Origin: Candidatus Gastranaerophilales bacterium
Lineage (GTDB): Bacteria; Cyanobacteriota; Vampirovibrionia; Gastranaerophilales; Gastranaerophilaceae
Length of the DNA: 46,408 bases
Reading direction: 5' to 3'
Assembly: GCA_947589115.1 (NCBI GenBank)
Contig: CANPZP010000006.1
Location: forward strand, 1-46,408
The position numbers were made by a program, and so were the translations under genes. Shown here one piece after another: positions 1 to 46,408 of the stretch (its first letter is position 1; every line of letters starts with the position of its first letter). The notes beneath the pieces are model-generated. The model saw only the letters and a list, made by a program, of their open reading frames with translations. It ran no database searches and was not told the origin of the DNA.

Positions 1-62
1 TTATTAAATTAATTAGCATAAGTCTTGTCAATTGTTTTATTATAACATATGAAAGATATCAG

Positions 63-152
63 ACCCTGAAACGAGTTCAGGGTGACATTAAATTGTGCGT
101 TAAGATATTCTCCTGAATCGTAGGCGAATAGAGTGAGCCGTACGAGTCAGGA
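63..152. repeat. REP-like palindromic repeat unit(s)
   Basis: Two adjacent hairpins lie in the gene-free left end. The first is ACCCTGAA (63-70), loop ACGAG, TTCAGGGT (76-83), a perfect 8-bp stem. The second is imperfect: TCCTGA (111-116), CGTA (119-122) and GGC (123-125) pair with GCC (137-139), TACG (141-144) and TCAGGA (147-152). The 'accctgaa..ttcagggtgaca' form resembles short dispersed intergenic palindromes seen in many bacterial genomes. Only one copy of each is in this window, so their repetitive nature is inference. The rest of 1-244 shows no gene. Confidence 0.5.
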
Positions 153-244
153 TGCTTAAAAAAGCAGAACTCAGGTTTGCGACATCGAGAGCAATAACTT
201 AGTTCGTAATTTCGACATATGATAAATAAAAAATAATTAAAATC

Positions 245-635
245 TGGAGACGGAGAGATTCGAACTCTCGTCCGGAATGGGATATAAACCTGCATCTACG
301 AGCGTAGGACAGTTAATTTAGGTAAGAATACGGCACGAAACCTCTCCTAAATAGATACCATAGCAGATTATACTGATACGCAGTTTGGAAGAAAAAACTT
401 AGCTCCGTTACTTCCATAGAGGAGCAGCAGCTTGCATAACGGCGCTATATTAAACGGCAAGCTGGTTTAATACAGCGGCTGAACTGCGCTTAGGCAGCAA
501 GAGCTTGAGCTCTTGAAAAATCAGCTTTAATTACGTTGTTAGCGTTTAATTTAGATTGCTCGTTGATAACCGAGAACAGCGCTCGGACTCGCAGCCTGAA
601 TACACCGATCCACCCGTCAAATCCAAAACGTCCCC
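245..635 (-). ncRNA. ssrA: Transfer-messenger RNA (tmRNA, ssrA)
   Basis: tmRNA rescues stalled ribosomes by trans-translation and tags the unfinished protein for degradation. The 5' end GGGGACG (635-629) pairs with CGTCTCC (252-246) to form the tRNA-like acceptor stem, with one G-U pair. A T-arm of GAGAG-TTCGAAT-CTCTC follows the usual pattern. The 5' half contains the typical GGATTTGACGGG stretch. Base 245 is the discriminator A and the next bases are GAT, so CCA is not encoded and must be added. The length of 391 nt is normal for a one-piece tmRNA; no permuted two-piece form is seen. A TATAAT on the minus strand (667-662) could be the -10 box, leaving a short leader for RNase P. Confidence 0.95.
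490..543 (-). other. tmRNA proteolysis-tag reading frame
   Basis: Inside the tmRNA, a GCT resume codon opens a short frame reading ANNVIKADFSRAQALAA and then TAA. The start 'ANN' and the hydrophobic end 'ALAA' fit tmRNA tags; ANN starts and AA ends are also known from cyanobacterial tags. The tag is 17 residues including the resume Ala. A tag ending in LAA is expected to be recognised by ClpXP-type proteases. Confidence 0.85.
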
Positions 636-771
636 ATATTCAATTGTCAATGTACATATACATTATAACAAATAAAACATATATATTCGCAAATATTCGT
701 TTATAATTTCAAAGATTTGTAAACAATACTTGAGAATTAGTTCTTAAGGGTTATATTTTTTTAAAATTTAT

Positions 772-780
772 GCTATAACA
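772..780 (+). promoter_or_regulatory. Extended -10 promoter of the GH57 gene
   Basis: TGC-TATAAC matches TGn plus a -10 hexamer. No good -35 is at the right distance. Transcription would start near 787, just past the in-frame ATG at 784, which supports the ATG at 817 as the true start. Confidence 0.45.
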
Positions 781-816
781 AGTATGAATAACAAAGAAAG
801 AAAATCGGAGGAAAAT

Positions 817-2538
817 ATGACAGTAGGTTCATTCGTATTTATGTTACATTCACATCTTCCATATTACAGGAAAGCGGGAATGTGGCCGTTTGGAGAAGAA
901 AATTTGTATGAATGTATGTCAGAAACATATGTTCCGTTATTAAACGCAATATCAGAGTTATATGAAGAAGAGGGAATAAAAGCAAAATTAACGGTGGGAA
1001 TAACCCCTATACTTGCGGAGCAGTTAAATGATGAACATTTGCAGAACGGGTTTGTAAAGTATTTGGATTCAAAAATTGAAGCTGTTTCAAAGGATTTGGA
1101 AAGATATCCGAATCCCAATGTTGAACATTCACAGCATCTAAAATATTTGGCTAAATACTATTTTGACTGGTACAATCACATAAAAGATTCGTTTGTAAAT
1201 AAATACAATAAAGATTTAATCTCAGCATTTAAAAAATATCAAGATTTAGGGTGTATAGAAATAACCACCTCAGGTGCAACACACGGATTTTCGCCGTTAT
1301 TAGCAACAGATTCAAACTTAAATGCACAATTTAAAGTTGGTTCTGACACAACAAAAAGATTATTCGGAAAGAAAGCAAAAGGATGCTGGCTTCCTGAATG
1401 TGCATACAGACAAGGATATGAATATACGGGAAAAGACGGTAAAAAGAAGTGGAGACCTGCAATTGAAGTAACTCTCCAGAATAATGATATAGAATACTTC
1501 TTTACCGAATCACATGTAATTGAAGGTGGTAATTCGGTAGGAGAAAGAAGAGTTGTAGGTATATACGGCAATATAGAATATATTCCGCTCCCCGAGCGTC
1601 CGTTAACCGGTTATGATACGTATTCAGCATATTGGCTTCCTGATGCACAAGTTGCCGTAATGGGCAGAAATGACAGAGCGGGATTTCAGGTATGGTCAGC
1701 AGCTGACGGATATCCCGGAGATGGTGTATACCGTGAATTCCATAAAAAAGATGATAAATCCGGTATGAATTATTGGAGAATAACATCACCAAAAACGGAT
1801 TTAGGAGATAAAATGCTTTATGACCCCGTACTTGCTATGAATCAGGTAAACTCAAATTCAGACCACTATACAACATTACTCTATCATTTACTGAATGACC
1901 ATAAAAAAGCTACCGGAAAAGAAGGATTATTAATGGTATCGTTTGACACCGAATTATACGGCCATTGGTGGTTTGAGGGTATTGAATTTATAAAACAGGT
2001 TATAAGAAAAATTAATAATTTCATACCTGAAATAGAAAGATGTACGGCAGGCGAATATCTTGAAAAGCATCCGCCGGTTGACACAATTCAAATACCCGAA
2101 AGTTCTTGGGGACAAGGCGGTCACTTCTATGTATGGTTAAACCATTTAACGGAATGGATGTGGCCAATTATTCACGGATGTGAAAAACGAATTATTGATA
2201 TAGTATCAAAATATGAAAAAATACCTGAAGATAAGTTATTACACAGGGCATTAAACCAATTGGCAAGAGAAAATCTTTTGCTCCAAAGTTCGGATTGGCC
2301 GTTCTTAATAACAACATGGCAAGCTAAGGATTATGCTACCGAAAGATTTATGGAACATGTTGACAGATTTGAAAAAATCGCCGATATGATTGAAACAGGA
2401 AACATAAATGACGAGGAGCTTAAAAAGATTGAATCAATCGACAATTGCTTCCCTGTTATAGACTACAGAGTTTATTTGCCGATTGAAGAAGGTGTAATCC
2501 CTCAACAGGAAGCAAAACTTGCACCTTTATATCAATAA
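817..2538 (+). CDS. GH57 family 1,4-alpha-glucan branching enzyme
   Basis: This 573-aa protein belongs to glycoside hydrolase family 57 (AmyC/DUF1957-like). Enzymes of this type cut an alpha-1,4-glucan and rejoin it as an alpha-1,6 branch, so it probably acts in cytoplasmic glycogen synthesis. Visible motifs: the N-terminal LHSHLPYYR stretch, WLPECAY with the expected nucleophile Glu194, and FDTELYGHWWFEG with the expected acid/base Asp377. The start at 817 has GGAGG six bases upstream; the ATG at 784 lacks a Shine-Dalgarno and lies upstream of the likely transcription start. A glycogen synthase lies 16 kb away on the other strand. Plain alpha-amylase activity cannot be excluded from sequence alone. 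Confidence 0.88.
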   Translation: MTVGSFVFMLHSHLPYYRKAGMWPFGEENLYECMSETYVPLLNAISELYEEEGIKAKLTVGITPILAEQLNDEHLQNGFVKYLDSKIEAVSKDLERYPNPNVEHSQHLKYLAKYYFDWYNHIKDSFVNKYNKDLISAFKKYQDLGCIEITTSGATHGFSPLLATDSNLNAQFKVGSDTTKRLFGKKAKGCWLPECAYRQGYEYTGKDGKKKWRPAIEVTLQNNDIEYFFTESHVIEGGNSVGERRVVGIYGNIEYIPLPERPLTGYDTYSAYWLPDAQVAVMGRNDRAGFQVWSAADGYPGDGVYREFHKKDDKSGMNYWRITSPKTDLGDKMLYDPVLAMNQVNSNSDHYTTLLYHLLNDHKKATGKEGLLMVSFDTELYGHWWFEGIEFIKQVIRKINNFIPEIERCTAGEYLEKHPPVDTIQIPESSWGQGGHFYVWLNHLTEWMWPIIHGCEKRIIDIVSKYEKIPEDKLLHRALNQLARENLLLQSSDWPFLITTWQAKDYATERFMEHVDRFEKIADMIETGNINDEELKKIESIDNCFPVIDYRVYLPIEEGVIPQQEAKLAPLYQ

Positions 2539-2556
2539 ACAAATATACCAAATAAC

Positions 2557-2586
2557 AAAAAATGACGGATTATTCCGTCATTTTTT
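2557..2586. terminator. Bidirectional intrinsic terminator
   Basis: AAAAATGACGGA and TCCGTCATTTTT flank a TTAT loop, with A-rich and T-rich edges that work in both directions. It separates the convergent GH57 and VWA genes and reaches the last codon of the VWA gene. Confidence 0.85.
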
Positions 2587-3328
2587 ATTTTTGAATAATA
2601 ATACCCTGAACTTCTTTTTGAAGATTTAAAGAATCCTGCAAGCTGTTTTTAAGTTCCGCTGCAGTATTTGCGTTATAGAATTTACCTGATGTAACAAGTG
2701 AAACGCATTTAAGTTGATTATTGGCATCTTGATCTCCAATTGCAAGAGCAATAACATCAATTCTAATATCGTCCCTATGCTTCATAAGTTCGATAACGAA
2801 GTCACAAGGGCTTTCATCACAGTTTTCGCCGCCGTCACTGATAAGTATAATTCTTTTTTTTGCCGCTGAATCAGGGAAATCGAAGAAAGCAGCCTGTTTA
2901 AGTGAATATGTAATTGGTGTCCAGCCGACTGCATTAATTGAACTGAGTCTTGAATATATATTTACCGCATTATTTTGCTGAATGGGTGAAATAAGTTGAG
3001 AAGCCGTGCAGCTTTGTTTCGGGGTAAAACCTGTTTTGTGTCCGTAAACTCTAAGTCCGACAGATGTTGAAGGCGGAATCAATTGAAGTGTTTCTTTTAT
3101 TGTGGAAAGTGCAATATCAAGCTTAGTTCTGTGACCCAATCTTTCATTCATACTGTTTGAAAAATCAACAATAAAAAGAATACTTTCACTGCTTCCTGAG
3201 GGTATATCTTTATCTTCTTCAAATTTGTAATTCCCCGGGGTAGAGTAAGTAAAATTCTGAGCACAATAGCCTATTGATTGTGTTGTTATAAAAAGAATAG
3301 ACATAAAAATAAAAAGTAGCTTTTTCAT
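2585..3328 (-). CDS. Exported von Willebrand factor A (VWA) domain protein
   Basis: 247 aa. The N-terminus is a clear Sec signal peptide (MKK, hydrophobic core LLFIFMSILFITT, likely cleavage near YCAQ). The rest is a single VWA fold: the metal-binding MIDAS motif DFSNS at about residues 50-54, a conserved Thr region (GWTPI), and an ISDGGENC stretch. Such domains bind protein ligands through a divalent metal. The protein has no transmembrane anchor or partner domain, so it is probably periplasmic or secreted; its ligand is unknown. The start is supported by GAGG seven bases upstream. Four or more Cys residues after the signal suggest disulfides. It resembles VWA proteins of the Ca-activated chloride channel-like group in layout only. 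Confidence 0.82.
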   Translation of the reverse strand: MKKLLFIFMSILFITTQSIGYCAQNFTYSTPGNYKFEEDKDIPSGSSESILFIVDFSNSMNERLGHRTKLDIALSTIKETLQLIPPSTSVGLRVYGHKTGFTPKQSCTASQLISPIQQNNAVNIYSRLSSINAVGWTPITYSLKQAAFFDFPDSAAKKRIILISDGGENCDESPCDFVIELMKHRDDIRIDVIALAIGDQDANNQLKCVSLVTSGKFYNANTAAELKNSLQDSLNLQKEVQGIIIQK

Positions 3329-3409
3329 ATCAACCTCGAAAACTGTTAATTAAATACTAGCAAAAATTAATTATAATGTCATTATCCTTGTGATTAAATA
3401 TTTAAGCAT

Positions 3410-3438
3410 AAAAAAAGAGCCTTGTGAGCTCTTTTTTT
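3410..3438 (-). terminator. Intrinsic terminator of the 55-aa gene
   Basis: AAAAAAAGAGC and GCTCTTTTTTT form an 11-bp stem around a 7-nt loop. It lies between the 55-aa gene and the VWA gene, so the two are probably transcribed separately. Confidence 0.8.
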
Positions 3439-3457
3439 TATAACTAAACTATATATT

Positions 3458-3625
3458 CTAGCAACCTATACCCAACATTTTTTTATACCAACTAAAAGTT
3501 TCAATATCACAGCCATTAAAGGTAGCTTTAAGAGCTTGTTTTTTTAAATATTTTTCAAATTCTTCAGTAAATTTAGATGAGATTGTGTTTGGGTTATTTT
3601 TTAATTCAGTAGCGGTATTCGACAT
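3458..3625 (-). CDS. Small protein of 55 aa, unknown
   Basis: I do not recognise this protein. It starts with ATG eight bases after a strong GGAGG, and it has its own terminator downstream, so it is very likely expressed. The product begins MSNTATELKNNPN, has a helical, charged middle (SSKFTEEFEKYLKKQALKA) and ends in WYKKMLGIGC, with a second Cys 17 residues earlier. There is no signal peptide or membrane segment. The layout (polar helical N-part, short C-part with Gly and Cys) is compatible with a peptide precursor, but no modification enzyme or transporter is adjacent, so this is only a possibility. It could equally be a small intracellular regulator. Confidence 0.6.
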   Translation of the reverse strand: MSNTATELKNNPNTISSKFTEEFEKYLKKQALKATFNGCDIETFSWYKKMLGIGC

Positions 3626-3817
3626 AGGTTGCCTCCTTTTTCCATTAAGTACACTATATGAAATGTCATAAAGACGTATTACAATATTATTTTAACATTT
3701 TTTTTGATTTTTTTCATTTCTCCTTATGAGTTAGTATCTTAAGATATTATTATTTATGCTATTTTTTATCTGTAAAAAAAGATTAAAATGATTGTTTTTT
3801 TCAAGATAAGAAACATA
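3626..3817. other. AT-rich intergenic region
   Basis: Apart from the Shine-Dalgarno of the 55-aa gene (3633-3637), this stretch holds no convincing coding or RNA feature. It must contain the promoter of the 55-aa gene; CATATAGT about 30 bases before its start is a weak -10 candidate. Confidence 0.4.
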
Positions 3818-4957
3818 TTATATATAATCAGGGTTAATAGATAACCACTGATATTGACGAGAGTCCGAATAATCAGGTTTATCTACAACGAAAGTACCTC
3901 CGTATCTTCCTCTATCGAAAGTTATATATCCGTCCAAAGCAAGATTTTTTAAAGCACGTCTGACGGTATTTGTGCTGACATCAAAAGATTTAGACAGTTC
4001 TTGCATTGAGGGTAATTTATCACCGGGATTATATTTATTATTAATTAAATCAACAATTTTCTCTTCAATTTTTTGATAGCTGTAAAATACGGCATCACCG
4101 GCAGGAGCGAACATTAAATCTTCAACCGATTGTTTTTTAGACAAGTTAGAAGGGTCAACCGCAAGTATAGAACCGTATCTGCCTCTTCTGGTAATAATAA
4201 TACCTTGTTCCGACAATGTTTTAATGCAATCATGAACCGTTTTGATACTAACACCAAGCTTAGATGCTATATCTTCATGAGTCGGAATTTTATCTCCGGG
4301 TTTAAAATTAGAAAATAAATAATTTTTAAGTGATTCAGTAATTTTGTCAACTAAAGTATATGTATTTAAGTTATTTGAAATTTTGATTTCTTCTTTTGAA
4401 ACCGATGGTACACTTTTAAGAATCCAGTTTGCTTCATTGCCTTTAAGTTGTCTAGATTCAATGATACCTGAAGAGCAAAGATATTCATAAGCGAGTCTTA
4501 CAGTATTTTGAGATACCCCAAGGATGTCAGACATTTTTCTTGTTGAAGGCAGGGGCATGCCAACTGATATACTGTTTTTAATCAAATATTTTTTTATTGC
4601 AACAATAGTTTTATCACGCTTTGATGTTGACTTAATTTCGGATGAGATAGGATTAGTTAAATTGGAAATCATAGTACCCAATTTTTGCTTTGATTTTAAA
4701 TAACCTTCGTCCTCAACATAACGTATAGCGTTTTGAACCGTACCGATGCTGACTCCGAGATGTCTTGAAATCTCATTCTTATTTGGCAATATATCATTTT
4801 CTTTAATTTTATTTTTTGAAACCATTGAAAGAATCCAGTCCATAATCCATTGTTTTATTAAAGAATCTTTTGTTTGAAAAGATGAATTAAAGTCCGGAAT
4901 TTCAGACGGCATTTCATTAATGGATATTTTTCTTTGTTCTGTAATTATATTAGACAT
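3818..4957 (-). CDS. Regulator of four tandem GntR-type winged-helix domains
   Basis: 379 aa made almost only of four GntR-family winged helix-turn-helix domains, at about residues 33-98, 115-180, 203-267 and 294-358. Each has the pattern 'G(D/x)xxP...(D/E)(I/L)xxxLGVSxxTVxxAxxxLxxxGxI'. The last two also share a GRYG wing. A typical GntR protein has one such domain and a large ligand-binding domain; here no effector domain is left, only a 30-aa N-terminal and a 20-aa C-terminal tail. One chain might therefore bind two inverted repeats without dimerising; that is inference. The promoter carries a perfect inverted repeat around its -10 box, suggesting autoregulation. It lies downstream of a response regulator gene, 106 nt apart. 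Confidence 0.85.
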   Translation of the reverse strand: MSNIITEQRKISINEMPSEIPDFNSSFQTKDSLIKQWIMDWILSMVSKNKIKENDILPNKNEISRHLGVSIGTVQNAIRYVEDEGYLKSKQKLGTMISNLTNPISSEIKSTSKRDKTIVAIKKYLIKNSISVGMPLPSTRKMSDILGVSQNTVRLAYEYLCSSGIIESRQLKGNEANWILKSVPSVSKEEIKISNNLNTYTLVDKITESLKNYLFSNFKPGDKIPTHEDIASKLGVSIKTVHDCIKTLSEQGIIITRRGRYGSILAVDPSNLSKKQSVEDLMFAPAGDAVFYSYQKIEEKIVDLINNKYNPGDKLPSMQELSKSFDVSTNTVRRALKNLALDGYITFDRGRYGGTFVVDKPDYSDSRQYQWLSINPDYI

Positions 4958-4961
4958 AATA

Positions 4962-4993
4962 ACTCCGATTTTGTATTTATTATAAATCGGAGT
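4962..4993 (-). promoter_or_regulatory. Inverted-repeat operator overlapping promoter of the four-wHTH gene
   Basis: Arms ACTCCGATTT and AAATCGGAGT are perfect and 12 nt apart. On the coding (minus) strand a TATAAT -10 box (4984-4979) sits between them and the gene's GGAG Shine-Dalgarno is in the second arm, four bases before ATG. A protein bound here would block transcription. If the -10 is used, the message contains only one arm, so a DNA operator is more likely than an RNA hairpin. The -35 is poor. Confidence 0.6.
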
Positions 4994-5063
4994 ATTATTT
5001 TTTTTGTTATTTTTATTAATTATATTAATAATTTGTTACTTTAAATAAAAAATCGATGTGAAA

Positions 5064-5732
5064 TTACACAATACCTTCTTTAATAGCTTTAACGGCAGCT
5101 TGAGTTCTGTCGTCAACAACAAGTTTTTGAATAATGCTGCAAACGTGCGCTTTAGCCGTATGTTCAGATATACAAAGTTTTTCAGCAATATCATTATTAG
5201 ATTTACCGTCAACAACAAGCTTTAAAACTTCATATTCTCTTTGAGTAAGATTAGCATGCGAGTTTCTAAAAGCTTCACGAGTTGTGTGTTTTTTAGGAAT
5301 AATTTTTTCAGATTTCTCTCTTAGGGACGGCACAATTTTGGGATCAAGCCACATTGCACCTTGAAACACGCTTCTGACAATATAAAGCAGCATTTCAGTA
5401 TTAATATCTTTAATAACATATGCATAAACTCCTGATGACAAGCATTTATTTACTTCATCATCACTGTTATGAGATGATAAAATAATTATCTTTGAAGGGC
5501 ATTCATACTCTTGAAGCTTAGTAATGACTTTACATCCGGACATATCAGGCAGTCCGATATCAAGTAAAATAACGTCCGGCTTGGTTTTTAAAGCTTTTTC
5601 AACAGCCTCTTTCCCTGTTGATGCTTCAGATACGACTTCAAATCCGTCTGCTTCATCAAATACAGTCTTTATTCCCACTCGTATAAGTTTATGGTCCTCT
5701 ACAAACATTATTTTTATTGCATTTGAATCCAT
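5064..5732 (-). CDS. NarL/FixJ-type response regulator (orphan)
   Basis: 222 aa. An N-terminal receiver domain (about 6-125) has the acidic pocket Glu12-Asp13, phosphorylation site Asp58 in VILLDIGLPDMSG, and conserved Lys108. A LuxR-type helix-turn-helix follows (about 161-220; LTQREYEVLKLVVDGKSNNDIAEKL). It should bind DNA when phosphorylated by a sensor kinase, but no kinase is encoded in this window. The start was set at 5732 because a GGAGG lies six bases upstream; the in-frame ATG at 5744 has none. A perfect palindrome sits right before the Shine-Dalgarno. The next gene downstream is the four-wHTH regulator, so this is a small regulatory locus; targets are unknown. Confidence 0.92.
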   Translation of the reverse strand: MDSNAIKIMFVEDHKLIRVGIKTVFDEADGFEVVSEASTGKEAVEKALKTKPDVILLDIGLPDMSGCKVITKLQEYECPSKIIILSSHNSDDEVNKCLSSGVYAYVIKDINTEMLLYIVRSVFQGAMWLDPKIVPSLREKSEKIIPKKHTTREAFRNSHANLTQREYEVLKLVVDGKSNNDIAEKLCISEHTAKAHVCSIIQKLVVDDRTQAAVKAIKEGIV

Positions 5733-5741
5733 AATAACCTC

Positions 5742-5757
5742 CAATAATATATTATTG
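5742..5757. promoter_or_regulatory. 16-bp palindrome upstream of the response regulator
   Basis: CAATAATATATTATTG is perfectly self-complementary and ends one base into the GGAGG Shine-Dalgarno. It could be a binding site (possibly autoregulatory) or contain the -10 box (TATTAT). Being A/T only apart from its ends, it could occur by chance in this AT-rich DNA. Confidence 0.35.
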
Positions 5758-5980
5758 ATTTAATTAAATATATTTATCCCACATTTATTATGTTTTAAGT
5801 GTAAAAAAGTGAATTATAAAATAAAAAATATAATAAAAATTTTTTTTATAAATTTTTGTTTAAATTAAATATCGAATAGTAATATAACAATAATATTTTA
5901 TTAAATAAAACTAAAAGATATATAACGATAATATTAAGATAAAAAATTTAATATATAATTATATAAATAAGGCAGAAGGC

Positions 5981-7015
5981 ATGACAAAAATAGAATTAGA
6001 AATAACGGATGATAATACGACGGGTTTGTACAGTGATGAAGTAAAAGATATATATCATTCAAAAACCGGTGCATTAAAAGAAGCAAAAGAAAAATTTATA
6101 TTACCTGTTGCTTTGCTTTGTAAAAATAAAAATGAAATTAATATTTTAGATATTTGTACCGGTGCGGGATACAATATAAAAAGTTTTATAAAATATTTTA
6201 GTGATAAAAAGATAAAAGCCGATTGTATAGATATTGATGAAGAGGTTGTGATTTTAGGTACAATTTTAAATGACGGAATATGTGATGACGAATTAAAGGT
6301 ATTTATAATTGCTGAATTATTAAAATCAGGTCTTAGTATATCTAAAATAGCGGATGTAGTTGATAAATATACGAGATTTTGGAGTAGTAAATTTTTTGAG
6401 CCCTCTGTAATCGATTTTATTAAAAGTTATTTAACTCATGGGTATAATTCTGAGGGTCAGAATAATTTAGACGCCTTTGTACATAATATATATTATAGAT
6501 ATATATCGATTAATTCGAATAATGAACTCAAAGTGCCAAAATATAAGAATTGTTCATTAAGGTATTATTTTTCCGATGCAAGATGTATTGCTTCAACTCT
6601 TGATTCTTTTTATGATGTTATTTTCCTTGATGCTTTTTCTCCTCAAAAAGACCCTACGCTATGGACAATTAATTTTCTTAAACTGCTAAAATCAAAAATG
6701 AAAAATGATTCGCTTATTGTTTCATATTCTAAATCAACTCCTTTCAGAAGCGCTTTAAAAGAATTAGGTTTTTATGTCGGTAAAACTTTTATTGATGACA
6801 TTGATATGGGTACTGCAGCCTCATTAAATGATAAATATATTTCTAATCCTATTTCTAATTTTGACATCGAACTCTATAAAACAAGGAGCGGTATTACATT
6901 CAAAGACCCTTCTCTTAATCATGACAAAAATACCATTCTTACTAATCGTGATAATGAGATAAAATCATCCTCAAGAATTTCTCATACTAAGTATATCAAA
7001 AATATGACTAATTAA
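5981..7015 (+). CDS. MnmC-like SAM methyltransferase (tRNA wobble uridine)
   Basis: 344 aa, similar to the methyltransferase half of MnmC (Methyltransf_30/DUF752 group), which in its characterised form methylates the 5-aminomethyl group of wobble U34 in some tRNAs. Visible: the 'LYSDEVKDIYHSKTGALKEA' start typical of the family, a SAM-binding loop LDICTGAGYN (about 60-69), the acidic strand DCIDIDEE, and the signature FLDAFSPQKDPTLW (about 218-231). The FAD oxidase half of bifunctional MnmC is absent, as in the stand-alone forms. A region of about 100 residues between the SAM loop and the signature is longer than the core fold needs. The upstream 235 bp are very AT-rich with TATAAT-like boxes. 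Substrate is inferred. Confidence 0.78.
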   Translation: MTKIELEITDDNTTGLYSDEVKDIYHSKTGALKEAKEKFILPVALLCKNKNEINILDICTGAGYNIKSFIKYFSDKKIKADCIDIDEEVVILGTILNDGICDDELKVFIIAELLKSGLSISKIADVVDKYTRFWSSKFFEPSVIDFIKSYLTHGYNSEGQNNLDAFVHNIYYRYISINSNNELKVPKYKNCSLRYYFSDARCIASTLDSFYDVIFLDAFSPQKDPTLWTINFLKLLKSKMKNDSLIVSYSKSTPFRSALKELGFYVGKTFIDDIDMGTAASLNDKYISNPISNFDIELYKTRSGITFKDPSLNHDKNTILTNRDNEIKSSSRISHTKYIKNMTN

Positions 7016-7167
7016 AATTTTATTGTTATATGTTTAATCGATATAATTTGATTATTTTATTGATATATATCTTTTAGCAATTAAAAAATCAAATTTAAAA
7101 TTTAATAAAAATAGCAAAAAATAAATTTACATGTTTTATTCACAATGTAGAAAATAAGGAGCAGCAA

Positions 7168-7455
7168 ATGAACATATCCCCTATTAGTACTAACTATAAA
7201 CCAAATTTCTCCGGAATGTTTAAAGTAAATAATGATCACATAAATGACAACGATTCATCATCTGTTGTTGATAAAGTATGTGATGAATTTATATCAAAAC
7301 ATCCTGATAAGTCATACAGGTATAACCATGTAAATGAAAGTTATATTACCTGTATTCCTGCTTTAGAGCCTGAATTGGCTGAAGAATTAATAAAAAATCA
7401 AGTTTCTTTTATTTATAAAGGCGATTCAGATATTGAAAGCAATAACTTTTTTTAA
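7168..7455 (+). CDS. Small lineage-type protein, paralogue 1
   Basis: 95 aa of unknown function with GGAG eight bases before ATG. It begins MNISPISTNYKPNFSGMFKV; the NFSG motif falls at residues 13-16. The middle is polar and acidic, and the end reads NQVSFIYKGDSDIESNNFF. The following gene encodes a protein with the same start (MNISPV), NFKG at the same residues 13-16, and a matching end (NGVSFDYLSDAD), so the two are diverged tandem duplicates. There is no signal peptide or membrane segment and no catalytic motif. The spacing of 30 nt suggests one transcript. Confidence 0.75.
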   Translation: MNISPISTNYKPNFSGMFKVNNDHINDNDSSSVVDKVCDEFISKHPDKSYRYNHVNESYITCIPALEPELAEELIKNQVSFIYKGDSDIESNNFF

Positions 7456-7485
7456 TATTTAGTTAAATAATTGAAAGGTTTTAAT

Positions 7486-7779
7486 ATGAATATATCTCCC
7501 GTAAATTTTAATTGTTCACAAAATTTTAAAGGAATTATAAAACTGGATAATAATTATCTGGATGATAAAGACATTAATGTCCAAAAATTAATGCACAAAA
7601 ATGATAATTCAAAAAATGTTACCTTTATTCAACAGTTGGATAACTCATTTTTCATATCCCATAAACCGAATAATGATGGCATTATATCCATAGCAAAAGA
7701 ACTTGCGAAAAACGGTGTCAGCTTTGATTATTTATCAGATGCCGATGCTGATTACGGCCGGTTATTTATAGAAGGATAA
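7486..7779 (+). CDS. Small lineage-type protein, paralogue 2
   Basis: 97 aa of unknown function. ATG at 7486 is preceded by GAAAGG at good spacing; an upstream TTG (7471) overlaps that Shine-Dalgarno and is rejected. The protein shares with the preceding gene the start MNISPV, NFKG at residues 13-16, a run of Asn/Asp-rich positions (DNNYLDDKD) and the C-terminal 'ELAKNGVSFDYLSDAD' pattern. The pair has diverged to low identity, so it is an old duplication or two members of a larger family. Role unknown. Confidence 0.75.
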   Translation: MNISPVNFNCSQNFKGIIKLDNNYLDDKDINVQKLMHKNDNSKNVTFIQQLDNSFFISHKPNNDGIISIAKELAKNGVSFDYLSDADADYGRLFIEG

Positions 7780-7837
7780 TCCGAAAATATTGCAATAAAA
7801 AGAGTTTGTGCCAATATTCCGTACTATATTAAATTTA

Positions 7838-7880
7838 TTGATTCATACTCCCTTTTTGTTTAAAATAAATAAAAGGGAGT
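7838..7880 (+). promoter_or_regulatory. Promoter with inverted-repeat operator, FAD oxidoreductase gene
   Basis: TTGATT (7838-7843), a 17-nt spacer and TAAAAT (7861-7866) form a good promoter. A perfect inverted repeat, ACTCCCTTTT (7847-7856) and AAAAGGGAGT (7871-7880), surrounds the -10 box, and its right arm contains the GGGAG Shine-Dalgarno five bases before ATG. The plan is the same as at the four-wHTH gene (4962-4993), with related arms (ACTCC...GGAGT). A weak terminator role for the upstream genes is also possible. Confidence 0.55.
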
Positions 7881-7885
7881 TTAAT

Positions 7886-9175
7886 ATGAAATATGATTTA
7901 ATCGTTTTTGGCGGCGGCACGGCAGGTATATCAGCGGCATATATTGCATCTAAACACGGAATAAATACATTATTGGTTGAAAAATCAGATGTTCTCGGCG
8001 GCAGTATAACGCAGGGACTTGTTGTTCCGTCTATGAAGCTTGATACTGAAAATATAAATACTGAATTTTTTAATGATTTAAAAGTATTTGCTGATAAATA
8101 TTCCGCCAGATATACTTATTGCGACGGGAATGAAGCATGGTTTAACCCTGAACTGTTGAAAATTGTTTTTGATGACATGCTTGAATCTTCTAAATGTAAT
8201 GTTTTATTTTCTTCTGAACCTATTTATGCCTCATATAACAACTCTGATGAAACTTTCAATATAAAACTTAATCATAAAATATTATCGTTATATGTTGAAT
8301 CGAAATATATTATCGACGCAACTTCAAACGGAAAAATTTTCCAACTTTTAAATTTAGATTTTCAAAATAAATCAGAACAAAGTCAGTCATCGTCATTAAG
8401 ATTTATTTTAACAAATATCGATATAGATGTTTTTTCAAAGTGGTTAACAGAATATGATAAAGACAGAAATGTTACGACCGTTTCAATAGGTTCTTCTCAG
8501 ATATACCTGTCTACTGCATACACATGGGATAAAAGGCGAAAATGGGCGTTAGAGCCTATATTTAGTACTGCCGTAGCAAATGGCGACCTCGAATATGAAG
8601 ATACTGCTTATTTTCAGGTCTTTTCAATTCCTTCAATGCCTGATTCTCTGGCTTTTAACTGCCCACGAATCATACTTGAAGATAATGAGGATTTGACTGA
8701 CCCGTTTGTTTATTCAAGAGCGCTAAAGCAAGGCAGACAAAGGATATTCAGGCTATATAATTTCTGTAAAAAATATCTCAAAGGATTTGAAAATTCTTAC
8801 ATTTCTCATATATCAGACCAGCTTGGAGTTAGAGAGTCATATAGAATCAAAGGTAAATACACCTATACAAAAGAAGATATAATATCCGGTAAAAAGTTTG
8901 ATAATCCTGCGCTTGCCTGTGATTATCCTATTGATATTCATTCTAATAATGACAATAACGACAAATTAGAATTTATAAAACATACGTATTATTTGCCGGT
9001 TGAATCATTAATTTCGCAAAAGTATGACAACTTGTATGCGATAGGCCGAATATTAAGTGCAGATTTTGAATCACAAGCAGCATTAAGAACTCAAATGTCT
9101 TGTTTCTCAATGGGTGAGGCAGCGGTAAAAGATATATTAAAAAAATACACTTTTAGTCAAGATAAAAAGCAGTAA
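7886..9175 (+). CDS. FAD-dependent oxidoreductase
   Basis: 429 aa. The N-terminal FAD-binding Rossmann motif is GGGTAGISAAYIA (about 11-23) followed by the acidic strand end VEKSDVLGG. The C-terminal 'LYAIGRILSADFESQAALRTQMSCFSMGEAA' is the second FAD contact region typical of the FAD_oxidored (PF12831) group. Members oxidise varied substrates and the one here cannot be named. The start at 7886 has a strong GGGAG; an upstream in-frame GTG at 7808 would add 26 residues but lies before the promoter and is rejected. The 3' end overlaps the convergent DprA-like gene by 23 bp. A specific operator-like repeat suggests the gene is individually regulated. Confidence 0.85.
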   Translation: MKYDLIVFGGGTAGISAAYIASKHGINTLLVEKSDVLGGSITQGLVVPSMKLDTENINTEFFNDLKVFADKYSARYTYCDGNEAWFNPELLKIVFDDMLESSKCNVLFSSEPIYASYNNSDETFNIKLNHKILSLYVESKYIIDATSNGKIFQLLNLDFQNKSEQSQSSSLRFILTNIDIDVFSKWLTEYDKDRNVTTVSIGSSQIYLSTAYTWDKRRKWALEPIFSTAVANGDLEYEDTAYFQVFSIPSMPDSLAFNCPRIILEDNEDLTDPFVYSRALKQGRQRIFRLYNFCKKYLKGFENSYISHISDQLGVRESYRIKGKYTYTKEDIISGKKFDNPALACDYPIDIHSNNDNNDKLEFIKHTYYLPVESLISQKYDNLYAIGRILSADFESQAALRTQMSCFSMGEAAVKDILKKYTFSQDKKQ

Positions 9176-9713
9176 CCACTTTATGCGAATCTTCCGCATG
9201 CTGTATAGCTTTGTGGAGCGTATTTGAGGTATGCGACAAGAAGCATATAAGCTGCTGACATTCATCAATGATTTCACGATTACAAATACGGCTTGCATCG
9301 GCAAGTGTCATCATTGAGCGGTCAGGATGTTCTATAATATTAGGAACTCCGATTAATTGATCTTGTACATCAGAAGGCTGCTGACCTATTGTTTGAGGCA
9401 AAATTACTCTGAGTTTATCAGGGTTTGCTTTCATTGCACCTCTGATTGTTGCGGCATTAGTTCCTGATGAACCTCCGCTGGTTATAACCGTATTACCTTG
9501 TATAACCAATGCATATGATAAAATCTCAATAATTTGCTGATGAGTAATAGGCAAGTTTCTGCTTCCTATTATTGCAACCTTTTTTGCAGATTGCTGTATA
9601 GTCGCAAGTTCCATAGCCAGTGCATCAAGTGTATGTTCGTCCGTAGATTCTACTTTATCCAAGTCATCTAAGGGAACCATTATTTGTTGTTCATTTTTTT
9701 TATCTTCTGACAT
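9153..9713 (-). CDS. DprA-like (SLOG) Rossmann-fold protein
   Basis: 186 aa. The core VAIIGSRNLPITHQQ...NTVITSGGSSGTNAATIRGAM is the nucleotide/ssDNA-binding motif of the DprA/Smf-LOG superfamily. It lacks the SAM and winged-helix domains of full DprA and is about half its length. Similar short proteins, often named 'DNA recombination-mediator protein A', occur in Cyanobacteria, which fits the suggested lineage. Whether it loads RecA or has a nucleotide-related role is unknown. ATG at 9713 has AGGA upstream; the open frame continues to 10124 but that part lies inside the helicase gene and is not believed. It is divergent from the helicase gene, 73 bp apart. Confidence 0.8.
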   Translation of the reverse strand: MSEDKKNEQQIMVPLDDLDKVESTDEHTLDALAMELATIQQSAKKVAIIGSRNLPITHQQIIEILSYALVIQGNTVITSGGSSGTNAATIRGAMKANPDKLRVILPQTIGQQPSDVQDQLIGVPNIIEHPDRSMMTLADASRICNREIIDECQQLICFLSHTSNTLHKAIQHAEDSHKVVTAFYLD

Positions 9714-9786
9714 ACATTTTCCTATTTTAATTTTTTTATATATAATAATATTAATAATAGCACAATTTGAAAAAAATAAAAGATAT

Positions 9787-12255
9787 ATGTCAAATTTTTT
9801 AGAGGGATTAAACAGGGAGCAAAAAGAAGCTGTTCTTACAGATAAAGGAACAATGCTTATTTTAGCCGGTGCGGGATGCGGTAAAACTAAAGTTCTTACG
9901 ACAAGAATAGCCAATCTTGTTAAATCCGGTGTATCTCCGTATGAAATATTAGCCGTTACCTTTACAAACAAAGCAGCGAAAGAAATGATGGAACGACTTT
10001 CCTCCATGGTGGGAGAGGAAAGTGCGAAAAAAATGTGGATTGGAACTTTCCACTCTATATCAGGCAGAATTTTAAGGACGGATATTGAAGAATATAAAGA
10101 TGAAAATTCTCTTTCGTTTTCCAAAAATTTTGTTATTTATGATGATACGGATTCCAATACAGTCCTTAAAAATGCCCTAAAAATATGTAATTTAGACGAA
10201 AAAATTTATCAGCCGAAATTATTAAAAACAATTATTTCAAATGCAAAAAATAAAATGTTAAGTGCATATGATTATGCGACAAGGGCAAGAGATTACAGAA
10301 CCGACAAATATGCACAAATTTTTATGGAATATCAAAAAATACTTCAGGCTAATAATGCTCTTGATTTTGATGATATGCTGGTTTTAGCTGTTAAATTACT
10401 TCAAAATTCACAAAGTGTGAGGGAAAAATATTTTAACAGATTCAGACATATATTAGTAGACGAATTTCAAGATACAAATATCTGCCAGTATAATATGATT
10501 AAAGCAATTTATACCAATAACAAGCCTGAGGATGAAATACCGCAGGATAAAAGCTTATGTGTTGTGGGAGATGTTGATCAATCTATTTACAGTTGGAGAG
10601 GCGCTGATTACAGAATTATTCTTAATCTGCAGTCTGAATTTAAAAAAACACATCTTGTTAAACTCGAGCAAAATTACCGCTCTATCGGAACAATTCTTGA
10701 TGCCGCAAATTCAGTTATATGTAATAATAAGCAGAGAATAAGCAAAAATCTGTACTCTAATTTGGGTAAGGGAAATAAAATTTCTCTCTATAAAGCAAAT
10801 GATGAAGCTGATGAAGCTTTAAATCTTGTCAGAGAAGTTAAAAGACTCTCTGTAACCGAGTCATTATCAAATATTGCCGTATTATACAGAACTAACTCAC
10901 AATCGAGGGCTATTGAAGAAGCCTGCATAGCTAATAATCTGCCCTATAAAGTTGTAGGAGGTTTAAAATTCTACGACAGAAAAGAAATTAAAGATATTAT
11001 TGCTTATTTAAAGTTGATTTATAATCCTAAAGATTCTCAGAGCCTTAAAAGAATAATTAACGTACCTAAGCGTTCTATAGGTTCCGCTACTGTTGATAAA
11101 CTTCTCGATTTGTCAATTCAAAGTAACACCGATTTCTTTGATATTATGAAAAACATTTCAAATTATGACGAATTTTCTTCAGCGGTTAAAGCGAAGTTAG
11201 AATCTTTTTATAACTTAATTTGTGATTTCCAAAATTCATTTTATAAAATGGATTTATCTGAATTCATAGGGTATATACTTGAAAAATCCGGTTATATTCA
11301 GGATATTAAAGAATCAGAAGATGAAACGCAAGCTGAAAGCAGAATTGATAACCTTCAGGAATTTATCAGTGTTGCAAAAGAATTTATTCCCCAAGATGAT
11401 GATGTTCTGGGCGAATTTCTCTCTCAAGTTTCACTTGTAAGTGATATTGACTCGTATACAGAGGATTCTGATGCATTAACATTAATGACTCTTCATAGCG
11501 CAAAAGGACTTGAATTTGATACTGTATTTCTGCCGGGACTTGAAGAAGGTATATTCCCCCACAACCGCTCTATTGACTCTCCTTCTGAAATGGAGGAGGA
11601 AAGAAGGCTTATGTATGTCGGTATTACACGGGCAAAAAAGAATCTTTACCTGAGTTATGCACTTAAACGCAAAATTTGGGGTGATTATAAGTATTTTAAT
11701 CCCAGCAGATTTATTGCGGAAATTCCTTCGGATTTATTGAGCTTTTCATCATCTGACACTTCATATTACTCAGATTCACAACAGTCTTATACATTTAATA
11801 AGGCTGTTAATTCACTTAAATCAAAGTCAGTTATTTCGGAGAATCCTGACGGAAGTATTAAATCCGTTTCCTCCTTCGGTAAAAATTTTATTGCGCCAAA
11901 AAAACGTCTTTCTCATAATACTTCTTTTGTTATTAAAAGTTCCAAACACGATATTAATAAAGAAATACGTGAAAAATCGGAAAAAGAGGAAGTTAAAAAT
12001 ATTATTGAAAACAGTGCCATTAAAAAATTGGCATTACAAAAAGAAAAGGCTAAATCTGAACAAAACAATTCATTATCATCAATTTCATACCCTTCTGACT
12101 TTAAATCCGGCGACCGGGTATTTCATTCTAAATTCGGTATAGGAAAAGTAATTGAAGTTAAGCTGATTGGCGGTTCAACTATGATTATCGTTGATTTTGG
12201 TTCTCAAGGTTCTAAGGCACTTGATGCTTCCTTCGCCCAATTAAAAAAGTTTTAA
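9787..12255 (+). CDS. pcrA: UvrD/PcrA-type DNA helicase
   Basis: 822 aa superfamily 1A 3'-5' helicase for repair and removal of RecA filaments. Motifs in order: NREQKEAV Q-motif, Walker A GAGCGKT (about 28-34; the usual middle Ser is Cys), motif Ia TFTNKAAKEM, DEXX box VDEFQDTN (about 225), motif III VVGDVDQSIYSWRGA, QNYRS motif IV, TLMTLHSAKGLEFDTVFLPG motif V, and EEERRLMYVGITRAKK motif VI. The C-terminus (about 768-822; GDRVFHSKFGIGKV) matches the small Tudor-like RNA polymerase-binding domain of PcrA. Length is slightly above the 720-750 usual because of a low-complexity Lys/Glu/Ser linker at about 680-760. Confidence 0.95.
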   Translation: MSNFLEGLNREQKEAVLTDKGTMLILAGAGCGKTKVLTTRIANLVKSGVSPYEILAVTFTNKAAKEMMERLSSMVGEESAKKMWIGTFHSISGRILRTDIEEYKDENSLSFSKNFVIYDDTDSNTVLKNALKICNLDEKIYQPKLLKTIISNAKNKMLSAYDYATRARDYRTDKYAQIFMEYQKILQANNALDFDDMLVLAVKLLQNSQSVREKYFNRFRHILVDEFQDTNICQYNMIKAIYTNNKPEDEIPQDKSLCVVGDVDQSIYSWRGADYRIILNLQSEFKKTHLVKLEQNYRSIGTILDAANSVICNNKQRISKNLYSNLGKGNKISLYKANDEADEALNLVREVKRLSVTESLSNIAVLYRTNSQSRAIEEACIANNLPYKVVGGLKFYDRKEIKDIIAYLKLIYNPKDSQSLKRIINVPKRSIGSATVDKLLDLSIQSNTDFFDIMKNISNYDEFSSAVKAKLESFYNLICDFQNSFYKMDLSEFIGYILEKSGYIQDIKESEDETQAESRIDNLQEFISVAKEFIPQDDDVLGEFLSQVSLVSDIDSYTEDSDALTLMTLHSAKGLEFDTVFLPGLEEGIFPHNRSIDSPSEMEEERRLMYVGITRAKKNLYLSYALKRKIWGDYKYFNPSRFIAEIPSDLLSFSSSDTSYYSDSQQSYTFNKAVNSLKSKSVISENPDGSIKSVSSFGKNFIAPKKRLSHNTSFVIKSSKHDINKEIREKSEKEEVKNIIENSAIKKLALQKEKAKSEQNNSLSSISYPSDFKSGDRVFHSKFGIGKVIEVKLIGGSTMIIVDFGSQGSKALDASFAQLKKF

Positions 12256-12368
12256 TTATGTTAAGATTTATTACAATATAAATATAAAATATATACATTT
12301 TATGCAATTTTGCAATCCTGTTTGTTTTTATATATGTATACAGACTATATAAATGAAAGAGGAAATAT

Positions 12369-12557
12369 ATGGCAAGAGTACTAATTTCAATGCCCGAAGA
12401 ATTTCTAAGCAGAATTGATGAAGTTGCCGAAGGCGAGAACAGAACAAGAAGTGAACTGATACGTGAAGCACTCAGGACGTATATTCACAAACAAAGAGTT
12501 AAAGAAAATGCTATTGCGTTAAAAAATGCTAATATTTTAGAAACTCTTTTAGATTAG
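12369..12557 (+). CDS. Ribbon-helix-helix (CopG-type) DNA-binding protein
   Basis: 62 aa. The first 45 residues form the RHH fold: the beta strand ARVLISMPEEFLSRID and helices around ENRTRSELIREALRTYI. Such proteins dimerise and bind operators through the strand (here Arg3, Leu5, Ser7). GAGG lies eight bases before ATG. Antitoxins of this type usually sit beside a toxin gene, but none is found here: the next element downstream is a terminator and a convergent rRNA methyltransferase. A free-standing regulator is therefore more likely. Confidence 0.88.
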   Translation: MARVLISMPEEFLSRIDEVAEGENRTRSELIREALRTYIHKQRVKENAIALKNANILETLLD

Positions 12558-12595
12558 TTGCGCTACGGACTGTGGAATTGGGGAAAAGAAATAAG

Positions 12596-12618
12596 AGAAG
12601 CCTTCGGGCTTCTTTTTA
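12596..12618. terminator. Intrinsic terminator with TTCG tetraloop
   Basis: AGAAGCC-TTCG-GGCTTCT followed by TTTTT ends the RHH gene on the plus strand. It reaches the stop codon of the convergent RlmD-type gene and may partly serve that strand too. Confidence 0.88.
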
Positions 12619-13980
12619 GTTTGTTTTTTTCATAACAACTATTGTTTCAATATGATATGTGTGGGCAAATAAATCTACAGGCTGAATATATTTAATTTCA
12701 AATCCGTTATCCGTAAGTATTTTCAAATCACGAGCCAATGTATTCGGATTACAGCTTACATATATCAAATATTTTTTTGTTAACTTTGTTATATAATCAA
12801 GAGATTTATTTGTGGAACCTTTTCTCGGCGGATCAATAACCGTTACATCAAAACATATTCCTTCTTTTATAAACTCCGAAAAAGTTATTTCAGCATCCTG
12901 ATTAATAATTTCGAGATTATCTATATTGTTTATTGCTGCGTTATACTTTGCATCTGATGATGCACTCTTTACTTCTTCAACACTTACAACTTTTGATGCA
13001 ATTTCACTAAGCCATATCCCGATACTCGATACACCTGAATATGCATCAAGTATAGACGGTTTCTTTATTTCAGAGGTTAAAATTTCTTTTATTTTATTAA
13101 ATATAATTTCTGCGCTGTACGGATTAACCTGAAAAAAACTGTTTGCGCTTATTTTATACTTGTATTTTCCTAAGGTTTCAATATAAAAATCATCGCCGGC
13201 TATACTTTTAGTATTTTCAGACAATATTACATTTGTTTTTTTCGGATTTAAATTTGCACAAATACCTTTAATTTCAGGGTATTCGGTTATTAATATTTTA
13301 CTTAGAGTATATAATTCTTTGGGAATATCTTTACTGTTTATTACTATAATTAATAATATTCTTTTTAAATCAGACGATATTCTGTATACAAGGTGTTTAA
13401 TAAGCCCGCAATGCTCAAGTTCATTATATCCTGAAATATTTAGTTCCGAACATTTTTGTTTTAGAAATTCGTTAATTTCATTAATTATACACGGATTTAC
13501 TGGACAGTATTTTATGTTAACCAACTCATGTGAATTTTTTTTATAATAACCAGATAATATTCTCTTTGAAACTTTTGTCTGTGATACGGGGTATTGAACT
13601 TTACATCTGTATTCTTTTAATTTAGGCGAAGGAATAACATCATTAACGGGAAAATCTGATTTTAATTCCTTATGTAATGCTTCAATAACTATATTTTTCT
13701 TCTGTTTTAGCTGTTCATTATAATCAATATTCTGCCAATCACAACTACCGCAGACGTTATGCATCGGACATAACGGTTTTACTCTGTGTTTTGACGGCGT
13801 TATAATTTCTGATATTTTCCCCAATGCATATTTTTTATTTACTTTTATTATGTTAACCCTTACAACATCTTCGGGGCATCCGCCCTCAATGAATATCGGA
13901 AAATCATCCAACCTTGAAAGAGATTTACCTTCATATAACATTTTTTCTATGGTTAGTGAATATATTTCCCCTTTATTCAT
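12616..13980 (-). CDS. 23S rRNA (uracil-5-)-methyltransferase, RlmD/TrmA family
   Basis: 454 aa. An N-terminal TRAM domain (about 1-60) is followed by the iron-sulfur motif CPMHNVCGSCDW (C-x5-C-x2-C) with a fourth Cys in YCPV, then a SAM-dependent methyltransferase domain: DAYSGVSSIGIWL (motif I), IDPPRKGS, and the catalytic YVSCNP near the C-terminus. The family transfers a methyl group from SAM to C5 of uridine in rRNA or tRNA; the presence of the Fe-S motif favours an rRNA (RlmD/RlmCD-like) target. The start overlaps the end of the preceding TPR gene by 8 bp, so translation is probably coupled. Confidence 0.9.
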   Translation of the reverse strand: MNKGEIYSLTIEKMLYEGKSLSRLDDFPIFIEGGCPEDVVRVNIIKVNKKYALGKISEIITPSKHRVKPLCPMHNVCGSCDWQNIDYNEQLKQKKNIVIEALHKELKSDFPVNDVIPSPKLKEYRCKVQYPVSQTKVSKRILSGYYKKNSHELVNIKYCPVNPCIINEINEFLKQKCSELNISGYNELEHCGLIKHLVYRISSDLKRILLIIVINSKDIPKELYTLSKILITEYPEIKGICANLNPKKTNVILSENTKSIAGDDFYIETLGKYKYKISANSFFQVNPYSAEIIFNKIKEILTSEIKKPSILDAYSGVSSIGIWLSEIASKVVSVEEVKSASSDAKYNAAINNIDNLEIINQDAEITFSEFIKEGICFDVTVIDPPRKGSTNKSLDYITKLTKKYLIYVSCNPNTLARDLKILTDNGFEIKYIQPVDLFAHTYHIETIVVMKKTN

Positions 13981-16000
13981 GCTTATTCAACTCTTTTATA
14001 ACGTTCTCGACAGGATATGACCAATCACCCGAGTCTTTTTGTTTAAATATTTTTACACTCTTATACCAAGGAGTGTTTTCTGTATCATTAAACCATCTCC
14101 ATTCTGCGGTTTTAGGAAGCAATAAGAACGTTTTAACTCCCAAGGAACCTGCCATATGAGCTATTGATGAATCTATTGTTACCAATACATCCATATTTTT
14201 CAGTAAACTCGCAGTATCGTCATAATCTTTTATATAACTCTTTAAAGACACCACATTTTCATCTTCAGTAACAGCGTCTATCTGAAAAGAATAAAAAACA
14301 CAATCATTAATATCAGTTATTTTTTTTATGTATTCATAGTCCATTTCACGATTTTTAAATATTTTTTTATTCCCTCTGTAAAATATACCGACTTTCTTTT
14401 TAGGGGTATTAAATATTTCAAGCTGAGAAAATTTTTCTGTCTTTTCCTGATTTGGTTTAATATAACCTGATTTTGAGGGAATAGAGTCAAAATCCATATT
14501 AAGCACCAAGGGAATATTCATAATCGGAACAACAAAGTCATAATCATCAGTTTTATCAGTCTTTGTAATTACTTTAATATTGGGATAATTATTCTTTAAA
14601 ATGTCATATAATTCTTTATCTGTTTGAAGTATAACTTTCTTTGCAATATTCGAAACAAAAGGAATATATCTGGAAAACATAATTGTGTCACCCAAACCGC
14701 AATCCGTATATATTAATATAGTTTTGTTCTCAATATCTTCTTTTTTGTTTAATATTTTGTCGTGAAATAATTCGGAAAATTTCGTATCAAGACTTCTCAT
14801 TTTATACAAATTCATTCCCTTTTCGAAATCTTTTTCCTGAAGATATATCATACCCAATGTAATACAGCTTTGTATCTGAGATTCATCTTTACTTACAATT
14901 TCTTCCAATATCTTTTTAGCTTCATCAATGTAGCCCAAATATTTCAAGCTGACCGCTTTTCCGTGCATATATGAAAGATTTGTTTCGTTTAATACAATTG
15001 CCTTGCAGTAATTTGTGTAAGCACTGTTATAATCACCTATATCCATATAATTTGATGCAAGCAATGAGTATGTATCAGAAATATTCGGACGTTGAGAATC
15101 AAATTTCTTTAATATTTCAATACTTTCCGCATTATTAAATTTATCTTTATACATTTGAGCCAACGAATAACAAACATTCGGAGCTATAGGATTTAATTCG
15201 TATGCCTTTTTATAATAATTTAATGCCTTAGCCGTATCTTTATTCTTGTATAAATACCCGAGATTAACATAAGCTTCAATATAATTTGATTTATACTTCA
15301 GCGCTTTTTCATAATTTTCAATCGCTTTATCTGTATTTTTTATTTTTGAATACAACACACCTAAATTATAGTAATAAAGAGGATTTTCAGGATTTAGTTC
15401 AATAGCATTATCAAGAGCTTTTATAGCAAGTTCATAATAACCCCTTTTCTCATAACATTCCGAAAGAAAAGTATAAACCTCATAATCATCTTTTTTAATT
15501 CTTAAACATTTCTCGCCGTATATTACGGCTTTATCAATATCATTTTGATTTTTATACGCAAGCGCAAGATTGTAAAGAGCTTTATAGTTATTTTCATTTA
15601 ACTCAACAGCTTTAAGATAATTTTTAATTACTTCATCGTAATTTTTTAATTTTTTATAAGCAAGTCCCAAAGAATAATATATATCATCCGTCTGAGCGAG
15701 TGTCAGCGCATTATTATACAATTTTACGGCTTTTTCAGGTTGATTATCAAGATAATACGCCTTTGCAAGATTAGTTATAATGTATGCGTTTTTCTTTAAA
15801 ATCATTGCTTTCGTTAACAATGATATTGCCTTTTTACACTTGTTTGTAGCAATACATAATAATCCGTACAAATTTAAAACATTTACATCTTCAGGTCTTA
15901 ACTCTATTAACTTTTCATATATTATTTCAGCTTTATCCAATTCATTATTTGTATGATAAGCATACGCCTGTTCTGATAATTCTTTATACTTTGAATTCAT
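13973..16000 (-). CDS. TPR protein fused to GT9-like glycosyltransferase domain (A)
   Basis: 675 aa. Residues 1 to about 390 are about eleven tetratricopeptide repeats (for example YYYNLGVLYSKIKNTDKAIENYEKAL). The last 270 residues are a glycosyltransferase-like GT-B fold related to ADP-heptose transferases: TDCGLGDTIMFSRY (about 430), the fold-linking IFYRGN, and VTIDSSIAHMAGSLGVKTFLLLP near the end, closing with WRWFNDTENTPWY. It probably transfers a sugar to a protein or surface glycan held by the repeats; donor and acceptor are unknown. No signal or membrane segment: cytoplasmic. It overlaps its upstream paralogue by 17 bp and the downstream RlmD gene by 8 bp. Confidence 0.83.
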   Translation of the reverse strand: MNSKYKELSEQAYAYHTNNELDKAEIIYEKLIELRPEDVNVLNLYGLLCIATNKCKKAISLLTKAMILKKNAYIITNLAKAYYLDNQPEKAVKLYNNALTLAQTDDIYYSLGLAYKKLKNYDEVIKNYLKAVELNENNYKALYNLALAYKNQNDIDKAVIYGEKCLRIKKDDYEVYTFLSECYEKRGYYELAIKALDNAIELNPENPLYYYNLGVLYSKIKNTDKAIENYEKALKYKSNYIEAYVNLGYLYKNKDTAKALNYYKKAYELNPIAPNVCYSLAQMYKDKFNNAESIEILKKFDSQRPNISDTYSLLASNYMDIGDYNSAYTNYCKAIVLNETNLSYMHGKAVSLKYLGYIDEAKKILEEIVSKDESQIQSCITLGMIYLQEKDFEKGMNLYKMRSLDTKFSELFHDKILNKKEDIENKTILIYTDCGLGDTIMFSRYIPFVSNIAKKVILQTDKELYDILKNNYPNIKVITKTDKTDDYDFVVPIMNIPLVLNMDFDSIPSKSGYIKPNQEKTEKFSQLEIFNTPKKKVGIFYRGNKKIFKNREMDYEYIKKITDINDCVFYSFQIDAVTEDENVVSLKSYIKDYDDTASLLKNMDVLVTIDSSIAHMAGSLGVKTFLLLPKTAEWRWFNDTENTPWYKSVKIFKQKDSGDWSYPVENVIKELNKHE

Positions 16001-18146
16001 TTTTTACTCTCGAAATAACCTCGTCCCAATCATTTGGTTTCTTCTGCTTAAATATTCTTACACTATCATACCACGGAGTCTTTTCAGTATCATAAAACCA
16101 GCGCCACTCAGGAAAATAGGGAAGAAGTAAAAAAGTTTTAACCCCTAATGCCCCCGCAAAATTCGCTATCGCCGAATCTATAGTTATCAATACATCAATA
16201 TTTTTTAAAAATCCGCCGGTATCCGTAAAATTTTTTATATAAGGCTTTAAATCAATTATATTTAATTCTTTCATTATTTTGTCCGAATCAACCCCCGTAT
16301 CAGTGACTTGGAAAGAATATAATTGTATATTCTTTAATTCTGCCAATTGTTTAAATTTTGACACTTCTAAAGACCTGTTGTACAAAATTGACGGATTTCC
16401 CTGCCAAAATAATCCCGCTTTTATTTTATCGGTTTTCATTATATCAATTTTTGCTTTTTCTTTTATAACTTCACTGCTTACTTTTAAATAACCCCCTGAC
16501 TTTTTTATATCATGAAAATCTGTATTTATATGATAAAAAATACAAAATAAAGGAGTAGCATAATCATATGAATCTTCTGATAATTTGGTAGATTCATCAT
16601 ACACTTCTATATCAGGAAAATTATATTTGATTATGTCGTAACAAGGTTTATCCACTAACAGTATAATTTTTTTTGCCAATTTTTTGATATCGTCAATATA
16701 ACGAATTACCATAAAAATATCGCCAATACCGTGCATGGAATATAAAAGAAGAGTTTTATCTTTTATATTTTCATTATGCCATTGTTTTTTAATATATTTT
16801 TTTCTTATTTCATTACTATTAATATATTCCTCTTTTTTTAAGTGAGCAAACGAATTTTCGTCTATATTATATCTTTCTCCGATATTTAAACGGTGAAACA
16901 TTGACCTTAGTTTATTTTCTGTTTCTCTTTGAGAATTTATTTTTGTATGTATTTTAAAGAAGTAATCCTTTACTTTATTAAAATTTTTATCCCTTAAATA
17001 ATTAGATAAATAATCATACATTGAGTCAATATCATCATTTAAAAGAAAGGGTTCTATTAATTTTGCGGCCTTTTCCGTTAATCCCCTTTGAGAATACATC
17101 TCTGCCAGTCCCATTGATGCCGAATAATTACCTTCCGGTTGTATTTTTCTTGATTTTAAGTACATTTTTTCCGCTTCGTCTAATTTATACAATGATTTTA
17201 GCGCAAATCCGCAAAGATTATAGTTTTCATATGATGACGGTTCTAATTCTATTAATTTTTTAGCTATTTCATAGGTTTTTTCATAATTAAACATTGAATT
17301 ATAAATAAAATACATATTCATTAATATTTCCGTATCATCCGGAAATATATCAATAGCTTTTTCCAAGTATCTTATTGCACTTTCTTTATCTATTTTACAC
17401 AGAGTGAAAGCATTGTTTAATACGGCACGTTTATGCTTGGGGTTAATTTCTAACGTCTTATTAAAATATTTAACCGCATTATCTATATCATTTTTATTTT
17501 TATAAATACATCCTGTTCTGTATAAAAGTTCCTCCTCAGCTTTTATGGATTCTGATTTTAGTAAATATTTTAACTCTTCATCTTCATTATTAATTCTTTG
17601 ATATAAGCCTGCAATATGAATGTTTAATTCAAAGTCATCCTTAAGTGTTTTATATGCTTTCAGGGCATATTTTAATGCGTTTTCAATATCATTTAATTTT
17701 AAATAACATACTGATAAATTAAATAAATCAACGTCTGTTAATTTATGTGATTTTGCCATGGTTAAATATAAATTAACAGCATCATAAGGCATATTTGCTT
17801 TGTTGTAAGAAGATAATAACAAATTACAAACTTCAAGATTATCAGAGGGTAATGTTTTTAAAATATCAATTGCAATCTCGAATTTATTATCGTAATAATA
17901 AACTTTTGCAAGTGAAAGCTTAACCTCCTGAGAATTTGTATTCATATATATATTGGTAAGCAAATCAACGGCATATTCATAGTTTTTCAATGATATATTC
18001 AATTGCGCATACAAGAACTGCAGATTATAATCTTTAGGATTGTAATCAATGATTTTATCATAAATTTCTTTTGCTTTAACCAGATTTCCCGATACATGAA
18101 GATTATACGCTTCATCCGACAATTGTTTGTAAAGTTTATCATCCAT
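15984..18146 (-). CDS. TPR protein fused to GT9-like glycosyltransferase domain (B)
   Basis: 720 aa, a paralogue of the next gene with the same order: TPR array (about 1-400), a linker of about 60 residues (TKINSQRETENKLRSMFHRL...), then the GT9-like domain with YSMHGIGDIFMVIRY, GLFWQGN, VLITIDSAIANFAGALGVKTFLLLP and WRWFYDTEKTPWYDSVRIFKQ. The first motif has HGIGD rather than the GLGD of its partner. The ATG lacks a clear Shine-Dalgarno. It starts 40 bp after the glycogen synthase stop, so read-through from that gene is likely. The duplication suggests two related transferases acting on different acceptors, or a heteromeric pair. Confidence 0.83.
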   Translation of the reverse strand: MDDKLYKQLSDEAYNLHVSGNLVKAKEIYDKIIDYNPKDYNLQFLYAQLNISLKNYEYAVDLLTNIYMNTNSQEVKLSLAKVYYYDNKFEIAIDILKTLPSDNLEVCNLLLSSYNKANMPYDAVNLYLTMAKSHKLTDVDLFNLSVCYLKLNDIENALKYALKAYKTLKDDFELNIHIAGLYQRINNEDEELKYLLKSESIKAEEELLYRTGCIYKNKNDIDNAVKYFNKTLEINPKHKRAVLNNAFTLCKIDKESAIRYLEKAIDIFPDDTEILMNMYFIYNSMFNYEKTYEIAKKLIELEPSSYENYNLCGFALKSLYKLDEAEKMYLKSRKIQPEGNYSASMGLAEMYSQRGLTEKAAKLIEPFLLNDDIDSMYDYLSNYLRDKNFNKVKDYFFKIHTKINSQRETENKLRSMFHRLNIGERYNIDENSFAHLKKEEYINSNEIRKKYIKKQWHNENIKDKTLLLYSMHGIGDIFMVIRYIDDIKKLAKKIILLVDKPCYDIIKYNFPDIEVYDESTKLSEDSYDYATPLFCIFYHINTDFHDIKKSGGYLKVSSEVIKEKAKIDIMKTDKIKAGLFWQGNPSILYNRSLEVSKFKQLAELKNIQLYSFQVTDTGVDSDKIMKELNIIDLKPYIKNFTDTGGFLKNIDVLITIDSAIANFAGALGVKTFLLLPYFPEWRWFYDTEKTPWYDSVRIFKQKKPNDWDEVISRVKNEFKV

Positions 18147-18186
18147 AATAAAATGGTATATTATGTTTGAAATTTATGCAAGAAAA

Positions 18187-20892
18187 TTAAGCTGAAACCT
18201 CAGGAAGAGTTTGTCTGTCCTTACCGAATAAATCAAGATAATCGTAGATAGGTCCTTGTCTGTTCGGCTGAGTCCAGCTGAAATCTTCCCCTAATGAATC
18301 AGAAACCATTTTATTGTATTGTTCTTTATCATTAAAGTATATATTTAAACCTTTTTTCATTGCTTCATAAAATTGTTTCGCATCAAGAGGTTTCGATTTA
18401 TCGGTTAAAATACCGTTAGTTTTATCGTTTCTGTTTACGGTATCAACAATACCTCCAACAGCGCTGCCGATAACGGGAGTACCTACCGCAAATGCTTCAC
18501 CTTGGGTTAAACCGCAAGGTTCAAATATACTGGGAAGGAGGAAGAAATCTGATGCCGCCGTAATAGCACTCATAGGTGCAAATCCGTGGGCAAATATTAT
18601 TCTTTTTGAATCTTCGTCAGATAATTTTTTATTTTTTAAATCTTCAATTTTCTTCCTGTGAGAACCGTCTTCTCCGTCTTGTCCTGCAATATAAAATATC
18701 GGTTTCGGTTTTCCGGGAAAATCATGCTCCCAATTTTTCATAAGCATTTCTATTGCATCAGACATTATTCCGATACCTTTTTGTGTAACAAGTCTGCCGA
18801 CGGAAGAAATAATCGGAGTTTGAATTATCTCTTCAGCAGGTAAATTTTCAAGCTTTGTTGCTCCTTTTTCATCTACAAATTCCAATTTATCCGTAAGTGA
18901 CCTTACTCTTGCAATATCTTGAGTATTTTTTGTCAGGTCATTTTTATAAGAAAACGGAACCATATAGTTATTATAAAAATTAATTTTATTGTTTGTTCTT
19001 GCAGACATAACTTCATCAATTGATGATTGTTTATTGTATGTATCAAATACAAGACCTGTTTGCTTTTTAATTAAATTTTCTTTTGCTTCAATAGATAAAT
19101 TATTAAAGTCATTACCGTTTATTACACCGAATAAAGACCCTGTATTATTTCTTTGAGTTAATGCCCATCTTAATTCATCCGATAATTCCGGATGTTCGTC
19201 AGAAACTAATTCCTGAGCATAGTTTTTTGAAACGGGGCAGAAGTAATCACTTAAACATATACCCATATTTAAAAGGTTTGTATGATTTGCTGATGAATCT
19301 TGAGCATTCATTAATAATACATTATTAAGATTCTTTAATCCTTTATCCTTCGGGTTAGTTTCTTGTGCTTTTGTATCGGCATTTTGAACAATTTCATATG
19401 CAAATTTGTCAAATAAAGTATTTAAAATATTTGAGGTTGACTGTTTTCTTTGAACACTATCATTGTTCATTCTTGTAGACCCCTGATACATAGCGTTATG
19501 ACCTATGGTAATTATGTTTAAATCAGATAATTTATCGGCGGCACTATCGGATAATTTGCCGTATGCGTTTTCCATAGGGGCTTTATATCTTATTAAAGCT
19601 GCAATAGGGGAAGCCTGCCAATCATTAAGAATTAGCCCGTCAGGCGCTTTTACCGAATCAAAAACTTCTTTATTTTCAATTTTCAAATCTTTAGCACTAT
19701 TTATATCTTCTTTTGCTTTTGCAAATTCATAGACCGCTTTAGAGAAAAATGCAAATTTTTCCGCTTCTTCTGACTTGTTTGAGTCGTTGTATATTGTACC
19801 GTTGAAGTAATTGTCATTTTTTATAAATATTAGCTGTTTATTATTTCCGTATTCATCTTTTGAATTATGAACAAATACATCAACATTTTCTATTTTTGAC
19901 TGCCCGTTTCTGTATGCTTCAACTTTAAACGATGCAGCCTTTTCAAGATTAAATGATTTATTGGAATATGTGTAAATATATTTTCCGTTTTCTTCACGGA
20001 ATGACGATAATCCGGGTTCCTGATACATGGGAATAAATGTCGGAGTTTCCACACCGAGTTTAGTATTGTTATTTTGAATATCAACCGGAACTGAACCTAA
20101 ACCTCCTTCTTTAACAGGAGCAAATTCCGAAGTAACAGACCATAATACCGGATGTTCTTTTGTTATTGGTTTTATATTCGGCGCAGAATACAGATGCTTA
20201 GGAGCAGCCGTTTGTATCTGTTTGATTGCATTCATGTATTTTTGTGAATTTCTTCTCAATGATTCATTATTGATTAATAAGTTAACCCCGTTTACGGACT
20301 TTGTGTATTTATGATTTAATCCGCTGTTTGACAAATCAGATGCACTTTGTGCGGCATTATATGCATCATTACTTCTTGCATCAATATTATCAAATCTTTG
20401 TTTGACTTTATCTGTTATTTCATCTTTGTCATCTGCGGTTAATTGCCCTGTTGTATAAGCACCGCCTACACCTCCAAGTGCTATAAGCAACTTCCAAATT
20501 TTACTGTTATCACTCTTTATTGCCTGAGTTTCAACTGCAATATTTTCAGCCGCCTGCTTTATTTGTGCGGCACTCTGCTCTTTTACAACATCAAGCTCTT
20601 TTGAAAGCTTTTGTATCTCTTCTTTCAATATATTATTATTTTTAATAAAATTCTTATTGGAAATTTTATATGTAATAAGTGCGGTAACGGGTATGGCGAT
20701 TAAGGGAAGTGCAATCGGAACAGCGGTTTTAATTCCTTTTATTATTTTCTCTTTCTTGCTTGCTTTTTCATCTGCTTCTTTATTTTTATTTACATCTTTT
20801 GTTACGGCATTCTTTTGTGATGCAGTTGGTACAGCATTACTGAAGTTTGCGGAACTTTTTGCAGAAATATCTGAAAATACGCTTACACTCAT
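18187..20892 (-). CDS. glgA: Glycogen/starch synthase (GT5) with membrane-anchored N-terminal extension
   Basis: 901 aa, against about 480-530 for usual GlgA. The GT5 catalytic part begins near residue 248 (WSVTSEFAPVKEGGLGSVP; the K-x-G-G-L-G ADP-glucose site at 261-266) and ends with the GT-B C-domain: SSVGRLVTQKG and E791-x7-E799 in FEPCGLTQGEA. The first 247 residues are extra: an N-terminal stretch with ANFSNA, a hydrophobic segment at about 53-75, a probable coiled coil (about 85-125), a second hydrophobic segment (about 134-147) and a polar linker. This suggests the enzyme is tied to the inner membrane. There are also insertions in the N-domain (about 440-560). AGGGG precedes the ATG. 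Confidence 0.88.
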   Translation of the reverse strand: MSVSVFSDISAKSSANFSNAVPTASQKNAVTKDVNKNKEADEKASKKEKIIKGIKTAVPIALPLIAIPVTALITYKISNKNFIKNNNILKEEIQKLSKELDVVKEQSAAQIKQAAENIAVETQAIKSDNSKIWKLLIALGGVGGAYTTGQLTADDKDEITDKVKQRFDNIDARSNDAYNAAQSASDLSNSGLNHKYTKSVNGVNLLINNESLRRNSQKYMNAIKQIQTAAPKHLYSAPNIKPITKEHPVLWSVTSEFAPVKEGGLGSVPVDIQNNNTKLGVETPTFIPMYQEPGLSSFREENGKYIYTYSNKSFNLEKAASFKVEAYRNGQSKIENVDVFVHNSKDEYGNNKQLIFIKNDNYFNGTIYNDSNKSEEAEKFAFFSKAVYEFAKAKEDINSAKDLKIENKEVFDSVKAPDGLILNDWQASPIAALIRYKAPMENAYGKLSDSAADKLSDLNIITIGHNAMYQGSTRMNNDSVQRKQSTSNILNTLFDKFAYEIVQNADTKAQETNPKDKGLKNLNNVLLMNAQDSSANHTNLLNMGICLSDYFCPVSKNYAQELVSDEHPELSDELRWALTQRNNTGSLFGVINGNDFNNLSIEAKENLIKKQTGLVFDTYNKQSSIDEVMSARTNNKINFYNNYMVPFSYKNDLTKNTQDIARVRSLTDKLEFVDEKGATKLENLPAEEIIQTPIISSVGRLVTQKGIGIMSDAIEMLMKNWEHDFPGKPKPIFYIAGQDGEDGSHRKKIEDLKNKKLSDEDSKRIIFAHGFAPMSAITAASDFFLLPSIFEPCGLTQGEAFAVGTPVIGSAVGGIVDTVNRNDKTNGILTDKSKPLDAKQFYEAMKKGLNIYFNDKEQYNKMVSDSLGEDFSWTQPNRQGPIYDYLDLFGKDRQTLPEVSA

Positions 20893-20920
20893 ATAAAACC
20901 CCTATTCACACACAATTTAT

Positions 20921-20929
20921 ATAATACCA
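20921..20929 (-). promoter_or_regulatory. Extended -10 promoter of the glycogen synthase operon
   Basis: On the minus strand TGG-TATTAT matches an extended -10, about 22 nt plus a few bases before the ATG at 20892. No clear -35 is present. An AATGTTA...TAACATT inverted repeat lies further upstream at 20961-20982. Confidence 0.4.
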
Positions 20930-21109
20930 GTCAAACAAAAAAAATGCCTTTTTTTTAAAGAATGTTAAAATATTGTAACATTGTAAATATTTTAAATTTT
21001 ATGATTTTCATTATAAAATATTGATATAACGTTTAATTTAAGTGTGTGACTGAATAAGGCTCATTTTAAGTTAAACATATCAAGTAAAGCGCATATTACA
21101 GGTGGAGGC

Positions 21110-22921
21110 ATGAAGCTAAAAGATTCTCAAGCAGTTACATCATTTAATTACGGCTGGCTGCTTAAACGTATTTTTCCGTATATTAAGCCTTTTATGGGGA
21201 AGGTCATTCTCGGTTTTATAATTGCAATACCCGTCGGATTACTGGACGGCGTTGTTTCCTTTGCACTTAAACCGTATATGGATTACGTTATCGGAAAAAC
21301 AGATATTGTTTTATGGAACTACACTATTCCATATTCTTATCTTGCTTATGCTATGCCGTTTTTTATTATAGGTTTTGCTCTGTTTCAGGGCGTATTAAGG
21401 TATCTTAATTCATATTTAACAGATTGGACAAGTTTAAAAATCACAAATTCGGTTAAACAGGATTTGTTTTCCAGATTAGTATATATGGATACCTCTTTTT
21501 ATGACCAAAACTCCTCCGGAATTGTAATTAACAGATATTTAACTGACCCTGATACAGCATCAAGAGGTATTGTCGACCAAATAAAAACCATTATCGTTAG
21601 TTTTTTTGGTGCTATTTCTTTAATAGCTGTTATGATATACAGTTCATGGAAACTTGCTTTTGTCGGAGTTATTGTTCTTGCAGTAGCTTTTTTGCCTGTA
21701 CTGCTTATAAGAAAAAAAATTAAATCCGTATCTAATCAAAATACGGTAATCGTTGGTGATATTACAACAACAATGAATGAAACTTATTCGGGAAATAAAG
21801 TCGTTACCGCATATAATTTACAGGAGCGCCAAATAGAGAAATTTGACGAGGGTATTAAAGAAAGCTTTAATGTATTAATATCTTTGACTAAGCGTGTCGG
21901 CTGGATGTCGCCTATTATGTATTTAATAGCCTCTTTCGGAATTGCCTTCGTTTTGTATTACGGTACAAAATTAATTTATACAAATCAAATGACTCCCGGC
22001 TCTTTCGCTTCTTTCGTTACATCTCTGCTTCTGTTATACAAACCCATAAAAACCCTCGGCAACACATTAAGCGGTATTCAAACAATATTTGTGGCTTTGG
22101 GAAGGGTTTTTGAATTGTTTGATTATGTTCCTAAAATTATTGATAAAAATAATACTGATAAGTCAATCGAATTAACGTACGGAATAAAATTTGAAAATGT
22201 TAACTTCTCATACGATAATGAAAAAACTGTTTTAAATAACATAAATTTAGAGATAAAAAAGAACGAAACTCTTGCAATTGTCGGTAATTCAGGGGGCGGA
22301 AAATCCACTTTGGTAAACCTTATTCCAAGATTCTACGATATCAATTCAGGTTCAATTAAATTTGATAATACCGATATCAAAGAATTCAAACTTAAAGATT
22401 TAAGAAATAATATTGCATTTGTTTTTCAGGATAATTTTTTATTTACAGGCACAATTCGTGAAAATATTATGCTTGGTAAACCGAATGCAACAGATGAAGA
22501 ATTATACAATGCAATACGAGCATCACACCTTGATGAAGTTATTTATTCTCTCCCCAACGGATTAGAAACCGTTTTGGGAGAAAGAGGTTTGACCTTATCA
22601 GGAGGACAGCGCCAAAGAGTAGCTATTGCAAGAGCAATTATTAAAAACAGTCCCATTGTTATTCTTGATGAGGCTACATCAGCTCTGGATAATGAATCTG
22701 AAGCTATTGTTCAAAAAGCGCTTGATAACCTTATACAAAATAAAACAGTTCTGGTAATAGCCCACAGATTGTCTACAATTAAAAATGCAGACAGAATTGT
22801 GGTTATAAACGACGGACAAATTGTTGAAATAGGTACTCACGATGAACTGTTATCCCTTGAAAACGGACAGTATAAGCACTTATATGAAATGCAGTTTAAA
22901 AATAATGAAGTTACGGTATGA
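21110..22921 (+). CDS. MsbA-like ABC exporter (fused permease-ATPase)
   Basis: 603 aa half-transporter: six transmembrane segments in about residues 20-330, then the nucleotide-binding domain with Walker A GNSGGGKST (about 395-403), Q-loop FVFQDNFLF, signature LSGGQRQRVAIARA, Walker B IVILDEATSALD and the switch His in VIAHRLST. Exporters of this layout flip lipid A-core or other lipids and work as homodimers at the inner membrane. GGTGGAG precedes the ATG. It heads an operon with a UDP-sugar enzyme, an outer-membrane barrel and a Tic20-like protein, which supports an envelope lipid or glycolipid cargo rather than a drug. Confidence 0.92.
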   Translation: MKLKDSQAVTSFNYGWLLKRIFPYIKPFMGKVILGFIIAIPVGLLDGVVSFALKPYMDYVIGKTDIVLWNYTIPYSYLAYAMPFFIIGFALFQGVLRYLNSYLTDWTSLKITNSVKQDLFSRLVYMDTSFYDQNSSGIVINRYLTDPDTASRGIVDQIKTIIVSFFGAISLIAVMIYSSWKLAFVGVIVLAVAFLPVLLIRKKIKSVSNQNTVIVGDITTTMNETYSGNKVVTAYNLQERQIEKFDEGIKESFNVLISLTKRVGWMSPIMYLIASFGIAFVLYYGTKLIYTNQMTPGSFASFVTSLLLLYKPIKTLGNTLSGIQTIFVALGRVFELFDYVPKIIDKNNTDKSIELTYGIKFENVNFSYDNEKTVLNNINLEIKKNETLAIVGNSGGGKSTLVNLIPRFYDINSGSIKFDNTDIKEFKLKDLRNNIAFVFQDNFLFTGTIRENIMLGKPNATDEELYNAIRASHLDEVIYSLPNGLETVLGERGLTLSGGQRQRVAIARAIIKNSPIVILDEATSALDNESEAIVQKALDNLIQNKTVLVIAHRLSTIKNADRIVVINDGQIVEIGTHDELLSLENGQYKHLYEMQFKNNEVTV

Positions 22922-22931
22922 GGTAAAATAA

Positions 22932-23858
22932 TTGAAAAAAATACTTATAACAGGCGGTGCCGGATTTATCGGGTCACATCTTTGTCTAAAACTTCTCAAT
23001 GAAGGGAATTATATTATTTGCCTCGATAACTTCTATACGGGAGCTAAAAGGAATATAGAGCATTTAATGTCATATCCTGATTTTAAATTGGTTGAGCAAA
23101 GTGTAATCGAAAAATTTGATTGTGAAGTTGATGAAATATATAATCTGGCATGCCCGGCATCTCCAATCCATTATCAATCATCACCGATAGAAACAACAAA
23201 AGCTTCTGTTCTTGGAATATTAAATATGCTTGAATTGGCAAATAAGTATAATGCTAAAATCCTTCAAGCAAGCACAAGTGAAGTATACGGCGACCCAGTG
23301 GTACATCCTCAAATTGAATCATACTGGGGCAATGTAAATCCTATCGGCTTAAGATGCTGTTATGACGAGGGTAAAAGATGTGCAGAATCTTTAATGACGG
23401 ATTATTACAGGCAATATAACACAAATATCAGAATTGCAAGAATATTTAATACTTATGGCCCGAATATGGCGGTAAATGACGGAAGAGTTATTTCAAATTT
23501 TATTGTTCAGGCGCTTAAAAACGAACCTGTAACAATATATGGAAACGGCAATCAAACAAGGTCTTTCTGCTATGTTGATGATTTAATTAACGGATTAACT
23601 TCTTTAATGGAGAGTAATTTAAATTCGCCTGTTAATCTGGGTAATCCTGATGAGTATACAATGCTTGAACTTGCAAAATTAATTATAGATATTACAAATT
23701 CAAAATCACAAATAATATTTAAACCTCTTCCCGAGGATGACCCTGTTAAAAGGAAGCCGGATATTTCCCTTGCAAAAAAGACTCTTGGTTTTTCTCCTAC
23801 AGTTAGTATTAAAAACGGACTTATCAAAACTATAAATTACTTTAAGAATATTATTTAA
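22932..23858 (+). CDS. UDP-glucuronate decarboxylase-like SDR (UDP-xylose synthase)
   Basis: 308 aa, extended short-chain dehydrogenase. The NAD site is [11 protein letters not shown] (about 7-17); the catalytic Tyr and Lys are in CYDEGKR, with the Ser/Thr of ASTSEVYG. The '[14 protein letters not shown]' and '[18 protein letters not shown]' stretches are typical of UDP-glucuronate decarboxylases, which make UDP-xylose for cell-surface glycans. Translation starts at TTG: GAGGT is seven bases upstream and no ATG or GTG fits. It begins 10 nt after the ABC exporter stop. Other UDP-sugar epimerase or dehydratase activities remain possible. Confidence 0.88.
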
Positions 23859-23864
23859 TTTTTT

Positions 23865-24983
23865 ATGTATAAATTTTTACTGATAATTTTAATAATTATA
23901 TTTGCTCAATTAAACTCATTAGCAATTGAAGAGGTTAATCTTGAAAAAGAGAATAAAGGTTTAGACTATATTTCTGATGTTTATTACGGAAAAGCTGAAA
24001 ACCAAGACAGTATTTCCCCCGTGTTTAAGCTTTTTACACAAAAAGGTCTGGTATTTGAAAATTCAAAAATAAATTCGGTAAAAGCAACTTTTTTATACGG
24101 CGGTGAAATGTCTTTCCTTCATTCTTCAAATGTAAGTGATTACTTTAAGCATGATTTTTCAGTTGTTGAACCTATGATTAGAGTCAATATGAATGAAAAT
24201 AAAACTCAAGCAATGTTTAATATTAATCTTACAAGAAATCTTGAAGGATATAGTAATGACTTTACTCAAAAAATCGGGAATTTATATGTATCACACAATA
24301 TAACCCCCGCCCAGAAAATACTTATTGGTCAAGGAGGCAGAGTTCCTAATACGTTTGACGGTTCAGAAACATATTACAATCAAGATACCGTTTTAAAAAC
24401 TCAATTGGGAAGAACATTCGGCAATACAAGATCAGCAGGTATAAGGAATATTGCCGAATATAAATATATGGACTATGATATCGGCGTATTTGACAGTACA
24501 AGATATATGAAAGATTTTGGACATGGATTTGAGTTCGCCGGTAAAATATTATTTAAACCTTTTGCTGATTATGAAAGCGAGGTTTCGAATTTTAAAATCG
24601 GAGCAAGTTATAATACCGGTGAATACTACGGAAGTTATAAACAGTATTCCCTTTTTTCAGGATATGATTATAAAAATTTCCACGTTAAAACAGAATATGC
24701 AAATGCTGACGGATATAACGGAATAAATTTTTCTCAAGATAAAGCAGACGGATTTTATACAACTTTTTCTTATGACATTAACCCTAAAATTTCAATTTTG
24801 GGAAGGTACGATTATTTTACACCAAATAAAAATTATTATTCTTCAAATATGCAGGAATATACACTCGGGCTTACATATAAGCCTTTTAAAAATATGAAAT
24901 TAATGCTTAACGCAGTAAGAAGAAATTACGAAAAAGGCAGTGATTCAAATATGATTTTATTTGCTACTAAATTCATTATTTAG
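23865..24983 (+). CDS. Outer-membrane beta-barrel protein
   Basis: 372 aa with a signal peptide (MYKFLLIILIIIFAQLNSLA) and then alternating polar/hydrophobic strands rich in Tyr, Phe, Gly and Asn, such as YNTGEYYGSYKQYSLFSGYDYKNFHVKTEY; the last strand ends in FATKFII with an aromatic-rich stretch. This is the pattern of an outer-membrane channel or porin-like barrel. I cannot assign a family. The ATG follows the preceding stop by 6 nt with no Shine-Dalgarno, so it is probably translated by coupling. The position behind the exporter and sugar gene suggests a role in envelope transport. Confidence 0.75.
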   Translation: MYKFLLIILIIIFAQLNSLAIEEVNLEKENKGLDYISDVYYGKAENQDSISPVFKLFTQKGLVFENSKINSVKATFLYGGEMSFLHSSNVSDYFKHDFSVVEPMIRVNMNENKTQAMFNINLTRNLEGYSNDFTQKIGNLYVSHNITPAQKILIGQGGRVPNTFDGSETYYNQDTVLKTQLGRTFGNTRSAGIRNIAEYKYMDYDIGVFDSTRYMKDFGHGFEFAGKILFKPFADYESEVSNFKIGASYNTGEYYGSYKQYSLFSGYDYKNFHVKTEYANADGYNGINFSQDKADGFYTTFSYDINPKISILGRYDYFTPNKNYYSSNMQEYTLGLTYKPFKNMKLMLNAVRRNYEKGSDSNMILFATKFII

Positions 24984-25009
24984 TATAATATAATACTGTT
25001 GGAGTATTA
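24984..25009 (+). promoter_or_regulatory. TATAAT box and Shine-Dalgarno hairpin before the Tic20-like gene
   Basis: TATAAT (24984-24989) is followed by TAATACT (24991-24997), a GTTGG loop and AGTATTA (25003-25009), a perfect 7-bp stem. The GGAG Shine-Dalgarno is split between loop and stem, eight bases before ATG. A folded message would hide it. Confidence 0.4.
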
Positions 25010-25011
25010 GT

Positions 25012-25449
25012 ATGCAAAATAATAATTATAAAGTTCTGCCTTTAGAAAAAATAATTTCATTTCTTTCTTATACATCTATGGGTATTGTAGGTTTAATATG
25101 GATTATAATTGCTCACTTTATGGGCAGAAAATTAAGATTTTTTCTTATGTATAATATTGCACAATCCATGATAATTTCCGTTATATTAGCTATATTTAAA
25201 CTTTCGATTGATTTATTACTCTTCTTAATTTCAAAAATCCCGTTTTTGGATTTTATTGCTGCATTAATTAACTTAATTATTTCTATTAAAATAGTTAGAT
25301 TCCAAACTTTGGGATTTTCGTTTAATATTATTGAAATTTTGGTATTCTTAATGCTTATATACATTTGTATAGGCGTATTTTTGGGCAGAATTTTTTACAT
25401 TCCTTATTTGACGGACTTAATGAAAAAAATTGTTAAACAAAGTGATTAA
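25012..25449 (+). CDS. Tic20-like integral membrane protein
   Basis: 145 aa with about four transmembrane segments. The order 'KIISFLSYTSMGIVGL', 'GRKLRFFLMYNIAQSMIISV' and a C-terminal 'CIGVFLGRIFYIPYLTDLMKKIV' matches the layout of Tic20-like proteins of Cyanobacteria (a 'RFN..QA' helix and a final 'GR.P.IP..S.A' segment). Tic20 is a component of the chloroplast inner-membrane protein translocon; the bacterial role is unknown. The assignment rests on pattern only. The stop overlaps that of the convergent SIS gene by 4 bp. Confidence 0.55.
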   Translation: MQNNNYKVLPLEKIISFLSYTSMGIVGLIWIIIAHFMGRKLRFFLMYNIAQSMIISVILAIFKLSIDLLLFLISKIPFLDFIAALINLIISIKIVRFQTLGFSFNIIEILVFLMLIYICIGVFLGRIFYIPYLTDLMKKIVKQSD

Positions 25450-26534
25450 ACTACAACTTTTGTTAATCCGTCAGGATTATCCGTTGAATGCTTTAACTGT
25501 ATTGAAACGTACAATGCCAAAAGTTGTAATGCAATTAATGATGCAAATATAAAACTTATTTCATCCGTTTCTTTTATAAAAATTCTATGATTATCCTTAT
25601 AGTCATTAATGTTTGTTATTGATAACGACTCATATTTAAACTTATCATTTAATTTTGAGTGTACGATATCCGCTAAATTGCGATTATCTTGATTTACTAT
25701 TGAAATTACGCATGATTTTTTATTTAAAACCGCCATATGACCGTGAAGAAATTCACCTAAAGGATATGCCGACGAATTTATATATGATATCTCCTGTATT
25801 TTAAGCGCTCCTTCTTGCGCTAAACGGTAATATATTGAATTTGCAAGTAATATAATATTTTCAGAAACAGACATAATTTTTGCAAAATTTTTAATATCAT
25901 CTCCTATATTTTCCAAAAATTCTTTTAGTGATTTTGAAACATTTAATAAATCAGTTTTATACTTTGCCGTATTAATTCCCTTTAAATCAAAAAATTTCAA
26001 AGCAAGTAAAAACAAGCAAAATGTCTGCGCACTCATTGCTTTTGTTGAGGCAATTGCTTTCTCGACTCCCGCATATGTCAATATTTTATATTTTGAATTA
26101 TTGTATATAGAAGAATTTTTTGTATTTGTTACACATAATGTATTCTCTGTTTTTGAGGAAATTAAACTCAATGCTTTTTTGGTATCAGATGTTTCTCCCG
26201 ACTGAGATATAAAAACATACAAAATATTTTTATCGGTATCAAAACTGTTAAAATTCGCAATTTCACTCGCATAATATGAATGAGCAAAAAAAGGTATTGT
26301 TTTATTTATAAATTCGGAAATTATTGATGCGCTGTGGTATGATGACCCGCTTGCAATAAAAACAATTCCATTTATATTATCAGGTATTTCCATATTTATA
26401 CAGAAATTAATTCCGATATATTTTCTGATTAATTTATCAATTATATACGGCTGTTCAAGAATCTCTTTTTCCATACAGGTTTTATTATTTATAACCGAGA
26501 TTTTATTTATTATTCTCTTTAATACTTCAAACAT
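25446..26534 (-). CDS. GlmS-like SIS-domain sugar isomerase/deaminase without glutaminase domain
   Basis: 362 aa containing only the isomerase part of a GlmS-type protein. It starts with CMEKEILEQP (residues 20-29), as at the linker of GlmS. Two SIS domains follow: the first with IASGSSYHSA and ISQSGETSDT (about 100-110), the second with EGALKIQEISYINSSAYPLGEFLHGH (about 235-260), which contains the Glu and His expected for ring opening and isomerisation. The N-terminal glutamine amidotransferase, with its Cys1, is missing, so ammonia must come from elsewhere or the reaction runs as a deaminase (AgaS/FrlB-like). AAGAGGAAAT precedes the ATG. It follows tolC by 47 nt in a likely envelope operon. 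Confidence 0.82.
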   Translation of the reverse strand: MFEVLKRIINKISVINNKTCMEKEILEQPYIIDKLIRKYIGINFCINMEIPDNINGIVFIASGSSYHSASIISEFINKTIPFFAHSYYASEIANFNSFDTDKNILYVFISQSGETSDTKKALSLISSKTENTLCVTNTKNSSIYNNSKYKILTYAGVEKAIASTKAMSAQTFCLFLLALKFFDLKGINTAKYKTDLLNVSKSLKEFLENIGDDIKNFAKIMSVSENIILLANSIYYRLAQEGALKIQEISYINSSAYPLGEFLHGHMAVLNKKSCVISIVNQDNRNLADIVHSKLNDKFKYESLSITNINDYKDNHRIFIKETDEISFIFASLIALQLLALYVSIQLKHSTDNPDGLTKVVV

Positions 26535-26581
26535 AATTTCCTCTTAATAATTTAATTCCTCAATTAATAAAAAATTATTCA

Positions 26582-28060
26582 TTAATAATATCTTAATTGA
26601 TAATCTTTCAGAACATTTTCAGGACTAATAATACCGGTATCAAAAAGTAAATTAGTCTGAGCTTTATTATATTCTATCATATGTTTTATTAAGTTAATAT
26701 TAGCCTGAACTTTTAAGTTTTGAGATGCTATAACATCAATAAATGTTGCTTCTCCCTGCTTCATATTTGTTAAAGATAAATCCAAACTCACATTTGCAGC
26801 TTCAACTTCAACCTTGGATGCTTCAATTTTCTTTAAAGCATTTATTGAATCATAATATGAATTTAAAATATCCTCTTTTACTTGGCGCTTAAGATTAATA
26901 AGCTCAAGTTTTTTCTGTCTGACTACTGCTGATTCAGCCTGTATTTCGGAAATTGTACCCATTAATAAATTTTTTCCCAAATATGCCCTGACATCTAATG
27001 TAATACTGTTATGAGGAGACATTCCGGCACGTTTTGTTCCCACATAACCGTTTTGGTATGAAAGAGTAACGGCCGGTATAATATCGGTATAATTAGCACT
27101 TCTTTGGGCTTTATATGCTTTTACTTCGGCTGTCTTTGCTCTGATATCTTCTCTGGACTCCAATGCCTGCTCATACAACTCTTCAATACTAACATCAGGA
27201 TTAATTAATTCTCTTTGGTCGACTCGAATTTCAAACGGATATATTGCATCAAGAATATCAACTCCCATAACATTTGCAAGCGCAGCCTGCCTTAACCTCA
27301 ATGAATTTAAAGTTTCCGTATAATCCTGCTGCGCACCTGCCAATTCAGCCTGAGCTCTTTTTACGTCATATAATGTGCCTATCCCTGCATTAAACCTTGC
27401 CTGTGTATATTTTAACTGTTCCAATCTGTCATATAAGTTTACTTTTTGAACTTCAATCTCCATCTTCTTTTCCAGCGTTTCATAATATGCAATAACCGTA
27501 TCTCTTATTATTTGTTCTTTTGTATATTCAAGATTTGCTTTTGCTGCTCTTAACATATTTCTTGTCTGAGCAAGGAGGAAGAAATATTTACCTTGATTTA
27601 TGGTTGACCATTCAAGTACAAACAGGCTTTGAACAGGTACTTCGTGTGTGGTCGTGGCGACAATACCTCCGACTAAATATTCACCCTCTAAATTTTTTAA
27701 GTCATAATTATAATAAATATCGGGCAGAAGCTGAAACTGAGCATTCTTATTAACCCAAAAAGCTTCTGATTTATATGCATCTTGTATTTTGATATCAAAG
27801 TTATTCATTAATGCTATTTTTATACAATCCGCTAAATCCAAATAAATAAACCTTGAATCTAACTCTTGAGAAATTTCACGGTCAATTACTGCTTGTTTTT
27901 CAATATCCGATATGGATGCACCGCCTTTAATAACTTGCGAGAATGTTTTATAACTGTCATTTTCACAGCATCTTGAATACTCTTCAATATATTGCGCCAC
28001 ATCAGCATATACAGACATTTGAATTAATATAAAAATTAAAATTATAAATAAAATTCTCAT
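26582..28060 (-). CDS. TolC-family outer-membrane efflux protein
   Basis: 492 aa with a signal peptide (MRILFIILIFILIQMSVYA). Two outer-membrane-efflux (OEP) repeats follow, with long heptad-rich helices such as VEVQKVNLYDRLEQLKYTQARFNAGIGTLYDVKRAQAEL and a second GEATFIDVIASQNLKVQANINL; 'Q(A/S)(R/L).(N/K).G..T..DV..A' is the family hallmark. It forms a trimeric channel for type I secretion or efflux. The partner exporter could be the MsbA-like gene or one outside this window; no membrane fusion protein is seen here. It lies 71 nt after the GT9 gene. Confidence 0.9.
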   Translation of the reverse strand: MRILFIILIFILIQMSVYADVAQYIEEYSRCCENDSYKTFSQVIKGGASISDIEKQAVIDREISQELDSRFIYLDLADCIKIALMNNFDIKIQDAYKSEAFWVNKNAQFQLLPDIYYNYDLKNLEGEYLVGGIVATTTHEVPVQSLFVLEWSTINQGKYFFLLAQTRNMLRAAKANLEYTKEQIIRDTVIAYYETLEKKMEIEVQKVNLYDRLEQLKYTQARFNAGIGTLYDVKRAQAELAGAQQDYTETLNSLRLRQAALANVMGVDILDAIYPFEIRVDQRELINPDVSIEELYEQALESREDIRAKTAEVKAYKAQRSANYTDIIPAVTLSYQNGYVGTKRAGMSPHNSITLDVRAYLGKNLLMGTISEIQAESAVVRQKKLELINLKRQVKEDILNSYYDSINALKKIEASKVEVEAANVSLDLSLTNMKQGEATFIDVIASQNLKVQANINLIKHMIEYNKAQTNLLFDTGIISPENVLKDYQLRYY

Positions 28061-28131
28061 ACAAAAATTATGAAATATTTGAATAAAAAAATATTTAACT
28101 AATATACCAGTACAGAAGAGTAATTTAAGAA

Positions 28132-29121
28132 TTAAACAGCATTAACTACAGAGTTAATATCAATATTTAAACAATCCAATTTATCACACGTGCTGAGCCG
28201 TTTATCCCACAAGCAAGGTCTGCACTCACAATTGTTATAAACGGGAATATACTTATCATCTTCGGGAATTAATTTTTTATAATCAGTAGGCCCGAAAATT
28301 GCAACAACTTTAGTATCAAGACCGACACCTATATGCATAGGTGCAGAATCCGAACATATCAAAACCTCAGTGCTTTTTATAAGCCTTGCTAAATCATATA
28401 TATTCTTTGTTTTTCCAAACATATCATTAAAGTTTGGGAAATTATAATCTTTAAGTTCATTTCTGATTACGGAAATACACTCAGTATCATCCGGACCGCC
28501 CGCTAAATAAACTATTTTGCCTTTAATAAGAAGTCTTTTAATAATTTCAGCCCAACTTTGAGGAGGCAGAGTTTTTGTTATATTTTTCATAACACTTATT
28601 CTGCTTACTCCGGGATGAACAGTAACACTATTCGGAATTATATTTATATCCTCAACTTCAATTTTCGCTTTTTCATAATCAGCATTTGATACGGGTTTAA
28701 CCAAATCATAATACATACAAGATGCATACTGATTTTTATTTAAGGGAACAGTGTGTGTTAACAAATATTTAGCAAATTTAGAAGAGTTATAACCAACTCT
28801 TGTTTTAATTCCGCTAAAAAACAGTAAAAAAGCAATTAACGGATTTGACCCGGCTGATATTACCAAATCATACCGGGAAAAAAGCAGCCTTAAATATAAT
28901 TTAATTATTTCAAAATATTTATTTTTTGTCTTTATATTAATAAAGAAAAACTTGTCAATTAATGAGGTTAAATTAAGAAAAGCCTTGCTTCTTTCCTCAA
29001 GACACAAAGTTAAAGAGGCGCTCGGGTATGTTTTTTTTAAGGACTGAATAACGGGCATGAACAATATTTCATCCCCGATTCCGCCAAAATTAATTAATAA
29101 AATATTCCTGTATTCTGTCAT
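28132..29121 (-). CDS. GT9 family heptosyltransferase-like protein
   Basis: 329 aa, glycosyltransferase family 9 fold (ADP-heptose:LPS heptosyltransferase type). Visible: the N-terminal LLINFGGIGDEILFMPVIQSL, a TVHPGVSR nucleotide-sugar region, VYLAGGPDD, CSDSAPMHIGVGLDTKVVAIFGPT (the donor site with Asp-Ser) and a C-terminal Cys cluster (CECRPCLW...CDKLDCLNI) as in WaaF-like enzymes. It probably adds heptose or a similar sugar to lipopolysaccharide core on the cytoplasmic side. Its ATG is 2 nt after the stop of the upstream hypothetical gene. Confidence 0.88.
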   Translation of the reverse strand: MTEYRNILLINFGGIGDEILFMPVIQSLKKTYPSASLTLCLEERSKAFLNLTSLIDKFFFINIKTKNKYFEIIKLYLRLLFSRYDLVISAGSNPLIAFLLFFSGIKTRVGYNSSKFAKYLLTHTVPLNKNQYASCMYYDLVKPVSNADYEKAKIEVEDINIIPNSVTVHPGVSRISVMKNITKTLPPQSWAEIIKRLLIKGKIVYLAGGPDDTECISVIRNELKDYNFPNFNDMFGKTKNIYDLARLIKSTEVLICSDSAPMHIGVGLDTKVVAIFGPTDYKKLIPEDDKYIPVYNNCECRPCLWDKRLSTCDKLDCLNIDINSVVNAV

Positions 29122-29123
29122 AT

Positions 29124-29474
29124 TTAAAACGGTTTTGTCTGGTTTAATTTATTTCTTAATTCTCTGAATCTTTGAATATCTTCCTGAGCCTTACCGTATT
29201 CTCTAAATACAACCTGACTGGAAGGATGCACCATCATTATACAATCAATATGCACTTCAAGAAAATTATACTTTCTTGGCGGAGTATTTGATGAATTTCT
29301 TGCTAATATTTCAGCATTTGTAACAGCTAAAAATCTTTTTTCTCTATCATTCAATAAATCGGTTAATTCTCTGTTTGTTTTAGTATACTTTGAAACATGA
29401 ACCGTACCTTTTATTTCATGGTCTTTTGTTAAAATTATTACCTCTATAGGAACTGTATCAACGTTTTTAGACAT
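29124..29474 (-). CDS. Conserved hypothetical protein (116 aa)
   Basis: Not recognised with confidence. A compact beta-rich N-terminal part (VIILTKDHEIKGTVHVSKYT, then RFLAVTNAEIL and KYNFLEVHIDCIMMVHPSS) looks like a small barrel that may bind RNA or another protein; the last 25 residues are a charged helix. There is no signal peptide or membrane segment. AAAGGCG lies seven bases before the ATG. Its near-overlap with the GT9 gene means they are expressed together. Confidence 0.75.
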   Translation of the reverse strand: MSKNVDTVPIEVIILTKDHEIKGTVHVSKYTKTNRELTDLLNDREKRFLAVTNAEILARNSSNTPPRKYNFLEVHIDCIMMVHPSSQVVFREYGKAQEDIQRFRELRNKLNQTKPF

Positions 29475-29557
29475 TTTTCGCCTTTATTCACTATCATCAA
29501 TTTGATTATATTATAAATTTCAAATTAATGCCATATGTTAAAACAAGTTACATAAAA

Positions 29558-30274
29558 CTACCACGGGTAATCATCTTTAATTTCCCAATTATCAATCTGA
29601 ATGAGCGCCCCGCAAAACATTCCCAAATTGTCCTTATTGCATGGATATTTTTGCGCTCCAGAGCCATTAATTAATTCTTCTCTTCCTCTCTTAATATGAA
29701 GTAATTCATCCCCAAGCGTGTCAGTTATTTCATTATCATATACATTCATCATAATTATACCGCCTAATTTTGGATATATCATAAAAACAAATAAATCTTT
29801 ACCCATCTTATTCGGCTTCTTAAAGCCATTTATATCAACAGCCGAATAAAAGCTTTTCCATTCATCGCCTCTTACGAATATCTGAGCACCTGACGTTAAT
29901 GTAACTATTGTTGCAGTATCCCGAAACGGAGAATAAAGGCTTATATCCTCCCCTGATAAACCGGCATAATTAACTCCGAGATTATTTTTTGCCTCCTGTA
30001 CCCCTATTTTTGAGGCTACTTTTAAATTGGGTTCCAAATATTTTGCAAAAAATTCCGGTGCACTCAATTTATAATCCCAATTTTCATAACTTCCGTATTG
30101 AACTTGTGAAAGCATAGCAGCTTGTTTTACTTCAGAGTACACCTTCTTTAATCTTGTAACAGTTTCTTTTTTATTATAAAAATTTACTATTACAGGAACG
30201 GTAATTGCTGCAATTACACCTATAATCAATATAGTTATAAGCACTTCTGATAACGTAAAAGTTTTTATTTTCAT
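29558..30274 (-). CDS. Type IV pilin-like / type II secretion pseudopilin
   Basis: 238 aa. The N-terminus MKIKT-FTLSEVLITILIIGVIAAITVP is a prepilin leader of five residues followed by the hydrophobic pilin helix with Glu at +5. The residue before the cleavage site is Thr, where Gly (or Ala) is normal. The body (KKETVTRLKKVYSEVKQAA... and a C-terminal part with two or more Cys) is the type seen in large families of Gastranaerophilales pseudopilins. It should be cleaved by a PilD peptidase and assemble into a pilus or secretion pseudopilus. Start at 30274 has GGAG upstream; the ATG at 30289 overlaps that site and is rejected. Confidence 0.88.
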   Translation of the reverse strand: MKIKTFTLSEVLITILIIGVIAAITVPVIVNFYNKKETVTRLKKVYSEVKQAAMLSQVQYGSYENWDYKLSAPEFFAKYLEPNLKVASKIGVQEAKNNLGVNYAGLSGEDISLYSPFRDTATIVTLTSGAQIFVRGDEWKSFYSAVDINGFKKPNKMGKDLFVFMIYPKLGGIIMMNVYDNEITDTLGDELLHIKRGREELINGSGAQKYPCNKDNLGMFCGALIQIDNWEIKDDYPW

Positions 30275-30382
30275 ACTTGTTAACTCCATATTAATATTTA
30301 TTGCATATTTAGATATTATATTGATATATACAATAAGTATTACATAATTTGAAATATAAAGTCAATAATTTATACTTTTAGT

Positions 30383-30613
30383 ATGAATGTAACAGATTGG
30401 GATAATGACGAAATATTAAGGCTATTAATGGCAAAAGGGCATATAAAACAAAAAGATTTGTTGAATATGCTGAAAGAATCAGTTTTACAAGATATCCCTC
30501 AAAGTACTTTTTCATGCAAGATTAGACGAAACGGCTTAAAGTTTACCGAAATACAGCAAATATGCAAGGTTCTGGGATATAAAATAAATATAGAGCCTAG
30601 TGAAAAAGCCTGA
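30383..30613 (+). CDS. Small helix-turn-helix protein (76 aa)
   Basis: Almost all of the protein is one helical DNA-binding-like domain: DEILRLLMAKGHIKQKDLLNMLKES, then IPQSTFSCKIRRNGLKFTEIQQICKVLGYKI. The pattern (first helix, 'KQKDL' turn helix, 'STFSCKIRRN' recognition helix, final helix ending in Gly-Tyr) resembles small phage-repressor-like XRE domains. No clear Shine-Dalgarno is present. The stop lies 3 bp from that of the convergent DUF2974 gene. Targets unknown. Confidence 0.7.
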   Translation: MNVTDWDNDEILRLLMAKGHIKQKDLLNMLKESVLQDIPQSTFSCKIRRNGLKFTEIQQICKVLGYKINIEPSEKA

Positions 30614-30616
30614 TGA

Positions 30617-33013
30617 TTATGCATTATTATATAATTCATCGTCAACTGCGGAAGCAATAGTCTTAGTTGCATCTTCTTCAGAAGTGTCATCAACATAAGG
30701 TTTCAGTGTTCCTGATGTTAGAGTGAAATCAGGTGAAAAAGTAGCAATGGTATTCCCCGAATCCACAGATGAGTCATACACATTATAACCTTCTGTAGTT
30801 TTAACCACATCAATATCATATTCTTCAACGTGAACAGGTTCACTCAGTTTTTCCGCATCATCACCTCTGACTTCTCCGCCGCCTGCAAATGCATTTACAA
30901 ATACATCAACAAGAAGCTGAGCAATAAATTCTCTGTCTGATTGAGATACACCTTGAATTGAATTACTTATTTCTCCTATTATTGATGAGAATTGAGTTTT
31001 TTCGCATGTTGTCCATTCGTCATTTCCGTCATTAGTATTTATAGCTTTATAAATATTGGAAGGAGAATGAGCATCCCAGAATAATTCACCGAGTTGAGAT
31101 AAATCACTGAATGACATATTACCGTTTTCATCCTGAGGACATCCTGTTACGGCTGAATCAACATTCCATACTGTTCCTGCAACTGAGCCTAATAATGAGT
31201 TAATAGGGTCAAGACATGAACTTATTGAAGTAATCTTATCTTTATTTTCTTCAATTGCATCATTGTACTTATTTATAAATTCACTGTTAAATCCTTGTCC
31301 GTCAAATGATATACAATTATCAATTGTTATACCGGTATTACCGTTTAATATATCTTGACCATTTCTGATAGTAGTATACATGGACATATTACCGCCTTTT
31401 GAGTGGCCGGCTACAGAAATGTGTACATTATTTGGATCCGGACTGATATCTTTTAATAATCCCTCTTGACGTTTAATATATTCATAAGCGGCTACTTGCA
31501 TTTGAGTTTCATTTTGAGCCAGTGATTCCGCATTATCTGCCCATCCCGTAGCATTACATGTTCCCTTAAATATAACGGTTGCGTTATCCTTTAACATACC
31601 GTTTTCATCAAGGTGTCCGTATGTTGTTGCGTACATATAATTTTCTTTTTGGTCCGCATTATCTAATATTGTTAAAGTCGATAATTCTTCATTGTTTTTA
31701 ATATCATTTAACATATCTCTAAATACTTCAAAATCTTGTGTACCCAGACCAAAACCGTTATCCTGAATGTATTTTACACCTTCTGCGGTAAAATCACCGT
31801 TTTCATCAATATAACCTTCCTCACCTGTTTCAAGCAAAGCATCTTTAAATCCGTTAACAATTTCACCAAGTGTTTTTCCGTTATTTTCAAGATTAATAAA
31901 ATCTGTATTTGATAAATTTGACAGTATCAACATATCTTTATTTGTCAAACCGTTATATTGCTCTGTCGGAGATAAATCGGCATCGGATACCGTTCCTGTC
32001 GGTTCCTTTTGCAATGAGAAATTTAACATTTCTAATGTTTTATCATTGAATAAGCCTTTAATAAACTGCGTTGCTATTGTTTTGAAATCAGCGCTAAAAT
32101 CAGTATTTTGCAAAGAAGATTTAATATTATCGGGGTTGAAATATTGTCCCGCTAAATTACTCAATGCCGTTCCGCTTTCGGCAACAATTCCTGTGGCATT
32201 GTCCATTATAGACAACAATCTTCCCGCTGTTTTTATATTGTTAATAAAATTATCGGCACCTCCAAAATTATCTTCATTAGGTTTATAAACGGCATCTACA
32301 CCATTCACAACCTGTTCAGCAAGATTAGATGCAGTATTTAAATTTTGTGCAATATTACCGAGTTTATCTTTACTGCCTTGGGGGTTCATCGCATCGATAT
32401 AATTTTTTGCAGTATCAAAATTATTATCATCAGGCATATAAATTGCATCTGCAGTATTTACCGCTTGTCCCGCCAAATTTATTATTTTGGAAAACATGCC
32501 GCCCGATATATAATCTACGACTTTTAAATAATCACCTTTATATGAATTTAAATTTTGATTATCATCATTATTATCTTTTTTATCACCCTGCGCTTGCTGT
32601 TCCGAATTATTTTCGTTATTAGCTTCTTCTGAACTTTTGTTATATTTTGATTCGGCATCTAAGTATTCTTGAGATACTTCATCATCTATTTGTTCGCCGG
32701 TTACATTTTTATCGTTTAAATTCCTGTTTAGGTCCAGCGATGTGTCATTCTTATTATCATTAGAGGCAGAGGTATTTTGCTGATTATTAAAATTCAGCTC
32801 ATTATTTGCGGCAGCTCCATTTTGTTTAAATACAGAATTGTTGTCATTTGCACTGGATTGCGCCCTTGAGGGTGTGGTATCCTTTGGTTTGGTATTATTT
32901 TGTGCATTTCTTGTATTATTATTTGCGGTTCTATTATTATTTTGTGTTGTTCTCTGTTCTGTCCTTCTTAAATTTGAAGCGCCTGAATTTCCGCCGATTC
33001 TTCCTTTGCCCAT
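30617..33013 (-). CDS. DUF2974 (Mbeg1-like) alpha/beta hydrolase-fold protein with Asn-rich N-terminus
   Basis: 798 aa. Residues 1 to about 155 are disordered and rich in Asn, Gln and Thr. Two copies of a repeat follow (about 180-212 and 231-262; LAGQAVNTADAIY and LAEQVVNGVDAVY), with a partial third near 287. From about 350 a lipase-like fold begins, with FKGT...GWADNAES (about 482-497) and the nucleophile elbow GHSKGG (536-541, Ser538), the DUF2974 signature. A possible acid is Asp571 in CISFDGQGF. No signal peptide is visible, so export, if any, would use another route. Substrate unknown. AAGG lies near the ATG. Confidence 0.82.
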   Translation of the reverse strand: MGKGRIGGNSGASNLRRTEQRTTQNNNRTANNNTRNAQNNTKPKDTTPSRAQSSANDNNSVFKQNGAAANNELNFNNQQNTSASNDNKNDTSLDLNRNLNDKNVTGEQIDDEVSQEYLDAESKYNKSSEEANNENNSEQQAQGDKKDNNDDNQNLNSYKGDYLKVVDYISGGMFSKIINLAGQAVNTADAIYMPDDNNFDTAKNYIDAMNPQGSKDKLGNIAQNLNTASNLAEQVVNGVDAVYKPNEDNFGGADNFINNIKTAGRLLSIMDNATGIVAESGTALSNLAGQYFNPDNIKSSLQNTDFSADFKTIATQFIKGLFNDKTLEMLNFSLQKEPTGTVSDADLSPTEQYNGLTNKDMLILSNLSNTDFINLENNGKTLGEIVNGFKDALLETGEEGYIDENGDFTAEGVKYIQDNGFGLGTQDFEVFRDMLNDIKNNEELSTLTILDNADQKENYMYATTYGHLDENGMLKDNATVIFKGTCNATGWADNAESLAQNETQMQVAAYEYIKRQEGLLKDISPDPNNVHISVAGHSKGGNMSMYTTIRNGQDILNGNTGITIDNCISFDGQGFNSEFINKYNDAIEENKDKITSISSCLDPINSLLGSVAGTVWNVDSAVTGCPQDENGNMSFSDLSQLGELFWDAHSPSNIYKAINTNDGNDEWTTCEKTQFSSIIGEISNSIQGVSQSDREFIAQLLVDVFVNAFAGGGEVRGDDAEKLSEPVHVEEYDIDVVKTTEGYNVYDSSVDSGNTIATFSPDFTLTSGTLKPYVDDTSEEDATKTIASAVDDELYNNA

Positions 33014-33107
33014 ATATTTGCCTTATTCAAATAATTATATTTATATAATCGGCATAGTAATGAAATTCTTTAGAAAATTCCTTTATAAATGTAAAGTTTT
33101 TTAAATA

Positions 33108-34346
33108 CTAAACTTTAATAATTAAAGCATTATTAACATCATCAGATTTAACATTATCATTATAATTAATTTCATGATTTTTAATGCACATGGAAGAAGA
33201 GCTGCCGCCGTCAAGATTTATAGCTTCTATACATTCTAAATCCCGCATTATTTGTGCAAGTTCATCTAAACTTACACCTAAGTTTTTGCCTTCTCTTCCT
33301 TCAACGGTAACAAGTTTTAATACACCGTCATTTGTATATCCAATGGCGGTTCTGGGATTTTTTGCGGACAAAGAATAAAGTTTTTCTTCTTTAGCATCAT
33401 TATATACTTCACCGTTTTTAACCAAATGAGGGCCGGCACTTATTATATTTTCCATATTCTCCCATTTTCCAGGAAGAGAATAGCTTAAATCAACTCTGTC
33501 CCCGATACTAAATTTATCCGTATAACTTACCGGAGCTGTAATTACATAACCATTATCAGGAATTATCGATTCATCATTTGTTATATTTTTAATTATATTA
33601 TTTTCAATAACGATATATTTAAACTTATCACCTTTTAATTTGGGTTTAGTATTTTTCCAGTTAGAATCGTACAATATTACATCAGAATCCGAAATTCTCG
33701 GCTGATTTACGGTTGTAATTTCTATTTCTTCACCGGCTGATTTTAATTTACCTATAAAGTCAGTTCTATCTATTAAATAGCCGTCATCATTTATACCAAA
33801 TGCGCATCTGTTATACACAGGGCCTGTTAATATTTCATTATTTATTTTTAATAATCCTAACGGGGTGCCTGTTTTTTGATTAAAAAACGAACCGTTTATT
33901 CCTGCAATTCCTTTTTCCCGCATCATAATATTTTGCACTGTATCTCTTGAATGAATATAATCTGATGCAATTACAGGCTTTATAGAAATATCAGGATTTT
34001 GTTTTCTGTCAATACTTATAACATTAATATTATTTTCAGATGACTTGTTAATACAAGAATATTTTTTATATTCAATTCCTTTATCAACCTGATATTCATT
34101 ACGACATATATATTCACGATTACCGTCTTGAATAAATTTGCCTTTTAATTCAGAAATTTTATAAAGAAAATTATTAAAATATTGGCTTATTAATGTATGA
34201 ATACGAGGTTTTAAATTATCTGCGTTTCTGCAAAAAACATCATTATCACTTTGATTTATTCCGAATGCAGGGGAAAAACTATTTTTTGCTCCGTAATAAT
34301 TTTTTAAACAGTTATTATTTTTTACAGAAATTGAATTAATAATCAT
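33108..34346 (-). CDS. Phosphodiester glycosidase-like (NAGPA/DUF2233) protein
   Basis: 412 aa. The C-terminal two thirds carry the DUF2233 features: GINGSFFNQKTGTPLG, ISAGPHLVKNGEVY, PRTAIGYTNDGVLKLVTVEGR, and ECIEAINLDGGSSSSM, the last being the conserved catalytic-site stretch. Related enzymes cleave sugar phosphodiesters or peptidoglycan-linked sugars. The N-terminus lacks a Sec signal but holds the lineage-type motif NSFSPAFG at about residues 22-29. Start set at 34346 (ATG after AAAGGTG); the upstream GTG at 34352 overlaps the Shine-Dalgarno. The substrate is unknown. Confidence 0.85.
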   Translation of the reverse strand: MIINSISVKNNNCLKNYYGAKNSFSPAFGINQSDNDVFCRNADNLKPRIHTLISQYFNNFLYKISELKGKFIQDGNREYICRNEYQVDKGIEYKKYSCINKSSENNINVISIDRKQNPDISIKPVIASDYIHSRDTVQNIMMREKGIAGINGSFFNQKTGTPLGLLKINNEILTGPVYNRCAFGINDDGYLIDRTDFIGKLKSAGEEIEITTVNQPRISDSDVILYDSNWKNTKPKLKGDKFKYIVIENNIIKNITNDESIIPDNGYVITAPVSYTDKFSIGDRVDLSYSLPGKWENMENIISAGPHLVKNGEVYNDAKEEKLYSLSAKNPRTAIGYTNDGVLKLVTVEGREGKNLGVSLDELAQIMRDLECIEAINLDGGSSSSMCIKNHEINYNDNVKSDDVNNALIIKV

Positions 34347-34415
34347 AATCACCTTTTCATCATTTAAAACAAAATAAAAAATTAATTGTCTAAATGTAAA
34401 TTTTTAAATAACAAA

Positions 34416-34437
34416 AAAACGGCAAAAATGCCGTTTT
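34416..34437 (-). terminator. Intrinsic terminator
   Basis: AAAACGGCA, loop AAAA, TGCCGTTTT, with a longer T-run on the minus strand. It ends the flavodoxin-fold reductase gene and isolates it from the glycosidase-like gene. Confidence 0.88.
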
Positions 34438-34464
34438 ATTCGATTTAAATAACTTAATAAAAGA

Positions 34465-35100
34465 TTATTTTATAAAGTTAGTAAAAACAATTTCTTCTTC
34501 ATATGGCAGCTTAACACCTGCATTTAGTCCTGCTTGCATACACTTAAGATGCCAAGCCATATTACGTGCAAGTATTCTCATATTTTGCATACCTTCAAAA
34601 TCCATTTTAACTTCTTCAGGAGTATTTCCATGAACCATATTCCAATATCTTCCGGATATTATAGGCATTTGGGTAATAGAGAAATATTTATTTAACTGAT
34701 CAATAGCAGCAGTTGTACCGGCACGTCTTGCGCTTACTACAGCTGCACCCGGCTTATGTTCAAAAGCTTTTTTATTACTTTTACTGTTAATAAAAAATGC
34801 TCTGTCTAAAAAAGCGGTTATTCCACCTGATAACGATGCGTAATGAACCGGCGAACCAAACACAAATCCGTCAAACTCTTTAGCATAATCAACAAATTCA
34901 TTGACTTTGTCATTATCAATAACACATTTTCCGAGTTTTGAACAAGCATAACAAGCTCTGCATGGAGAAACTGAATTTGTATCTATTTGATAAATTTCAG
35001 AATCAATACCTTCTTCTTTTAGTGTTTTTGCTATTTCCTCAAGAGCTGTATATGTACATCCGTTTTTATGCGCAGAACCGTTTAATAGTAATACTTTCAT
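34465..35100 (-). CDS. NADPH-dependent FMN reductase / iron-sulfur flavoprotein-like
   Basis: 211 aa flavodoxin-fold protein. It begins MKVLLLNGSAHKNGCTYTAL, the FMN phosphate loop, followed by a Cys-rich stretch CRACYACSKLGKC (about 48-60) that in related flavoproteins can hold an Fe-S cluster, and GSPVHYASLSGGITAFLDRAFF for the flavin ring. These proteins reduce quinones, nitro compounds or flavins in the cytoplasm. AGAGGAAA precedes the ATG. It is a single-gene unit with its own terminator. Confidence 0.87.
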   Translation of the reverse strand: MKVLLLNGSAHKNGCTYTALEEIAKTLKEEGIDSEIYQIDTNSVSPCRACYACSKLGKCVIDNDKVNEFVDYAKEFDGFVFGSPVHYASLSGGITAFLDRAFFINSKSNKKAFEHKPGAAVVSARRAGTTAAIDQLNKYFSITQMPIISGRYWNMVHGNTPEEVKMDFEGMQNMRILARNMAWHLKCMQAGLNAGVKLPYEEEIVFTNFIK

Positions 35101-35354
35101 TCTTTTTCCTCTTAATTTTAATTTTTTACATACTTATACTATAAAATTACTTAGACAGCTGCAATAAACTTAATTAATCTTAATAAATAAAATAATTACA
35201 GCAAATTATTTTATTTTCATATTTAATAAAAATATTAAAAATTTTTAATTTTTAATACATTTTTATAAAATTAGTATTATAGTATGTATACGTAAGATTA
35301 TATAAAATTGCATCCCGATCAAAATTTATGATTAAAGAAAGTAGAGGTCAAATA

Positions 35355-36305
35355 ATGAGTATTCAAAAAGTTGATTCAATAGGAGTAAAAAGTCCTGCTG
35401 TTTCTGCAAGTATTGCAAAAAAACAAAATGTAAATTCTGAAAAACAATTTAACTTTAAAGAATCACCGATTTTAAATGTTCTGGCATCATACAATAAAGC
35501 AAACGTAAGTTTCGGGTCATTAAAAGACGAACAATCTCAGGCAATAAAGACGGCATATACCTTAGCAGGTAATTCGGAACAAAACATTGAATCAGCCGAA
35601 GAATTATACAATGAAGCAAATAAATTATATAATTCTGCAAGCACAATATTAGAGGGCACTAAATTAAGAGTTAATTCAATAATAGAATCAATGGTATCAA
35701 ATGGTTTAGATGCAGATGATATTACCGACGGTTGTACAACATGCAGACTGGATGATACAACTGAAATTTTGGCAGAATACAAAGTTATAGATAACTCATC
35801 TTTAAAAATAGAAAAAATAACAATAAACAGTTTAAGTGAAGAAGATGAAGAACCGATGGTTGTAGAAATAAATGACTCCGGAGATATTGAAAAAATAAAT
35901 ACGTCGGTTAAAGGGTCTATTCCAAAAGATTATCATGCTGAAAAAGTATACACATACAAAGACGGAAATGTTGAAAATGTTATTAGCGATTTAAGTGTTA
36001 CAAAAGACAGAAAATGGGCCAAAAATATAGTTCAATATGATAAAAAAGGCAATTTAACATCATATATGAATAATTATGCCGAAAATAAATCGCTGTCTAA
36101 ATACTCAGTCGGTACAAGATTTGATTATAAAGATAACGAATTAAAAGAAATCTATACGAATTTCAGATATAATCCAACGGAAGAAGTACCTTATAATGCA
36201 GCAAAATCCTACATTTTTGAAAATGAAACTCTGTCTGAAATTCTGGCAGGAATAAAACTTTACCCTGAATATCCCAATAACTTATCCCCTGAAATAAATG
36301 TATAA
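35355..36305 (+). CDS. Lineage-type protein with SFG motif, unknown function
   Basis: 316 aa, not recognised. The start at 35355 has AGAGGT ten bases upstream; an in-frame ATG at 35328 has none. The first 55 residues are polar and end with the motif NVSFGS (50-55). A helical segment follows (about 60-105), then a beta-rich half with repeated 'YKDGNVENV', 'YDKKGNLTSYMNNY' and 'YKDNELKEIYTNF' strands, similar to antiparallel Y-D repeat folds (MORN/RHS-like in appearance only). Two Cys lie close together (TDGCTTCRL, about 113-121). No signal peptide. Confidence 0.72.
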   Translation: MSIQKVDSIGVKSPAVSASIAKKQNVNSEKQFNFKESPILNVLASYNKANVSFGSLKDEQSQAIKTAYTLAGNSEQNIESAEELYNEANKLYNSASTILEGTKLRVNSIIESMVSNGLDADDITDGCTTCRLDDTTEILAEYKVIDNSSLKIEKITINSLSEEDEEPMVVEINDSGDIEKINTSVKGSIPKDYHAEKVYTYKDGNVENVISDLSVTKDRKWAKNIVQYDKKGNLTSYMNNYAENKSLSKYSVGTRFDYKDNELKEIYTNFRYNPTEEVPYNAAKSYIFENETLSEILAGIKLYPEYPNNLSPEINV

Positions 36306-36337
36306 TTAAGTTATTTATAGAATATTTGTAATGAATT

Positions 36338-36377
36338 AAAATGTTATATGGAAATTAAATATTTTCATATAACATTT
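36338..36377. terminator. Bidirectional terminator overlapping a gene end
   Basis: AAAATGTTATATG and CATATAACATTTT pair around a 15-nt AT-rich loop, with T-runs on both strands. The right arm is the last coding part (MLYENI) of the nucleotidyltransferase-kinase gene, so coding sequence doubles as terminator. Confidence 0.78.
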
Positions 36378-37926
36378 TTTTACCGAGAAAATATAATAAA
36401 TGACAATAAGGATAATGATGTAAAGCTGCAATGTTTAAATATATCAATGCACAAATTTGTTTTACTTTTTTTACATCAAAATTATTTTCACTAAGCCATT
36501 TATAATAATATTCTTCGCACTGAATCAAAATAGGTTTTCTATCAAAACTATAATTAACAATGTTATTATTTATATCAACTTTAAATTTATTCTGAGCTAT
36601 TAACTCGTGACATATTATCAGGCCATGTAATAATTTACCCAAATCATAATATATGTCACCATAATCAAGATGTCCTCCGAAATTTTGACGCCAATCTAAC
36701 AGAGTAAATTTATCATTCTTTTTATCATATAGAATATTTTCAAAATGAAAATCACCATGAAAACGACCGATTAAACCGTCATTAATATTGTTCCAATCAA
36801 CTTTTTCTATAATTTCAGACAGTTTTGGTATACTTACACCGTTTATTACCGTTTCAGTGTCACTCATTTTAAATGTATCATAATATAAATTAATTCTTTT
36901 AAGAGTTTTTTTATAATAAAATTCCTCACAAATTTTATTAAATTCAGGATACTTTTTATATTCACCCAAATTAAAGAATTTTAAAGAATATGTAAGTAAT
37001 TTTTTAAATATTTCAACATCATCAATTTTAGATAAAACAACACCATCTTGCTTATTATAGCAATACATATTTTCCGTAAAACTTATTATGTCAGGAACAT
37101 AGCCTTTAAGGAAGTTAACTCTTGCTACCCTGTCTTTAATAAAATTTTTATCATCACAGTATTTAATAACTTTATTATTGACAAACCATATTGTTTCATT
37201 AGGTTTTGGCAATATATTAACATCTTCTTCAGAGGGATAAGACTTTTCAGTTAACCCAAGCTCTATAAGATTACCCGTATCATACCAAGTAGCTTTTTGT
37301 GCATACAAATTACCTTCATCTGCAAAAATTGAAAGCGGGTAACTTTCACCGATAATTACGGCATCTTTACCTCCATTGTGCATTTCTTGCCAAAATCTTT
37401 TGTAATCATTAATACAAGCAAGTCCGATATAAGGTTTTGCGCTGTTTGAAGCCATTTGCTTTTCATAAAATTTTACAGCCTTATTATTTTTTACTTCAAT
37501 AGTTCTGTATTGATTAATATCATCACGCTGACCATAAAATACAATATTTTTGTCCGGATAGGGTATGGGTTCTTTTATTAAAGTATCGCAAGAACAAAAA
37601 ACAAATGGCTCATTTAAATATTTTTCGGAAGTTAATATTGATAATCCTAATCCTGAGCCTTCACCTTCGTATTTTTCAACAGTAGAATAATAAAATACTC
37701 TGTCAGGATGCGCTAAAGATAAATATTGCTTTACTAAATCCCCTTTATATCCAAGAACAATTACAAACTCGCAGTTATTAGGGAACATCTCTATTATTCT
37801 TGAAATAACCGGTTTATTTCCTATACCGACTAATGATTTGTTTAAATATTTTGTTAAATCTTTTAATCTTCCGCCTATTCCGGCTACAGGTATTAAAACC
37901 TTATATTTATTTTCTGTTATAATCAT
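36355..37926 (-). CDS. Bifunctional sugar nucleotidyltransferase - APH-type kinase
   Basis: 523 aa in two domains. Residues 1 to about 235 are an NTP transferase: PVAGIGGRLKDLTKYLNKSL is the nucleotide-binding loop variant, with a catalytic Asp in FCSCDT and a late Asp in WYDTGNL. Residues from about 245 on are an aminoglycoside/choline-phosphotransferase-like kinase: FHGDFHFENILYD is the catalytic loop (Asp and Asn) and LLDWRQNFGG the metal site, followed by DIYYDLGKLLHG. The protein could phosphorylate a sugar or polyol and then attach a nucleotide. The ATG is inside the end of the cupin gene (20-bp overlap). It ends the cassette. Confidence 0.85.
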   Translation of the reverse strand: MIITENKYKVLIPVAGIGGRLKDLTKYLNKSLVGIGNKPVISRIIEMFPNNCEFVIVLGYKGDLVKQYLSLAHPDRVFYYSTVEKYEGEGSGLGLSILTSEKYLNEPFVFCSCDTLIKEPIPYPDKNIVFYGQRDDINQYRTIEVKNNKAVKFYEKQMASNSAKPYIGLACINDYKRFWQEMHNGGKDAVIIGESYPLSIFADEGNLYAQKATWYDTGNLIELGLTEKSYPSEEDVNILPKPNETIWFVNNKVIKYCDDKNFIKDRVARVNFLKGYVPDIISFTENMYCYNKQDGVVLSKIDDVEIFKKLLTYSLKFFNLGEYKKYPEFNKICEEFYYKKTLKRINLYYDTFKMSDTETVINGVSIPKLSEIIEKVDWNNINDGLIGRFHGDFHFENILYDKKNDKFTLLDWRQNFGGHLDYGDIYYDLGKLLHGLIICHELIAQNKFKVDINNNIVNYSFDRKPILIQCEEYYYKWLSENNFDVKKVKQICALIYLNIAALHHYPYCHLLYFLGKKMLYENI

Positions 37927-38251
37927 CTGATATTCTCACTGTATCATCTGTATCAGGAGTTGAAGCTTCTAAATACACACAATCAGTTACTCCTTCCATT
38001 CTGTGAATTATATGCGGTTCTATTGTTATTACATCTGAAACTTTATATATTTTTGAGGTCAGATTATTTTTATCTGTTCCTTGAATTATTCTTAATTCTC
38101 CTGATATTACATATATTGTTTCACATTTATTATTATGATATTGAAGCGAACATCTGTTATCTTTTTTCATAGTAAGACGTTTTAACATATATTTATCATT
38201 TAATTCAAGTATTTCTTCACATCCCCAAGGCTTATCAATTAACGTGTACAT
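37907..38251 (-). CDS. Cupin-fold sugar isomerase-like protein
   Basis: 114 aa single cupin domain. It matches the mannose-6-phosphate isomerase type II / AlgA C-terminal domain pattern: KPWGCEEIL at the start, LQYHNNKCETIYVISGELRI with metal ligands His, Gln/Glu, and EPHIIHRMEGVTDCVYLEASTP. It may isomerise or epimerise the sugar phosphate made by the neighbouring aldolase. GAGGAACTAAT precedes the ATG. It overlaps the aldolase gene by 13 bp and the nucleotidyltransferase-kinase gene by 20 bp. Confidence 0.83.
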   Translation of the reverse strand: MYTLIDKPWGCEEILELNDKYMLKRLTMKKDNRCSLQYHNNKCETIYVISGELRIIQGTDKNNLTSKIYKVSDVITIEPHIIHRMEGVTDCVYLEASTPDTDDTVRISDDYNRK

Positions 38252-39424
38252 ATTAGTTCCTCTTCTAATGTATTATTAACTCTAAACAGTTTTAAATATG
38301 TTAAAATACAATCTTTTACTTTATTTTTTAAATAATCATCAAGATTAACATTTTTAATCTGTTTTTGAATTTTATCTTTAAGTATCAAAAACTCATCTGT
38401 TGAAAAAACATAATGACCCGCAATTATTGCCTTATCCCTATTTGTTAATGTTGAATTGGGCATAAGCCACTTTTCCCACTTATTTGAGTTATATGAAATA
38501 TTTAAAAATTCATTTATAAATTGGGGAAGATTATATTTTTCTAAGAAATTAATTAATGACTTAGTTTCACAAACTCCAAATTCAGGAGCAACATTGGCTG
38601 CACTAATCTTATATTTTGGAAATAATCTTAATGCTTCATGTTTTAAATAATCAGTATTATGTACTTTCATGAAGAAATTATGATTTAAACACTCTTGAGC
38701 CAATTCACTTACATATGAAAATACTTTTTCATTATTATTCTGATTTAGTATTCCAATATTTTGCATTTCAATAACTTTTGTTCCGACTTGAGTAACAACA
38801 AATAAAGGAAGTTTCCATTTATTGCTTTTACAAGCATTCAAAACTTGATTTAAAAGTTTAACATATTCTGTTTTGTCATTGAAATATGTCATCTGTTCTT
38901 CCGTTCCTATCTCATATTCAATGACTTTTTTAGTTTTAAAAGCATAATCTTCACAAGCCGAATATAATTCCAATAACCTGTCTAAAATTTCATCACCGGA
39001 AACTTGTCCGTATATGTTAATACTCGGATCAAGATGTAAAATATCAAAACCGGAATCAATATCAATATAAAAAGAATCAAGAGCTGATTTCATAGCATCT
39101 TTTAAATTATATTTTTTCATGACTTCAACGGTATTTTGCCACGGCCCGCCATGGTCACGAGCTATAATAACATTATTCTTTTTTGATTTTGATTGAACAT
39201 ATTTAACAAATTCTTCGGTTGACCAATTATTAACATAGCCTCTTTTAATTTGCTTACAATCAACCTGCCTTCTACTGGCTATTAACATTACGGGGAAATC
39301 AGTTTCATCTGCTATTTCTATAGCTGCATTAACAGTATTTGTACTCATTGGCCCTATTCCAAGAGCCGTATTCCCCCCCCCCCGTTGCAGATATGTACTT
39401 TTTTAATCTGATGATTTTTTCCAT
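38239..39424 (-). CDS. GatZ/KbaZ-like aldolase, frame interrupted at a poly-G tract
   Basis: Related to the class II tagatose-bisphosphate aldolase subunit family (PF08013). Correspondences to GatZ include ARDHGGPW (GGDHLGPN), DILHLDPSI (KIHLDAS), EYEIGTE (YVIGTE) and KVHNTDYLK (EAHSTDYQT). Its natural start is ATG 39424, one base after the kdsC-like stop, with AAAGGA upstream. From there the frame reads MEKIIRLKKYISATGGG and, because of 11 G (39383-39373), runs out of frame to TAA at 39331-39329 after 31 codons. With 10 G it would continue ...GGGNTALGIGPMSTNT into the long open frame (about 394 aa total), matching the GatZ N-terminus. An internal ATG at 39348 could give a shortened product. 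Probably phase-variable and OFF here. Confidence 0.82.
39373..39383 (-). repeat. Homopolymeric tract of 11 G (phase-variation site candidate)
   Basis: A run of 11 C on the plus strand (G on the coding strand) is very unusual in this AT-rich DNA; no other G/C run of similar length is in the window. It lies 14 codons into the aldolase gene. Lengths of 10 or 13 keep the frame; 11 and 12 break it. An assembly or sequencing error of one base cannot be excluded. Confidence 0.85.
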
Positions 39425-39425
39425 A

Positions 39426-39920
39426 TTATAAATCCTTTAAAGGGTTATATGCCACAAAAAATTTACTCATAATATGCAAACAAGCTTCCGCAACGGCACG
39501 ATTCCCGCCTACTCTTTTTGTAACATATTTTGCGGTTCTTTTTGCAAATTCATCAGAATCGGAAGTTGCAATAGAATATCCCACTTGTTTCATAACGATA
39601 GAATCAAAAATACCATCACCCATATATATAACATCTTGAGGGTTATACTTTGTTCTAATCCATTCAATACGTTTATCGGTACTAACTAAATCAATTTGAA
39701 ATTTCATATCTTTGATTCGTCTTTTTGTAATATTAAACCCTCTCTTATCCCCTGAAACAAACCTTATTTCAATAAATGGGGCTAATAATTTTAAAGCATC
39801 ATTATCATCAGGCCCAAATTTCTTCAGCACCTTTCCTTCTTCCGAATAATAAAAACCGCCATCGGTTAAAACGCCGTCAACATCTAATATAAATACTTTA
39901 GGATTAAATAAATTTGCCAT
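39426..39920 (-). CDS. KdsC-like HAD phosphatase
   Basis: 164 aa HAD-superfamily phosphatase of the KdsC (KDO-8-phosphate phosphatase) type, with no cap domain. Motif I is FILDVDGVLTDGGFYY (Asp nucleophile and acid), motif II FVSGDKRG, motif III Lys in the RRIKD region, motif IV MGDGIFDSIVMKQVG. KdsC removes the phosphate from a 2-keto sugar acid phosphate; here the partner aldolase suggests another keto-sugar phosphate. There is no good Shine-Dalgarno. It is the first gene of the overlapping cassette and ends one base before the aldolase ATG. Confidence 0.88.
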   Translation of the reverse strand: MANLFNPKVFILDVDGVLTDGGFYYSEEGKVLKKFGPDDNDALKLLAPFIEIRFVSGDKRGFNITKRRIKDMKFQIDLVSTDKRIEWIRTKYNPQDVIYMGDGIFDSIVMKQVGYSIATSDSDEFAKRTAKYVTKRVGGNRAVAEACLHIMSKFFVAYNPLKDL

Positions 39921-39988
39921 AATTATTTTTATTATATTATAAATAAATTTTTTTATTGCCTTACAGTTAACAATTTTAACATAAACTT

Positions 39989-39994
39989 ATTATA
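39989..39994 (-). promoter_or_regulatory. Candidate -10 box for the sugar cassette
   Basis: TTTG-TATAAT on the minus strand about 70 nt before the kdsC-like start. The -35 is not clear. A leader of about 60 nt would result. Confidence 0.35.
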
Positions 39995-40043
39995 CAAACA
40001 GTATAAATAAAAAAATAAGAAATACAAAGTTTTTGCATAATCA

Positions 40044-41273
40044 TCAACCTTTATACAAAAACTTAAGTTTTGATAATTTATAACTAAGGAAAGCACCAAC
40101 TGTAATCATCATAATACCAAGTATAATAAATGTATTTGAAATACCGACAAAATGAGCAACACTGCCCGCAAAAAAGCTTGAAATTGATGTTGTCCCCATA
40201 AAGCAAAGAGAATTTAGACTCATAATTCTGCCTCTCTTATCATCATCAATTATACTTTGAAGCAGCATGTTTTCAGGAGTTAACATGGCATTTGAACCGA
40301 TACCGACACAAAGCATTAAAATAAGCGCCAAAATTGCATTATGTGTTATACCGATAAAAACAAAGCTTAATGAAGCCAATAATGTACCAAAAAATAATAT
40401 AGTGCGTAAATTTTTTGTAGTTCTTATACTTGCTAATGAAAGTGAAGAAATTAAAGAACCTACACCTGCTATACCTAATAAAAATCCAAGAATATCAGCT
40501 TTTGCATTTAAGACTTCTGCTGTATATATAGGCATTAACATAGGGTATATCATTATCAAAAAACAATACATTCCCACATAGCTGAATAATAATGTAATTT
40601 TAGAATCACTTAGTGCATAATTTATACCTTCTTTTAAACCCTCAAGTATAGTTTCATTCTTAATCTTTTCATCTTTTACATCATTTATATTCATCATCCT
40701 TACAAGGAATATAATAGGAACAAGGCATAAGAAATTCATGAAAAAGCAGAACGTTACGTTAGTATAAGCAATTAATAAACCGCCCAAAGCCGGGCCTAAC
40801 AACCTCGCAATATTAAAACATGAAGAATTAAGTGAAATTGCATTCCCCAAATCCTTTTTATCATCTACAAGATGAACAAAAGTTGATTGCCGCAACGGTG
40901 CATCAACGGCAGCAATAGTATTCAAAAATATTCCTAATAATATAATATTCCATATTTTAATGAAACCAAAGTATGACAATAGTGTTATAAGTAAAGCTTG
41001 AAGTGCAAATAAAAACTGTACACCCATCAAAAGTTTATGTCTGTCAAATTTATCTATAATTACACCGGCAAAAGGAGTAACGAGAAATAATGGCACCGCA
41101 TTAAAGAACATAACAATACCCATGACAAACGGGGACTTTGTTATATCATATACAAGCCAGTTTATTGCAATATTTTGAATCCAAATTCCTGTTGCGCTGA
41201 CTATCAGCCCCGGAAAAAATAACCTGAAATTTCTGTATTTTAATGCTCTGAATGTTTCTTTTAATTTTTTCAT
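40044..41273 (-). CDS. MFS transporter (EntS/MFS_3-like)
   Basis: 409 aa with twelve transmembrane segments. It starts FRALKYRNFRLFFPGLIVSATGIWIQNIA, typical of the MFS_3 'transmembrane secretion effector' group, followed by PFAGVIIDKFDRHKLLM, the cytoplasmic loop 2-3 motif of MFS proteins. The centre (about 200-225) is a charged loop joining the two six-helix halves. Related proteins export siderophores or drugs, so substrate is unknown. The gap of 123 bp to the kdsC-like gene contains its own promoter candidate; the two may or may not be co-transcribed. Confidence 0.9.
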   Translation of the reverse strand: MKKLKETFRALKYRNFRLFFPGLIVSATGIWIQNIAINWLVYDITKSPFVMGIVMFFNAVPLFLVTPFAGVIIDKFDRHKLLMGVQFLFALQALLITLLSYFGFIKIWNIILLGIFLNTIAAVDAPLRQSTFVHLVDDKKDLGNAISLNSSCFNIARLLGPALGGLLIAYTNVTFCFFMNFLCLVPIIFLVRMMNINDVKDEKIKNETILEGLKEGINYALSDSKITLLFSYVGMYCFLIMIYPMLMPIYTAEVLNAKADILGFLLGIAGVGSLISSLSLASIRTTKNLRTILFFGTLLASLSFVFIGITHNAILALILMLCVGIGSNAMLTPENMLLQSIIDDDKRGRIMSLNSLCFMGTTSISSFFAGSVAHFVGISNTFIILGIMMITVGAFLSYKLSKLKFLYKG

Positions 41274-41429
41274 TTTCTTAATATAAACCGACTTATTTTG
41301 AATTATACATAACTAATAATTTTTTTTAAAGTTGTATTTTTTATTATTAGAGTTGATAAAAAATTATGCGGTTTACTATTTAAATCACATATTTATAAGC
41401 ATTAATATTTTAACCCGGAAATTATATTT

Positions 41430-41804
41430 TTACCGCTGGCTAAATATATCGTATCCTATTGCACGATAAAGAGTTTTTTTAACTTCTTTTGCCCAGTTTA
41501 TACCTTCAATGGTTTTACCCTCCATTGAATTAACGGTTTTTATTATATTTTCTTTCACTTGCGGATTGGATTGTATAAATTCATAAAGAGGAACAGAGCT
41601 TCTTTTTGAGTTCCAGCTTCTTTTGACAACAAGGTAGTTTGAATATTCATTTTTTCCGCCTAAAGATAGCGGAATAATATGCTCAATTGTTTTAGTATTG
41701 CGAGGACTAAAATCTTCACCCGAATATGTACATTTAGTAAATTGCTTTTTAAATGTTTTTTTTGATGAAAAATTAATTTGATTTGAAATTAACTGAATTT
41801 TCAT
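41430..41804 (-). CDS. HNH endonuclease-like protein with N-terminal NFSS motif
   Basis: 124 aa. The HNH (ββα-metal) core is CTYSGEDFSPRNTKTIEHIIPLSLGGKNEYSNYLVVKRSWNSKR (about 26-70): EH at the first catalytic position, then N and the SWN-x-K-R end. Only one Cys is at the usual zinc site, so no zinc ribbon is likely. The N-terminus has INFSSKK (10-16), similar to the NFSG motif of other small proteins here. No restriction or phage genes are adjacent, so its target is unclear. Confidence 0.8.
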   Translation of the reverse strand: MKIQLISNQINFSSKKTFKKQFTKCTYSGEDFSPRNTKTIEHIIPLSLGGKNEYSNYLVVKRSWNSKRSSVPLYEFIQSNPQVKENIIKTVNSMEGKTIEGINWAKEVKKTLYRAIGYDIFSQR

Positions 41805-41871
41805 ATTCTATACCGGTTATGAATATATATATCTTTATCGAATAATTTATTTAATAAAAGTTAAATAAGTT

Positions 41872-42033
41872 TTAGCTCAAATCCTTAGCTTTTGTTTCCT
41901 TAACGAAATAATCATTATGAATTAAATTTTGGAAGGTAATTTTTTCTGAAACAAAATCAGGTTTATTTTCACTATTATTTACCTCTATTTTTTTAAACCC
42001 CGAAAAATTTTTTTTTGTTATTTGCTTGGTCAA
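41872..42033 (-). CDS. Candidate small protein (53 aa, TTG start) with NFSG motif
   Basis: An open frame with a TTG start reads (M)TKQITKKNFSGFKK and then a polar sequence ending in KETKAKDLS. The NFSG motif (residues 9-12) close to the start is shared with other proteins in the window, which argues that this is real. AGGA is only two bases before the TTG, which is too close for an ideal ribosome site, and there is no ATG or GTG. The frame is open to a TAG at about 42085. It has A-runs of 9 and 7 bases that could slip. It may be a remnant of a longer gene. Confidence 0.4.
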   Translation of the reverse strand: MTKQITKKNFSGFKKIEVNNSENKPDFVSEKITFQNLIHNDYFVKETKAKDLS

Positions 42034-42105
42034 TATCCTGGGGAAATAGATTATTGCGTTTGGGTAAATCTACAAGCGAAAATATAGCTATAAAGTTGTA
42101 TTTTA

Positions 42106-42792
42106 TTAGGAAATTATACGATTTACTATTTCAATACAATGCACTTGAGTTGTATTTATTATCGGAATATTTGCATTATTTATTATATTCGGCAGCTCCG
42201 TACATCCTAAAACAACACCCTCAGCTCCTTTTTTCGCACAATCTTCAATAATATCAAGAAGCACTTTACGGGAACTCTCATTAATTATCCCTACACAAAG
42301 CTCTTTATATATAATTTCATTAATAACTTCTTGCTGCTCTGAATTCGGAACAATAACATTAATATTATAATCATTTATCAATTTATCTTTATAAAAAGGT
42401 TTTGTCATCGTATATTTTGTCCCAAATAATACGACCGTATTCATACTTTTTTCACAAATATAATTTGCTGCAGCTTCTGCAATATGTATAAGAGGAATAG
42501 AAATATTTTTTTGAACATCATCAGCCAATAAGTGCATTGTATTTGTAGCAATGGCAATATAATCTGCTCCCGCCTTTTCAAGTTTTTGTGCCGAATTTAT
42601 TAATATTTTAGTTAAATTTTCCCAGTTCTCACTTGATTGTTCTTTTTCTATTTCATCAAAATCATAACTTTCTATAAGCATTTTTGCACTGTGCAATCCG
42701 GATAAACGCTCATTAACCATCTTATTTATTAAGTCATAATACACAATAGTGGATTCATAACTCATTCCGCCAATTAAACCGATTGTTTTCAT
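42106..42792 (-). CDS. Aspartate/glutamate racemase family protein
   Basis: 228 aa. It begins KTIGLIGGMSYESTIVYYDLIN, the family signature, with ATNTMHLLADD and VVLGCTELP as the two active-site loops. The second catalytic Cys is present (GCTE); at the first site Thr stands in TNTMH, as in broad-specificity YgeA-type members. The product would interconvert L- and D-amino acids, perhaps for cell-wall D-amino acids. ATG at 42792 is preceded by AAGG; an upstream ATG (42846) adds 18 unlikely residues. Confidence 0.88.
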   Translation of the reverse strand: MKTIGLIGGMSYESTIVYYDLINKMVNERLSGLHSAKMLIESYDFDEIEKEQSSENWENLTKILINSAQKLEKAGADYIAIATNTMHLLADDVQKNISIPLIHIAEAAANYICEKSMNTVVLFGTKYTMTKPFYKDKLINDYNINVIVPNSEQQEVINEIIYKELCVGIINESSRKVLLDIIEDCAKKGAEGVVLGCTELPNIINNANIPIINTTQVHCIEIVNRIIS

Positions 42793-42874
42793 TATAAATA
42801 CCTTAATGCAACACTCAATATAACTATTATATAGCCATATATACATTAGTCAAAATTATAAAAATTGTCATGAT

Positions 42875-42917
42875 AGAAATCCCAACCTGCGAATTATAAG
42901 TACATGTTAGGATTTCT
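42875..42917. other. Imperfect hairpin
   Basis: AGAAATCC-c-AAC (42875-42886) pairs with GTT-a-GGATTTCT (42906-42917) with one mismatch. No T-run follows on either strand, so it is not a normal terminator. It lies between the racemase and the terminator at 42951. Confidence 0.45.
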
Positions 42918-42950
42918 TACTCAAAATAAATAATAAATATTTTAATAATA

Positions 42951-42974
42951 AAAAACCCTCTAATGAGGGTTTTT
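42951..42974. terminator. Intrinsic terminator
   Basis: AAAAACCCTC, loop TAAT, GAGGGTTTTT. It lies 4 bp after the unknown 245-aa gene on the minus strand. Confidence 0.92.
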
Positions 42975-42977
42975 ATA

Positions 42978-43715
42978 TTAATTTTCTAAATACTTTTTAA
43001 TATCTAATCCTGCTAAAAACGGGCCAACTACGGGTATTAAAGTTTTTCCTGCAGTTTTTGCTATATCTTTAGGAGTCTCGGCATCTGTTTTCTGATTTTC
43101 ATCAACTATTGCATCTGCCGTTTCTTTGGGAAGATATTTTAATAGTTTTGATTGAACATCACTAAGTTTATAAACTTGCCCTGATTTAAATTCGGGGATT
43201 GTTCCATCTTTTGTTTTTGTTTTATATTTATCATCTTCACTATCCAGCAAACGGACAAGACGAACACCATGTTCTGAACCTATTCCTTTTGCTAAAAATA
43301 GAGTTTCGTTGCCTTTTGTCCAATAATGACTATTTTTGGAATAACCCATGTTTTCTAAATTAATACCGTAATCCTTAAGATATTGTTCTGCTTCCTCTGG
43401 ATCAGTAACTGTACTTGTTAAATGAACACCATCTCCGGTAACATTTAAATCTTTTACATCGTGGGACTTATTATATTCTTCCGTAGGGATTACAGAAAAA
43501 CCGGAAGGATTCTTTTGGAAAACTTCATAACCTGCATCTACCCAATTTGAGCTATAATCATAATTATAAGCTTTATCAATAGGTGATTGTTGAGTACTTT
43601 CTTCATTAAATATGGATTCTTCATCCTCATTTTCCATAGCTTCAGCACTTGGCTGCGGAGTTTGATAGTTTGAAACCATCTGGTTGTTTAATCCTGCATC
43701 GTAACTGTAAGTCAT
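42978..43715 (-). CDS. Unknown protein, effector-like layout (245 aa)
   Basis: Not recognised. The N-terminal 55 residues are acidic and Gln/Asn/Ser-rich (PQPSAEAMENEDEESIFNEES) and probably disordered; no Sec signal. A folded middle follows (VDAGYEVFQKNPSGFSVIP...GDGVHLTSTVTDPEEAEQYLKDYG), and a short hydrophobic end reads TLIPVVGPFLAGLDIKKYLEN, which could touch a membrane. Start at 43715 (ATG after GAAAGGA); an earlier ATG at 43739 would overlap that site. Transcribed alone, with a strong terminator. It could be exported by a dedicated route, but this is only a guess. Confidence 0.72.
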   Translation of the reverse strand: MTYSYDAGLNNQMVSNYQTPQPSAEAMENEDEESIFNEESTQQSPIDKAYNYDYSSNWVDAGYEVFQKNPSGFSVIPTEEYNKSHDVKDLNVTGDGVHLTSTVTDPEEAEQYLKDYGINLENMGYSKNSHYWTKGNETLFLAKGIGSEHGVRLVRLLDSEDDKYKTKTKDGTIPEFKSGQVYKLSDVQSKLLKYLPKETADAIVDENQKTDAETPKDIAKTAGKTLIPVVGPFLAGLDIKKYLEN

Positions 43716-43935
43716 CTCTCTTTTCCTTTCATTTATCAAATGTATATCGTGTATATACTTATTAAGTAAAATTTAAATTATAAATTGCTTTATTTTATGA
43801 AATATAATTTCATAAAAAGTTAAAAAACCAGAAATTAAAGCTCATTTAAACTTTACAAAAATTAATATAAAATACATTTAATGACAAATTTATTAGAAAA
43901 TCTGATATTAAATTTCTAACAAATCGGTGAAAAAA

Positions 43936-44262
43936 ATGGGAATAAAACAAGAGCTTGGCAAAAAAATAAAAAGAATCAGACTAAAACGAGGGTATACGCA
44001 GGAGCAGCTTGCAGAAAATGTGAATATATCTCAACGAACACTTAGCGGGATAGAGGTAGGAGAAAATTTTGTATCGGCAGAAACTTTAGATAAAATAACT
44101 AAAGTGCTTGATGTATCTTATGAAGAAATGTTTATTGTAAGTCATTTAAAAGAAACCCAAGATTTAGTTAAGGAAATTTATGTTGATATTAATAAATTAA
44201 AAAATAATCGTGTAATTATAGAAATTATTTATAAATTTATAAAGAGCTTACTTGTTATTTAA
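43936..44262 (+). CDS. XRE-family helix-turn-helix regulator
   Basis: 108 aa. Residues 5-62 form an XRE (Cro/C1-type) domain: IKQELGKKIKRIRLKRGYTQEQLAENVNISQRTLSGIEVGENFVSAETLDKITKVLDVSYEEMF. The C-terminal 45 residues are helical and may mediate dimerisation. Start at 43936 has GGTGA six bases upstream; a GTG at 43927 is part of that site. The stop overlaps that of the convergent HxlR gene by 4 bp. No adjacent phage genes. Confidence 0.87.
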   Translation: MGIKQELGKKIKRIRLKRGYTQEQLAENVNISQRTLSGIEVGENFVSAETLDKITKVLDVSYEEMFIVSHLKETQDLVKEIYVDINKLKNNRVIIEIIYKFIKSLLVI

Positions 44263-44603
44263 TCTTTACTTTTAAATTTTTCACCCCAATCACACATAGC
44301 ATACAGAACAGGAATAAAAGATGTTCCTTTATCTGATAAACTGTATTCGACTTTTGGCGGTATTTGAGAATAAATATTTTTATTCACGAGGTTATCGTTT
44401 TCAAGCTCTTTAAGCGTATTACTTAAAGTTTTATGTGAAATCATATTTAAATATCTTTGAAGTTCATTAAATCTTATAACTTTATGCCTGTATATTGCAT
44501 ATAAAACGGTTAGTTTAAACTTACCGCTTATTTGTGACATTGTATAATAAAACCCGGTTTTATCAAAACTTTCTACACTTTTTAAACAATCTTTTTCCTT
44601 CAT
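44259..44603 (-). CDS. HxlR-family winged-helix regulator
   Basis: 114 aa with an HxlR domain: GKFKLTVLYAIYRHKVIRFNELQRYLNMISHKTLSNTLKELENDNLVNKNIYSQIPPKVEYSLSDKGTSFIPVL. The first Cys (residue 5) lies before the domain, as in redox-sensing HxlR proteins, though a role for it is not proven; a second is in MCDWG. It is divergent from an NTF2-like gene 75 bp away, the common layout for a regulator and its target. Confidence 0.9.
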   Translation of the reverse strand: MKEKDCLKSVESFDKTGFYYTMSQISGKFKLTVLYAIYRHKVIRFNELQRYLNMISHKTLSNTLKELENDNLVNKNIYSQIPPKVEYSLSDKGTSFIPVLYAMCDWGEKFKSKD

Positions 44604-44678
44604 ATTAACAGTTACCTTTATTACCGTACTTGTAAAAATTATACTTTAAATATAACATAAAATTTGAAAGGAGTTATT
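44604..44678 (+). promoter_or_regulatory. Divergent HxlR / NTF2-like control region
   Basis: Toward the NTF2-like gene: TTGTAA (44630-44635), 17 nt, TAACAT (44653-44658), or TATAAC two bases earlier. TTACC occurs twice, nine bases apart (TTACCTTTATTACC, about 44612-44625), next to the -35, a possible operator. Confidence 0.4.
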
Positions 44679-45056
44679 ATGAGAGAAGATATTAAAGAAT
44701 TTGATGCTGTTGAAAATGTTGCAAGAAAATTTTGTGAAGCCGTAAAAAAAGGAGATAGCTCAATAGTTAAACCGTATTTTTATGAAAAAGCCTGCTTTTT
44801 CGGGCAATTAAATGAGCAAACTTATCAATCAGGTCCAATTGAAGAATTTTATAAAACGATTGATAGCTTTGGAGCTTGCGATAATAATTATATATCAAGA
44901 GTTGATGTTTTAATGCTTGAAAAAACTATTGCGGTTGTTCAAGTTATTGAAGATAACTGGCACGGTTATAAGTTTACCGACATTTTAAACTTAAATAAAA
45001 TCAACGGAGAATGGAAAATTGTCGCAAAAGTTTATGATACATTATCAAAAAATTAA
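44679..45056 (+). CDS. NTF2-like (lumazine-binding-type) small protein
   Basis: 125 aa NTF2/SnoaL-like cone fold: AVENVARKFCEAVKKGDSSIVKPYFYEKACFFG, then a central FYKTIDSF helix and strands ISRVDVLMLEKTIAVVQVIEDNWHGYKFTDILNLNKINGEWKIVAKVYDTL, the usual 'F.D.L.L...G.W.I..K.Y' end. Such proteins bind small molecules, or act as unspecific enzymes. AAAGGAG lies six bases before the ATG at 44679; the in-frame TTG at 44664 is in that site. Probably controlled by the divergent HxlR regulator. Confidence 0.87.
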   Translation: MREDIKEFDAVENVARKFCEAVKKGDSSIVKPYFYEKACFFGQLNEQTYQSGPIEEFYKTIDSFGACDNNYISRVDVLMLEKTIAVVQVIEDNWHGYKFTDILNLNKINGEWKIVAKVYDTLSKN

Positions 45057-45073
45057 AACTAAAAAGTAATATC

Positions 45074-45110
45074 AGAAGCCAAAAGTTCAATTTTACAAAT
45101 TTTGGCTTCT
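45074..45110 (+). terminator. Hairpin after the NTF2-like gene
   Basis: AGAAGCCAAAA and TTTTGGCTTCT form a perfect 11-bp stem with a 15-nt loop, 17 bp after the stop codon. Only TTAAT follows, so termination may be weak. Confidence 0.6.
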
Positions 45111-45302
45111 TAATGCATATAAACGAATATTTATTGTCAGGTTGTGTTTTAGGACAATTATGCCTTAGTATATTTTTCTAAACCCTGTGTTAATGGTTTC
45201 TTGAATTGCCGAGTGTTTTAAATGCTTTATTTCGCATTTTCTGCCCTTCTATAACAAATATTTTTTAGTTATAATACAATAAAACAAGAGCCGAGGCAAT
45301 TT
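45111..45302. other. Intergenic region with promoter of the SGNH gene
   Basis: TATAAT at 45270-45275 is the likely -10 for the hydrolase gene; the -35 is weak. The rest shows no convincing gene; a 22-codon open frame from 45113 has no ribosome site. Confidence 0.4.
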
Positions 45303-45920
45303 ATGAAAAAGATTTTATGTTTTGGAGACAGTAATACCTGGGGATATATCCCGAATTTAGGTGTAAGATATGATGAAAATACAAGATGGACATCAATATT
45401 ACAGAATCTTTTAGGTAAAAATTATGAAATAGTTGAAGCAGGCTGCTGCAACAGAACTTGTTTTATTGATAACCCTGACGGCATTGAGCAGACAGGGTAT
45501 AAAGTTTTACCCAAGTATTTAGATAATACTTTTGATATTGTAATTTTGGCTCTCGGCATAAATGACATTCAAAAATTTTTTAATCCGAGTTTAATTGATA
45601 TTAAAAAAGGTATTGAAAATTTAATTAATATAACAAAAAATATATGCCCGAGGGCAAAAATTATTGTAATTTCTCCTGCTCGTTTATCAAATTCAATAAA
45701 ATCAGATTATTTTAAAAATCAATTTGATGATATTTCAATTGAAAAATCAACTCATTTTTCAGAAATTTATAAAAAAACTGCAGAAGATAATAACTGCCTG
45801 TTTTTTGATTGGGATAAGATTGTTGAAGTTTCGCTGCTTGACGGACTGCATTTTTCAAAAGAATCTCATTACAAAATTGCTCATAAATTGTATGACTTCT
45901 GTTTAGCATGTATTAATTGA
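45303..45920 (+). CDS. SGNH/GDSL-family esterase or acylhydrolase
   Basis: 205 aa. Block I is CFGDSNTWGY (Ser9 as nucleophile), block II has Gly in VEAGCCNRT, block III is ALGINDI (Asn), and block V is DGLHFSKESH (Asp and His). This is the complete SGNH set. No signal peptide, so cytoplasmic. The family removes acetyl or other acyl groups from sugars or lipids; substrate unknown. GAGCCGAGG is upstream of the ATG. The last 40 bp overlap the convergent membrane-protein gene. Confidence 0.9.
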   Translation: MKKILCFGDSNTWGYIPNLGVRYDENTRWTSILQNLLGKNYEIVEAGCCNRTCFIDNPDGIEQTGYKVLPKYLDNTFDIVILALGINDIQKFFNPSLIDIKKGIENLINITKNICPRAKIIVISPARLSNSIKSDYFKNQFDDISIEKSTHFSEIYKKTAEDNNCLFFDWDKIVEVSLLDGLHFSKESHYKIAHKLYDFCLACIN

Positions 45921-46408
45921 TGAAATTCATCTATAGGAATATATCCGTTTCCTAAATTTGATTTAAAACCCCAATTTTGCTCTGAATATTTTTTATTGTG
46001 TTTTGTCATCCAAATATTTAATTTTGGAAGTAATACTCCAAGCATTAATGCAGAGTATGCAATACCGGATATTTGAGCTATATTAAGTTTTCTAAGATTT
46101 TTTGCAACATTCCCGCCTTGAGCTATTATTTCTTTTTGAGATTTTAAAGAAACATCTTTAAGCCAATGTTTAAAGCCATTTCCTTGGTTTGTAATATTAA
46201 ACAAGTTTGTTTGTTTCGGGTCTAATATTTGTCCTACTCCTTTTGCTACAAAACCTCCTAAAACAAGCCAGTTTAAAAATCCCAAATAATCTCTGACATT
46301 TGTTTCTCTTAATTCCGTTGAATCTTTAGAAGCAAAAATTCTGCCTAAAATCAGAGTTCCGTAAATTGTTTTTATAGCGTTACCGCCTGTTGCAGGGCCG
46401 GTAAATTC
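45881..46408 (-). CDS. Membrane protein, partial (5' end outside the window)
   Basis: The frame is open from the window edge to 45881: at least 175 aa, first visible residues EFTGPATGGNAIKTIYGTLI. A TTG at 46285 is an internal codon, not a start. Hydrophobic segments: AIKTIYGTLILGRIFA, NWLVLGGFVAKGVGQIL and ISGIAYSALMLGVLLPKL. Between them RDYLGFLNW and LKDVSLKSQKEIIAQGGN. I associate this family with Gastranaerophilales genomes, where its function is not known. The convergent overlap with the SGNH gene is 40 bp. Confidence 0.75.
   Translation of the reverse strand, partial: EFTGPATGGNAIKTIYGTLILGRIFASKDSTELRETNVRDYLGFLNWLVLGGFVAKGVGQILDPKQTNLFNITNQGNGFKHWLKDVSLKSQKEIIAQGGNVAKNLRKLNIAQISGIAYSALMLGVLLPKLNIWMTKHNKKYSEQNWGFKSNLGNGYIPIDEFHQLIHAKQKSYNL

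What the first reader, a model, noticed from the sequence alone, without database searches (positions are those of the whole stretch)
36355..39920. Overlapping four-gene cassette for an unidentified nucleotide-activated sugar
KdsC-like phosphatase, GatZ-like aldolase, cupin isomerase-like protein and nucleotidyltransferase-kinase fusion are packed with 1-bp gap, 13-bp and 20-bp overlaps. Together they could build a keto-sugar or polyol from C3/C4 precursors, dephosphorylate or isomerise it, and activate it with a nucleotide. No known pathway that I can name has this exact set. A switchable first step (poly-G) fits a surface-exposed product.
Basis: inference. Interest (0 to 1): 0.72.

Follow-up and report, generated by a model that had tools for sequence, protein, structure and literature searches.

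The report
Virus-shared nucleotide-sugar gene cassette
Four overlapping genes in a gut bacterium very likely make an unidentified activated sugar, the same set recurs together in other bacteria, in archaea and in hundreds of viral sequences, and in this bacterium one step carries what looks like a genetic on/off switch.

Summary
The cassette is widespread. All 17 cellular loci with this GatZ-like enzyme (Gastranaerophilales, Prochlorococcaceae, Campylobacterota, Proteobacteria, Nanobdellota) carry cupin and fusion nearby. Of 48 non-redundant viral loci with enough flank, 48 carry the fusion, 45 a cupin and 45 a HAD phosphatase. The biosynthetic GatZ-like proteins form one clade, apart from E. 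coli GatZ/KbaZ and from a PTS-linked catabolic clade. The best reading is not de novo aldol synthesis: GatZ-like epimerises a ketose phosphate by retro-aldol/aldol chemistry, cupin isomerises ketose to aldose, the HAD removes the phosphate, and the fusion phosphorylates C1 and adds a nucleotide (MupP-AmgK-MurU logic). Phage RB69, whose DNA carries arabinose, has homologous NTase, kinase and HAD genes. GatZ was lost at least twice in congeners while the other genes stayed constrained, so it looks optional; in the window a G11 tract puts it out of frame, in a genome rich in such tracts. Every reaction is inferred; substrate and product are unknown.

The parts
39426..39920 (-). KdsC-like HAD phosphatase (164 aa), proposed to remove the sugar phosphate
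   Evidence: TIGR01670 82 bits, KDN-9-P phosphatase model 68 bits; KdsC chains in PDB E 1e-15 to 1e-18, Aquifex AQ2171 1e-23; catalytic D13, D15, D102 and D106 kept in 32 or 33 of 33 homologues
38239..39424 (-). GatZ-like (PF08013) gene from its true ATG; frameshifted as assembled by the G11 tract; proposed ketose-phosphate epimerase
   Evidence: PF08013 34 bits; model closest to 2fiq Z 33, 3txv Z 30.7, tagatose 4-epimerase and UxaE Z 25; D75, H76, E/D160, H240 kept in 102 of 102; frame test
39373..39383 (-). Run of 11 G on the coding strand, in the 5' part of the GatZ-like gene; candidate phase-variation tract, OFF as assembled
   Evidence: Only G/C run of 6 or more in the window; 7, 10 or 13 G in frame, 11 out; absent from congeners' copies
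37907..38251 (-). Single-domain cupin of the mannose-6-phosphate isomerase type II kind, proposed ketose/aldose isomerase
   Evidence: PF01050 37.8 bits; candidate metal set Q37, H39, E44, H83 kept in 50-51 of 51
37207..37926 (-). N-terminal nucleotidyltransferase domain of the fusion
   Evidence: Profile hit to LicC 7.5e-11; model Z 24.8 to RmlA-type, 23.5 to MurU; G16, G18, R20, K30 kept in all 74 aligned rows
36355..37206 (-). C-terminal APH-fold kinase domain of the fusion
   Evidence: PF01636 28.9 bits; H390, D392, N397 and D411 kept in 78 of 78

Best explanation
The cassette makes a nucleotide-activated sugar from a ketose phosphate of central metabolism. (1) The GatZ-like enzyme epimerises the ketose phosphate at C4 by a metal-dependent retro-aldol/aldol reaction. 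(2) The PMI-like cupin isomerises ketose phosphate to aldose phosphate. (3) The KdsC-like HAD phosphatase removes the terminal phosphate. (4) The APH domain of the fusion phosphorylates the free sugar at C1 and the NTase domain of the same protein transfers a nucleotide to it. Steps 3-4 work like MupP-AmgK-MurU. The GatZ step is optional: without it the same three proteins would deliver the other epimer, so the poly-G tract in the window would switch the identity of the sugar rather than its presence. Shown here: gene content, order, recurrence, catalytic residues, folds, repeated loss of GatZ with the rest still constrained, and the frame consequence of the tract. Inferred: every reaction, their order, the substrate (ketohexose-6-phosphate favoured over pentulose-5-phosphate), the nucleotide, and the acceptor (surface glycan in cells; surface glycan or DNA base in viruses).
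For: Co-occurrence: 17 of 17 cellular GatZ-like loci with cupin and fusion nearby, 13 with KdsC-like, one more with a BcbF-type HAD; non-redundant viral loci 48/48 fusion, 45/48 cupin, 45/48 HAD. Domain fusions: cupin-NTase-APH in one polypeptide in 11 of 48 viral loci, HAD-cupin in others. Same 386 genomes: GatZ-like in 3, fusion in 4, all three GatZ-like genomes among the four. Epimerase: nearest folds GatZ/KbaZ and tagatose 4-epimerase/UxaE; E. coli GatZ/KbaZ convert fructose-6-P to tagatose-6-P (PMC11907403); metal and base residues conserved; a sister clade sits with a fructose-type PTS and a HAD, in Klebsiella and Enterococcus also with transaldolase or fructose-6-P aldolase. Isomerase: in L037 the cupin slot holds a protein with E 1.2e-36 to the PMI-containing GMP_PMI model. 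Activation: phage RB69, with arabinosyl-hydroxymethylcytosine DNA (PMC6024577), has homologues of NTase (8.5e-11), kinase (1.3e-14) and HAD (1.4e-19) beside an arabinose-5-P isomerase. Optional GatZ: G009 is sister to G025 and G015 to G004 without GatZ; dN/dS 0.07-0.16 of the remaining genes.
Against: No substrate or product is known. The residues that touch the substrate in GatZ (C20, E44, K279) are G9, I33 and N262 here, and R74 and K238 are new near-invariant basic residues, so the substrate may not be fructose-6-P and an aldolase reaction is not excluded. The kinase profile matches no solved structure by sequence, so C1 phosphorylation is by analogy only. The best sequence match of the NTase domain is LicC, a phosphocholine cytidylyltransferase. 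The cupin could be a structural or regulatory protein. In the window no glycosyltransferase lies within about 7 kb of the cassette.
Confidence: 0.62

Rival explanations
1. One reading: the GatZ-like protein is a true aldolase that condenses C3/C4 units into a keto-sugar or polyol, which is then dephosphorylated, isomerised and activated.
For: The fold is that of class II aldolases (Z about 22), the metal site and catalytic Asp are kept, and GatZ-specific substrate residues are replaced.
Against: GatZ/KbaZ and tagatose 4-epimerase/UxaE folds are closer than aldolases; GatZ did not act as an aldolase in one study cited by PMC11907403; congeners keep the rest of the cassette under constraint without it, hard to explain if it built the carbon skeleton.
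Confidence: 0.15
2. LicA/LicC-like: the fusion phosphorylates and activates a non-sugar alcohol or polyol (choline-, glycerol- or ribitol-like), and GatZ, cupin and HAD make that alcohol's precursor.
For: LicC is the best PDB sequence hit of the NTase domain and scores Z 23.7 in the fold comparison; CDP-6-D-fructose and CDP-6-D-glucitol show that open-chain sugars can be activated this way (PMC10918830).
Against: RmlA, GalU and MurU folds score as high; the recurring epimerase-isomerase-phosphatase set fits a sugar; the RB69 homologues go with arabinose; no reductase is a constant member.
Confidence: 0.12
3. Catabolic cassette for tagatose, galactitol or a related sugar.
For: A sister clade sits with a fructose-type PTS and a HAD, in two of three cases with fructose-6-P aldolase or transaldolase.
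Against: No transport, PTS or sugar aldolase genes within the cassette loci; glycosyltransferases nearby instead; the biosynthetic proteins form their own clade, 100/99.
Confidence: 0.03
4. The G11 tract is an assembly error or marks a decaying gene rather than a phase-variable switch.
For: Draft genome in 98 contigs; the tract is absent from three congeners' copies; no reads could be inspected.
Against: The rest of the GatZ-like frame is intact (387 codons open) with dN/dS 0.23 against G025; about 70 other G/C tracts of 9 or more in the genome, most of those inspected at the 5' end of prepilin-like genes, with fewer than one expected.
Confidence: 0.25

Closest known systems
E. coli GatZ/KbaZ (fructose-6-phosphate to tagatose-6-phosphate 4-epimerase; PMC11907403)
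   Same: Fold (2fiq Z 33), catalytic Asp and His-Glu-His metal set
   Different: About 20% identity; C20/E44/K279 replaced by G/I/N; R74 and K238 added; no GatY/KbaY or PTS partner; located in glycan and viral loci
Phage RB69 module for arabinosyl-hydroxymethylcytosine DNA (ORF055c, 053c, 052c, 051c; PMC6024577)
   Same: Homologous NTase, kinase and HAD, plus a sugar-phosphate isomerase; sits beside the DNA polymerase gene, as do 11 of the viral loci
   Different: SIS-type arabinose-5-phosphate isomerase in place of the cupin, no GatZ-like gene, NTase and kinase in two overlapping genes
MupP-AmgK-MurU pathway of Pseudomonas (PMC5371407)
   Same: Order of chemistry: HAD phosphatase, C1 kinase of APH fold, nucleotidyltransferase (MurU structures Z 23.5)
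   Different: Salvages N-acetylmuramic acid from the cell wall; separate genes; no epimerase or isomerase; sequences distant
GDP-manno-heptose pathway (GmhA, HddA, GmhB, HddC)
   Same: Isomerase, kinase, HAD phosphatase and NTase act in turn on a sugar phosphate (general knowledge)
   Different: GHMP kinase acting before the phosphatase; genes that look like this pathway stand side by side with the cassette in L037, so it is not the same pathway
CDP-6-D-glucitol pathway of Campylobacter jejuni HS:5 (PMC10918830)
   Same: Activation of a ketohexose phosphate from central metabolism for a capsule
   Different: Two enzymes, cytidylylation directly at C6, reductase; no phosphatase, kinase or epimerase

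Membership tests
GatZ/KbaZ (PF08013, TIGR02810) | Score above Pfam's gathering cut-off | tested here: met
   34.0 against 26.7 bits
GatZ/KbaZ (PF08013, TIGR02810) | Score above the TIGR02810 equivalog cut-off | tested here: not met
   31.3 against 568.8 bits
GatZ/KbaZ (PF08013, TIGR02810) | Catalytic Asp and His-Glu-His metal set | tested here: met
   D75, H76, E160 (Asp in 3), H240 in 102 of 102
GatZ/KbaZ (PF08013, TIGR02810) | C20, E44, K279, named as distinguishing the family (PMC11907403) | tested here: not met
   G9, I33, N262 by sequence alignment
GatZ/KbaZ (PF08013, TIGR02810) | Partner aldolase GatY/KbaY and PTS genes | tested here: not met
   Absent from the cassette loci; present at E. 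coli gatZ and kbaZ
KdsC (TIGR01670) | Score above the family cut-off | tested here: not met
   82.1 against 106.95 bits
KdsC (TIGR01670) | HAD catalytic motifs DxDG and GDGxxD | tested here: met
Mannose-6-phosphate isomerase type II (PF01050) | Domain score and Q-x-H...E...H metal set | tested here: met
   37.8 against 23.6 bits; Q37, H39, E44, H83 kept. That these are the PMI zinc ligands is from general knowledge
Mannose-6-phosphate isomerase type II (PF01050) | Isomerase activity | not testable with these tools
   Needs an enzyme assay
MupP-AmgK-MurU pathway | MurU equivalog score (NF045761) | tested here: not met
   18.3 against 250 bits
MupP-AmgK-MurU pathway | HAD phosphatase, APH kinase and NTase together | tested here: met
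RB69-type phage nucleotide-sugar module | Homologous NTase, kinase and HAD | tested here: met
   NTase 8.5e-11 and kinase 1.3e-14, HAD 1.4e-19 against the viral cassette HAD profile
RB69-type phage nucleotide-sugar module | SIS-type arabinose-5-phosphate isomerase in the module | tested here: not met
   The cassette has cupin plus GatZ-like instead
LicA-LicC (choline kinase and CTP:phosphocholine cytidylyltransferase) | LicC-like NTase plus APH-fold kinase | tested here: inconclusive
   LicC is the best sequence hit, but RmlA, GalU and MurU are structurally equal
Slipped-strand phase variation | Homopolymer in the 5' coding part whose length sets the frame | tested here: met
   G11; 7, 10 or 13 in frame
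Slipped-strand phase variation | Length differs between cells of one population | not testable with these tools
   No reads available

The most novel reading that the evidence does not exclude
A monophyletic clade of GatZ-like retro-aldol epimerases defines a mobile nucleotide-sugar pathway not described before, shared by bacteria, archaea and many viruses. It gives cells and phages a rare sugar for surface glycans or for DNA bases, and in this gut cyanobacterial relative slipped-strand mispairing toggles which epimer is made.
Probability: 0.4. Interest if true: 0.88.

Novelty: new variant of a known kind. Interest (0 to 1): 0.72.

Why it matters
If right, it defines an uncharacterised activated-sugar pathway that can be recognised from sequence across bacteria, archaea and viruses, proposes a function for the unexplained NTase, kinase and HAD genes of phage RB69's DNA-arabinosylation module, and suggests that the annotation 'tagatose-bisphosphate aldolase, non-catalytic subunit' misleads for a whole clade. 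The chemistry can be tested with four soluble proteins. A switch that changes a sugar's stereochemistry, rather than adding or removing it, would be an unusual form of surface variation.

Tried and rejected
Plain phmmer of the GatZ-like protein against PDB found nothing; the profile was needed. The kinase profile found no PDB relative by sequence, and the fold search of the whole fusion listed only NTases in its top rows, so the kinase fold was not tested separately. Literature searches for a pathway with this gene set, and for phage or polysaccharide use of tagatose or talose, gave nothing usable; the Agrobacterium tagatose-6-P epimerase paper and Iyer 2013 are not held. Rejected: simple catabolism (only the sister clade fits), KdsC and GatZ equivalog membership (cut-offs not met), and chance clustering. 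NDP-talose was considered as the specific product (fructose-6-P to tagatose-6-P to talose-6-P) but is speculation.
Full report
What is there. The four genes are on the - strand exactly where stated, with the stated 1-bp gap and 13- and 20-bp overlaps. Domain calls hold: KdsC-like HAD, GatZ-like PF08013, PMI-type cupin, and NTase plus APH kinase in one protein. The model of the fusion (pLDDT 90) matches sugar nucleotidyltransferases at Z 23-25 over its first 250 residues; Pfam places the rest in the APH kinases. As assembled the GatZ-like gene is out of frame: ATG 39424 leads into 11 G and a stop; 10 G would restore the frame.

It recurs. A scan of genome contigs with the GatZ-like alignment found relatives in Gastranaerophilales, Prochlorococcus, Arcobacter, a proteobacterium and two archaea; clade searches added more. 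In every one of 17 cellular loci cupin and NTase-APH are near the GatZ-like gene (G022 across a contig break), and in 13 a KdsC-like HAD too. L037 has a BcbF-type HAD instead. The cassette is rare and scattered: 3 of 386 genomes in the phylum sample, 2 of 249, 4 of 240 and 2 of 194 in three others, which fits horizontal transfer. In the same 386 genomes the fusion occurs in 4, including all 3 with GatZ-like.

It is also viral. A scan of viral contigs gave 267 stretches encoding relatives. Among 59 non-redundant ones from the best 80 plus Marine virus AG-345-E15, 48 have enough upstream sequence: 48 carry the fusion, 45 a cupin, 45 a HAD (15 KdsC, 31 of another type), 20 a shikimate-dehydrogenase-like protein, and in 11 the cupin is fused to the NTase-kinase. 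Eleven of the loci carry a family B DNA polymerase gene close by. Viral and cellular GatZ-like proteins intermingle in one clade (100/99) that excludes E. coli GatZ/KbaZ and a catabolic clade from Klebsiella, Listeria and Enterococcus plasmids.

What the enzymes most likely do. The GatZ-like model is closest to GatZ/KbaZ (2fiq, Z 33) and 3txv (Z 30.7), then tagatose 4-epimerase and UxaE (Z about 25), then class II aldolases (Z about 22). E. coli GatZ and KbaZ convert fructose-6-P to tagatose-6-P, with a predicted retro-aldol/aldol mechanism at a zinc bound by His88, Glu171 and His257 with Asp87 as base (PMC11907403). These four positions are kept in all 102 sequences aligned (E or D at 160). 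The substrate-side residues C20, E44 and K279 are replaced by G9, I33 and N262, and R74 and K238 are near-invariant where GatZ has G86 and E255. So the reaction type is likely shared and the substrate likely different. The catabolic sister clade shares these residues and sits with a fructose-type PTS, and in Klebsiella and Enterococcus with a transaldolase or fructose-6-P aldolase, which points to a ketohexose phosphate.

The cupin keeps a PMI-type metal set, and in L037 its place is taken by a clear PMI-type domain. HAD, kinase and NTase together repeat the logic of MupP-AmgK-MurU: remove the terminal phosphate, phosphorylate C1, add the nucleotide (PMC5371407; the AmgK and MurU steps partly from general knowledge). 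The best anchor is phage RB69. Its DNA carries arabinosyl-hydroxymethylcytosine, and its authors pointed to ORF055c and ORF53_52c without resolving their chemistry (PMC6024577). Profiles made here show ORF053c is the NTase (8.5e-11), ORF052c the kinase (1.3e-14) and ORF051c, annotated as phosphoheptose isomerase, a HAD of the viral cassette type (1.4e-19). In Enterococcus phage Planchet a related fusion sits beside a HAD, a thymidylate synthase-family gene annotated as pyrimidine hydroxymethylase, and glycosyltransferases.

GatZ as an optional step. In congeners G009 and G015 the locus has phosphatase, cupin and fusion without GatZ. The fusion tree puts G009 next to G025 (96/96) and G015 next to G004 (98/98), so GatZ was lost at least twice; dN/dS of the remaining genes in these pairs is 0.07-0.16. 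The three-gene set therefore stays useful, presumably making the non-epimerised sugar. The window's G11 tract sits in just this gene. The genome has about 70 G/C tracts of 9 or more where fewer than one is expected; most of those inspected lie at the 5' end of prepilin-like genes and one interrupts a probable glycosyltransferase. Phase variation is thus plausible, but reads are needed.

Limits. No reaction was tested. Residue mapping to GatZ rests on sequence alignment. Viral counts come from the best 80 of 267 matches, and IMG/VR contigs may include host sequence. The acceptor is inferred from neighbours: a GT2 glycosyltransferase next to the cassette in several congeners and in L014, other glycan genes in viruses. 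In the window itself no glycosyltransferase is adjacent.

Noticed in passing
G000 genome, e.g. L097, L111, L114, L115, L119: Dozens of prepilin-like genes (leader ...FTLAEVLITL...) seem to carry a run of 9 C (coding strand) just after the start codon, so the organism may have a large phase-variable pseudopilin family; most congeners sampled are also rich in such tracts.
   Followed up: partly
L112 (G000 contig 12, about 35164): A run of 10 G splits what looks like a glycosyltransferase into two frames, a second candidate for phase-variable glycosylation.
   Followed up: no
L206 (phage RB69 NC_004928, 28094-29780 and 27708-28094): ORF053c/052c are NTase and kinase relatives of the cassette's fusion, and ORF051c, annotated as phosphoheptose isomerase, is a HAD-type protein.
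   Followed up: yes
L204 4956-6209, L207 4935-6203, L208 5932-7209: Proteins annotated 'class II D-tagatose-bisphosphate aldolase, non-catalytic subunit' in Klebsiella, Listeria and Enterococcus belong to a clade distinct from GatZ/KbaZ and sit in fructose-type PTS operons; probably a catabolic epimerase.
   Followed up: partly
Viral cluster 5 (e.g. L147 5330-5980, L122 5214-5990) and L014 11390-12163: A shikimate-dehydrogenase-like protein recurs in 20 of 48 viral cassettes and in a proteobacterial one; role unknown, perhaps a redox step on the sugar.
   Followed up: no
Viral cluster 8 (e.g. L172 5745-6833, L149 7309-8466): A protein of about 360 aa that matches no Pfam or PHROG family (L172 copy tested) lies just downstream of GatZ-like or HAD in 23 viral loci; a candidate glycosyltransferase.
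   Followed up: no
L006 11427-12956, L008 5092-6597, L036 1125-2669: Large membrane proteins without Pfam match next to the cassette in congeners, possibly GT-C type glycosyltransferases.
   Followed up: no
L203 8028-11504 (Sinorhizobium plasmid pSS05631a): GatZ-like and cupin followed by a DegT aminotransferase and a HAD, between insertion sequences, in place of the NTase-kinase: perhaps an amino-sugar variant.
   Followed up: no
window 22932-23858 and 25446-29121: UDP-xylose-synthase-like epimerase, a SIS-domain isomerase and a heptosyltransferase-like gene lie elsewhere in the window (read from the translations only), so other glycan genes are present about 7-13 kb away.
   Followed up: no

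What the first reader, a model, noticed from the sequence alone, without database searches (positions are those of the whole stretch)
39329..39424. Poly-G tract switches the aldolase gene out of frame: candidate phase variation
A run of 11 G sits 14 codons after the best start (ATG 39424, with Shine-Dalgarno, one base after the previous stop). With 11 G the product ends after 31 codons; with 10 G the frame joins exactly to NTALGIGPMSTNT, the expected GatZ-like N-terminus. G/C runs of this size are otherwise absent from this AT-rich window. Slipping poly-G tracts controlling surface-glycan genes are well known in Campylobacter and other host-associated bacteria; I know of none described for Gastranaerophilales.
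Basis: partly seen in the sequence, partly recalled or inferred. Interest (0 to 1): 0.87.

Follow-up and report, generated by a model that had tools for sequence, protein, structure and literature searches.

The report
Poly-G switch in gut cyanobacterial relative
A run of eleven Gs knocks a sugar-pathway gene out of frame in an uncultured gut bacterium related to cyanobacteria; it is one of dozens of similar runs in that genome and of up to about 180 in its relatives, pointing to a large, apparently unreported on/off switching system for cell-surface genes.

Summary
A G11 run on the minus strand (39373-39383) lies 14 codons into a GatZ/KbaZ-like aldolase gene. With 11 G the frame stops after 31 codons; the remaining 377 codons are intact one frame away. 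It is the only G/C run of 7 or more in a 30% GC window. It is not unique: the genome has 33 known runs of 9 or more, with lengths 9-12 and none at 6-8 in the stretches sampled. Many lie in glycan-pathway genes or prepilin leaders, and about half of the intragenic ones are out of frame. Family-mates are often as rich (up to about 176 runs of 10 or more); the other families of the order have 0-3. In close relatives, 5 of 11 orthologous runs differ by one G. A second class lies between a -35-like box and TATAAT. Aldolase orthologues in three relatives have an intact frame and no run; in one, a G11 run breaks the preceding gene of the same operon instead. Best reading: slipped-strand phase variation of the Campylobacter/Neisseria kind, in a lineage where I found no report of it. 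Within-population switching is not shown (no reads), and the exact length of 11 is uncertain.

The parts
39373..39383 (-). G11 run, the candidate slippage switch
39329..39424 (-). 31-codon truncated product in the 11-G state (stop codon 39331-39329)
39433..39438 (-). AAAGGA Shine-Dalgarno-like sequence, 8 nt before ATG 39424
   Evidence: direct reading
38239..39372 (-). GatZ/KbaZ-like class II aldolase-family protein, main frame (377 codons, no internal stop), out of frame with ATG 39424 at 11 G
   Evidence: PF08013, E 1.6e-8; model matches 3txv and 2fiq
39426..39920 (-). KdsC/YrbI-like HAD phosphatase, first gene of the conserved four-gene block; in G022 this gene carries its own G11 run
37907..38251 (-). 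cupin (mannose-6-phosphate isomerase C-terminal type), overlaps the end of the aldolase gene
36355..37926 (-). sugar-nucleotidyltransferase/APH-kinase fusion, overlaps the cupin gene

Best explanation
The G11 run is a slipped-strand contingency switch. When DNA polymerase gains or loses a G, ATG 39424 moves in or out of frame with the aldolase, so the cell population holds ON and OFF variants. In the OFF state shown here the aldolase is truncated at 31 residues, before the first strand of its barrel fold. Because the downstream cupin and nucleotidyltransferase genes overlap one another and the aldolase, their translation may fall as well (inferred). The four genes look like a pathway for an activated, probably surface-displayed, sugar (inferred). 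The switch belongs to a family-wide repertoire of poly-G switches in Gastranaerophilales that also act on glycan enzymes, prepilin leaders and promoter spacers. Shown here: presence, frames, clade distribution, gene classes, and length differences between species. Inferred: slippage in living cells, switching rate, and effect on the cell surface.
For: Frames. Not isolated. Length distribution nearly empty at 6-8 with a peak at 9-10 in three same-genus genomes, matching Campylobacter (9 = 53%, 10 = 26%; PMC6321876). In 149 runs from four genomes plus one locus of G022, 69 genes are in frame, 41 out of frame and 39 runs lie outside long ORFs. Gene classes: 9 of 99 sampled run-bearing genes hit the prepilin N_methyl domain, with GT2, epimerase, FkbM, TupA ATP-grasp and nucleotidyltransferase next; none of these is among the 25 commonest families of 75 background genes. 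Orthologous runs differ by one G in 5 of 11 cases, against 17 gap openings in 5,961 flank columns, roughly 17-fold per base. Orthologous G10 (in frame) and G11 (out of frame) in G040 and G045, another family. Same-operon run in the neighbouring gene of G022. Promoter class: TATAAT within 20 nt downstream of 21 of 148 runs against 4.2 expected, 14 of them at exactly 9 nt. In G014, 7 of 33 runs lie within about 70 nt of a contig start, about 0.3 expected, as unresolved assembly bubbles would give.
Against: No reads or clonal isolates, so length mixture within a population is not shown. Three orthologues have no run at this site and an intact frame, so this run itself may be young. MutS and MutL are present in nearly all genomes, so slippage is not explained by lost mismatch repair. 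In one relative of another genus (G088) nearly all sampled runs are exactly G10 and strand-polarised, which simple slippage does not predict.
Confidence: 0.84

Rival explanations
1. Sequencing or assembly error: the run is real but its true length is 10, so the gene is always in frame and nothing switches here.
For: One-base errors in homopolymers of 10 or more are common, and consensus assembly hides mixtures. One related assembly (G018) does hold artefact-like G19-G32 runs beside N.
Against: Such runs are nearly absent from the other families of the order and rich across many genera of this family. A Bacilli bin from sample Lapin-032 has 5 runs, 2 of them on a contig with the Gastranaerophilales promoter, against about 30-65 in Gastranaerophilales bins of that sample. 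Runs favour particular gene classes and a fixed promoter position. This does not vouch for the exact length in the window.
Confidence: 0.1
2. Dead gene: an ordinary frameshift has inactivated the aldolase and it is decaying.
For: The frame is broken in this assembly, and relatives are intact.
Against: The remaining 377 codons carry no other stop or frameshift and keep 53-66% identity with conserved blocks. The only lesion is at the run, and dozens of other genes in the genus are broken at the same kind of run.
Confidence: 0.04
3. Transcriptional slippage or ribosomal frameshifting at the G run, or internal initiation at ATG 39348 (AGGG just upstream), lets the aldolase be made regardless of run length.
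For: Long homopolymers can promote slippage of RNA polymerase (general knowledge). An in-frame ATG with a weak Shine-Dalgarno exists.
Against: Starting at ATG 39348 would drop model residues 1-8, including the first barrel strand (residues 3-6), which lies in a block nearly invariant among orthologues. It would not explain the clade-wide set of runs.
Confidence: 0.06

Closest known systems
Poly-G phasome of Campylobacter (PMC6321876)
   Same: Mostly poly-G/C, length peak 9-10, most runs inside ORFs, AT-rich genome (about 30% GC), disrupted runs in some homologues
   Different: Unrelated lineage; counts reach about 176 runs of 10 or more per genome in the family, against 5-81 phase-variable genes per strain reported there; prepilin leaders and a repeated promoter cassette are prominent here
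Neisseria porA/fetA promoter-spacer switching (PMC5320596)
   Same: A homopolymer between -35 and -10 whose length would alter transcription
   Different: Here one cassette (TTGCNNN-Gn-TAAAAGTGG-TATAAT, with an extended -10) recurs in front of many genes in several species; effect on transcription untested; not present at the window's own locus

Membership tests
SSR-mediated (slipped-strand) phase variation | Homopolymer far longer than chance, within an ORF or promoter | tested here: met
SSR-mediated (slipped-strand) phase variation | One-unit length change switches the gene in or out of frame | tested here: met
SSR-mediated (slipped-strand) phase variation | Run length varies between close relatives faster than flanks | tested here: met
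   (other loci of the genus, not this run)
SSR-mediated (slipped-strand) phase variation | Reversible switching within a clonal population | not testable with these tools
   no reads or isolates available
GatZ/KbaZ-like protein (PF08013) | Score above the Pfam gathering cut-off | tested here: met
   34.1 bits against 26.7; fold match to 3txv and 2fiq
agaZ/gatZ equivalog (TIGR02810) | Score above the equivalog cut-off | tested here: not met
   31.5 bits against 568.8, so it is not called tagatose-bisphosphate aldolase subunit GatZ itself

The most novel reading that the evidence does not exclude
In part of this family (genus g18, genome G088) poly-G runs are a strand-polarised, nearly fixed-length (G10) chromosomal element: all 100 listed runs obey one polarity per contig, with a single switch on contig C3, and prepilin leaders carry G10 or C10 depending on which way the gene points. 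Poly-G runs in the family would then be made by a directional, perhaps replication-coupled, process, and phase variation would be one use of them.
Probability: 0.15. Interest if true: 0.85.

Novelty: new member of a known kind. Interest (0 to 1): 0.66.

Why it matters
Gastranaerophilales are common, mostly uncultured gut relatives of cyanobacteria. A large set of random on/off switches for surface sugars and pilins would mean that each strain is a mixture of surface types, which affects immune recognition, phage sensitivity and strain tracking. It can be checked at once in existing metagenome reads.

Tried and rejected
Loss of mismatch repair as the cause: MutS_I and MutL_C are found in 54 and 52 of 58 genomes, and in this one; the genus-mate with the most runs (G032) has no MutL_C hit, a single case I do not build on. 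Naming the organism by the aldolase in genome contigs found nothing. Scanning viral contigs for the promoter cassette found nothing. Origin or terminus genes at the polarity switch of G088: none among the proteins scanned. GC skew does not track that polarity.

Full report
What is there. The minus strand holds G11 at 39373-39383, 14 codons into a gene starting at ATG 39424. With 11 G the frame gives 31 residues and stops at 39331-39329. The 377-codon frame that follows is open without a stop and would join at 10 G to give 394 codons. It is the only G/C run of 7 or more in the window, against an expectation of about 0.0006 for 11 or more.

The gene. The product is above the Pfam cut-off for GatZ_KbaZ-like proteins but far below the agaZ/gatZ equivalog cut-off. 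Its predicted fold (mean pLDDT 76.6, four-sequence alignment) is closest to 3txv and 2fiq, deposited as putative tagatose 6-phosphate kinases. The run lies just before the first barrel strand. The block KdsC-like phosphatase / aldolase / cupin / nucleotidyltransferase-APH is conserved in G025 and G004, and on two contigs in G022. A role in making an activated surface sugar is an inference from these families.

Orthologues. G025 (66% identity) and G004 (53%) have a single Gly codon where the run stands here, and an intact frame. G022 has no run in the aldolase, but a G11 run in the preceding KdsC-like gene that puts its last part out of frame (the ON/OFF rule counts it as in frame because 149 of 159 codons remain open). 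So the run looks like a recent gain at a Gly codon, and the same operon has acquired runs at two places in two species.

The genome. G000 has about 24 distinct runs of 10 or more and 33 of 9 or more in the stretches fetched. In 171 kb of those stretches, G/C run lengths fall off to 39 at length 5, are zero at 6, 7 and 8, then 9, 20, 3 and 1 at lengths 9, 10, 11 and 12. The stretches were chosen around runs of 10 or more, so runs of 9 are undercounted. G025 and G003 show nearly the same gap. Campylobacter has the same 9-10 peak (PMC6321876).

Which genes, which frames. Of 149 runs, 69 genes are in frame, 41 out of frame and 39 runs lie outside long ORFs. In the window's own genome the figures are 13, 12 and 8. 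Of 99 sampled run-bearing proteins, 9 hit the prepilin N-methylation domain; glycosyltransferase 2, radical SAM, epimerase, TupA ATP-grasp, FkbM methyltransferase and nucleotidyltransferases follow. The background set of 75 proteins is led by housekeeping families; it comes from other genomes of the genus plus the window, and only the top 25 families are listed, so this is a qualitative contrast. Several prepilin runs lie in the leader, upstream of the FTLAEVL site, so a frame-restoring length would leave the mature pilin unchanged.

Promoter class. In loci chosen only for their runs, 21 of 148 runs have TATAAT within 20 nt downstream (4.2 expected), 14 at exactly 9 nt. The cassette reads TTGCNNN-G(8-11)-TAAAAGTGG-TATAAT. 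A scan of GTDB genomes for it found 35 stretches, all in Candidatus Gastranaerophilales MAGs of one rabbit project except one small contig in a Bacilli bin. The fixed 9-nt gap in loci L086-L120 is by selection, so only the 14 of 21 figure is unbiased. The spacing implied (18-21 nt from TTGCNN to TATAAT) is longer than the usual 17, so the -35 assignment is tentative. The cassette is not part of the window's locus.

Variation. Among close species G014, G016 and G027, 11 orthologous runs could be matched; 5 differ by one G. Flanks show 17 gap openings in 5,961 columns, so the runs change about 17 times faster per base. An orthologous run in G045 and G040, another family, is 11 and 10 G, out of and in frame. 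In G014, 7 of 33 runs lie within about 70 nt of a contig start.

Spread. In 212 genomes of the order, family f1 holds the rich genomes across many genera, up to 176 runs of 10 or more, while genera g34 and g35 and some others have almost none and families f2-f7 have 0-3. On a MutS tree of the genus, rich and poor genomes cluster (4 changes, 11.5 in shuffles). MutS and MutL are widely kept.

Artefact check. A Bacilli bin from sample Lapin-032 has 5 runs, 2 on a contig bearing the Gastranaerophilales cassette, while Gastranaerophilales bins from that sample have about 30-65 (samples read from the record titles). A per-run sequencing artefact is therefore unlikely. G018 holds G19-G32 runs beside N, which do look like artefact.

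A complication. In G088 (another genus of the family) 29 of 30 sampled runs are exactly G10 and all listed runs keep one strand per contig apart from one switch on C3. Prepilin leaders there carry G or C runs according to gene direction. Ordinary slippage does not predict this, and I have no explanation; runs in the window's own genus vary in length and show no such polarity.

Limits. No reads were available. Length differences are between species. The exact length of 11, and hence the OFF call, rests on one assembly.

Literature. Searches of the held library for phase variation with Gastranaerophilales found nothing; with Melainabacteria they found one paper, on flagellin diversity; with Cyanobacteria and homopolymeric tract, four papers whose titles and abstracts are on other subjects. 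Subscription journals are mostly not covered.

Noticed in passing
G088 (loci L289-L325): About 179 poly-G runs, 29 of 30 sampled exactly G10, sharing a C(A/G)...TTTAAGCTCC-like context downstream, all on one strand for hundreds of kb with a single switch on contig C3 between 123 and 163 kb, whichever way the host gene points.
   Followed up: partly
L006 1758 and 8435, L016 232 (G000): G9 runs inside a short upstream reading frame about 150 nt before prepilin genes; in sister genome G032 a similar run lies in the first codons of genes of about 250 codons, in frame in some and out of frame in others.
   Followed up: no
L111 near 6470 and 530, L107 near 4384: Interrupted G-rich versions of the promoter cassette (such as GGGGGAGGG), which may be locked switches.
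   Followed up: no
G014, G016, G027: Few runs could be matched between these close species (11 pairs from 113 runs), suggesting fast gain and loss; sampling was incomplete.
   Followed up: partly
G018 contig C60 (L171): G19, G32 and G21 runs beside N: probable sequencing artefact.
   Followed up: no
window 33108-34352, 35328-36305, 41430-41804: Otherwise unrelated proteins seem to share an N-terminal FSPAFG / VSFG / NFSSK-like motif (by eye).
   Followed up: no
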